A stretch of 35,659 nucleotides of DNA, from NCBI GenBank assembly GCA_013822425.1, contig PNKL01000023.1, forward strand, positions 1-35,659. The letters are read 5' to 3'. The DNA comes from Gemmatimonas sp. Lineage in GTDB: Bacteria > Gemmatimonadota > Gemmatimonadetes > Gemmatimonadales > Gemmatimonadaceae. A program made the position numbers and the translations under genes. Below the pieces are notes generated by a model that saw nothing but the letters and a program-made list of their open reading frames with translations, was not told the origin of the DNA and did not search any database. Numbering within the stretch: the stretch's first letter is position 1; each line of letters opens with the position of its first letter. Shown piece after piece: positions 1-35,659 of this stretch.

Positions 1-186
1 GCGATCATCCTCACCTACGCGCTGCTTGGCTTCGCGAACTTCTCGTCCATCGCCATCCAGATCGGCGGCATCGGCGGGCTGGCCCCGGAGCGGCGCAAGG
101 ACATCGCCGCGCTCGGACTGCGCGCCATGATCGCCGGCAACCTGGCGGCGTTCATCTCGGCATCCATCGCCGGCATGCTCGCGTAG
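1..186 (+). CDS. nupC: NupC-family concentrative nucleoside transporter, C-terminal end (partial)
   Basis: The reading frame is open from the first base and stops at TAG 184-186, giving the last 61 residues of a membrane protein. The segment [20 protein letters not shown] followed by a basic RRKD turn and a final hydrophobic helix is typical of the C-terminal transport core of concentrative nucleoside transporters, which import nucleosides with a cation gradient. The start lies outside the window, so length and specificity cannot be judged. The role fits the nucleoside catabolic genes deoC, deoB and cdd further along. A perfect hairpin follows 12 bases after the stop. The family call is fairly sure; the exact substrate is not. 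Confidence 0.82.
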
Positions 187-197
187 CGTCGACTGCC

Positions 198-246
198 CCG
201 GCAGAACGAAGCCCCGGCCATGGTGGCCGGGGCTTCGTTCTGCCGG
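198..246. terminator. Perfect 23-bp hairpin, probable bidirectional terminator
   Basis: Bases 198-220 are exactly complementary to 224-246, leaving a 3-base loop. The dyad lies between two convergent genes, the transporter ending at 186 and the UPF0182 gene ending at 276. There is no long T run on either side, so it may rely on stem strength or act mainly as an mRNA 3' end protector. Confidence 0.75.
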
Positions 247-275
247 CGTCCGCACCGCTGCCCGTTGCCGCGCGC

Positions 276-3065
276 CTACGGCGTGCCCGTCCGGCTACGC
301 AATTCCCGCAGGACGGCACCGAGCTGCTCGATCTCACGCCCGTACTCGGCCCAGTTGCCGGCGCGCTGGGCGGCGATGGCCCGGTCGTAGTGCTGCTGCG
401 AACGCTGCAGCAGCGCGTCGATGGACGCGCCGGGCGCCGGTGCGGCGGCCGCTGGCAGCTCCGCAGCGGCCGGAGTCGTGCGCGGTCCGCCGGAACCAAA
501 CACCATCTGCAGTCCCTCGTCGAGCGTCGTCGCCATCACGACCTGGTTGCCGTAGGCCACGACGACGCGCTTCAGCTCGGGAATCGACGTCTCCCCCTGC
601 GCCTTCAGGTAGATCGGCTGCACGTAGATCAGCGACTCCTCGATGGGGATCACGAGCAGCTCGCCGCGGATGGCCTGCGACCCGCGCTGGTCCCACAGCG
701 AGAGCTGCCTCGAGATCTCCGTGTCCTGCTCGATGCGGTTCATGATCTGCCGCGGGCCGTACACGAGGCTCTGCTTGGGGAAGCGGTAGACGAGCAGCTT
801 GCCGTACTCGGCGCCGTCCATGCGCGCCACGAGCCAGGCGGCGAGGTTGTCCTTGCCGCGGGGCGTGAACGGCGTCATGTAGATGAACTCGGCGTCCTTC
901 TCCCCCGGTAGCCGCATGATCATGTGGCGCATGTAGGGGCTGACGGCGCGGTCACGCTGCGCCCCCTCCGGAATCTGCCACTGGTCCTCCCGGTGATAGA
1001 ACGCGTCGGGCTCTTTCATATGGTAGGTGCCCAGCAGCGTCGCCTGGATGCGGAAGATGCCGTTCGGATATCGCAGGTGACGCTGCAAGTCGGGCGGCAT
1101 TTCGGCGAGCGGTCGGAACGCACTCGGGAAGATCCGGGCATACGCCCGGGCGAGCGGATCGGTGGAGTCGGCGAGGAAGGCCGTGACCGCGCCGTCGTAC
1201 GCGTCTATTGTGACCTTGACGCTGTTGCGCATGTAGTTCACGCCGCCGGTGGTGCGGGCCGCGTATGGATAGGACGTACTGCTGGTGTACGCGTCGAGAA
1301 TCCAGACCAGCCGACCTGCTTCGGTGACCACGAGGTAGGCCTCGGGGTCGAAGGCGAGGAAGGGCAGTGCCCGCTTGGCGCGTTCGTGGATGTTCCGGCG
1401 CATGAGGACGCGCGCCGAGTCGCCGATGTCGCTGGAAAAGAGCACCTTCAGCGAGCCGAGCTGCCAGGCAAAGAGCGCGCGGCGGGCCAGGGAGCCCACG
1501 CCGATGCCGCCGCTCCCTGCGTACCTGGAGTAGATGTTGGCGTCGCCCGCCGGATAGTTGAACTCGCGCTGCGCCGTCTTGACGAAGACGTACGAGTTGG
1601 TGAGCTCGCCGAAGTACACCTCGGAGCGCGTGAGCGTGATGTTGGTGGTGGAGACCGGTGGCAGGTCCTTCACGAAGAGCACGGGGAGTCCCTCGGCCGT
1701 GACCTCGTTCACCGGGGCCATGGCGAGGCCCATGCCGTGGGTGAACGTCAGCCGCTCATTGATGAAGCCGCGCGTCGGCAGCGACGCGGAGTTCAGCTCG
1801 CGGGCCGAGAGATGCACCTGTCGGTACTGGCCGTTGATCACGTAGCGGTCGTCGCTGACCGAGACGAAGTCATAGTAGGTGCGGATCTCCTGCAGCTGTC
1901 CGAGCGTCTGCGCGAGGAGGTCGCGATCCCAGAGCCGGACGTTGCCGATGGTCGCGGCGTTGGCGCGGATATTGGCCATGGTGAGCGGCGCGTCGCCCGC
2001 GATGTCGCGCACGGCCACGCTGTCGATGCGCCAGGCGCGGCGCGTGGCGTCGATATGGCGCGCGAGGTACGGCATCTCGCGCACGAGTTCGTTGGGGGCG
2101 ACCAGCAGCCGCTGCATCACCAGGGGCACGAGGCCGCGCCCCACGATCCCGATAGCTGCGTACGCGATGACCGAGAAGACGAGATGGCGCAGCAGCGTGC
2201 CGCGCGCGGCGCCGTAGAGCGTTGCGACCGCCGCAGCCAGCGCCGCGACCGCTGACACGACGATGGCCGGCAGGTTGGCGTGCACGTCGGTGTAGCTGGC
2301 ACCGACCAACGGGCCCGTGGTGGAGAATGCGAGGTTGGCCCGCGTGACCACCCACAGCCGGACGGCCAGAAGGACGAAGACGAGGGCGGCGAGTACGCCC
2401 ACGTGCCAGTTTGCGCGCGTCGTGGACTTGCCGGGGCCGGGCATCAGGGCCAGTTCACCCTTCAGCAGGTAGAGCAGGGCCACGCCGACCGCGGTCAGCG
2501 TCGCGACGAACATCGCGGTCGCGAGCAGGTTCGACCAGGCGGACAGCCGGAAGAGGTAGAACCCGATGTCGTTGCCGAAGAGCGGTTCGGTGGCGCCGGT
2601 GTCGCCGCCGAACACGGCGAGCACGTAGCTCGCCCACCGGCTGGAGGCGGTCATCCCGACGGCATACGAGAGGAACGCGGTCCCGATGAGAAGCGCCATC
2701 GGCATCGTCAATCTCAACGCCGCGGGCTCGGCGCCAAGTCGCTGGGCAAAGAGCGTGACGTCGTGCGTGGACCGGGGGAGCGCGCGCGACAAGTTCAGGT
2801 ACATGAAAAGGAAGGCCAGACCGCCGGGCACCAGCAGCAAGCCCGCCCGCCAGCCGAACGACGCCAGGAAGACCTGCTCGTACTGCACCTCGCGCGCCCA
2901 GAGCCAGTCGACAGCGAAACGGCCGAGCCACGGGATGACGAGCAGGAGGATGATGGCCGGAATGAACACGTTGCGTGCGAAGCGCACGAGACGGATCACG
3001 GCGGCGGGATCGATGCGGATGCTAGCGCTGCCGGGGCTGCCGGGGCTGCCGAACGGATTAGTCAT
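276..3065 (-). CDS. UPF0182 family integral membrane protein
   Basis: This 929-residue protein has about seven hydrophobic segments in its first 330 residues, then a long soluble C-terminal region. Family-like stretches include the WLWAREVQYEQVF segment after the first helix, the GNDIGFYLFRLSAW segment, and a soluble part with conserved blocks such as EREFNYP-like and YPNGIFRIQ. Length and layout match UPF0182 (COG1615), whose function is unknown. The C-terminus has an Ala/Pro-rich linker followed by a charged helix with QRAGNWAEYGREIEQLG, resembling the tail of other members. The ATG at 3065 lies 62 bp downstream of the 4Fe-4S protein gene on the same strand, so the two may be co-transcribed. 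No strong ribosome-binding site is visible before the ATG. Confidence 0.9.
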   Translation of the reverse strand: MTNPFGSPGSPGSASIRIDPAAVIRLVRFARNVFIPAIILLLVIPWLGRFAVDWLWAREVQYEQVFLASFGWRAGLLLVPGGLAFLFMYLNLSRALPRSTHDVTLFAQRLGAEPAALRLTMPMALLIGTAFLSYAVGMTASSRWASYVLAVFGGDTGATEPLFGNDIGFYLFRLSAWSNLLATAMFVATLTAVGVALLYLLKGELALMPGPGKSTTRANWHVGVLAALVFVLLAVRLWVVTRANLAFSTTGPLVGASYTDVHANLPAIVVSAVAALAAAVATLYGAARGTLLRHLVFSVIAYAAIGIVGRGLVPLVMQRLLVAPNELVREMPYLARHIDATRRAWRIDSVAVRDIAGDAPLTMANIRANAATIGNVRLWDRDLLAQTLGQLQEIRTYYDFVSVSDDRYVINGQYRQVHLSARELNSASLPTRGFINERLTFTHGMGLAMAPVNEVTAEGLPVLFVKDLPPVSTTNITLTRSEVYFGELTNSYVFVKTAQREFNYPAGDANIYSRYAGSGGIGVGSLARRALFAWQLGSLKVLFSSDIGDSARVLMRRNIHERAKRALPFLAFDPEAYLVVTEAGRLVWILDAYTSSTSYPYAARTTGGVNYMRNSVKVTIDAYDGAVTAFLADSTDPLARAYARIFPSAFRPLAEMPPDLQRHLRYPNGIFRIQATLLGTYHMKEPDAFYHREDQWQIPEGAQRDRAVSPYMRHMIMRLPGEKDAEFIYMTPFTPRGKDNLAAWLVARMDGAEYGKLLVYRFPKQSLVYGPRQIMNRIEQDTEISRQLSLWDQRGSQAIRGELLVIPIEESLIYVQPIYLKAQGETSIPELKRVVVAYGNQVVMATTLDEGLQMVFGSGGPRTTPAAAELPAAAAPAPGASIDALLQRSQQHYDRAIAAQRAGNWAEYGREIEQLGAVLRELRSRTGTP

Positions 3066-3127
3066 GGTGATTCAAGATGAACTGGCGGCGCGGACAGCGA
3101 AAGTAGGGCGGGGACCGCCGGCGCGGG

Positions 3128-4234
3128 TCAGTCGTTCGCTCTGCCCGGATGCCCGTACTCGCCGGACTCGATGTTCTGGATGCGCTCCATGTACTCGCGG
3201 TCCGTGATCGCGTTGTCCCAGGTCCCCGTGGCGCGCGCGCCGACGTAGCCCGCAAGGAACAACCCGACGACCGCGGCGGCGTAGGCCAGCGGCGTCACCG
3301 TCCGGCGGCCGACATGCACGGCCAGCGCGTCCTTCACGGGGCAGACGGCCACGCAGTTGAGGCAGCCCGTGCAATCCACGCTCGAGATGGAGGCGCGCGA
3401 CGACACCGGCAGGCGCGCCATGCACGCCTTGTCGCACATCCCGCACGACACGCAGGCGTCGGCCTTCCGACGGACGCGCGTCGGCGAGGCCCATGAAAAA
3501 AGACCAAGCAGGGCCCCGTATGGACACAGGTAGCGGCACCACAGGCCATGAATGAAGACCGAGCCGATGACGAGCGTCGCCATGACGCCCAGCCCGACCG
3601 CGTTCATCTGCGTGAAGAAGAGCCCCATCTTCACGTCCGCGACCTTGTTGTACGGTGACGTCAGGAACTCCGTCAGCGCCGCGCGGCCCATGCCGATGAT
3701 CGAGAGCACGAAGAATCCCATCAGGACGTACTTCAGGCTCCGCAGGGGGATGTCGAGCCACTTCCACGGGCGGTAGTTCCGGCCGAAGGCGACCCGGCCG
3801 AGGCGTGCCAGCAGTTCAGAGAGAAAGCCCACCGGGCAGATCCACGAGCAGAAGGCCTTCCGGACGAGCAGCGCGATGGCGATCGCCACCAGGACGAGCA
3901 CGGTGGCCGCAGGATGGATCACGTTCAGGCTGCCCTGATAGCCCCAGTCGAGCAGTCCCATCAGGCCGCTGATCGGCAGGAAGGCTTCGACGCCCGTCCG
4001 CCGGCGGTCGCGGCGCCCGTGCGCTTCGCGATGCGGATCGAAAGTGGCATAGAAGATGACTCTTTCGTCATGCGCGGAAATTACGCGCCTGGCCGCCGCG
4101 CGAAGTCGGGGCAACTCACCGCGTTTCGCGAGGGTTGTCCGTACGTAGTACCCGCAACGGCGGTTGGTCCCCCTCCGCGCCCAGCGTACCTTTATCGCCA
4201 GTCGAAATCCGTCATCGCGATCCTGAAGCACCAT
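3128..4234 (-). CDS. Polyferredoxin-like 4Fe-4S membrane protein (NapH/CcoG-like)
   Basis: The protein has two membrane-embedded CxxxCP motifs (CSWICPVG and CRYLCPYG), each next to hydrophobic helices, and two C-terminal ferredoxin clusters (CVSCGMCDKAC and CTGCLNCVAVCP). One more helix follows near the C-terminus. This order is that of NapH/RdxA/NosR-like quinol-linked electron-transfer proteins; the physiological partner is unknown. The start is doubtful. The only in-frame ATG is at 4234, but the first 70 or so residues look non-coding (Arg-rich) and the first 12 overlap the 13-mer array before ftsY. Homologues as I remember them have a transmembrane helix just before the GVEAFLPIS block (recall, not compared here); none is visible. 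A short ATG frame at 4071 looks start-like but is in a different frame, so a frameshift or a non-ATG start is possible. Confidence 0.75.
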   Translation of the reverse strand: MVLQDRDDGFRLAIKVRWARRGTNRRCGYYVRTTLAKRGELPRLRAAARRVISAHDERVIFYATFDPHREAHGRRDRRRTGVEAFLPISGLMGLLDWGYQGSLNVIHPAATVLVLVAIAIALLVRKAFCSWICPVGFLSELLARLGRVAFGRNYRPWKWLDIPLRSLKYVLMGFFVLSIIGMGRAALTEFLTSPYNKVADVKMGLFFTQMNAVGLGVMATLVIGSVFIHGLWCRYLCPYGALLGLFSWASPTRVRRKADACVSCGMCDKACMARLPVSSRASISSVDCTGCLNCVAVCPVKDALAVHVGRRTVTPLAYAAAVVGLFLAGYVGARATGTWDNAITDREYMERIQNIESGEYGHPGRAND

Positions 4235-4262
4235 CCGGATTCCATATCCTCAATCGTCTCCG
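4198..4262. repeat. Degenerate 13-nt tandem array (5 units) ending at the ftsY start codon
   Basis: Five consecutive 13-base units fill 4198-4210, 4211-4223, 4224-4236, 4237-4249 and 4250-4262; the ATG of ftsY is the next base. Four of the five end in ATCC on the plus strand (for example CCAGTCGAAATCC and TGAAGCACCATCC), so read on the minus strand each starts GGAT. The same unit, in the same phase and with 78% identity over 64 aligned bases by hand count, lies before the miaB start (29419-29483). Confidence 0.75.
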
Positions 4263-5177
4263 ATGCCGCTCTTCAAGCCCAAGCGCAGTCTCTGGCAGCG
4301 CCTCAAGGACGTCGCCCTCCTCGACGTCGGCGTGCTCGCGCGCGGCGGGGTTGATGCGGACTCCATCGCGCAGCTCGAAACGCTGTTGCTCGAAGCCGAC
4401 TTCGGCGTGCCGGTGACCATGCGCCTCATCGGCGACCTCGAGCGGCAGGCCAAGCGCGGAGCCTTGAAGACCGAGGCGGAGCTGCTTGGCGCGCTGCGCG
4501 ACGGGATCGTGGGCGCGCTGAGCGCCGGCAATGGCGACCCGGCCTTCGTGCTCCCGGCGGACAAGCCGGCTGTGGTGCTCGTGCTTGGCGTGAACGGTGC
4601 GGGCAAGACGACATTCATTGGAAAGCTCGCCACGCGACTTCGCGGCGACGGAAAGCGCGTCATGGTGGCGGCGGGCGATACCTTTCGCGCCGGCGCCATT
4701 GACCAGCTTCGTGTCTGGGCCGAACGCAGCGGGGCGGACTTCATTGGCGCGCAGTCGGGCGGCGATCCGGCCGCCGTCGCCTATAGCGCCATTGATGCCG
4801 CTGTCACGCGTGGCGTGGACGTGGTGATCATCGACACCGCCGGCCGCCTGCATACGAGCGAAGGGCTGATGGACGAACTGCGCAAGGTCGCGCGCGTCAT
4901 CGCCAAGCGCTTGCCGGGCGCTCCGCATGAATCACTGCTCGTCCTGGACGGCACGATCGGCCAGAACGCGGTGCAGCAGGCCAGGACCTTCGCCGGCGCC
5001 GTGCCGGTCACAGGACTGGTGATCACCAAGCTCGACGGCACCGCGCGCGGCGGCGTCGTGGTGGCCGTGCACGAGGCCATCAACGTGCCGGTGAAGTTCG
5101 TCGGCGTTGGCGAACAGGTGGACGACTTGCGGTTGTTTGACGTCGAAGCCTTCGTCAGCGACTTGCTGGAGGGATAG
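4263..5177 (+). CDS. ftsY: Signal recognition particle receptor FtsY
   Basis: FtsY is the membrane-associated GTPase that docks the SRP-ribosome complex at the translocon. The 304-residue protein has an N-terminal helical domain (about 1-95) and an NG GTPase core: P-loop GVNGAGKTT at 109-117, DTFRAGA at 139-145, DTAGR at 191-195, TKLDGTARGG at 255-264 and GVGE at 281-284. The long acidic A domain of the E. coli protein is absent, as in many phyla, and the protein starts MPLFKPKRSLWQRLKDV, which gives a basic amphipathic membrane-binding helix. The 13-mer array abuts the start codon, so the usual Shine-Dalgarno position is occupied by repeat sequence. Confidence 0.97.
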   Translation: MPLFKPKRSLWQRLKDVALLDVGVLARGGVDADSIAQLETLLLEADFGVPVTMRLIGDLERQAKRGALKTEAELLGALRDGIVGALSAGNGDPAFVLPADKPAVVLVLGVNGAGKTTFIGKLATRLRGDGKRVMVAAGDTFRAGAIDQLRVWAERSGADFIGAQSGGDPAAVAYSAIDAAVTRGVDVVIIDTAGRLHTSEGLMDELRKVARVIAKRLPGAPHESLLVLDGTIGQNAVQQARTFAGAVPVTGLVITKLDGTARGGVVVAVHEAINVPVKFVGVGEQVDDLRLFDVEAFVSDLLEG

Positions 5178-5217
5178 GGCGTATCGCGAGCAAGCCTGCG
5201 CGACGCACGCCGCCTTC

Positions 5218-5802
5218 CTACGGCGCCTCCGCTGCCTCGTCCGAACGGCCGCACACCTCGTCAAAGAACGCCGCCAGGTCGATGTGGCACTCCGTGTCCG
5301 TCGCCGAGTCCACCCACGTCAGGTCGTTGTGGAGCACTTGAGGCCGGGCGTCGTCCGGACGCCAACGCTCCACCAGACGGCTTTCCAGGTCGACGATCCA
5401 GTACTCGGCGATGCGGGCACGCTGATAGAACCGACGCTTGATTCCGCGGTCGCGCTTGGCCGTGCTCGGGCTCAGCACCTCCACCAGTACGGCAACGCCA
5501 GCTGTGTCGTCGAGCTTCGTTCGACGGGACATCGGGTCACGAAAGACCATCAGGTCCGGTTCGACGACAGCGTTGGGCTCGGGGCGCAAACCCAGAACGC
5601 CGTAGAAGACCCGCTTGGGCGATCCAATCGCCGCCGTCAGCGCGAGCGCCAGGCACTGCAGCGCGTGGCCGTGGTCGAAGCGCGGCGCCGGTGTCACCAG
5701 CAGTTCCCCGTCGATGCATTCGTACTTGCAGCCGTCGCCCTCGGGGAACTGCTCGAGGTCGGCCGGCACCCAATAGCGGTCCGTGGTGGCAGGCATGCCC
5801 AT
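5218..5802 (-). CDS. Uma2 family (DUF820) PD-(D/E)XK endonuclease-like protein
   Basis: This 194-residue protein shows the Uma2 pattern: YECIDGELLVTPAP near residue 27, EPDLMVFRDP at 81-90 (catalytic Asp83), LVEVLSPSTAKRDRG at 106-120 (Glu108) and YWIVDLE at 134-140. Uma2 proteins have a restriction-endonuclease fold and are abundant in cyanobacteria and some soil phyla; their role is largely unknown. The start is ATG 5802 or ATG 5796 (MGMP, then MPAT). The frame stays open further upstream, but that part is low-complexity and not family-like. It is convergent with ftsY (40-bp gap), has no partner gene next to it, and is divergent from recG. Confidence 0.85.
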   Translation of the reverse strand: MGMPATTDRYWVPADLEQFPEGDGCKYECIDGELLVTPAPRFDHGHALQCLALALTAAIGSPKRVFYGVLGLRPEPNAVVEPDLMVFRDPMSRRTKLDDTAGVAVLVEVLSPSTAKRDRGIKRRFYQRARIAEYWIVDLESRLVERWRPDDARPQVLHNDLTWVDSATDTECHIDLAAFFDEVCGRSDEAAEAP

Positions 5803-6159
5803 AGCGTACGCTCGGCGGAGGGGGAAACGCAACTCGGCATGGGGCACAGTGGGGGCCGTGCACTTGCGCTGCGTCACCCGCGGATTGCACTCGGCGTCGT
5901 TCCCACGCCGAATCGCAGCAGCACACGGGAGTCGGAACGCAATCGGAGCGAGCGGAGCGCGTCGCCGATGTTGCACCGTCGGTACCGCGATGGGCACAGA
6001 CGTCCCGGCCACTGGTGTCGGCGGCACGGACACCGCAGTACGATGGGGAACTGAACAGGGGATGGAGTCGCCTGCCTGAGCCGTCTGTAGATTCCACCAC
6101 GCCCGCCGGCCCACGACCACTCCAAGGACCGCCATCGTGCCTCTGGCCATTCTGAATCG
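5803..6159. other. Intergenic region between Uma2 gene and recG, nothing recognised
   Basis: These 357 bases separate two divergent genes and must hold their promoters. I see no convincing -35/-10 pair, RNA gene or tandem array. Open frames cross it on both strands, but their protein sequences are Arg/Pro-rich with no recognisable motif, as expected for shadows in GC-rich DNA. Confidence 0.5.
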
Positions 6160-8247
6160 ATGACGCCCACCAGCCACCCGCCCGCCCGGGTACTCGACAC
6201 CCCGATCACCTTCCTCAAGGGGGTGGGGGAGCGGCGTGCCGAGGCCTTCCGCCGGCTCGGCGTGCTGAGCGCGCGCGACCTGCTCTTCCACATCCCGCAC
6301 CGGTACGAAGACGCGTCCACCGTGCGGCGCATCGTCACCCTGCGCGTCGGCGAGGACGCCTCGGTTATCGGCACCGTGGTCAGCAAGGGCGTGCTGCCCA
6401 CGCGAAAGGGGCTGCGCATCTTCCAGGCCGTGGTGCAGGACGAGAGCGGGCTCATCGAGGCCTCATGGCCGGGGCAGCCGTTCCTCGATCGTTCCATCAA
6501 CAAGGGCGATATGCTGCTCCTCAGCGGCACCGTGCGGTTCTACCACGGCCGCCAGCTGATGCCGCGCGAATGGGTGAACCTCGGCGCCGATGATTCGGGG
6601 ACGGCCGAGGGGCGTGTCCTCGCGGTCTATCCGGCCACCGAAGGGCTGTCCTTCAAGCAGATCCGCGCCGTCATCGACAAGCACCTCGACGCGCTGGTGC
6701 CGGCGCTCGACGAGTACCTGCCGGCGGAACTGCTGCGCGAGACGGGACTCCCCGGCATCCAGGTCGCGCTGCGGCGCGTGCACCGGCCCACCAGCGTGGC
6801 CGAAGCCCACGGTGGACGCCACCGGCTGGCGTACGACGAACTGCTGTTCGTGCATCTGCTGCAACGCCGGGCCAATGCGATCGCGCGCCAGGCGAGGCAG
6901 GGCATCACCTTCGAGAACCGGCGCGACCTGACCTCGAAGCTGAAGGCCGCGCTGCCGTGGGAGCTGACCGGCGCACAGGTGCGCGCCACGCGCGAGATCG
7001 TCGCCGACATGACGAGCCCGCTGCGCATGCACCGCCTGCTGCAGGGCGACGTGGGGAGCGGCAAGACGATCGTGGCGCTCTTTGCTTGCTGCCTCGCGCT
7101 CGAGAACGGCTACCAGGCGGCCGTGATGGCGCCTACCGAACTGCTCGCCGAGCAGCACTTCCGGACCTTTAGCGCGCTGCTCGCACCGTTGGGCATGGAG
7201 CCCGTGCTCGTGGTCGGTTCGATGGGCGCCAAGGCGCGGCGGGCCGCGGCCGCGCGGCTGGCCGAGGCCGGCCCGGTGCTCGTGGTCGGCACGCACGCGC
7301 TGGTGCAGGAGGGTACGCAGTTCGCCCGGCTGGGCCTCGCCATCATTGACGAGCAGCACCGCTTCGGGGTGGAGCAGCGCGCCACGCTCGGCGAAAAGGG
7401 AGCCGCGCCCGACATCCTGCTGATGTCGGCCACGCCCATTCCGCGCTCGCTCGCGCTCACGCTCTACGGCGACCTGGACGTGAGCGTGCTCGACGAGCGG
7501 CCCCCCGGCCGCCAGCCGGTGACCACCGCGCTGCGCGCGGAGAGGGCGCGCGATCGCGTGATGGAGTTCGTCGAGACCCAGCTGGCAGCGGGGCGCCAGG
7601 CGTACCTCGTGTATCCGATCATCGAGGAGTCCGACAAGGTCGCGCTCAAGGCAGCGACCACGGCGTTCGAGGCGCTCGCCGCCGGGCCGTTTGCGCACCG
7701 GCGCGTGGCATTGCTGCACGGGCGGCTGGCGACCGAGGAGAAGGACGCCATCATGCGGTCGTTCCGCGACGGAGGCATCGACCTGCTGGTGAGCACGACC
7801 GTCATCGAGGTGGGCATTGACGTCCCCAACGCGACGGTGATGGTGATCGAGCACCCCGAGCGATTCGGTCTGTCGCAGCTGCACCAGCTGCGCGGCCGCG
7901 TGGGACGCGGGGCCGAGGAGTCGTTCTGCATCCTGCTCGGCGACGTGGGGCCCGAGTCGCGCGAACGGCTGCGCCACGTCATCGAGACCGAGGACGGCTT
8001 CGAGATCGCGCGCGCCGACCTCCGCCTGCGCGGCATGGGCGACCTGTTCGGCAAGCAGCAGAGCGGCCTGCCGGTGTTCAAGATTGCCGACCCCGTGCGC
8101 GACGAGGAGCTGAGCGAACTGGCGCGCGCGGCGGCCGAGCGCCTGCTGCACGCCGATCCCACGCTGAGCACGCCGTCCAACCGGGCGCTGCAGCGGATGC
8201 TGACGGCGAGGTACGGACGGGCGTTGGAGCTTTTCAGAGTCGGATAG
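6160..8247 (+). CDS. recG: ATP-dependent DNA helicase RecG
   Basis: RecG is the superfamily 2 helicase that remodels stalled forks and branched DNA. The 695-residue protein has the N-terminal wedge/OB region (about 1-260, with TFLKGVGERRAEAF at its start), Walker A GDVGSGKT at 296-303, APTELLAEQH, DEQH box at 397-400, SATPIPRSL (motif III), and the C-terminal helicase half with FGLSQLHQLRGRVGRG (motif VI). The TRG-type C-terminal block GMGDLFGKQQSG is present. Length is normal for the family. The ATG at 6160 directly precedes a family-like N-terminus; no good ribosome-binding site is visible. A large hairpin of decayed repeats begins 4 bases after the stop. Confidence 0.97.
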   Translation: MTPTSHPPARVLDTPITFLKGVGERRAEAFRRLGVLSARDLLFHIPHRYEDASTVRRIVTLRVGEDASVIGTVVSKGVLPTRKGLRIFQAVVQDESGLIEASWPGQPFLDRSINKGDMLLLSGTVRFYHGRQLMPREWVNLGADDSGTAEGRVLAVYPATEGLSFKQIRAVIDKHLDALVPALDEYLPAELLRETGLPGIQVALRRVHRPTSVAEAHGGRHRLAYDELLFVHLLQRRANAIARQARQGITFENRRDLTSKLKAALPWELTGAQVRATREIVADMTSPLRMHRLLQGDVGSGKTIVALFACCLALENGYQAAVMAPTELLAEQHFRTFSALLAPLGMEPVLVVGSMGAKARRAAAARLAEAGPVLVVGTHALVQEGTQFARLGLAIIDEQHRFGVEQRATLGEKGAAPDILLMSATPIPRSLALTLYGDLDVSVLDERPPGRQPVTTALRAERARDRVMEFVETQLAAGRQAYLVYPIIEESDKVALKAATTAFEALAAGPFAHRRVALLHGRLATEEKDAIMRSFRDGGIDLLVSTTVIEVGIDVPNATVMVIEHPERFGLSQLHQLRGRVGRGAEESFCILLGDVGPESRERLRHVIETEDGFEIARADLRLRGMGDLFGKQQSGLPVFKIADPVRDEELSELARAAAERLLHADPTLSTPSNRALQRMLTARYGRALELFRVG

Positions 8248-8250
8248 CCG

Positions 8251-8389
8251 AACGGAACGAGGAGGGGGTAGAGGCGTAGCGAGGCGGGACGAGGTGTGGA
8301 ACGGCGAGGAGATCGCGCGCCCATGACCTCCCTCCTCGTGCCGCCTCTCGTCCCCCGTTCCTTCGCCTCTACCTCCTCCTCGTTCCGTT
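8251..8389. repeat. Large imperfect hairpin of purine-rich decayed repeats between recG and hppA
   Basis: Bases 8251-8276 match the reverse complement of 8364-8389 in 25 of 26 positions, and weaker complementarity continues inward (GGACGAGG-type blocks at 8286-8293 against CCTCGTGCC and CTCGTCCC blocks near 8335-8354). Both arms consist of variants of a GGAACGAGGAG-like motif, with a rough 12-base period. TTTT follows at 8392-8395, so it could end recG transcription, but the arms are far longer than a usual terminator. Confidence 0.7.
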
Positions 8390-8528
8390 GCTTTTGTGCC
8401 GTTCCAACTTCCCCCAACACCGGAGACTCCATTACCTTACACAGTTGCCTCGGATTATTCGGACTTCCGCTCAACCAGTGGGCCCTCCACGGCCCCGTCT
8501 GAACCCCACCTGCGGTTGAACCCTCGTT

Positions 8529-8534
8529 GGAGAG
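8529..8534 (+). promoter_or_regulatory. Shine-Dalgarno site of hppA
   Basis: GGAGAG lies 5 bases before ATG 8540. It fixes the hppA start there, although the frame is open upstream to 8396. The protein then begins with a good signal peptide. Confidence 0.7.
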
Positions 8535-8539
8535 AACTG

Positions 8540-11113
<2,574 letters not shown>

Positions 11114-11139
11114 TCGTCCGCACCGCACCTGCAGGCACA

Positions 11140-11167
11140 GGAAGGCCCGCCAGTCGGCGGGCCTTCC
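11140..11167 (+). terminator. Rho-independent terminator after hppA
   Basis: A perfect 12-bp GC-rich stem (11140-11151 with 11156-11167) closes on a 4-base AGTC loop and is followed by CGTTT. It starts 26 bases after the hppA stop codon. Confidence 0.85.
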
Positions 11168-11221
11168 CGTTTCGCGTGCAGTGCGCCTTCGGTTAGCTTC
11201 CACGCAAATGGCGACCACCGC

Positions 11222-13870
11222 GTGCCACCAAGGCCGACGGCTGGGAAGTCGGCAGGTGCCCTTCGCTGCTTGGGTGCGGGAGGCGGTATCGCGTTGACGG
11301 AGAGACGACGGTCGGACTCCGTGGAGGAGGGGGGCGACGCTGGGCACGCGCCAGCCGCGGGTGCGGAGGTCCCGCCGCGCGCCGATGCCGCGCCGCGCTG
11401 GCACGCGTTGCGCCGCCCCTGGCTTGTCGCGCTGATCGCATTCGTGCTGACGTCCCTGCTGGGGTTTGCCATCGACCGGTCCAACGCGCGCGAGCAGCTG
11501 CGCGAAGAGCGGGAGCACGCACGCTCCGCCCTACGCCCGCACGCCGACAACCTCGTCGCGGCCACGGGACGTCGCGTGGCGCAAATTTCCGGGTTGCGCG
11601 CTTTCGTGCAGTCGCGCCGCGACTACGGCGCGCTCGTGCGCGAGTTCAATGCCTTTTCCGCGGGATTGCTGGGCAGCGGCAGCCTGCGCGCCGTCCAACT
11701 CGTGCGCGACGGCCGGATCGTCCTGATCCACCCGCTGGTGGGCAACGAGGCTGCGCTCGCGCTCGACTTGCGCAACGATTCACGCGAGGACGTGCGACGC
11801 GACTTCCTGCGGGCGTCCGCCACCGACAGCGTCATCCTGAGCGGGCCGTTCGGGCTGATTCAGGGCGACTCCGGTCTCGTCGTGCGTCAGCGCGTGCGCA
11901 CGGCATTCTCGGCGACCGAGCACCAGGTCGCCCTGGTGCTCGACCTGCGCGGGCTGCTCGCCGAGGTCGGGTTGTCCGAGGCGCTGCCGGGCTTCGGAAT
12001 GGCGCTCTACGACCGGGCCGGGCGGCGTGTAGCGGCGACGGCGAATCCCGTGCCGCGAGACCCGGAACGCATTGCCGTGCATCTGACGGACGGCGATTGG
12101 GAGCTGAGAGGCGGGCCGTCCGCTGGCTGGACCGCGGCACACTGGACGCACGTGTGGCCGTTGCGACTGGCGATCGTGCTGATCACGCTTCTCGTGACGC
12201 TGGTGGCCGCGGTTGTCACCGGACGCGAGGCGCGGCTGTCTCGGGCGGTGGAGCTGCGCACCGTGTCGCTTCGCGAACTGCTCGAGGAGCACCGTGAGAC
12301 CATTGAGGCCCAGCGGCTCGCGGAGCGCGCCGTGGCCTCGAGCGAAGAACGCCTGCGGTTGGCGCTTGCGGCGTCGCGTTCGGTCACGTTCGCCATCGAG
12401 CTGCCGGGCGGCCAGATGACCTGGATGGAGGGCGGTCCGTCGCTGCTCGGGCTGCGCGAGGCGGGCGAGACGCCCGACACGGTGGAGCAGGCGTTGCGCG
12501 TCGTCGATCCGCGCGACCAGGCCATGGTCCACGCCGCCTTCAGCGAGGCACGTCGGGCGCCAGGGCAGGGCGCCTTCGAGGTGCGCACGATGGGTGTCGA
12601 TGGAGCGCGACGCTGGCTGGCGGTCACGTGGCTCTCGCAGGCCGCCGCGGACGGCGTGGTCTGCCGCCTCGTCGGCACGTTCACCGACATCACCGCGCGC
12701 AAGGAACTCGAGGAGCAGTTTCTCCACGCGCAGAAGATGCAGGCCCTTGGCGCACTCGCCGGCGGCGTCGCGCACGACTTCAATAACCTGCTCACCGTCA
12801 TCCTCGGCGCTGGGCACCTTGCCCGCTTGGGCGTTCAGAAGGGTGCGGCGCCCGACGAGATCTCGGGTGACCTGGATGCGGTCATCACGTCCGGCGAGCG
12901 CGCGTCGGTGCTCACGGCGCAGTTGCTCGCCTTCAGCCGCCGTCAGGTGGTCCAGCGGCGCTATTTCGACGCGAGCGGCCTCGTCGGTGGCATGGGCAGC
13001 ATGCTGCGACGCCTCGTCGGCGAGGGCATCCGCGTCGAGACGGCCCTGCCGGTCGATGCCGTGCCCCTTTTCGCCGATCCTGGGCAGATCACGCAGGTGG
13101 TGATGAACCTGGCGGTCAACGCCCGCGACGCGATGCCGGACGGCGGTGTCCTTCGCATCGGGCTCAGGGTGGCTGGACGCCCCGATGGCGCACCGCTTCC
13201 CAACGAGTCGCTCCACGCGGAGCGGTTCGCGGTGCTGTCCGTCGGTGACACCGGGTGCGGCATTGATCCAGCGATCCGCCCCCGGGTCTTCGACCCGTTC
13301 TTCACGACGAAGCCCGTGGGCCAAGGGACGGGGCTCGGACTCTCGACCGTCTACGGAATCGTGATGCAGCTCGAAGGTACCCTGCGGTTGTCATCGGAGG
13401 TTGGCGTGGGCACGACGGTCGATGTGTACCTGCCGCTGGCGACGGACGCGACCGTCAGTGCGACCCCGGCAACGGCAGCGCCCGCGGTCGTCGAGACGAC
13501 CGGTCAGACGGTGCTGCTCGCTGAGGATGAATTGGGACTCCGACAGGTCGTCGAGCGGGTGCTGAGCCGGGCCGGTTACCGCGTGATTGGCGCGGCCGAC
13601 GGCGTGGCCGCGCTCGCGGTCGCCAACGCGCACGACGGGCCCATCGACCTGCTGGTCACCGACGTCGTCATGCCGCGCCTTGGCGGGCTGGAACTCACCT
13701 CGGCGCTCCTCGCAAAGCGACCGTTCCTCCGCGTGCTGTTCATGTCGGGATACCCGCAGGGGGCCGGGCAGGGCACCCCCGTCACGCTGAGCGACGCGCA
13801 GTTCATCGCGAAGCCATTCACGCCTGCCAACTTGCTGGCGGCTGTCCGTCGCGCGCTCGCCGCGGACTGA
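11222..13870 (+). CDS. Hybrid sensor histidine kinase with CHASE-like sensor, PAS and receiver domains
   Basis: Domain order in up to 882 residues: basic N-terminus, transmembrane helix about 67-84, a periplasmic CHASE-like sensor (about 85-310, with [19 protein letters not shown]), a second helix 312-333, a coiled coil, a PAS fold (about 376-495), HisKA with phospho-accepting His518 in [11 protein letters not shown], an HATPase domain ([35 protein letters not shown]) and a C-terminal receiver with Asp in [13 protein letters not shown] and Lys in IAKPFTP. The AHDFNNLL box is of the CckA/hybrid-kinase type. The start is unsettled: GTG 11222 has no ribosome-binding site, whereas TTG 11294 has GGGAGG 10 bases upstream. 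No response regulator gene is adjacent, so the output partner is unknown. Confidence 0.92.
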
Positions 13871-13904
13871 CGCGGTGGCGCGGTGGTAGCTGCTCCTTCG
13901 ATGC

Positions 13905-14327
13905 TCAACGGCAGAGCCAGGCCGCGCCCTCGACGCGCTGGCGCGCCTTCCGGTTTGTCGTCGAGTCGGTGATGGTCACGAAGACGGGGCGCGCCGCGTC
14001 TTCCTGCACCGGAGTGGAGCATTCAAGGTCGTCCTTCTTGAACGCGATCTTGCCGTCCTTGTCGGCCACGATGCGCCCGAGGTCGAGCTCGGTCGCCGTC
14101 CCGGGGAGCGACGTCGTCGTGATGAACACCGGTCCTTCAGGGGTGAACTTCTTCCCCGTGATCGTGACCTTCACGCGGTTGCGTCCCAGCTGCTCGGCCT
14201 CGACGCCGATGGAGAGCTTGTCCTGGCGCGGGACGACGCGCGCGGCGGAATCGGAGTGGGCGACGGCGACGCCGGCCAGGGCGGTCACGGCGAGGGTCGC
14301 GAGTCGGGCTGCCATGGGATGCTTCAT
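13905..14327 (-). CDS. Secreted protein of unknown function
   Basis: I do not recognise a family. The 140-residue product starts MKHPMAARLATLAVTALAG, a typical signal peptide with cleavage near AVAHS. The mature part is rich in alternating beta-type segments (RNRVKVTITGKKF, PVFITTTSL, PVFVTITDSTTN) and has two Cys (in LECSTP and the C-terminal WLCR) that could form a disulfide. ATG 14327 is chosen because GGAG lies 9 bases upstream; another in-frame ATG at 14345 has no such site. An AT-rich island with TATAGT on the minus strand (14383-14378) could be its -10 box. It is convergent with the hybrid kinase and divergent from the beta-propeller dehydrogenase. Confidence 0.75.
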   Translation of the reverse strand: MKHPMAARLATLAVTALAGVAVAHSDSAARVVPRQDKLSIGVEAEQLGRNRVKVTITGKKFTPEGPVFITTTSLPGTATELDLGRIVADKDGKIAFKKDDLECSTPVQEDAARPVFVTITDSTTNRKARQRVEGAAWLCR

Positions 14328-14488
14328 GACGGGGTGCTCCGGCAAGAATGGATGATCTCGGTCCTGCGCCGCTCATACTATATTGATTGCGTCGAGGGGC
14401 AAGGGTGACCTGCCAGCCATGCCCCGTCCATGTACCCCAGCTTCTGACCCCCGGTCCAGACGCCGTGCCTGAAACGCGCCCCTCCGTC

Positions 14489-15781
14489 ATGCTTCGCCTC
14501 GCCCTCTGGGCATCTGCCCTCGCGGCAGCACCCACGCTTTCGGCGCAGGCCACCGCGCCCGCCTGCGACGCGGGCCTTGCCGTGCCGCCCGGCTTCTGCG
14601 CCCAAGTTGTGGCCGACCGGATTGGCGCCGCACGCCACGTCGTCGTGGCCCCCAACGGCGACGTCCTCATCAATGCAAACCCGTCGCGCGGCGGAGCCGA
14701 GAGTGGCACCGGCACGGGACCCGGCGGCGGACTGATCTTCCTGCGCGACACCAACGGTGACGGCCGGGCGGACCTCGTGCGCAGGCTCGGGGGCCGCGGG
14801 GGCACGGGCATCGCGATCGGCGACGGCTACCTCTGGGCCACGGACCGCAACAGCGTCGTGCGCTACCGGTTCGCCGTCGGCGACACGGTGCTTGGCGCGG
14901 TGGACACCATCGTTCGCAACCTGCCGACAGGCGGTCACGCGGCGTACAACTTCGTCGTGCGCGGTCGCGTGCTGTACCTCAACGTCGGATCGCGGACCAA
15001 CTCGTGCCAGGCGGCGGACCGGCAGAGTAGATCCATGGGTGTGGATCCGTGCGTCGAACTCGAGGGACGGGCCGGCATCTGGAGGTTTGACGCCAACCGG
15101 CCGGGCCAGACGATGGCTGACGGACGCCGCTTTGCGACCGGCATTCGCAACGCCGTGGCGCTCGCCTGGAATGATCCCGACGGAGAGCTCTGGGCAATGG
15201 TGCATGGCCGCGACCAGCTTGCCATGAACTGGGGCTTCAGCGACGCGTACAACGCCGAGAATCCCGGCGAGGAACTGCTGCGGATCAATGAAGGCGACGC
15301 CTTCGGCTGGCCGTACTGCTACCATTCGATGGAAGAGAAGAAGCTCGTGCTGGCGCCGGAATACGGTGGCGACGGCAAGCAGGTGGGGCGGTGCGCCGGC
15401 AAGAAGGCCGCCGTCTACGCCTTCCCGGGGCATTGGGCGCCGAACGCGCTGCTCTTCTATACCGGCAAGTCCTTTCCGGCGGCGTATCGCAGCGGCGCCT
15501 TCGTCGTCTTCCACGGGTCGTGGAATCGTGCGCCGCTGGTGCAGGACGGCTTCAGGGTGTCGTTCGTTCCGCTGCGGCGCGGCCGGGTGGCCGGCGAGGC
15601 CAGCACGTTCGCGGACGGCTTCGCGTCCGAGGCGTTCAAGGGCAACCGCGCGGCCGGGCCGCCACCCGCCGGAGTGCGCAATCACCGGCCCACGGGCATC
15701 GCCCAGGCCCCAGACGGGTCCCTCTACATCACCGACGACCTGAGCGGCACCGTGTACCGCATCAGCTACCAGGGGAAGTAA
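14489..15781 (+). CDS. Secreted PQQ-type sugar (sorbosone/glucose) dehydrogenase-like beta-propeller
   Basis: This 430-residue exported protein begins with the signal peptide MLRLALWASALAAAPTLSAQ. Propeller-type repeats follow, including RHVVVAPNGDVLINANP, GIAIGDGYLWATDRNSVVRY, FATGIRNAVALAWNDPDG, ELLRINEGDAFGWPYCYH, FVVFHGSWNRAP and the closing GIAQAPDGSLYITDDLSG. DTNGDGRADL is a calcium-loop-like sequence. These blocks are shared by PQQ-dependent soluble glucose/sorbosone dehydrogenases, but the family also contains proteins with no proven oxidase activity, so substrate and cofactor use are uncertain. ATG 14489 is chosen because it yields the signal peptide; GTG 14465 upstream is in frame. 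asnS starts 4 bases after its stop. Confidence 0.82.
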   Translation: MLRLALWASALAAAPTLSAQATAPACDAGLAVPPGFCAQVVADRIGAARHVVVAPNGDVLINANPSRGGAESGTGTGPGGGLIFLRDTNGDGRADLVRRLGGRGGTGIAIGDGYLWATDRNSVVRYRFAVGDTVLGAVDTIVRNLPTGGHAAYNFVVRGRVLYLNVGSRTNSCQAADRQSRSMGVDPCVELEGRAGIWRFDANRPGQTMADGRRFATGIRNAVALAWNDPDGELWAMVHGRDQLAMNWGFSDAYNAENPGEELLRINEGDAFGWPYCYHSMEEKKLVLAPEYGGDGKQVGRCAGKKAAVYAFPGHWAPNALLFYTGKSFPAAYRSGAFVVFHGSWNRAPLVQDGFRVSFVPLRRGRVAGEASTFADGFASEAFKGNRAAGPPPAGVRNHRPTGIAQAPDGSLYITDDLSGTVYRISYQGK

Positions 15782-15785
15782 TCGC

Positions 15786-17087
15786 GTGAGCCAGACGTAT
15801 TCGCGAATCGACGAACTCTCGCAGTACGCCGGCCAGACCGTGACCGTGCGCGGGTGGGTCACCCACCTGCGTTCGTCTGGCAAGGTCGCCTTCATCGTGA
15901 TGCGCGACGGCAGCGGCATCCTGCAGTGCGTCCTCGTCAAGAAGCAGCTGGCCGAGGAGGACTGGGCGCGCTTTGCCGAACTGACGCTCGAGGCGAGCGT
16001 CGCGGTCACGGGCGAGGTGCGCGCCGACGACCGCGCGCCGGGCGGCTTCGAACTGGGCGTCACGGCGCTCGCGATCGTCGGGACGAGTCCGCTCGACTAT
16101 CCGATTCAGCCCAAGGAGCACGGGATCGACTTCCTGCTCGACAACCGGCACCTGTGGCTGCGCTCGCCCAAGCAGTTGGCCATTGCCCGCGTCCGCCACG
16201 AGGTGGAACAGGCGATCCACGACTTCTTCTACGAGCGCGGCTTCCTGCACGTGGACACGCCCATCCTCACCGCGGCGCAGGGTGAGCGGTCGGGGATGTT
16301 TTCCACGGAGTACTTCGACGAAGGGAACGCCTTCCTCGCGCAGACCGGCCAGCTGTACGGCGAGGCTGCGGCGGCGGCGTTCGGGCGCATCTATACCTTC
16401 GGCCCGACGTTTCGCGCCGAGAAGTCCAAGACGCGCCGGCACCTCACCGAGTTCTGGATGATCGAGCCGGAGATGGCGTGGTACGACCAGGCGATGAACC
16501 AGGACCTCCAGGAGGAATTCGTCTGCTACATCGTCGAACGCTGCCTCACGCGGCGCGCGGCGGAGCTCAAGGACCTCGAACGCGACACGACGCGGCTCGA
16601 ATCGGTGAAGGCGCCGTTCCCGCGCATCCCGTACACGGAAGCCGTCGAGATCCTCCAGAAGAAGGGGAGCGCCATCACGTGGGGCGACGACCTCGGCGCG
16701 GAAGACGAGGCGCTGCTCGTCGCCGACTACGACCGCCCGGTCTTCGTGTGCAACTACCCCAAGGAGGCGAAGGCCTTCTACATGAAAGAGAACCCCGACG
16801 ATCCGCGCACGGTGCTCTGCGCCGACCTGCTGGCGCACGACGGCTATGGCGAGATGATCGGCGGGTCGCAGCGCGAGGACGATCACGACAAGCTCGTGGC
16901 GCGCATCCAGCACGAAGGCCTGCCGATGGAGCCCTACGGCTGGTATCTGGACCTGCGCAAGTACGGCACGTTCGTGCACTCCGGCTTCGGGCTCGGGCTC
17001 GAACGTACGGTCGCGTGGATCTGCGGCGTTCCGCACATTCGCGAGTGCATCGCATTCCCACGGATGATGCACCGGCTGCACCCATGA
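15786..17087 (+). CDS. asnS: Asparaginyl-tRNA synthetase
   Basis: This class IIb enzyme charges tRNA-Asn with asparagine. The 433-residue protein has an N-terminal OB anticodon-binding domain (GQTVTVRGWVTHLRSSGK at about 16-33), class II motif 2 around FGPTFRAEKSKTRRHLTEF, and motif 3 near the C-terminus (GFGLGLERTVAWICG then PHIRECIAFPR). The HLTEFWMIEPE sequence after motif 2 is characteristic of AsnRS rather than AspRS. The start is GTG 15786 with AGGGGAAG a few bases upstream, overlapping the end of the preceding gene. Presence of AsnRS implies direct tRNA-Asn charging in this organism. Confidence 0.96.
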   Translation: MSQTYSRIDELSQYAGQTVTVRGWVTHLRSSGKVAFIVMRDGSGILQCVLVKKQLAEEDWARFAELTLEASVAVTGEVRADDRAPGGFELGVTALAIVGTSPLDYPIQPKEHGIDFLLDNRHLWLRSPKQLAIARVRHEVEQAIHDFFYERGFLHVDTPILTAAQGERSGMFSTEYFDEGNAFLAQTGQLYGEAAAAAFGRIYTFGPTFRAEKSKTRRHLTEFWMIEPEMAWYDQAMNQDLQEEFVCYIVERCLTRRAAELKDLERDTTRLESVKAPFPRIPYTEAVEILQKKGSAITWGDDLGAEDEALLVADYDRPVFVCNYPKEAKAFYMKENPDDPRTVLCADLLAHDGYGEMIGGSQREDDHDKLVARIQHEGLPMEPYGWYLDLRKYGTFVHSGFGLGLERTVAWICGVPHIRECIAFPRMMHRLHP

Positions 17088-17127
17088 TCAGGCACCGCAT
17101 GCAGCGTGGCACGGTGAGGGCACCGCG

Positions 17128-18084
17128 ATGAGCGCGCGCCTCCGGAATCCCGGTGAGCCACTCGATCTGGATCGGGTGCGCGCCATCCGCGTCAACAAGA
17201 GCGCCGCAGAGCGCCGCGCGGCGACCATCGGCACGCGCCGCACGGTGAAGAAGCAGTGGCAGGCGGCGTGGCTGCTGCGTGCCCTCACGGTGATCGACCT
17301 CACGACGCTCAGCGGTGACGACACGCCGGGCAACGTGCGACGGCTCTGCGCCAAGGCGCGCCACCCGCTGCGCCCCGATCTCGAGGACGCACTTGGCGTC
17401 ACGTCGCTGCACCCGACGGTGGCCGCCGTCTGCGTCTACCACGCCATGGTCCCGACGGCGGTGGCGGCCCTCGAGGGGAGCGGCATTCCGGTGGCGGCCG
17501 TCTCCACGGGATTCCCGGCCGGACTCTCGCCGTTCCAGCAGCGCGTCGAGGAAATCGGCGCGTCGGTGCAGGCCGGGGCGCGCGAGATCGACGTCGTGAT
17601 CACGCGCGCTCACGTGCTCACCGGGCAGTGGGAGAAGCTCTACGACGAGGTGCGCGCCTTCCGCGCGGCCTGCGGCGAGGCGCACCTCAAGGTGATCCTC
17701 GCCACCGGCGAACTCGCCACGCTCACGAACGTGGCACGGGCCAGCTGGGTGGCCATGCAGGCGGGCGCCGATTTCATCAAGACCTCCACGGGCAAGGAAA
17801 GCGTGAACGCCACGCTCCCCGTGTCGCTGGCCATGGTGCGGCAGATCCGCGAGTACAAGGCGCGCACCGGCTTCTCCGTCGGCTACAAGCCGGCCGGCGG
17901 CATCCGCACGGCCAAGCAGGCGCTCGAGTTCCTGATGCTCATGAACGAGGAGCTCGGCCGCGAATGGCTCGAGCCCACGTTGTTCCGCTTCGGCGCCAGC
18001 AGTCTCCTCACCGACCTCGAGCGCCAGCTCGAGATGTTCGTGACGGGGCGCTATGCCGCCGCGCACCACCACCCGATGCCCTGA
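17128..18084 (+). CDS. deoC: Deoxyribose-phosphate aldolase
   Basis: DeoC splits 2-deoxyribose 5-phosphate into acetaldehyde and glyceraldehyde 3-phosphate. The 318-residue protein is the longer form of the enzyme, with a 60-residue N-terminal extension compared with short bacterial DeoC. The Schiff-base lysine is Lys218 in ADFIKTSTGK, and the second active-site lysine is Lys254 in GYKPAGGIR. The substrate-binding region VSTGFPAGLSP and the IDVVI strand are also present. ATG 17128 is preceded by GAGGG at a 7-base distance. It lies 40 bp after asnS and 5 bp before ALDH16, so acetaldehyde produced here can be passed to the next gene product. Confidence 0.95.
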   Translation: MSARLRNPGEPLDLDRVRAIRVNKSAAERRAATIGTRRTVKKQWQAAWLLRALTVIDLTTLSGDDTPGNVRRLCAKARHPLRPDLEDALGVTSLHPTVAAVCVYHAMVPTAVAALEGSGIPVAAVSTGFPAGLSPFQQRVEEIGASVQAGAREIDVVITRAHVLTGQWEKLYDEVRAFRAACGEAHLKVILATGELATLTNVARASWVAMQAGADFIKTSTGKESVNATLPVSLAMVRQIREYKARTGFSVGYKPAGGIRTAKQALEFLMLMNEELGREWLEPTLFRFGASSLLTDLERQLEMFVTGRYAAAHHHPMP

Positions 18085-18089
18085 CGACC

Positions 18090-20486
18090 ATGGCGACCGT
18101 AGTCGAACTGTTCCAGACGATGGAGTACGGCCCCGCTCCCGAGGCCGACGCGCCGGCGCGCGCCTGGCTCGCCGCGCACGGCGGCGCGTTCGGGCATTTC
18201 ATCGGCGGGACCTGGACGAAGGTGGGGAAGACCTTCGAGACGTTTGATCCCTCCACGGGCAAGTCGTTGGCGCGTGTGACGCAGGGCACGGCGAAGGACG
18301 TGGAGGCGGCGGTGGCAGCGGCCCGCAAGGCGTACCCGGCGTGGAGCCGGCTGGCGCCGCATGCACGCGCCCGGCACCTGTACGCGCTCGCCCGCATGGT
18401 GCAGAAGCACTCGCGCCTCTTCGCCGTGCTCGAGACGCTCGACAACGGAAAGCCGATCCGCGAGACGCGCGACGTGGACGTCCCGCTCGTCGCTCGACAC
18501 TTCTATCACCACGCCGGCTGGGCGCAACTCGCCGACGCGGAATTCGCGGGTTACGGCCCGGTAGGCGTAGTCGGGCAGATCATCCCGTGGAACTTCCCGC
18601 TGCTGATGCTGTCGTGGAAGGTGGCGCCGGCGCTCGCGGCCGGGAACACCGTGGTGCTCAAGCCCGCCGAGTTCACGTCGCTCACCGCACTGCTGTTCGC
18701 GGAGTTCGCGCACCAGGCCGGCCTGCCGGCGGGCGTGCTGAACATCATCACCGGCGACGGCGAAACGGGTGCGGCGCTCGTGAACCATCCGAAGGTGGAC
18801 AAGATCGCCTTCACCGGATCCACCGAGGTGGGCAAGATCATCCGCAAGGCGACGGCGGGAAGCGGCAAGAAGCTCTCGCTCGAGCTGGGCGGCAAGAGCC
18901 CGTTCATCGTCTTCGAGGACGCCGACCTCGACGGTGTCGTCGAGGGCGTCGTGGATGCCATCTGGTTCAACCAGGGGCAGGTCTGCTGCGCGGGGTCGCG
19001 CCTGCTCGTGCAGGAAGGGATCGCCGAGACGCTGTACGCCAAGCTGCGCGCGCGGATGGAGAAGCTCCGGCTCGGTCCGCCGCTCGACAAGGCCGTGGAC
19101 ATGGGCGCCATCGTCGCGCCCGTGCAGCTCGAACGGATCCGCTCGCTGGTAGAGCAGGGGCGCGCCGAGGGGGCGCAGGTCTGGCAACCGTCGTGGCCCG
19201 TGCCCAAGACTGGCTCGTACTATCCGCCGACGCTGTGCACCGACGTCTTCCCGTCGAGCACCATCGCGCAGGTGGAGATCTTCGGGCCCGTGCTCGTCTC
19301 CATGACCTTCCGCACGCCCGAGGAAGCGGTGGCGCTGGCCAACAACACGCCCTTCGGCCTCGCCGCGTCGGTCTGGTCGGAGAACATCAACCTCGCGCTC
19401 GACATCGCCCCGAAGATCAAGGCGGGCGTCGTCTGGGTGAACGCGAGCAACCTGTTCGACGCGGCGAGCGGCTTCGGCGGCTACCGCGAGAGCGGGTTCG
19501 GGCGGGAGGGTGGGCGGGAGGGGATGTGGGAGTATGTGACCAGACGGCAGACGGCTGACGGCAGACGGCAGACCGCACGCGCTGGTTCCGCTGTCCGCCG
19601 TCCGCCGTCCGCCGTCTCGCAGGCGCCAGCCGGCGCCAGCGCCATCGACCGCACTTCCAAGCTCTTCATCGGCGGCAAGCAGGCGCGTCCCGACGGCGGC
19701 TACACCCGCGCCGTCGTGTCGCCGAAGGGCAGGCTCCTCGGCGAGGTCGGCGACGGCAATCGCAAGGACATTCGAAACGCGGTGGAGGCGGCGCACGCCG
19801 CCGCCAAGGGGTGGGCGTCGAGCACCGGTCACCTGCGCGCGCAGATTCTCTATTACATCGCGGAGAATCTCGATGCGCGGCGTGACGAGTTCGCGGCGCG
19901 CATCGCCGCCATGACGAGTAGCACCGCCGCGGCAGGGCGGCGCGAGGTCGACGCGGCCGTGCGCCGGCTCTTCACCTATGCCGCGTGGGCCGACAAGTGG
20001 GACGGCGCCGTGCACGGCGTGCCGCTGCGCGGCGTCGCCCTGGCCATGCACGAGCCGATCGGCGTCGTGGGTGTCGCCGCGCCGGCAGACGCACCGTTGC
20101 TGGGCTTCATCTCGGTCGTCGCGCCGCTGATTGCCACAGGGAATACCGTCGTCGCCATTCCGAGCGAGCCGCATCCGCTGGCGGCCACCGACCTCTACCA
20201 GGTCTTCGAGACGTCCGACCTGCCGGCGGGCGTGGTCAATATCGTCACGGGCGAACGCGACGCGCTCGCCACGGTGCTGGCCGGCCACGAGGATGTGGAC
20301 GCGGTGTGGTACTGCGGGTCGGCCGAGGGGGTGAAGGCGGTCGAGGTCGCATCGGCGGCGAACATGAAGCGCACCTGGTGCACCAGCGACGAGATCGACT
20401 GGCTCGATGCCGCGCACGGGGAGGGGCGTGGCTTCCTGCGCGAGGCGGTGCAGGTGAAGAACATCTGGATACCGTATGGGGAATAG
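18090..20486 (+). CDS. ALDH16-type tandem aldehyde dehydrogenase
   Basis: The 798-residue protein carries two aldehyde-dehydrogenase domains. Domain 1 (about 1-480) is complete: IIPWNFPLLM, FTGSTEVGKII, Glu265 in LELGGKSP and catalytic Cys299 in GQVCCAG, 34 residues after the Glu, the canonical spacing. Domain 2 (about 520-798) has the Rossmann part (GVVGVAAPADAPLLGFI) but lacks the LELGGK and Cys motifs and is C-terminally short, as in the ALDH16 family. The linker (about 485-510) is encoded by an inverted pair of 7-nt repeat arrays and is Arg/Ala-rich. It lies 5 bp after deoC, so acetaldehyde oxidation to acetate is the likely role (inference). The ATG is fixed by the family N-terminus. An 11-nt array begins at its stop codon. 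Confidence 0.93.
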   Translation: MATVVELFQTMEYGPAPEADAPARAWLAAHGGAFGHFIGGTWTKVGKTFETFDPSTGKSLARVTQGTAKDVEAAVAAARKAYPAWSRLAPHARARHLYALARMVQKHSRLFAVLETLDNGKPIRETRDVDVPLVARHFYHHAGWAQLADAEFAGYGPVGVVGQIIPWNFPLLMLSWKVAPALAAGNTVVLKPAEFTSLTALLFAEFAHQAGLPAGVLNIITGDGETGAALVNHPKVDKIAFTGSTEVGKIIRKATAGSGKKLSLELGGKSPFIVFEDADLDGVVEGVVDAIWFNQGQVCCAGSRLLVQEGIAETLYAKLRARMEKLRLGPPLDKAVDMGAIVAPVQLERIRSLVEQGRAEGAQVWQPSWPVPKTGSYYPPTLCTDVFPSSTIAQVEIFGPVLVSMTFRTPEEAVALANNTPFGLAASVWSENINLALDIAPKIKAGVVWVNASNLFDAASGFGGYRESGFGREGGREGMWEYVTRRQTADGRRQTARAGSAVRRPPSAVSQAPAGASAIDRTSKLFIGGKQARPDGGYTRAVVSPKGRLLGEVGDGNRKDIRNAVEAAHAAAKGWASSTGHLRAQILYYIAENLDARRDEFAARIAAMTSSTAAAGRREVDAAVRRLFTYAAWADKWDGAVHGVPLRGVALAMHEPIGVVGVAAPADAPLLGFISVVAPLIATGNTVVAIPSEPHPLAATDLYQVFETSDLPAGVVNIVTGERDALATVLAGHEDVDAVWYCGSAEGVKAVEVASAANMKRTWCTSDEIDWLDAAHGEGRGFLREAVQVKNIWIPYGE
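19542..19620. repeat. Inverted pair of 7-nt tandem arrays in the ALDH16 interdomain linker
   Basis: The left array (19542-19576) has five 7-mers, four of them AGACGGC or TGACGGC and the last AGACCGC. After a 16-base gap the right array (19593-19620) has four 7-mers, three GTCCGCC and one GTCTCGC. The right unit is the reverse complement of GGCGGAC, one base different from the rotated left unit GGCAGAC, so the transcript can form a long imperfect stem. The reading frame stays open through both arrays. Confidence 0.75.
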
Positions 20487-20539
20487 AGAAACAACAGAGA
20501 AACAACAGAGAGACAACAGAGAAACAACAGAGAGACAAC
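20485..20539 (+). repeat. 11-nt tandem array (5 units) starting in the ALDH16 stop codon
   Basis: Five contiguous 11-base units run from 20485: AGAGAAACAAC, AGAGAAACAAC, AGAGAGACAAC, AGAGAAACAAC, AGAGAGACAAC. The first AG belongs to the TAG stop of ALDH16, and the array ends 13 bases before the thioesterase ATG. The same AGAGAGACAAC unit occurs in frame in mazG at 22700-22743, in both cases reading on the coding strand. Confidence 0.9.
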
Positions 20540-20552
20540 AGGGCATCCACCA

Positions 20553-21437
20553 ATGGGCGGCGCTGACGAGAATTCCGTGGTACACGAGTTGTTGGCGATG
20601 CTCGATCTCGAGCCGCTCGAGGTGAACATCTACCGCGGGCGCAACCGGGACATCGGGTCTGGCCGCGTCTTCGGCGGGCAGGTGTTTGCGCAATCGCTGG
20701 TGGCGGCGCAGCGCACCGTGGACGCCGGCCGGCACGCGCACTCTGTGCACGGCTACTTCTTGCGCGCCGGCGACCTGCAGACGCCGATCATCTTCTTCGT
20801 GGACCGGCCGCGCGACGGTGGCAGCTTCACGAGCCGCCGCGTCACGGCCATCCAGCACGGCGAGGCGATCTTCCACCTCTCGGCGTCGTTTCACGTGGAT
20901 GAGCCCGGACTTGAGCACCAGCTCGACATGCCGGATGTGCCCGCGCCGGAGTTGCTCGCGCCGGAACTCGACCTGATTCGCGAGATGGCCGACCGCATTC
21001 CGGAGCCGCTGCGGAGCGTGCTCACGCAGGACCGGCCCATCGACTTCCGGCCCGTGGCGCCGGTCGATCCGTTTGTGGCGGAGAAGCGCGCGCCCGTGCG
21101 GCAGGTCTGGTTCCGCGCGGTCTCGCGGCTGCCGGACGAGCGCATCATCCACCAGGCGGTGCTCGCGTATGCGTCCGACTACGGCCTGCTCCCCACGGCG
21201 CTGAATCCGCACGGCGTCTCGATGCGCGACCGCCGCCTGCAGATCGCGTCGCTCGACCATTCCCTCTGGCTGCACCGGCCCTTCCGCGCCGACGACTGGC
21301 TGCTCTACAGCATGGACAGTCCGGCAGCGGCGGGAGCGCGCGGCTTCACGCGCGGCACGGTCTTCAACCGCGCCGGCGAACTCGTGGCGTCGGTCGCGCA
21401 GGAAGGGCTGATTCGGATGCGCAGCGACGCGAAGTAG
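20553..21437 (+). CDS. tesB: Acyl-CoA thioesterase II (TesB family)
   Basis: The 294-residue product has the double hot-dog architecture of TesB, which hydrolyses acyl-CoA to free acid and CoA in the cytoplasm. Diagnostic blocks are GRVFGGQVFAQSLVAA at about 36-51, SVHGYFLRAGD, GGSFTSRRVTAIQHG, the second-domain LAYASDYGLLPTA with the catalytic-region Asp, SLDHSLWLHRPFRADDWLLY and the terminal GELVASVAQEGLIRM. Length matches the family. ATG 20553 has no clear ribosome-binding site, because the region upstream is the 11-nt array. The nearest upstream gene is ALDH16. The physiological substrate is not visible from sequence. Confidence 0.93.
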   Translation: MGGADENSVVHELLAMLDLEPLEVNIYRGRNRDIGSGRVFGGQVFAQSLVAAQRTVDAGRHAHSVHGYFLRAGDLQTPIIFFVDRPRDGGSFTSRRVTAIQHGEAIFHLSASFHVDEPGLEHQLDMPDVPAPELLAPELDLIREMADRIPEPLRSVLTQDRPIDFRPVAPVDPFVAEKRAPVRQVWFRAVSRLPDERIIHQAVLAYASDYGLLPTALNPHGVSMRDRRLQIASLDHSLWLHRPFRADDWLLYSMDSPAAAGARGFTRGTVFNRAGELVASVAQEGLIRMRSDAK

Positions 21438-21472
21438 CGCACGTCCGTGCGATTCCGGCGACCGGCTCCTTC

Positions 21473-21500
21473 TTGACACTTTCGCGTCGCGGCACATACC
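21473..21500 (+). promoter_or_regulatory. Putative sigma70-type promoter for the lipoprotein gene
   Basis: A perfect -35 hexamer TTGACA (21473-21478) is followed after 16 bases by CATACC (21495-21500), a weak -10. Transcription would start near 21507, about 25 bases before ATG 21531. Confidence 0.45.
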
Positions 21501-21530
21501 GTTTCTCCGTCCCCAAGATTGAGGAAACTC

Positions 21531-22007
21531 ATGCAGACGAAGCGGTTTTCACTCCGGTGGCTGGCTGTGGCGGTCGCAGTCGCCGCGACGACGGGCTGCG
21601 CCGCGAAGGCCCCCGTGCGTGTGGCGGCCATCGCATCGCTCCCCGCCGAGATCGTGGTGCGCGAGTGGCCCTACTGGGTCGACATCCCCATCCAAACCAC
21701 GAACGCGGACCGCGTCTGGCGCACGGTCATCGACGTCGTCGGCGAAAAGTCGGCGATCCGCATCATGGACAAGGAAGGCGGATACTTGCAGACGGAATGG
21801 CGCTCCAGCGACGTCCGGTTCGGGCAGTACCTGACGGAAGAGCGGATGACCATCCGCATCAAGACGTCCGAAGGGCGCATCCGCATGGGCATCGAGTCGC
21901 GGTATCGCGGCACGACCAACCTGACCGCGACACTCGTCAACACGGCCGAGGCGGGCTGGACGGCCGTCTATCGTGAACTGCAGCAGCGGCTGGAGAGTGG
22001 ATCATGA
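21531..22007 (+). CDS. Small lipoprotein of unknown function
   Basis: The 158-residue product has a lipoprotein signal: basic MQTKRFSLRW, a hydrophobic core, then TTGC with the lipidated Cys at about residue 24. The mature domain (for example VWRTVIDVVGEKSAIRIMD, GGYLQTEWRSSD, ERMTIRIKTSEGRIRMGIES) has the alpha-beta alternation seen in BamC-like or DUF4136-like outer-membrane lipoproteins, but I cannot assign a family. ATG 21531 is chosen because GAGG lies 6 bases upstream; TTG 21519 is in frame further up. The stop overlaps the next start (ATGA at 22004-22007), suggesting translational coupling to a 40-residue exported peptide. Confidence 0.8.
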   Translation: MQTKRFSLRWLAVAVAVAATTGCAAKAPVRVAAIASLPAEIVVREWPYWVDIPIQTTNADRVWRTVIDVVGEKSAIRIMDKEGGYLQTEWRSSDVRFGQYLTEERMTIRIKTSEGRIRMGIESRYRGTTNLTATLVNTAEAGWTAVYRELQQRLESGS

Positions 22008-22126
22008 TTCGCCGAATCGCGCGACTCGTCTTTCTCGCGTCGGCGACCGCCGGGGCGCAGGTGGCCGTCGGCGGACGCACCGCCGGGATGCCGCAGCCCG
22101 ACTTCAACGGACGCCCGACGTCATGA
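22004..22126 (+). CDS. 40-residue putative exported peptide
   Basis: A short frame begins at an ATGA overlap with the lipoprotein stop. It encodes MIRRIARLVFLASATAGAQ, a signal-peptide-like start with an A-Q end typical of exported proteins in this window, followed by only 21 residues rich in Gly, Pro and Asp. A hairpin begins 2 bases after the stop. It could be a real small secreted peptide or a degraded remnant of a longer exported protein. I found no similarity by memory. Confidence 0.4.
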   Translation: MIRRIARLVFLASATAGAQVAVGGRTAGMPQPDFNGRPTS

Positions 22127-22128
22127 AC

Positions 22129-22159
22129 GAGCGGCGCGCCCCATCGGGACGCGCCGCTC
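22129..22159. terminator. Hairpin between convergent genes
   Basis: A 10-bp stem GAGCGGCGCG (22129-22138) pairs with CGCGCCGCTC (22150-22159) around an 11-base loop. There is no T tract. Its position between the small peptide gene and the 3' end of mazG suggests a bidirectional terminator. Confidence 0.4.
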
Positions 22160-22192
22160 TGCCGTTCGGTCGGGGGCGGGGTCCCTCGGCGG

Positions 22193-23047
22193 CTATTCGC
22201 CCCGCTTGACCTCGTCCCACATCGCGTCGAGCGCCGCGAGCCCCGCCGTGCGGACGTCAACGCCGCGCTCGGCGGCCAGCCGCTCAATCGACTCGAACCG
22301 CTGCTGGAACTTGCCGTTCGCCTTGTCCAGCGCGAGCGCGGGGTGCACGCCGCACTTGCGGCACAGGTTGACCACCGCGAAGAGCAGGTCGCCCAGTTCC
22401 CCCTCCAGCGCCTCGTGGCGCGGGTCGCCGCTCGGCACGCCGTGCGTCGGGAAGTCGTGGCCGTCCCTCGCGATGAGCTCGGCAACCTCCGCCAGTTCCT
22501 CGCGCACCTTGTCCGACGGTCCCTGCGCGTCGGGCCAGTCGAACCCGACCCCCGCGGCCCGCTCCTGCAGCCGGTGTGCGCGATGCAGGCTCGGCAGCCC
22601 CTGCGGCAGCCCGTCAGCGAGCGACCTCCTCCCCCGCGACTTCATCTGCTCCCACGGCTCGCGTTGCGAGTCGTCCGCAACCCCGCTCCCAGGGGTACTG
22701 TTGTCTCTCTGTTGCCTCTCTGTTGTCTCTCTGTTGTCTCTCTGCTCGTAGAGCCATGGATGTCTCCTGGTCATCTTCGCCACCAACGATCCAGAAACGT
22801 CGCTGATATCGAACGCGCCTCGATCTTCCGCGATGATCGAATGGAAGAGCACCTGGAGCAGGACATCGCCGAGTTCGCTGCACATCGCCGCGTCGTCGCC
22901 AGCCAGCAGCGCGTCATCGAGCTCGTGCATTTCCTCGTTCAGGTACGGCCGCAGCGACGCGTGCGTCTGCGCCCGGTCCCACGCGTCGCGCGTGCGCAGG
23001 TCGCGCATGATGGCCAGCGCCTCATCCAGCGTTTTCTTTTCTTGCAT
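22193..23047 (-). CDS. mazG: Nucleoside triphosphate pyrophosphohydrolase MazG
   Basis: MazG hydrolyses (d)NTPs to NMPs and pyrophosphate. The 284-residue protein has two MazG domains: the first (about 12-98) has AWDRAQTHASLRPYLNEE and SELGDVLLQVLFHSIIAED; the second (about 165-265) has REELAEVAEL, EGELGDLLFAVVNLCRKCG and ANGKFQQRFESIE. The usual CPWD is DAWD here. In the interdomain loop, where homologues have a VFGD-type sequence before WEQMK, a stretch of about 15 residues (QRDNRETTERQQRDN) is encoded by an 11-nt tandem array. ATG 23047 is preceded by GAGGGGGG. It is divergent from alr. The domain calls are firm; the effect of the insert on activity is unknown. Confidence 0.93.
   Translation of the reverse strand: MQEKKTLDEALAIMRDLRTRDAWDRAQTHASLRPYLNEEMHELDDALLAGDDAAMCSELGDVLLQVLFHSIIAEDRGAFDISDVSGSLVAKMTRRHPWLYEQRDNRETTERQQRDNSTPGSGVADDSQREPWEQMKSRGRRSLADGLPQGLPSLHRAHRLQERAAGVGFDWPDAQGPSDKVREELAEVAELIARDGHDFPTHGVPSGDPRHEALEGELGDLLFAVVNLCRKCGVHPALALDKANGKFQQRFESIERLAAERGVDVRTAGLAALDAMWDEVKRGE
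22700..22743 (-). repeat. 11-nt tandem array (4 units) in frame inside mazG
   Basis: Read on the coding (minus) strand, the units are AGAGAGACAAC, AGAGAGACAAC, AGAGAGGCAAC and AGAGAGACAAC, contiguous without gaps. Since 11 is not a multiple of 3, the peptide repeats only every 11 residues. The unit is the same as in the array behind ALDH16 (20485-20539). Confidence 0.9.
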
Positions 23048-23082
23048 CGCCCCCCTCACGGCCGCTAACTTAATAGGCTGCA

Positions 23083-24183
23083 ATGACCACGAAATCTACA
23101 GCGACGGAAGCGACGCGCGCCTGGGTTGATGTGGACCTCGGCGCGCTGGTGCGCAATGGGGCCGCGCTGCAGCGGTACGCCGGCGTGCCGCTGGTCCCCA
23201 TGGTGAAGGCCGATGCCTACGGGCTCGGTGCCGTGGCGTGCGCGCGCGCCCTCGAGCGGCTCAACCCGCACGGCTTTGGCGTCGCGACGGTGCGTGAGGT
23301 GGAGGAACTGCGCGCCGCCGGCATCGAGCGGCGCATCTACGTCTTCTCTCCGCTCCTGCCGGGCGATTTCGCGGCCGCCCGCGCTGCCCGCGCCATTCCC
23401 ACGTTCGGCGATCCGGCCGCCATCGCCGCCTGGGTGCAGAGTGGCGGCGGTACGTGGCATCTCGCCATCGAGACGGGCATGCACCGCGCCGGACTCCGTT
23501 GGGACGCCATCGGCGAGGTCGCCGACCTCGTGCGCGCGCATCCCCCGGAAGGAGCATTCACGCACTTCTATTCGGCGGAGCGTAACGACGGCTCCTGGGA
23601 GGCGCAGGAAGCGCGGTTCCGGGAGGCGCTGTCGGCGCTTCCGGCCAGGCCGCCGCTCCTCCACACCCAGAACAGCGGCGGCATTGTGCGGCGGACGCCG
23701 TCGCCGTGGAGCTTCGTTCGTCCCGGGGTTTTCCTGTACGGCGTCGGCTCGGGCGAACGAGCCGCGCTGACGCCGGAACCGGTGGTGCACGTGCGCGCCC
23801 GCGTGCTCGAGCTCCACGACCTCAACGACGGCGACACCGTGAGCTACCTGGCCACTTGGCGCTCCGTCGGCCCGCGTCGCGTGGCGACGCTCGGCATCGG
23901 CTATGCCGACGGATACCGGCGCGCGCTCGGCAACCGCGGTCCGGCCCTGCTGCATGGAACGCGCACCACGGTGGCCGGCGTCGTCACGATGGACATGACC
24001 ATGCTCGACGTGACGGACGTGCCCTGCCGGGTGAATGACGTCGTCACCCTGATCGGCCGCGACGGGGCCGGGCTGATCACCGTGGAGGACGTGGCCATCA
24101 TCGCCGACTTCATGTCGCCCTACGAGGTGCTCACCGGCCTGCGGCAGCGCCTCCCGCGGCTGCACCGGGAGTCGGTAGGATGA
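23083..24183 (+). CDS. alr: Alanine racemase
   Basis: Alr interconverts L- and D-alanine for peptidoglycan synthesis using PLP. The 366-residue protein has Lys42 in MVKADAYGLGA as the PLP Schiff base and the second catalytic Tyr274 in LGIGYADGYRR. The N-terminal TIM barrel and C-terminal beta domain (with MDMTMLDVTDVP and LIGRDG) are both complete. ATG 23083 lies only 35 bp from the mazG start, so the two genes share a short divergent control region. Its stop overlaps the deoB start by four bases (ATGA), and it is the first gene of a six-gene run. Confidence 0.96.
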   Translation: MTTKSTATEATRAWVDVDLGALVRNGAALQRYAGVPLVPMVKADAYGLGAVACARALERLNPHGFGVATVREVEELRAAGIERRIYVFSPLLPGDFAAARAARAIPTFGDPAAIAAWVQSGGGTWHLAIETGMHRAGLRWDAIGEVADLVRAHPPEGAFTHFYSAERNDGSWEAQEARFREALSALPARPPLLHTQNSGGIVRRTPSPWSFVRPGVFLYGVGSGERAALTPEPVVHVRARVLELHDLNDGDTVSYLATWRSVGPRRVATLGIGYADGYRRALGNRGPALLHGTRTTVAGVVTMDMTMLDVTDVPCRVNDVVTLIGRDGAGLITVEDVAIIADFMSPYEVLTGLRQRLPRLHRESVG

Positions 24184-25343
24184 GCCGTCGCGCCTGCATA
24201 ATCGTGCTCGACGGCGTCGGGATCGGCGAGGCCGCCGATGCCGATGAGTACGGCGACCAGGGATCGCACACGCTCGCCAACACGGCGCGCGCCGTGGGCG
24301 GCTACGAACTCCCCCACCTTCAGCGGGCGGGGCTCGGCAACCTGGCGTCCATCGCCGGCCTAACCGCCGAGGCGAGCCCGACCGCGGCCCACGGCGTGCT
24401 GTGCCCGAAGTCCAAGGGGAAGGATAGCACCACCGGCCACTGGGAGCTCGCCGGCGTGCACCTCGCGAAGCCGTTTCCGACCTACCCCGATGGGTTTCCA
24501 CGCCAGGTGATTGACGAGTTCACGCGTCGCACTGGTCGCGCCTGCATCGGGAACGTGGTGGGAAGCGGAACGGGTGTGCTCGACCAGTTCGGCGCGGAGC
24601 ATGTGCGCACGGGGGCGTGGATCATCTACACGTCCGCCGACTCGGTCTTTCAGGTGGCGGCGCACGAAGACGTGGTCCCCCTCGCCGAGCTCCACGCCGC
24701 GTGCCAGACGGCGCGCGAGATGCTGCTCCCGCCGCACAACGTGTCGCGAGTGATCGCGCGTCCATTCGAGGGCGTGGAGGGCGCCTGGGAGCGCACCAAG
24801 AACCGGCGCGATTTCTCGGTCGAGTCGCCCGACGAGACCCTCCTCGACGCACTGGCGGCCGCAGGCATTGCGCGGACCGGGGTGGGGAAGGTGGACGACC
24901 TCTTCGCCCGCCGCGGCCTGGAGGGGGGGCACACCGGGTCCAACGCGGAGGGAATTCGCCGAATTGCGGATTGGATTGCCCGGGGTGATGGGTTCTGCTT
25001 CGCCAACCTTGTAGATTTCGACCAGGCTTTCGGGCACCGAAACGATGCTGCGGGGTTCTATGGGGCGCTGCGCGAGTTCGACGCGGCCCTGCCAGACCTG
25101 TTGCACCACTTACGCGAGGATGACCTGCTGTTTGTGACCGCTGACCATGGCAACGATCCGACGACGCCCTCCACCGACCACGCCCGGGAGAATGTTCCCG
25201 TGCTGGTGTTCGGCCGGCGGGTGCGTCCGGTCGCGATCGGCCGGCGGCCCACCTTCTCCGACTTGGGCGCAACGGTCGCCGAGTGGATGGGGCTCGCGTT
25301 CCGCGGGCAGGGCACCTCGTTTCTTCCGTTGATAGTCTCCTGA
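24180..25343 (+). CDS. deoB: Phosphopentomutase
   Basis: DeoB converts (deoxy)ribose 1-phosphate to the 5-phosphate, feeding DeoC. The 387-residue alkaline-phosphatase-superfamily protein has metal-site Asp11 in LDGVGIGE, the phosphorylated Thr85 in KDSTTGHWE, DFDQAFGHRND, TADHGNDP and the STDHARE metal ligands. Numbering of Thr85 matches the well-studied Bacillus enzyme. The start ATG overlaps the alr stop (ATGA) and the TGA stop overlaps the cdd start (TGATG), so translation is probably coupled through the operon. Confidence 0.96.
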   Translation: MSRRACIIVLDGVGIGEAADADEYGDQGSHTLANTARAVGGYELPHLQRAGLGNLASIAGLTAEASPTAAHGVLCPKSKGKDSTTGHWELAGVHLAKPFPTYPDGFPRQVIDEFTRRTGRACIGNVVGSGTGVLDQFGAEHVRTGAWIIYTSADSVFQVAAHEDVVPLAELHAACQTAREMLLPPHNVSRVIARPFEGVEGAWERTKNRRDFSVESPDETLLDALAAAGIARTGVGKVDDLFARRGLEGGHTGSNAEGIRRIADWIARGDGFCFANLVDFDQAFGHRNDAAGFYGALREFDAALPDLLHHLREDDLLFVTADHGNDPTTPSTDHARENVPVLVFGRRVRPVAIGRRPTFSDLGATVAEWMGLAFRGQGTSFLPLIVS

Positions 25344-25753
25344 TGGCCGACGCCTCGACGCTGGCCGCGCTGCGCGCGGCCGCCTTTGCTGCAATGGACA
25401 ACGCGTACGCGCCCTACTCGAGATTCCGGGTGGGGGCGGCGCTGCTGACACCTGACGGTCAGATCGTTGCCGGGTGCAACGTCGAGAACTCGGCGTACCC
25501 GGCGGGTTCGTGCGCCGAGCGGGTGGCGGTGGGCGCGGCCGTGGCGCGCGGCCTGCAGTCGTTCACGCACGTGGTGGTGGCCACGGCGGCCGAAACGCCT
25601 ACGCCGCCATGTGGCATCTGTCGCCAGGTGCTGCAGGAGTTCGCGCCCGGCTGCCGCGTTATCAGCGTGACCCGCGGTGGCGCGGAAGCCCAGTGGGATC
25701 TCGCCGAGCTGCTGCCAAGTCCCTTCATGCCTTCGTCACTGCGACGCGAATGA
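25343..25753 (+). CDS. cdd: Cytidine deaminase
   Basis: Cdd deaminates cytidine and deoxycytidine to uridine and deoxyuridine. The 136-residue protein matches the short tetrameric class. Zinc ligands are Cys57 in GSCAER and Cys90/Cys93 in PCGICRQ, with Glu59 as proton shuttle; the substrate-binding CNVENSAYPAG precedes them. It starts at ATG 25343, overlapping the deoB stop, and its TGA overlaps the ATG of the next gene. The C-terminal tail after ELLPSPF is short and Arg/Ser-rich. Confidence 0.96.
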   Translation: MADASTLAALRAAAFAAMDNAYAPYSRFRVGAALLTPDGQIVAGCNVENSAYPAGSCAERVAVGAAVARGLQSFTHVVVATAAETPTPPCGICRQVLQEFAPGCRVISVTRGGAEAQWDLAELLPSPFMPSSLRRE

Positions 25754-27036
25754 TGAAATTCCCCCTTCGTCGCGCGTGGCGCATGGGCCTCGTGGCAGCC
25801 GCCGCGGCGTCCCTCGGCGCGTGCAAAGAGCAGCTCGACGCCGGCAGCGCCTGCCCGTCGCTCTGCCCCGGACTGTCGGTGCCGATCAAGGACACCGTGC
25901 TCTCGCCGGTGCTCGAGTTTGACACGACGCTCGTCGGTTATCCGTCCATCGGCACGGAGCAAGGCATTCCGCTGGCGTCGCGCGGGGACACCCTCGATGT
26001 GCGGGGGGTCATTCGGTTCGACTCGCTCCAGCGCCGCTTCGCACCCCCGGGTGATACGCTGCGGCCCGTGACGCGGGTGGACAGCGCCTTCGTGCGGATG
26101 CGCCTCAACCTCACGCAGAGCCGGCTCCCCGCCTCGGTCACGTTCGAGCTCTACGACGTGGATACGATCGCCGACGACGGCAACACCGCGGCCGTGCTTG
26201 CGCTGTTCCGGCCGGGGCGGCTGATCACGTCGCGCACGCTCGCGCGTGCGGAGATCACCGACTCGCTGCGTTTCCCGTTGTCCACGGCGTGGCTGCTGCA
26301 GAAGATTCAGTCGGGCGCCAACCTGCGCGTCGGCCTGCGGCTCGCCGGGACCGGACCGGTTTCGCTGCGGGTCCACTCGGTAGAGACCGGGCTCGCGGCC
26401 GAGGTGCGCTACCACGTGTCGCCCGACACCGCGGTGCGTCAGGTTGTGGTGTCGCCGTATTCGAAGACGCCGGTCGAGCCGCCGGCGCTGGCCAACGACT
26501 TCCGCGACTATGCAGTGGTGGCGCGCAATGCGCTGCCGCAGGCCGGTGCGCTGGCGTTCTCAACGGGCGGCGTCCCCGCGCGCCGGGCGTACCTGCGCTT
26601 CAACGTGCCCCAGTGGCTGCTGGATTCCACGACGATCGTGCGGGCCACGCTGCTGCTCACGCAGGCGCCGCAGCGCGGCTTCGACGAGGCTGACTCCGTG
26701 ACGGTTGTCGGTCAGGCCGTCGCGGCCACGAAGCTGATTCGCGACCTGTACCGGTCGTCCCAGATCCTGATTCCGGCGGGGTTGTTCATCGCCGACTCGA
26801 TTCGCGTGGCGCCGGCCGACAGCGGGGTGCGCTTGCTCGAGATGAACGGCTTGCTGCGCGTCTGGAAGTCGTCCACCGCCGTCACGGAGGCGCCGCAGCG
26901 CGCGATTGTGCTGCTGCAGAAGGAGGAGGGACTGCACGGCGCCGAGGTGCGGTTCTTCAACGCGCGATCGCCGGCGTCCGTTCGGCCGAGGCTGCGCGTG
27001 AGCTATATCCCCCGCGTCAACTTCGGAGTGCCCTGA
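25750..27036 (+). CDS. Lipoprotein with DNRLRE-like beta modules, unknown function
   Basis: I cannot assign a specific function. The 428-residue product has a lipoprotein signal: MMKFPLRRAWRM, a hydrophobic stretch, then LGAC. The rest looks like two related beta-sandwich modules, each with a segment of the type xFVRMRLNL or AYLRFNVPQWLLD followed by TLLLTQAP-like strands, resembling DNRLRE-type modules. Two closely spaced Cys pairs occur just after the lipobox (SACPSLCPG). ATG 25750 overlaps the cdd stop, and an in-frame ATG follows immediately. Its stop overlaps the start of the outer-membrane-like gene (TGATG), so the two exported proteins are probably made together and may interact (inference). 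Confidence 0.78.
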   Translation: MMKFPLRRAWRMGLVAAAAASLGACKEQLDAGSACPSLCPGLSVPIKDTVLSPVLEFDTTLVGYPSIGTEQGIPLASRGDTLDVRGVIRFDSLQRRFAPPGDTLRPVTRVDSAFVRMRLNLTQSRLPASVTFELYDVDTIADDGNTAAVLALFRPGRLITSRTLARAEITDSLRFPLSTAWLLQKIQSGANLRVGLRLAGTGPVSLRVHSVETGLAAEVRYHVSPDTAVRQVVVSPYSKTPVEPPALANDFRDYAVVARNALPQAGALAFSTGGVPARRAYLRFNVPQWLLDSTTIVRATLLLTQAPQRGFDEADSVTVVGQAVAATKLIRDLYRSSQILIPAGLFIADSIRVAPADSGVRLLEMNGLLRVWKSSTAVTEAPQRAIVLLQKEEGLHGAEVRFFNARSPASVRPRLRVSYIPRVNFGVP

Positions 27037-28163
27037 TGCGTCGCTTCTTCGGCTCGGTCCTCCTGGCCGCCGCGTCCGCCGCGCCGCTCGCGGCGCAGGG
27101 CGCGCTCAGCCTTCAGGGCTTCGGATACCCGACAGGGCAGTACAGCACGCGCGCGTCGGGGGCGGGCGGTGCGCTCGGGGAGACGGATCCCGGTTCGCCC
27201 ATCAATCCCGGCGCGCTGCCGGGGGCTGGGCGGTCACTCTTCAGCTTCCAGATGGATCCCGAGTTCCGCCAAGTAACGGTGAATGGCCGGGCCGTGAACA
27301 CGACGACGGCGCGCTTTCCCGTGATCAGCGTCGGCACGCGGGCGGGCACGCGCGGCTTCCTCGGCGTCTCCTTCGCCACCCTGCTCGACCGGACCTGGGA
27401 CGCCGCCTACTCGGACAGCGTGACGGTGGGCGGCGATCGCGTCGCCTCGAGAGTGGCGACGACGGTGCGCGGCGCCATCAGTGATGCGCGGATCGCGTAT
27501 GCGTGGCAGTTCCACGAGCGCCTGCAGGCAGGCGTCGCATTCCACGCCCTCACCGGCGCCAATCGCATGCGCCTGTCGCGCACCTTTACGGACAGCGTCA
27601 AGTTCGGCTCGCTCTCGCAGGAGACGACGCTGTCGTACGCTGGGTCGGCCGTGTCGGCCGGCCTCGTCTCGCGCGCGCTGCCACACCTGTATGTCGCCGC
27701 GTCGGCGCGCCTGGGCGGAGTCATGCGCACGCGCTATGACGATTCGCTGGCCACCCGAGGCAACGCGCCCAACCGCTACGGTGCCTCGCTGACGTACGAC
27801 GGCATCCCCGGCTCGACGCTCCTGCTGCGCCTCAACCACGAGCAGTGGTCGCGCATGCGCTCGCTCGGCCAGGCCGCGCTCGAGGTGCGCGATGCCACCG
27901 AACTCGCGTTCGGCGCGGAGATCGCGGGGCCGAAGCTGCAGGGGACGCCGTCGCAGTTTCGCCTGGGCGCGCGGACGCGCGGACTGCCGTTCGGATGGAA
28001 CGGCTACGCGGTCACCGAGCAGGTCCTGGCCATCGGCGGCGGCGCGACGTTCGCGCGCGGCTGGGCCGGAATCGACGTCAGCCTCCAGCGCGCGCTGCGC
28101 AAGGGCGGCGGCCTGAGCGAGAAGGGGACGATTCTCAGCGTCGGGCTCACCGTCCGGCCGTAG
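27036..28163 (+). CDS. Outer-membrane beta-barrel-like protein
   Basis: The 375-residue product starts with MRRFFGSVLLAAASAAPLAAQ, a signal peptide ending A-Q. The mature part is rich in Gly and in alternating polar/apolar stretches such as RLGGVMRTRY and GAEIAGPKLQG, ending in GLTVRP. An early GALGETDPGSPINPGAL segment and the later LRLNHEQWSRM strand recall FadL/PorV-like barrels, where a plug-like N-terminus precedes the barrel. The assignment is tentative. It is translationally linked to the upstream lipoprotein and lies 4 bp before the receiver-kinase gene. Confidence 0.7.
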   Translation: MRRFFGSVLLAAASAAPLAAQGALSLQGFGYPTGQYSTRASGAGGALGETDPGSPINPGALPGAGRSLFSFQMDPEFRQVTVNGRAVNTTTARFPVISVGTRAGTRGFLGVSFATLLDRTWDAAYSDSVTVGGDRVASRVATTVRGAISDARIAYAWQFHERLQAGVAFHALTGANRMRLSRTFTDSVKFGSLSQETTLSYAGSAVSAGLVSRALPHLYVAASARLGGVMRTRYDDSLATRGNAPNRYGASLTYDGIPGSTLLLRLNHEQWSRMRSLGQAALEVRDATELAFGAEIAGPKLQGTPSQFRLGARTRGLPFGWNGYAVTEQVLAIGGGATFARGWAGIDVSLQRALRKGGGLSEKGTILSVGLTVRP

Positions 28164-28167
28164 CGTC

Positions 28168-29331
28168 ATGCCGCCGGCCGGTGCGGAGCTTCCCCCGCTC
28201 GTCCTCGTCGCCGACGACGTCGATGCCAACGCCGAACTGCTCGCCGACCAGCTGACGGCGCTGGGCGTCCGCACCGCCCGGGCGCACGACGGCCCGAGCG
28301 CGCTGGCGGCCTGTTTCGAGGAGCACCCCGACCTCTGCATCCTCGACGTGTCCATGCCGGCCGGCGACCTCGCGGTGGACGACCGCGACACCGGCTTCGA
28401 GGTCTGCCGTCGGCTCAAGCGCGACCCGCGCACGGCACGCATTCCCGTCATCTTCGTCACCGCGCTCAACGACACCGCCGACCGGGTGAAGGCCATCGAG
28501 GCCGGCGGCGACGACTTCCTGCTCAAGCCGCACAATCGCCTCGTGCTTGGCGCGCGGGTGCGCTCGCTGCTGAAGCTCAAGAGCGCCACGGACGCGCTCG
28601 AGCAGAGCTATCGCACCCTGCGCGAACTCACCAAGGTGCGCGACGACCTGATGAAGATGATCGTGCACGACCTCAAGACGCCGCTCACCAGCGTGCTCGC
28701 CACGCTCGAGATGCTGCGCGAGGGCGACTACGGCCCCATGGCGGAGAAGCAGTACAAGGCGGTTTCCGAGGCGGAGGGGAAGGCCGAGGACCTGCTGGGC
28801 CTCATCCAGGACCTGCTGGAGGTGGCGCGGGTGGAGGAGACGCGCATCGCGATTTCGCCCGAACCCATCGCGCCGGCCGCGTTCCTGTCGGAGCTCGTCA
28901 TTGACTGGACCCCGCGCTTCAGCGCCGAGGGGGCGACGATGGCCTACGAGGCGTCGGACGAGGCGCCGGTGTTCAGCGCCGACAAGGCGCTCCTGCGCCG
29001 CGTCTTCGCCAACCTGGTCCAGAACGCACTGTCGCATTCGGCCACGGCGGTGCACGTGGAGCTGGTGGCGATGAAGGATCCGCAGGGCATCCTCTTCACC
29101 GTGACCGACAACGGCCCGGGGATCCCCGCCGAGTTCCAGGAAGTGATCTTCCGCAAGTTCGAACAGGTGCGCGCGCCCAACGCGCCGAAGACGCGCAGTT
29201 CGGGGCTTGGCCTCGCGTTCTGCCGCCTCGCGGTGGAAGCGCACGGCGGCCGCATCTGGGTGCGCAGCAAGGAGGCGGAAGGGAGCACGTTCTATATTCA
29301 GTTGCCGGTGGAGCCGAAAAGTACGGATTAA
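28168..29331 (+). CDS. Receiver-histidine kinase fusion protein (cytoplasmic)
   Basis: This 387-residue protein begins with a receiver domain (Asp60 in CILDVSMP, Lys120 in LLKPHN), continues through a short helical linker into HisKA with His167 in IVHDLKTPL, and ends with an HATPase domain (NLVQNALSH, DNGPGIP, SSGLGLAF). There are no transmembrane segments, so it senses or relays internally; such receiver-first kinases usually take phosphate from another kinase. An insertion of about 10 acidic residues follows the phospho-Asp (GDLAVDDRDTGF). It starts 4 bases after the outer-membrane-like gene. No DNA-binding partner is visible nearby. Confidence 0.92.
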   Translation: MPPAGAELPPLVLVADDVDANAELLADQLTALGVRTARAHDGPSALAACFEEHPDLCILDVSMPAGDLAVDDRDTGFEVCRRLKRDPRTARIPVIFVTALNDTADRVKAIEAGGDDFLLKPHNRLVLGARVRSLLKLKSATDALEQSYRTLRELTKVRDDLMKMIVHDLKTPLTSVLATLEMLREGDYGPMAEKQYKAVSEAEGKAEDLLGLIQDLLEVARVEETRIAISPEPIAPAAFLSELVIDWTPRFSAEGATMAYEASDEAPVFSADKALLRRVFANLVQNALSHSATAVHVELVAMKDPQGILFTVTDNGPGIPAEFQEVIFRKFEQVRAPNAPKTRSSGLGLAFCRLAVEAHGGRIWVRSKEAEGSTFYIQLPVEPKSTD

Positions 29332-29337
29332 GGACGG

Positions 29338-29483
29338 GGACTCAGGATTCCGATCACGGATTTCGATCGCGGATTGCGATTGCGATTCGCCGGTGGATCG
29401 GCGCGCACAGCGCCATCGCCAGTCGAACTCCTGAGTCGCAATCCTCAATCGCTATCCTGAGTCCAAATCCCCAATCGTCGTAG
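29338..29483. repeat. Inverted pair of 13-nt tandem arrays before miaB
   Basis: The left arm (from 29338) holds three exact-phase 13-mers: GGATTCCGATCAC (29345), GGATTTCGATCGC (29358) and GGATTGCGATTGC (29371). The right arm (29419-29483) holds five 13-mers in the reverse orientation, such as TGAGTCGCAATCC and TCAATCGCTATCC. The outer 11 bases (29338-29348) are an exact inverted match to the sequence ending at 29463. The right arm is 78% identical to the array before ftsY and ends one base before the miaB ATG. Confidence 0.8.
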
Positions 29484-29484
29484 A

Positions 29485-30810
29485 ATGCCAACGGTCTTCA
29501 TCGAGACATACGGATGCCAGATGAATGTCAGCGACTCCGAGCTCATGCTCGGCAAGCTGGCGGCCGAGGGCTATGCGGCGGTGGACAGTCCTGAGGCAGC
29601 GGACGTCGTGCTCCTCAACACGTGCGCCATCCGCGAGCATGCGGAAACGCGCGTTATCGGGCGGCTGGGGGAACTGCGGCGATTCCTCAAGAAGGACGCG
29701 GTGCTCGGCGTCACCGGGTGCATGGCCCAGCGCCTCGGACCGCGCCTGCTCGAGACCGACTCGCGGGTCTCGCTCGTCATCGGACCCGACGGCTATCGCG
29801 CGCTCCCCGCGCTCATCGAGGGGGCGCGCAAGGGCGAGCGGATGATCGCCACCGAGTTCGACCTCGAAGAGCACTACGAGGACGTCGCCGCGAGTCGCTT
29901 CGACGGCGTGAAGGCATGGATCCCGGTGCAGCGTGGCTGCGATTATCGGTGCACGTACTGCATCGTGCCGTATACGCGCGGCAACGAGCGCAGCCGCCAG
30001 CTCGAGGACGTCGTGCGCGAGACCGGGTCGGTGGTGGCGCAGGGGCTCACCGAAGTGGTGTTGCTCGGGCAGACGGTGAACTCGTACCACGATGGCGCGC
30101 GCGACTTCGCCGACCTGCTGCGTGCGGTCGGTGCCGTGCCGGGCCTGCGTCGCCTGCGCTTCACCAGCCCGCATCCCAACGACTTCAGCGACGGCGTGAT
30201 CGCGGCGATGGCCGAGGTGAAGGCGGTGTGCGAGCACGTGCACCTGCCCATGCAGAGCGGGAGCAGTCGCACGCTCAAGCGCATGCTGCGGCGCTATACG
30301 CGCGAGGAGTACCTCGACTGCGTGGCGCGCCTGCGCGCGGCGATCCCCGGGCTGGGGCTCACCACCGATATCATCGTCGGCTTTCCCGGCGAGACGGACG
30401 AGGATTTCGCCGAGACGTTGAGCGCCGTGCGAGAGGTTGGGTTCGACGATGCTTTCATGTTCAAGTTCTCGGCGCGCGAAGGGACGCCGGCCACGCGCCT
30501 GCCGGCGGAAATGACCGTGCCGGACGATGTGATGGACGCGCGGTTCAACGAGCTGCTGGCCACCGTGCGCGGCATCAGCCGCGACCGCAACTTCCGCCGG
30601 GTGGGCGAGCGGTGCGAGGTGCTCGTCGAGAAGGAGGCCCGCAAGGGGGAACTGCTGCAGGCGCGGTCGCGCGACTTCAAGACCGTGCTCATGCCCGGCG
30701 ACAAGTCGATGATCGGGCAGTATTTCCACGTGGAACTGACCGGGACAACCGGGTCGACGTTCACGGGGCAGGTGGTGCGCGAGCGTGCGCCGCTGCCGAT
30801 GTCGGGGTAG
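29485..30810 (+). CDS. miaB: tRNA-2-methylthio-N6-dimethylallyladenosine synthase
   Basis: MiaB is a radical-SAM methylthiotransferase that modifies A37 of tRNAs reading UNN codons. The 441-residue protein has the three N-terminal UPF0004 cluster cysteines (Cys11 in ETYGCQMN, Cys47 in NTCAIRE, Cys79 in GCMAQ), the radical-SAM CxxxCxxC at Cys152/156/159 (GCDYRCTYC), the LLGQTVNSY and HLPMQSGS blocks, and a C-terminal TRAM domain (about 370-435). The LNTCAIRE and GQTVNSY forms point to MiaB rather than MtaB or RimO. ATG 29485 follows directly on the 13-mer array, and no conventional ribosome-binding site is evident. Confidence 0.96.
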   Translation: MPTVFIETYGCQMNVSDSELMLGKLAAEGYAAVDSPEAADVVLLNTCAIREHAETRVIGRLGELRRFLKKDAVLGVTGCMAQRLGPRLLETDSRVSLVIGPDGYRALPALIEGARKGERMIATEFDLEEHYEDVAASRFDGVKAWIPVQRGCDYRCTYCIVPYTRGNERSRQLEDVVRETGSVVAQGLTEVVLLGQTVNSYHDGARDFADLLRAVGAVPGLRRLRFTSPHPNDFSDGVIAAMAEVKAVCEHVHLPMQSGSSRTLKRMLRRYTREEYLDCVARLRAAIPGLGLTTDIIVGFPGETDEDFAETLSAVREVGFDDAFMFKFSAREGTPATRLPAEMTVPDDVMDARFNELLATVRGISRDRNFRRVGERCEVLVEKEARKGELLQARSRDFKTVLMPGDKSMIGQYFHVELTGTTGSTFTGQVVRERAPLPMSG

Positions 30811-30900
30811 CGGCAGCGGACGAATCCGTGCGACTTTCATTGTCGCCGCTCGTCTACTCCTTGTACGACCACCTCCACGTCATTCCGCGGAGACCACTGA

Positions 30901-31431
30901 GTGCCGACGCCCGTGCCGAGCCTGCAGGCCGTCATTGCGCGCTACGGCGCCGAGGTGAAGCGTAAGCTGGCGAATCCAGCGGCGGCCGGGTCTCCCGAGG
31001 ACCAACTGCGAGCGCCGCTCGAGCATCTGCTCGCGGACTTCGCCGGGCTTTGCCGAATTCCAGCAGGGCAGGTGGTGGCGGTGGGGGAGTCATCGCTCGC
31101 CGAACTCAAGACGCGCCCTGATTACGCGGTCACGGTCCGGAACGCCCTCGTGGGCTTCATCGAAGTCAAGGCACCGGGCAAGGGCGCTGATCCACGGCGA
31201 TTCCGCGACGCCCACGACAAGGCGCAGTGGGAGCGCCTCAAGTCGCTGCCGAACATCATCTACACTGATGGCGGTAGTTTCTCGCTATGGCACAGTGGCG
31301 CACTCGACGGCGCGGTCGTCCACCTCGAAGGAGAACTGGAACGCGCCGGGACGTCATTGACGGCGCCGCCGGCGTTGCAGGCTAAGCACGCGCGCGCGCC
31401 GACACGACCCGCACCAGACGTCGCTGCTTGA
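30901..31431 (+). CDS. Orphan N-terminal nuclease part of a type ISP-like restriction-modification enzyme
   Basis: The 176-residue product resembles the first part of large single-chain restriction-methylase proteins. It has SPEDQLRAPLEHLLADFAGL, VAVGESSLAELKTRPDYAV, and a PD-(D/E)XK site with Asp74 and Glu88-Val-Lys90 (GFIEVKAPGKG), then DAHDKAQWERLKSLPN. Full-length relatives, as I recall them, continue for several hundred residues into a helicase-like or methylase region; here the frame ends soon after TAPPALQAKHA with a low-complexity tail. No methylase motif is found downstream in any frame. This looks like a truncated remnant, although a free nuclease domain is possible. GTG 30901 is preceded by GGAG at 8 bases. 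Confidence 0.72.
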   Translation: MPTPVPSLQAVIARYGAEVKRKLANPAAAGSPEDQLRAPLEHLLADFAGLCRIPAGQVVAVGESSLAELKTRPDYAVTVRNALVGFIEVKAPGKGADPRRFRDAHDKAQWERLKSLPNIIYTDGGSFSLWHSGALDGAVVHLEGELERAGTSLTAPPALQAKHARAPTRPAPDVAA

Positions 31432-31467
31432 TTAGGCGGCGAAGGCCGCGTCGCTCGGGGCCTGGGG

Positions 31468-31521
31468 TTGCGGGGCAATTCTGGCCATATTATTATGGCT
31501 ATAGCTGTCTTTGTATGGCTA
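31468..31521 (+). promoter_or_regulatory. Putative promoter and operator of the toxin-antitoxin pair
   Basis: TTGCGG (31468-31473) and TATTAT (31491-31496) are 17 bases apart, a standard sigma70 spacing. A dyad CCATA-TTAT-TATGG (31485-31498) covers the -10, and TATGGCTA occurs twice, 20 bp apart (31494 and 31514). Such dyads over a promoter suit autorepression by the antitoxin. The AT-rich patch stands out from its GC-rich surroundings. Confidence 0.5.
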
Positions 31522-31540
31522 CTGGACCAGTGGAGAGCCT

Positions 31541-31831
31541 ATGCCGCGCCAGCCATCGCATCCCGCCCGCCGCGTCCGCGAGACGGTGCTCGCCGCCCCT
31601 GAGGTCGTGCAGGTGAAGGCGAGTACGTTCAAGGACACCTGCCTCCAACTCCTCGACGATGTCCGCGATCGTCGCATCGAGATCGTCGTCACCAAGCACG
31701 GCAAGCCGGTGGCGCGCGTCGTACCAGCCGATGTCGAAGCGCCGAGTTCACGTGGCTTCATGCGCGGCACCGTAATCGCATACGGTGACATTGTGTCGCC
31801 AGACTTCGAGTCGTGGGGAGATCTCGGATGA
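31541..31831 (+). CDS. Phd/YefM-family antitoxin
   Basis: The 96-residue protein has the Phd/YefM core: VQVKASTFKDTCLQLLDDV at about 23-41, then EIVVTKHGKPVARVVP at 47-62, the DNA-binding N-domain. The C-terminal part (FMRGTVIAYGDIVSPDFESW) is the likely toxin-wrapping segment. An N-terminal basic tail of about 22 residues precedes the core. ATG 31541 has GGAGAG just upstream. Its stop overlaps the PIN toxin start (ATGA), the classic order of antitoxin then toxin, and a dyad covers its probable promoter. Confidence 0.9.
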   Translation: MPRQPSHPARRVRETVLAAPEVVQVKASTFKDTCLQLLDDVRDRRIEIVVTKHGKPVARVVPADVEAPSSRGFMRGTVIAYGDIVSPDFESWGDLG

Positions 31832-32319
31832 AGCGTCGCGTGCGGGAGCGGCCGGCTCCGACCGTGTGGAGCGCCACGAGTTACCAGGACACCGGCGGCC
31901 CCCTCCTGCTCGATACCCACGTCTGGATCTGGCGCGTCGCCGACCACGATGCGCGCGTCGCGCCGGCTGCCACAGGCCTGCTTGATCGCGTCGGAGCGGA
32001 CGGGAACCTCATCGTCTCGGACATCTCGTACTGGGAAGTGGCGGTGAAGGCGGCCAAGGGCAAGCTCGGGCTGACGGCTGCGCCCGCGGACTGGCTGCAG
32101 CGCGCGGAACAAGCACCTGGCATTCGCTTCCAGCCGATCACGCGGCAGATCCTCCTGCGTTCCGCGCTCCTCGCCGGAGCAGCGCACAACGACCCCGCCG
32201 ATCGGATACTCATGGCAACCGCGCAACTGGTTGGCCTTCCGCTGGTCACGGCCGATCGGCAGATCATCTCGTATGCCAGAACCCACGCTGGGCTGCAGGT
32301 GATAGACGTGCGGCGCTGA
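31828..32319 (+). CDS. PIN-domain ribonuclease toxin (VapC-like)
   Basis: PIN toxins cut RNA, often tRNA or rRNA, when freed from the antitoxin. The 163-residue protein has the four acidic sites: Asp29 in LLLDTHVW, Glu70 in ISYWEVA, Asp122/Asp125 in NDPADRILMATA and Asp143 in LVTADRQII. The domain normally starts around LLLDTHVW; here about 25 extra basic residues (MKRRVRERPAPTVW and on) precede it. ATG 31828 overlaps the antitoxin stop and has GGGGAG 7 bases upstream, which supports the extended start. The pairing of a PIN toxin with a Phd-type antitoxin is common in this subgroup. Confidence 0.92.
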   Translation: MKRRVRERPAPTVWSATSYQDTGGPLLLDTHVWIWRVADHDARVAPAATGLLDRVGADGNLIVSDISYWEVAVKAAKGKLGLTAAPADWLQRAEQAPGIRFQPITRQILLRSALLAGAAHNDPADRILMATAQLVGLPLVTADRQIISYARTHAGLQVIDVRR

Positions 32320-32403
32320 GCGCGGCGCGTCCGTCGCGACCTGTCCGAGTGCAATGAAGGAGCGTCGTCCGCGTTCATTCGATGACGCGGCCCGCAGTCG
32401 GCG

Positions 32404-34467
32404 GTGGCAGAGTGTGTGCCACCCTTCGGAGCCGCCCCCGTTCCCCTCATCGCCTGGGCCGCCGCGGCGCACGCCGTCGGACTGATCGTAGGTCTCTCCG
32501 TCGACACGGTCGCCGCCGCCGCCTCGCTCGGCGGCAGCCTCGCGCTTGCCGCGCTCGTCCTGCTGGGCCTGCGGCACACCACGTGGGCCGCCGTGCTGCT
32601 CATCGCCTCGATCGGCGTGGGCATCGGCGGCAACGCGGCCCGCGTCGACCGCGAGTGCATGGCGCGCGAGCGGCTGCCCTTCCGCTGTCGCACGCGGTAC
32701 GAGCCGCCGCGCGCGCTCGCCCCGTGGCGCGATCGCGCGGGTGTCGCCATCGATCGCCACTTCGGGGACGACGCCGGCCTCGTCCGCGCCCTGCTCATCG
32801 CCGACACCAAGGACCTCGACCCGCAGCTGCGCGACCGATACGCCGACGCGGGCATCGTGCACATGCTCTCCATCTCCGGACTGCACGTCGCCATCGTCTC
32901 GGGCGCCATGCTCCTGCTGCTGCAGGCTGCGCGCCTGCCGGCGGCGGCGGCGCGATGGGCGGGCTTCTCGCTGGTCCTGCTCTACGTCTTGATGATCGGC
33001 GCGCCGCCACCCGCGGTGCGCAGCGCCGTGATGATCGGCGCCCAGACGGTGTCGTTCGCTCTCCAGCGCAACACCTCGCCCTGGGCGGCGCTCGCGTGGG
33101 GCGGCGCCATTCCGCTCCTGTACCAGCCGCGCACCGCGGTGGACCTCGGCTGGCAGCTGAGCGTGAGCGGTTTCGCGGCTCTCATCGCCGGGCGCGCCGT
33201 CGCGGAACGACTGCTCCCGGCGACACTCGATGGCTGGCGGCGGAAGATCGCCGCCGAGTTGGTGGTCAGCGTGGTCGCGTCGTTCGCCACGGCCCCGCTG
33301 GTCGCCTGGCATTTCGGGCGGGTAAGCCTGGTGGCGCCGTTCTCGAACCTCGCCGCCGGGCCGGTCATCGCGCTGATGCAGCCGACGCTCTTTCTCGGTC
33401 TCGCCCTCGCGTGGTGGCCGGCTGCGGCCTCGCTGGTCGCGGCGGCCTCGGTGCCGATGGTGCGCGCATTCGATCTCGTCGCGCACCTCGGCGCCTCCCT
33501 GCCGGGGGCCACCCTGCACGCCGCGCCGTCGCTGCTGACGGCCGTGGCGCTCGGCGTGGCCTGCGTGGCCGTGCTCGCGGCGTGCGTTCGGCACTATTGG
33601 GCGCCGCCGGCGCTGTTGGCGCTCGCCGCGGTGGCGACGGCCGCGTTCGCCCCAGTTCCTGCGAGCGGCGTGCTGGAAGTGCACATGATCGACGTGGGGC
33701 AGGGCGATGCCGTGGCCGTGCGCACGCCCCGCGGTCGCTGGTTGCTGTTCGATGCGGGGCGGGGCGACGCCAAGCGCGACGCGGGCAAGATGACCATCGT
33801 GCCGTACCTGCGCGCGCGCGGCGGGCCGCTGGCGCTCTTCGTGCTCTCGCATCCGCATGCGGATCACGCGGGTGGGGCTGCGACCGTGTTGAACGCCATG
33901 CGCCCCGCCGCCTACCTCGACGCTGCCTTCGCCGGCGGCAGCTCGCCGTACCGCGCCTCCCTCGATGCGGCGCAGCGACTCAATGTGACCTGGCGCCGCG
34001 CGCGCGCTGGCGAGGTCATCGCAATGGATGGCGTGCTCCTGCGCGTCCTCGCGCCGGACTCTGCATGGACGGCCGGGTTGACCGACCCGAACCTGGCCAG
34101 CGTGGTCGTGCGGCTTGAATATGGAACTTCCACCATGCTCTTCACCGGCGACGCCGAAGCCCCCGAAGAACGCTGGTTGCTCGACCGATCCCCGGAACTG
34201 CTGCCCGCGGACCTGCTCAAGGTGGCCCACCACGGAAGCGGGACGAGCACCACGGAAGCATGGCTCGATGTCGTGCGGCCGCGTGCTGCCCTGGTGTCGG
34301 TGGCCGCGCGCAACTTCTACGGCCACCCCCATCCCGCCGTCATGCGCCGCCTGACTGAGCACGGTGCCACGGTGCTGCGCACCGACCAGCTCGGCTCCGT
34401 GGTGGCCAGCACCGACGGCACCGGCTGGACAATGCAAGCCGCCGGCATCCGCTGGCGCCTGCGATGA
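32404..34467 (+). CDS. comEC: ComEC/Rec2-type DNA uptake channel protein, short N-terminal form
   Basis: ComEC forms the inner-membrane channel for single-stranded DNA during natural transformation. The 687-residue protein has N-terminal helices (about 10-75), the competence domain with MLSISGLHVAIVSG from residue 154 and a series of helices to about 420, and a C-terminal metallo-beta-lactamase-like domain (MIDVGQGDAVAV, SHPHADHAGG from residue 482, HHGSG from 609). The OB-fold (DUF4131-like) region usually lying before the competence domain seems missing: only about 75 residues separate the helices from MLSISGLHV. The start is GTG 32404 or GTG 32416; neither has a strong ribosome-binding site. 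Its stop overlaps an in-frame ATG of fbp. Confidence 0.92.
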   Translation: MAECVPPFGAAPVPLIAWAAAAHAVGLIVGLSVDTVAAAASLGGSLALAALVLLGLRHTTWAAVLLIASIGVGIGGNAARVDRECMARERLPFRCRTRYEPPRALAPWRDRAGVAIDRHFGDDAGLVRALLIADTKDLDPQLRDRYADAGIVHMLSISGLHVAIVSGAMLLLLQAARLPAAAARWAGFSLVLLYVLMIGAPPPAVRSAVMIGAQTVSFALQRNTSPWAALAWGGAIPLLYQPRTAVDLGWQLSVSGFAALIAGRAVAERLLPATLDGWRRKIAAELVVSVVASFATAPLVAWHFGRVSLVAPFSNLAAGPVIALMQPTLFLGLALAWWPAAASLVAAASVPMVRAFDLVAHLGASLPGATLHAAPSLLTAVALGVACVAVLAACVRHYWAPPALLALAAVATAAFAPVPASGVLEVHMIDVGQGDAVAVRTPRGRWLLFDAGRGDAKRDAGKMTIVPYLRARGGPLALFVLSHPHADHAGGAATVLNAMRPAAYLDAAFAGGSSPYRASLDAAQRLNVTWRRARAGEVIAMDGVLLRVLAPDSAWTAGLTDPNLASVVVRLEYGTSTMLFTGDAEAPEERWLLDRSPELLPADLLKVAHHGSGTSTTEAWLDVVRPRAALVSVAARNFYGHPHPAVMRRLTEHGATVLRTDQLGSVVASTDGTGWTMQAAGIRWRLR

Positions 34468-34496
34468 GCACACGCGAGCTTACATCAATTCGCCGT

Positions 34497-34570
34497 CGCT
34501 CTGCCGTTCTCTGCCGTTCTCTGCCGTTCTCTGCGGTTCTCTGCCGGATTCTGTCGTACTCCGTCGCTCT
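34497..34570 (+). repeat. 10-nt tandem array upstream of fbp
   Basis: Contiguous 10-base units from 34501 read CTGCCGTTCT three times, then CTGCGGTTCT, CTGCCGGATT, CTGTCGTACT and CCGTCGCTCT, with a partial unit (CGCT) before. The first copies are exact and later ones decay toward the fbp start at 34581. No inverted partner is seen. The array lies 30 bases after the comEC stop. Confidence 0.88.
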
Positions 34571-34580
34571 CTGGGTCACC

Positions 34581-35597
34581 ATGATCAACCACACCGATAC
34601 CTCGATCGTCACGATCGACCGGTTCATCATCGAGCAGGAGGCCCTGTTCCCCGAGGCCACCGGTGAACTCTCGAGCATCCTGTACGAGCTCGCCGTCGCC
34701 GCCAAGATGATCAGCAGCAAGGTGCGCCGCGCCGGCCTGATCGACATCCTCGGTGCCGCCGGGTCCGAGAACGTCCAGGGCGAGCACCAGCAGAAGCTCG
34801 ACGTGATCGCCAATGCCATCATCACGAAGGCGATGGACCACGGCGGCAAGCTGTGCGCCATGGCGTCGGAGGAGGAGGAGGGGATCATCGAGATCCCGCC
34901 GCAGTTCAAGTGTGGCAAGTACGTGCTCCTGTTCGATCCGCTCGACGGCTCCTCGAATATCGATGTCAACGTCCCCGTGGGGACCATCTTTTCGGTGCTG
35001 CGCCGCGTGACACCCGGCCCGGGCCGAGGGGCGATCGAGGACATGCTGCAGCCGGGGCTGAAGCAGGTGGCGGCAGGCTACGTGATCTACGGGTCAAGCA
35101 CGATGATGGTCTACACCACGGGGCATGGCGCGCACGGCTTCACGCTCGATCCCTCGATCGGCGAGTTCCTGCTGTCGCACCCGCATATTCGCACGCCGGA
35201 GGTTGGCAAGTACCTCTCGGTGAACGACTCGTACGAGCAGTACTGGAGCGAGCCGGTGCGGGCGCTCATGCGCCGCTACCGCGGGCTCGACATGCAGCGC
35301 GAGGCGATGAACGTGCGCTATGTGGGGTCGCTCGTTGCGGACTTCCATCGCAATCTGCTGGGCGGCGGCGTTTTCGTGTACCCGGCCAACCAGAGGAGCC
35401 CCAGCGGAAAGCTCCGCCTGCTGTATGAATGCAATCCGCTCGCCTTCATCTGCGAGCAGGCGGGCGGCGCCGCCACCGATGGCATGCGGCGTTTGCTGGA
35501 GGTCGTGCCCACCGAGCTGCACCAGCGCTCGCCGCTGTTCATCGGCAGCAAGCAGGACGTCGCCATCGCGACCCGGATGCTCGAGGATGAACGCTAG
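34581..35597 (+). CDS. fbp: Fructose-1,6-bisphosphatase class I
   Basis: FBPase removes the C1 phosphate of fructose 1,6-bisphosphate in gluconeogenesis. The 338-residue protein has the AMP-site region TGELSSILYELAVAAKMISS near the N-terminus, the metal-binding acidic ASEEEEG, DPLDGSSN at 119-126, and a C-terminal LYECNPLAFICEQAGG. ATG 34581 gives the usual family N-terminus (INHTDTSIVTIDRFIIEQ). An upstream ATG at 34464 is in frame and overlaps the comEC stop, but it would add 39 residues encoded mostly by the 10-nt array, so it is less likely. The next gene begins directly at the base after its stop. Confidence 0.95.
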   Translation: MINHTDTSIVTIDRFIIEQEALFPEATGELSSILYELAVAAKMISSKVRRAGLIDILGAAGSENVQGEHQQKLDVIANAIITKAMDHGGKLCAMASEEEEGIIEIPPQFKCGKYVLLFDPLDGSSNIDVNVPVGTIFSVLRRVTPGPGRGAIEDMLQPGLKQVAAGYVIYGSSTMMVYTTGHGAHGFTLDPSIGEFLLSHPHIRTPEVGKYLSVNDSYEQYWSEPVRALMRRYRGLDMQREAMNVRYVGSLVADFHRNLLGGGVFVYPANQRSPSGKLRLLYECNPLAFICEQAGGAATDGMRRLLEVVPTELHQRSPLFIGSKQDVAIATRMLEDER

Positions 35598-35659
35598 ATG
35601 GCCGGAGATGTCGTCTCCCCGTCGGGCATTCCCATCGCCCCCGTCTATGGACCGGCGAA
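35598..35659 (+). CDS. N-terminus of a probable methylmalonyl-CoA mutase large subunit (partial)
   Basis: Only the first 20 codons are present, starting at the ATG immediately after the fbp stop. The segment SGIPIAPVYGPA resembles the N-terminal SGxPxxPVYxP motif of acyl-CoA mutase large subunits. The rest lies outside the window, so this is a tentative call based on one short motif. Confidence 0.4.
   Translation, partial: MAGDVVSPSGIPIAPVYGPA

Follow-up and report, generated by a model that had tools for sequence, protein, structure and literature searches.

An inverted array upstream of miaB in Gemmatimonas sp. is probably a gene-less member of a dispersed, S23-associated element family

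A quasi-palindrome in the kinase-miaB spacer

A long array-loop-inverted-array structure lies directly upstream of miaB in Gemmatimonas sp. Is it a special structure of this junction, or one copy of something more widespread? The element spans positions 29325-29475 of the window, i.e., the whole 35,659 nt stretch of DNA that was analyzed. The left arm (29325-29383, + strand; profile match 29327-29373) is composed of GGATT(N)2GAT(N)3 units with a 13 nt period. The central loop (29384-29422, +) contains a short GC-rich hairpin in the fold, GGATCGGCGCGCACAGCGCCATC, and no S23 gene. The right arm (29423-29475, − strand; profile match 29475-29429) is an inverted copy of the left-arm array. A repeat search placed the arms at 29326-29353 and 29423-29450, and both this search and the fold show terminal inverted repeats that form a stem. 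Genes were called with a simple codon-usage caller and assigned by Pfam. The upstream gene (28168-29331, +) encodes a kinase with response-regulator receiver, HisKA, and HATPase domains, and the downstream gene is miaB (29485-30810, +), with UPF0004, Radical SAM, and TRAM domains. The quasi-palindrome fills nearly the entire spacer, and its right arm stops 9 nt upstream of the miaB start codon. The initial annotation had the array between the two genes. This is correct for the spacer, but the left arm already begins in the last codons of the kinase gene, and the final GAT TAA, which gives the stop, falls within the array.

Most of the described architecture was recovered. The three tandem 13-mers beginning with GGATT start at 29345, 29358, and 29371, spaced exactly 13 nt apart, and the units are 86% alike. 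The exact 11 nt inverted repeat (GGACTCAGGAT/ATCCTGAGTCC) lies at 29338-29348 and 29454-29464; the outer coordinates had been slightly off, as position 29338 pairs on the right with 29464 rather than with 29483. An inverted 13 nt array is present on the right (29421-29470), but rather than five units it holds about 3.8 degenerate copies with a 72% match. The proposed long stem is well supported by RNA folding (−70.5 kcal/mol, z = −4.0), with 0 of 200 shuffled sequences folding as well. The window copy has no terminator-like site, with a GC-rich stem-loop and a T run after it, which agrees with the earlier opinion that this is not a terminator, and an intrinsic terminator was rejected on these grounds. 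The initial annotation had also judged that it does not look like a known riboswitch, and an Rfam search of the whole window gave no match above the gathering score.

The miaB spacer across the genus

We compared the kinase-miaB spacer in 11 genomes of the genus, all of which are multi-contig draft MAGs. The hairpin is present in five, half-replaced by another array in three, and absent from three. The five species with both arms have strong folds (z −3.6 to −6.3), so that the stem is retained despite base changes, and the periodicity also outlives these changes, with the GGATT/GATT spacing kept. In G005, G010, and G002 the right arm is retained and the left side is a different array (GACGGTG in G010); these spacers have no excess folding (z 0.1, 0.7, and 2.1, respectively). 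Thus, the arms can be replaced singly. The spacer is just 0 to about 20 nt in G009 and G003 and carries no element, and in G004 it consists of unrelated sequence. Outside the genus, where both genes are adjacent, the spacers are short and without the element.

The initial annotation had staked its reading on related strains keeping the stem. They did so in part, the hairpin being broken in three and missing in three of the 11 species, and therefore miaB does not need it. The same counts, together with the lack of an Rfam match, led us to reject a miaB leader or riboswitch. The idea of a structure special to this junction was not supported, given that the element belongs to a dispersed family and is single-armed here in three species and missing in three. 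Because stem mismatches show no wobble bias on the sense strand (51 vs. 46), selection on a sense RNA hairpin is not demonstrated, and selection acting via wobble pairs was set aside. For a promoter role of the right arm, a by-eye comparison found left and right arms to look no different.

A dispersed family of inverted arrays

The window element is repeated across its genome. A BLASTN with it as query resulted in 69 matches in the source genome (G000). Matches were found in 10/11 genomes of the genus, G003 being the one without, and there was no match in 20 genomes outside the genus. The relatives lie between protein genes. A one-arm profile gave the family layout, in which the outer end is GATTGAGGATTTGGACTCAGGATTGCG. 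Left arms usually begin at the stop codon of the preceding gene and often provide the stop (GATTGA). Right arms usually finish some 6-12 nt upstream of the start codon that follows; where the two genes converge, they instead abut the stop codon of the other gene. Partnerless single arms are common. Element-free spacers were found in G009 and G003, and no target-site duplication was defined from them.

More generally, of the 399 spacers with a length of 60-400 bp in a 1.19 Mb portion (about half) of G000, 56 have long inverted arms. Such arms are very rare by chance, with only one case among shuffled spacers at the score threshold. Several unit families are represented. The families with units CCACGGAG and CCGCGGATTACGCGG, for example, occupy spacers of G000 that include C2:47833-48077 and C12:45229-45466. 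Other arrays lie within the window. A half-arm of the miaB-spacer family (4195-4258) precedes the gene at 4263, GGAACGAGGAGG arms are located at 8248-8575, a AGAGAAACAAC array follows a stop codon (20487-20552), and a CTCTGCCGTT array precedes a start codon (34499-34546). A ACAACAGAGA-type array (22698-22744) is in frame within a MazG-like gene (22193-23047, −), where it separates two MazG-type domains and would encode a linker. Arms of the same locus are slightly more alike than arms of different loci in the same genome (0.3% of 10,000 permutations were as high); most of the likeness is genome-wide.

The positions of these spacers could point to a bidirectional transcription end or an mRNA-stabilizing hairpin, kept for separating neighboring transcripts. 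Long inverted arms are enriched between convergent genes (20/59 spacers, vs. 30/258 tandem and 6/82 divergent), and many family copies contain a GC-rich inner hairpin. However, the window copy has no terminator-like site, unpaired arms are common, and six of the 11 species have no stable hairpin of this kind at the miaB spacer. This explanation also leaves the S23 gene and the species-wide unit change, described below, unexplained, and we regard it as unlikely.

S23 genes between inverted arrays

A full-length, gene-bearing relative of the window element exists at C9:22745-23369. Here, two arms of the miaB-spacer family, some 510 bp apart, enclose a gene of the S23 family (PF05635; 23S_rRNA_IVP), and the orthologs of this locus likewise have the S23 ORF in the loop. 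This S23 lineage is present in the ten genomes with BLASTN matches and was not found in G003, which also has no match. For the most part, the S23 locus has been inherited without a change of position. Inverted arrays also flank most of the remaining S23 genes in the genus, and each S23 lineage has its own array unit, i.e., AGAGAAACAAC, TAGAGGG or AGACGGT, GGAACGGGGAGGAGG, GGGCACGG, and others. We found no S23-bearing member of the CCACGGAG and CCGCGGATTACGCGG families in the genus.

The association extends across phyla. With a flank score of z ≥ 4 as the threshold for an array-flanked locus, inverted short-unit arrays flank 38/44 S23 genes of Gemmatimonadota vs. 22/600 random sites. In other phyla (Bacteroidota, Ignavibacteria, Poribacteria, and others, in genomes reached via the miaB search), they flank 16/27 S23 genes vs. 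3/600 random sites. The control sites in both comparisons were picked at random rather than matched as small genes. A separate control with 344 small genes of the source genome had scores ≥ 25 in 8/344 cases, vs. 30/45 S23 loci. Five of the six Gemmatimonadota loci without arrays belong to one ortholog group adjoining pth and ychF (L221, L229, L240, L243, and L245), which may represent a domesticated S23 gene.

To our knowledge, the S23 family is widespread, has no known function, and has been encountered mainly in rRNA intervening sequences (IVSs), and we know of no transposase for it. The S23 proteins of the loci analyzed here resemble XCC0516 (2gsc). XCC0516 has been compared with Avd, which PF05635 resembles (PMC10053308).

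Concerted change of array units

Lineages of the S23 protein tree correspond to array units, and unit switches within an S23 lineage affect both arms. Two genomes have the unit RAAGCAGAGARRAAGCAGA (also AAAGCAGAGA) on both arms of their S23 element; they contain 172 and 34 occurrences of it, vs. 0-1 in each of the nine other genomes. G008 has 58 occurrences of GGAGCTCGGATTGGGAT, which is found no more than once in any other genome (never in G000) and lies on both arms of the S23 copy and of the miaB-spacer copy of G008. GGACYYAGGATTGCGAT, in turn, is present 67 times in G000 and absent from G008. Species-specific variants are shared simultaneously by the S23-bearing copy and gene-less copies elsewhere.

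The element is present in both G000 and G008 at 11 orthologous spacers. The flanking genes there are mostly 85-93% identical (73% for one flank), and some inner loops can still be recognized in part. Ten of these spacers have usable arms in both species. Identity of their 44 nt arms between G000 and G008 is 62% for orthologs and 62% for non-orthologs, vs. 76% between sites within G000 and 79% within G008, the last figure being favored by the choice of G008 sites through a variant motif. Positions 17-44, beyond the anchor motif, omit most of that motif and gave 57, 57, 70, and 68%, respectively; 0/401 site-wise label swaps reached the observed within- vs. between-genome difference over these positions.

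Predictions from the array counts, written down alongside the S23 search, were made before looking. The first concerned which of G007-G010 would have a AGAGAAACAAC-type S23 element; it proved correct for G007, G008, and G009 and only partly so for G010, whose S23 element has AGAGAACGAC arms, yet whose genome contains 198 matches of the ACAACAGAGA unit. The S23 lineage of the miaB-spacer family was expected in all genomes but G003, as was found. Judging by these comparisons, the array units evolve in concert genome-wide. A change of spelling shared across copies suggests an undescribed mobile or self-homogenizing element that is spread widely in bacteria.

A coordinated change across many orthologous sites and the S23 locus could also come about if the arrays were binding sites recognized in trans by a protein or RNA (perhaps S23) of drifting specificity, with all sites selected to follow. 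Sites have, however, been lost, half-replaced, or overwritten with other arrays, and the arms diverge much faster than their flanks, which is more readily explained by copying than by point mutations under selection. We consider such binding arrays quite unlikely; between the two origins of the shared spelling, copying from the S23-bearing copy fits best and drifting recognition in trans is possible. Plain slippage repeats, arising independently at each site and inverted by template switching within the spacer, would account for tandem short units of variable copy number and for the modest locus-specific likeness between two arms, but they are a very improbable origin, contradicted by the concerted pattern, as independent slippage does not produce one and the same species-specific unit in the S23 element and across dozens of unlinked positions; slippage may still be the mechanism of length change.

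Comparison with known elements

The IVSs of 23S rRNA are the closest in organization. They are hairpins, some of which contain an S23 ORF, that RNase III excises, and they are held to be selfish and perhaps formerly mobile (PMC4990558). The Coxiella IVS is 428 nt long, with terminal inverted repeats, an S23 ORF, and RNase III excision, and tandem heptamers were reported beside the ORF, a further likeness to the present arrays (PMC4990558). The family described here shares with the IVSs of Leptospira, Coxiella, and Salmonella the inverted-repeat stem, a loop that may or may not contain the S23 ORF, and a sporadic distribution. Unlike those IVSs, which are located in helices 9, 25, or 45 of 23S rRNA, these elements are in the spacers of protein genes, the window element between a histidine kinase gene and miaB, and each genome has dozens of them, whose array units are concerted.

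ERIC and REP/BIME sequences are MITE-like imperfect palindromes that are dispersed between genes, many of their copies being non-coding. The present family is similar in all of these respects, but its arms consist of short-period arrays, with a unit that varies from species to species. The source genome has only one Y1 transposase gene (Y1_Tnp, RAYT-type), a partial one at a contig end, and no arrays were found on its readable side. A REP/RAYT element was rejected, as this single partial gene is not flanked by the repeat. Cyanobacterial STRR sequences are short (heptamer) tandem units in spacers, as are the present arrays; we do not know of any inverted pairing or S23 linkage among them.

Diversity-generating retroelements have a homologous small accessory protein (Avd, the S23 homolog), and their trans-acting copying into a target site could explain concerted arrays. 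They differ in their reverse transcriptase (PF00078), for which a search of the 11 genus genomes found none in ten; the sole gene is L382 (G000 C4:33376-33993). A PF00078 enzyme is therefore unlikely to do the copying, and homing driven by a DGR-type reverse transcriptase was rejected.

A proposed origin and its meaning

The miaB-spacer feature is probably a gene-less, MITE-like member of a dispersed, IVS-like family of S23-associated inverted arrays. The family is real: it has an S23-bearing member with the same arms, S23 genes and arrays are associated across phyla, and there is one unit per S23 lineage. It is best read as the counterpart, in protein-gene spacers, of the S23-bearing IVSs of 23S rRNA. 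We infer its mobility and a homogenizing mechanism. The element would be transcribed passively along with the neighboring genes and may be tolerated in spacers because it fits closely between the stop codon and the start codon. By analogy with an IVS, its RNA hairpin may be cut, probably by RNase III. The S23-bearing copy, or its protein, would act in trans as the source that spreads or overwrites arrays at other sites, through transposition into, or conversion of, existing arrays. Several observations count against this explanation. No insertion was caught, the S23 locus stays mostly in place, the CCACGGAG and CCGCGGATTACGCGG families have no S23 member, the pth/ychF group has no arrays, G010 is a mismatch, the stems have no wobble bias, and the genomes are draft MAGs.

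We found no description of S23 with inverted arrays outside rRNA in the open-access literature, and a prior description elsewhere is possible; the family is apparently undescribed. More tentatively, S23 could mark a widespread, undescribed class of elements in which the S23-bearing copy rewrites gene-less arrays in trans at many fixed sites, each genome keeping its own current spelling. Most sampled S23 genes, in several phyla, are inside inverted-array elements between ordinary genes, and the arrays are concerted across the genome. Puzzling intergenic arrays would thus be explained as a single phenomenon, and the function of S23 and the movement of IVS-like elements become testable questions.
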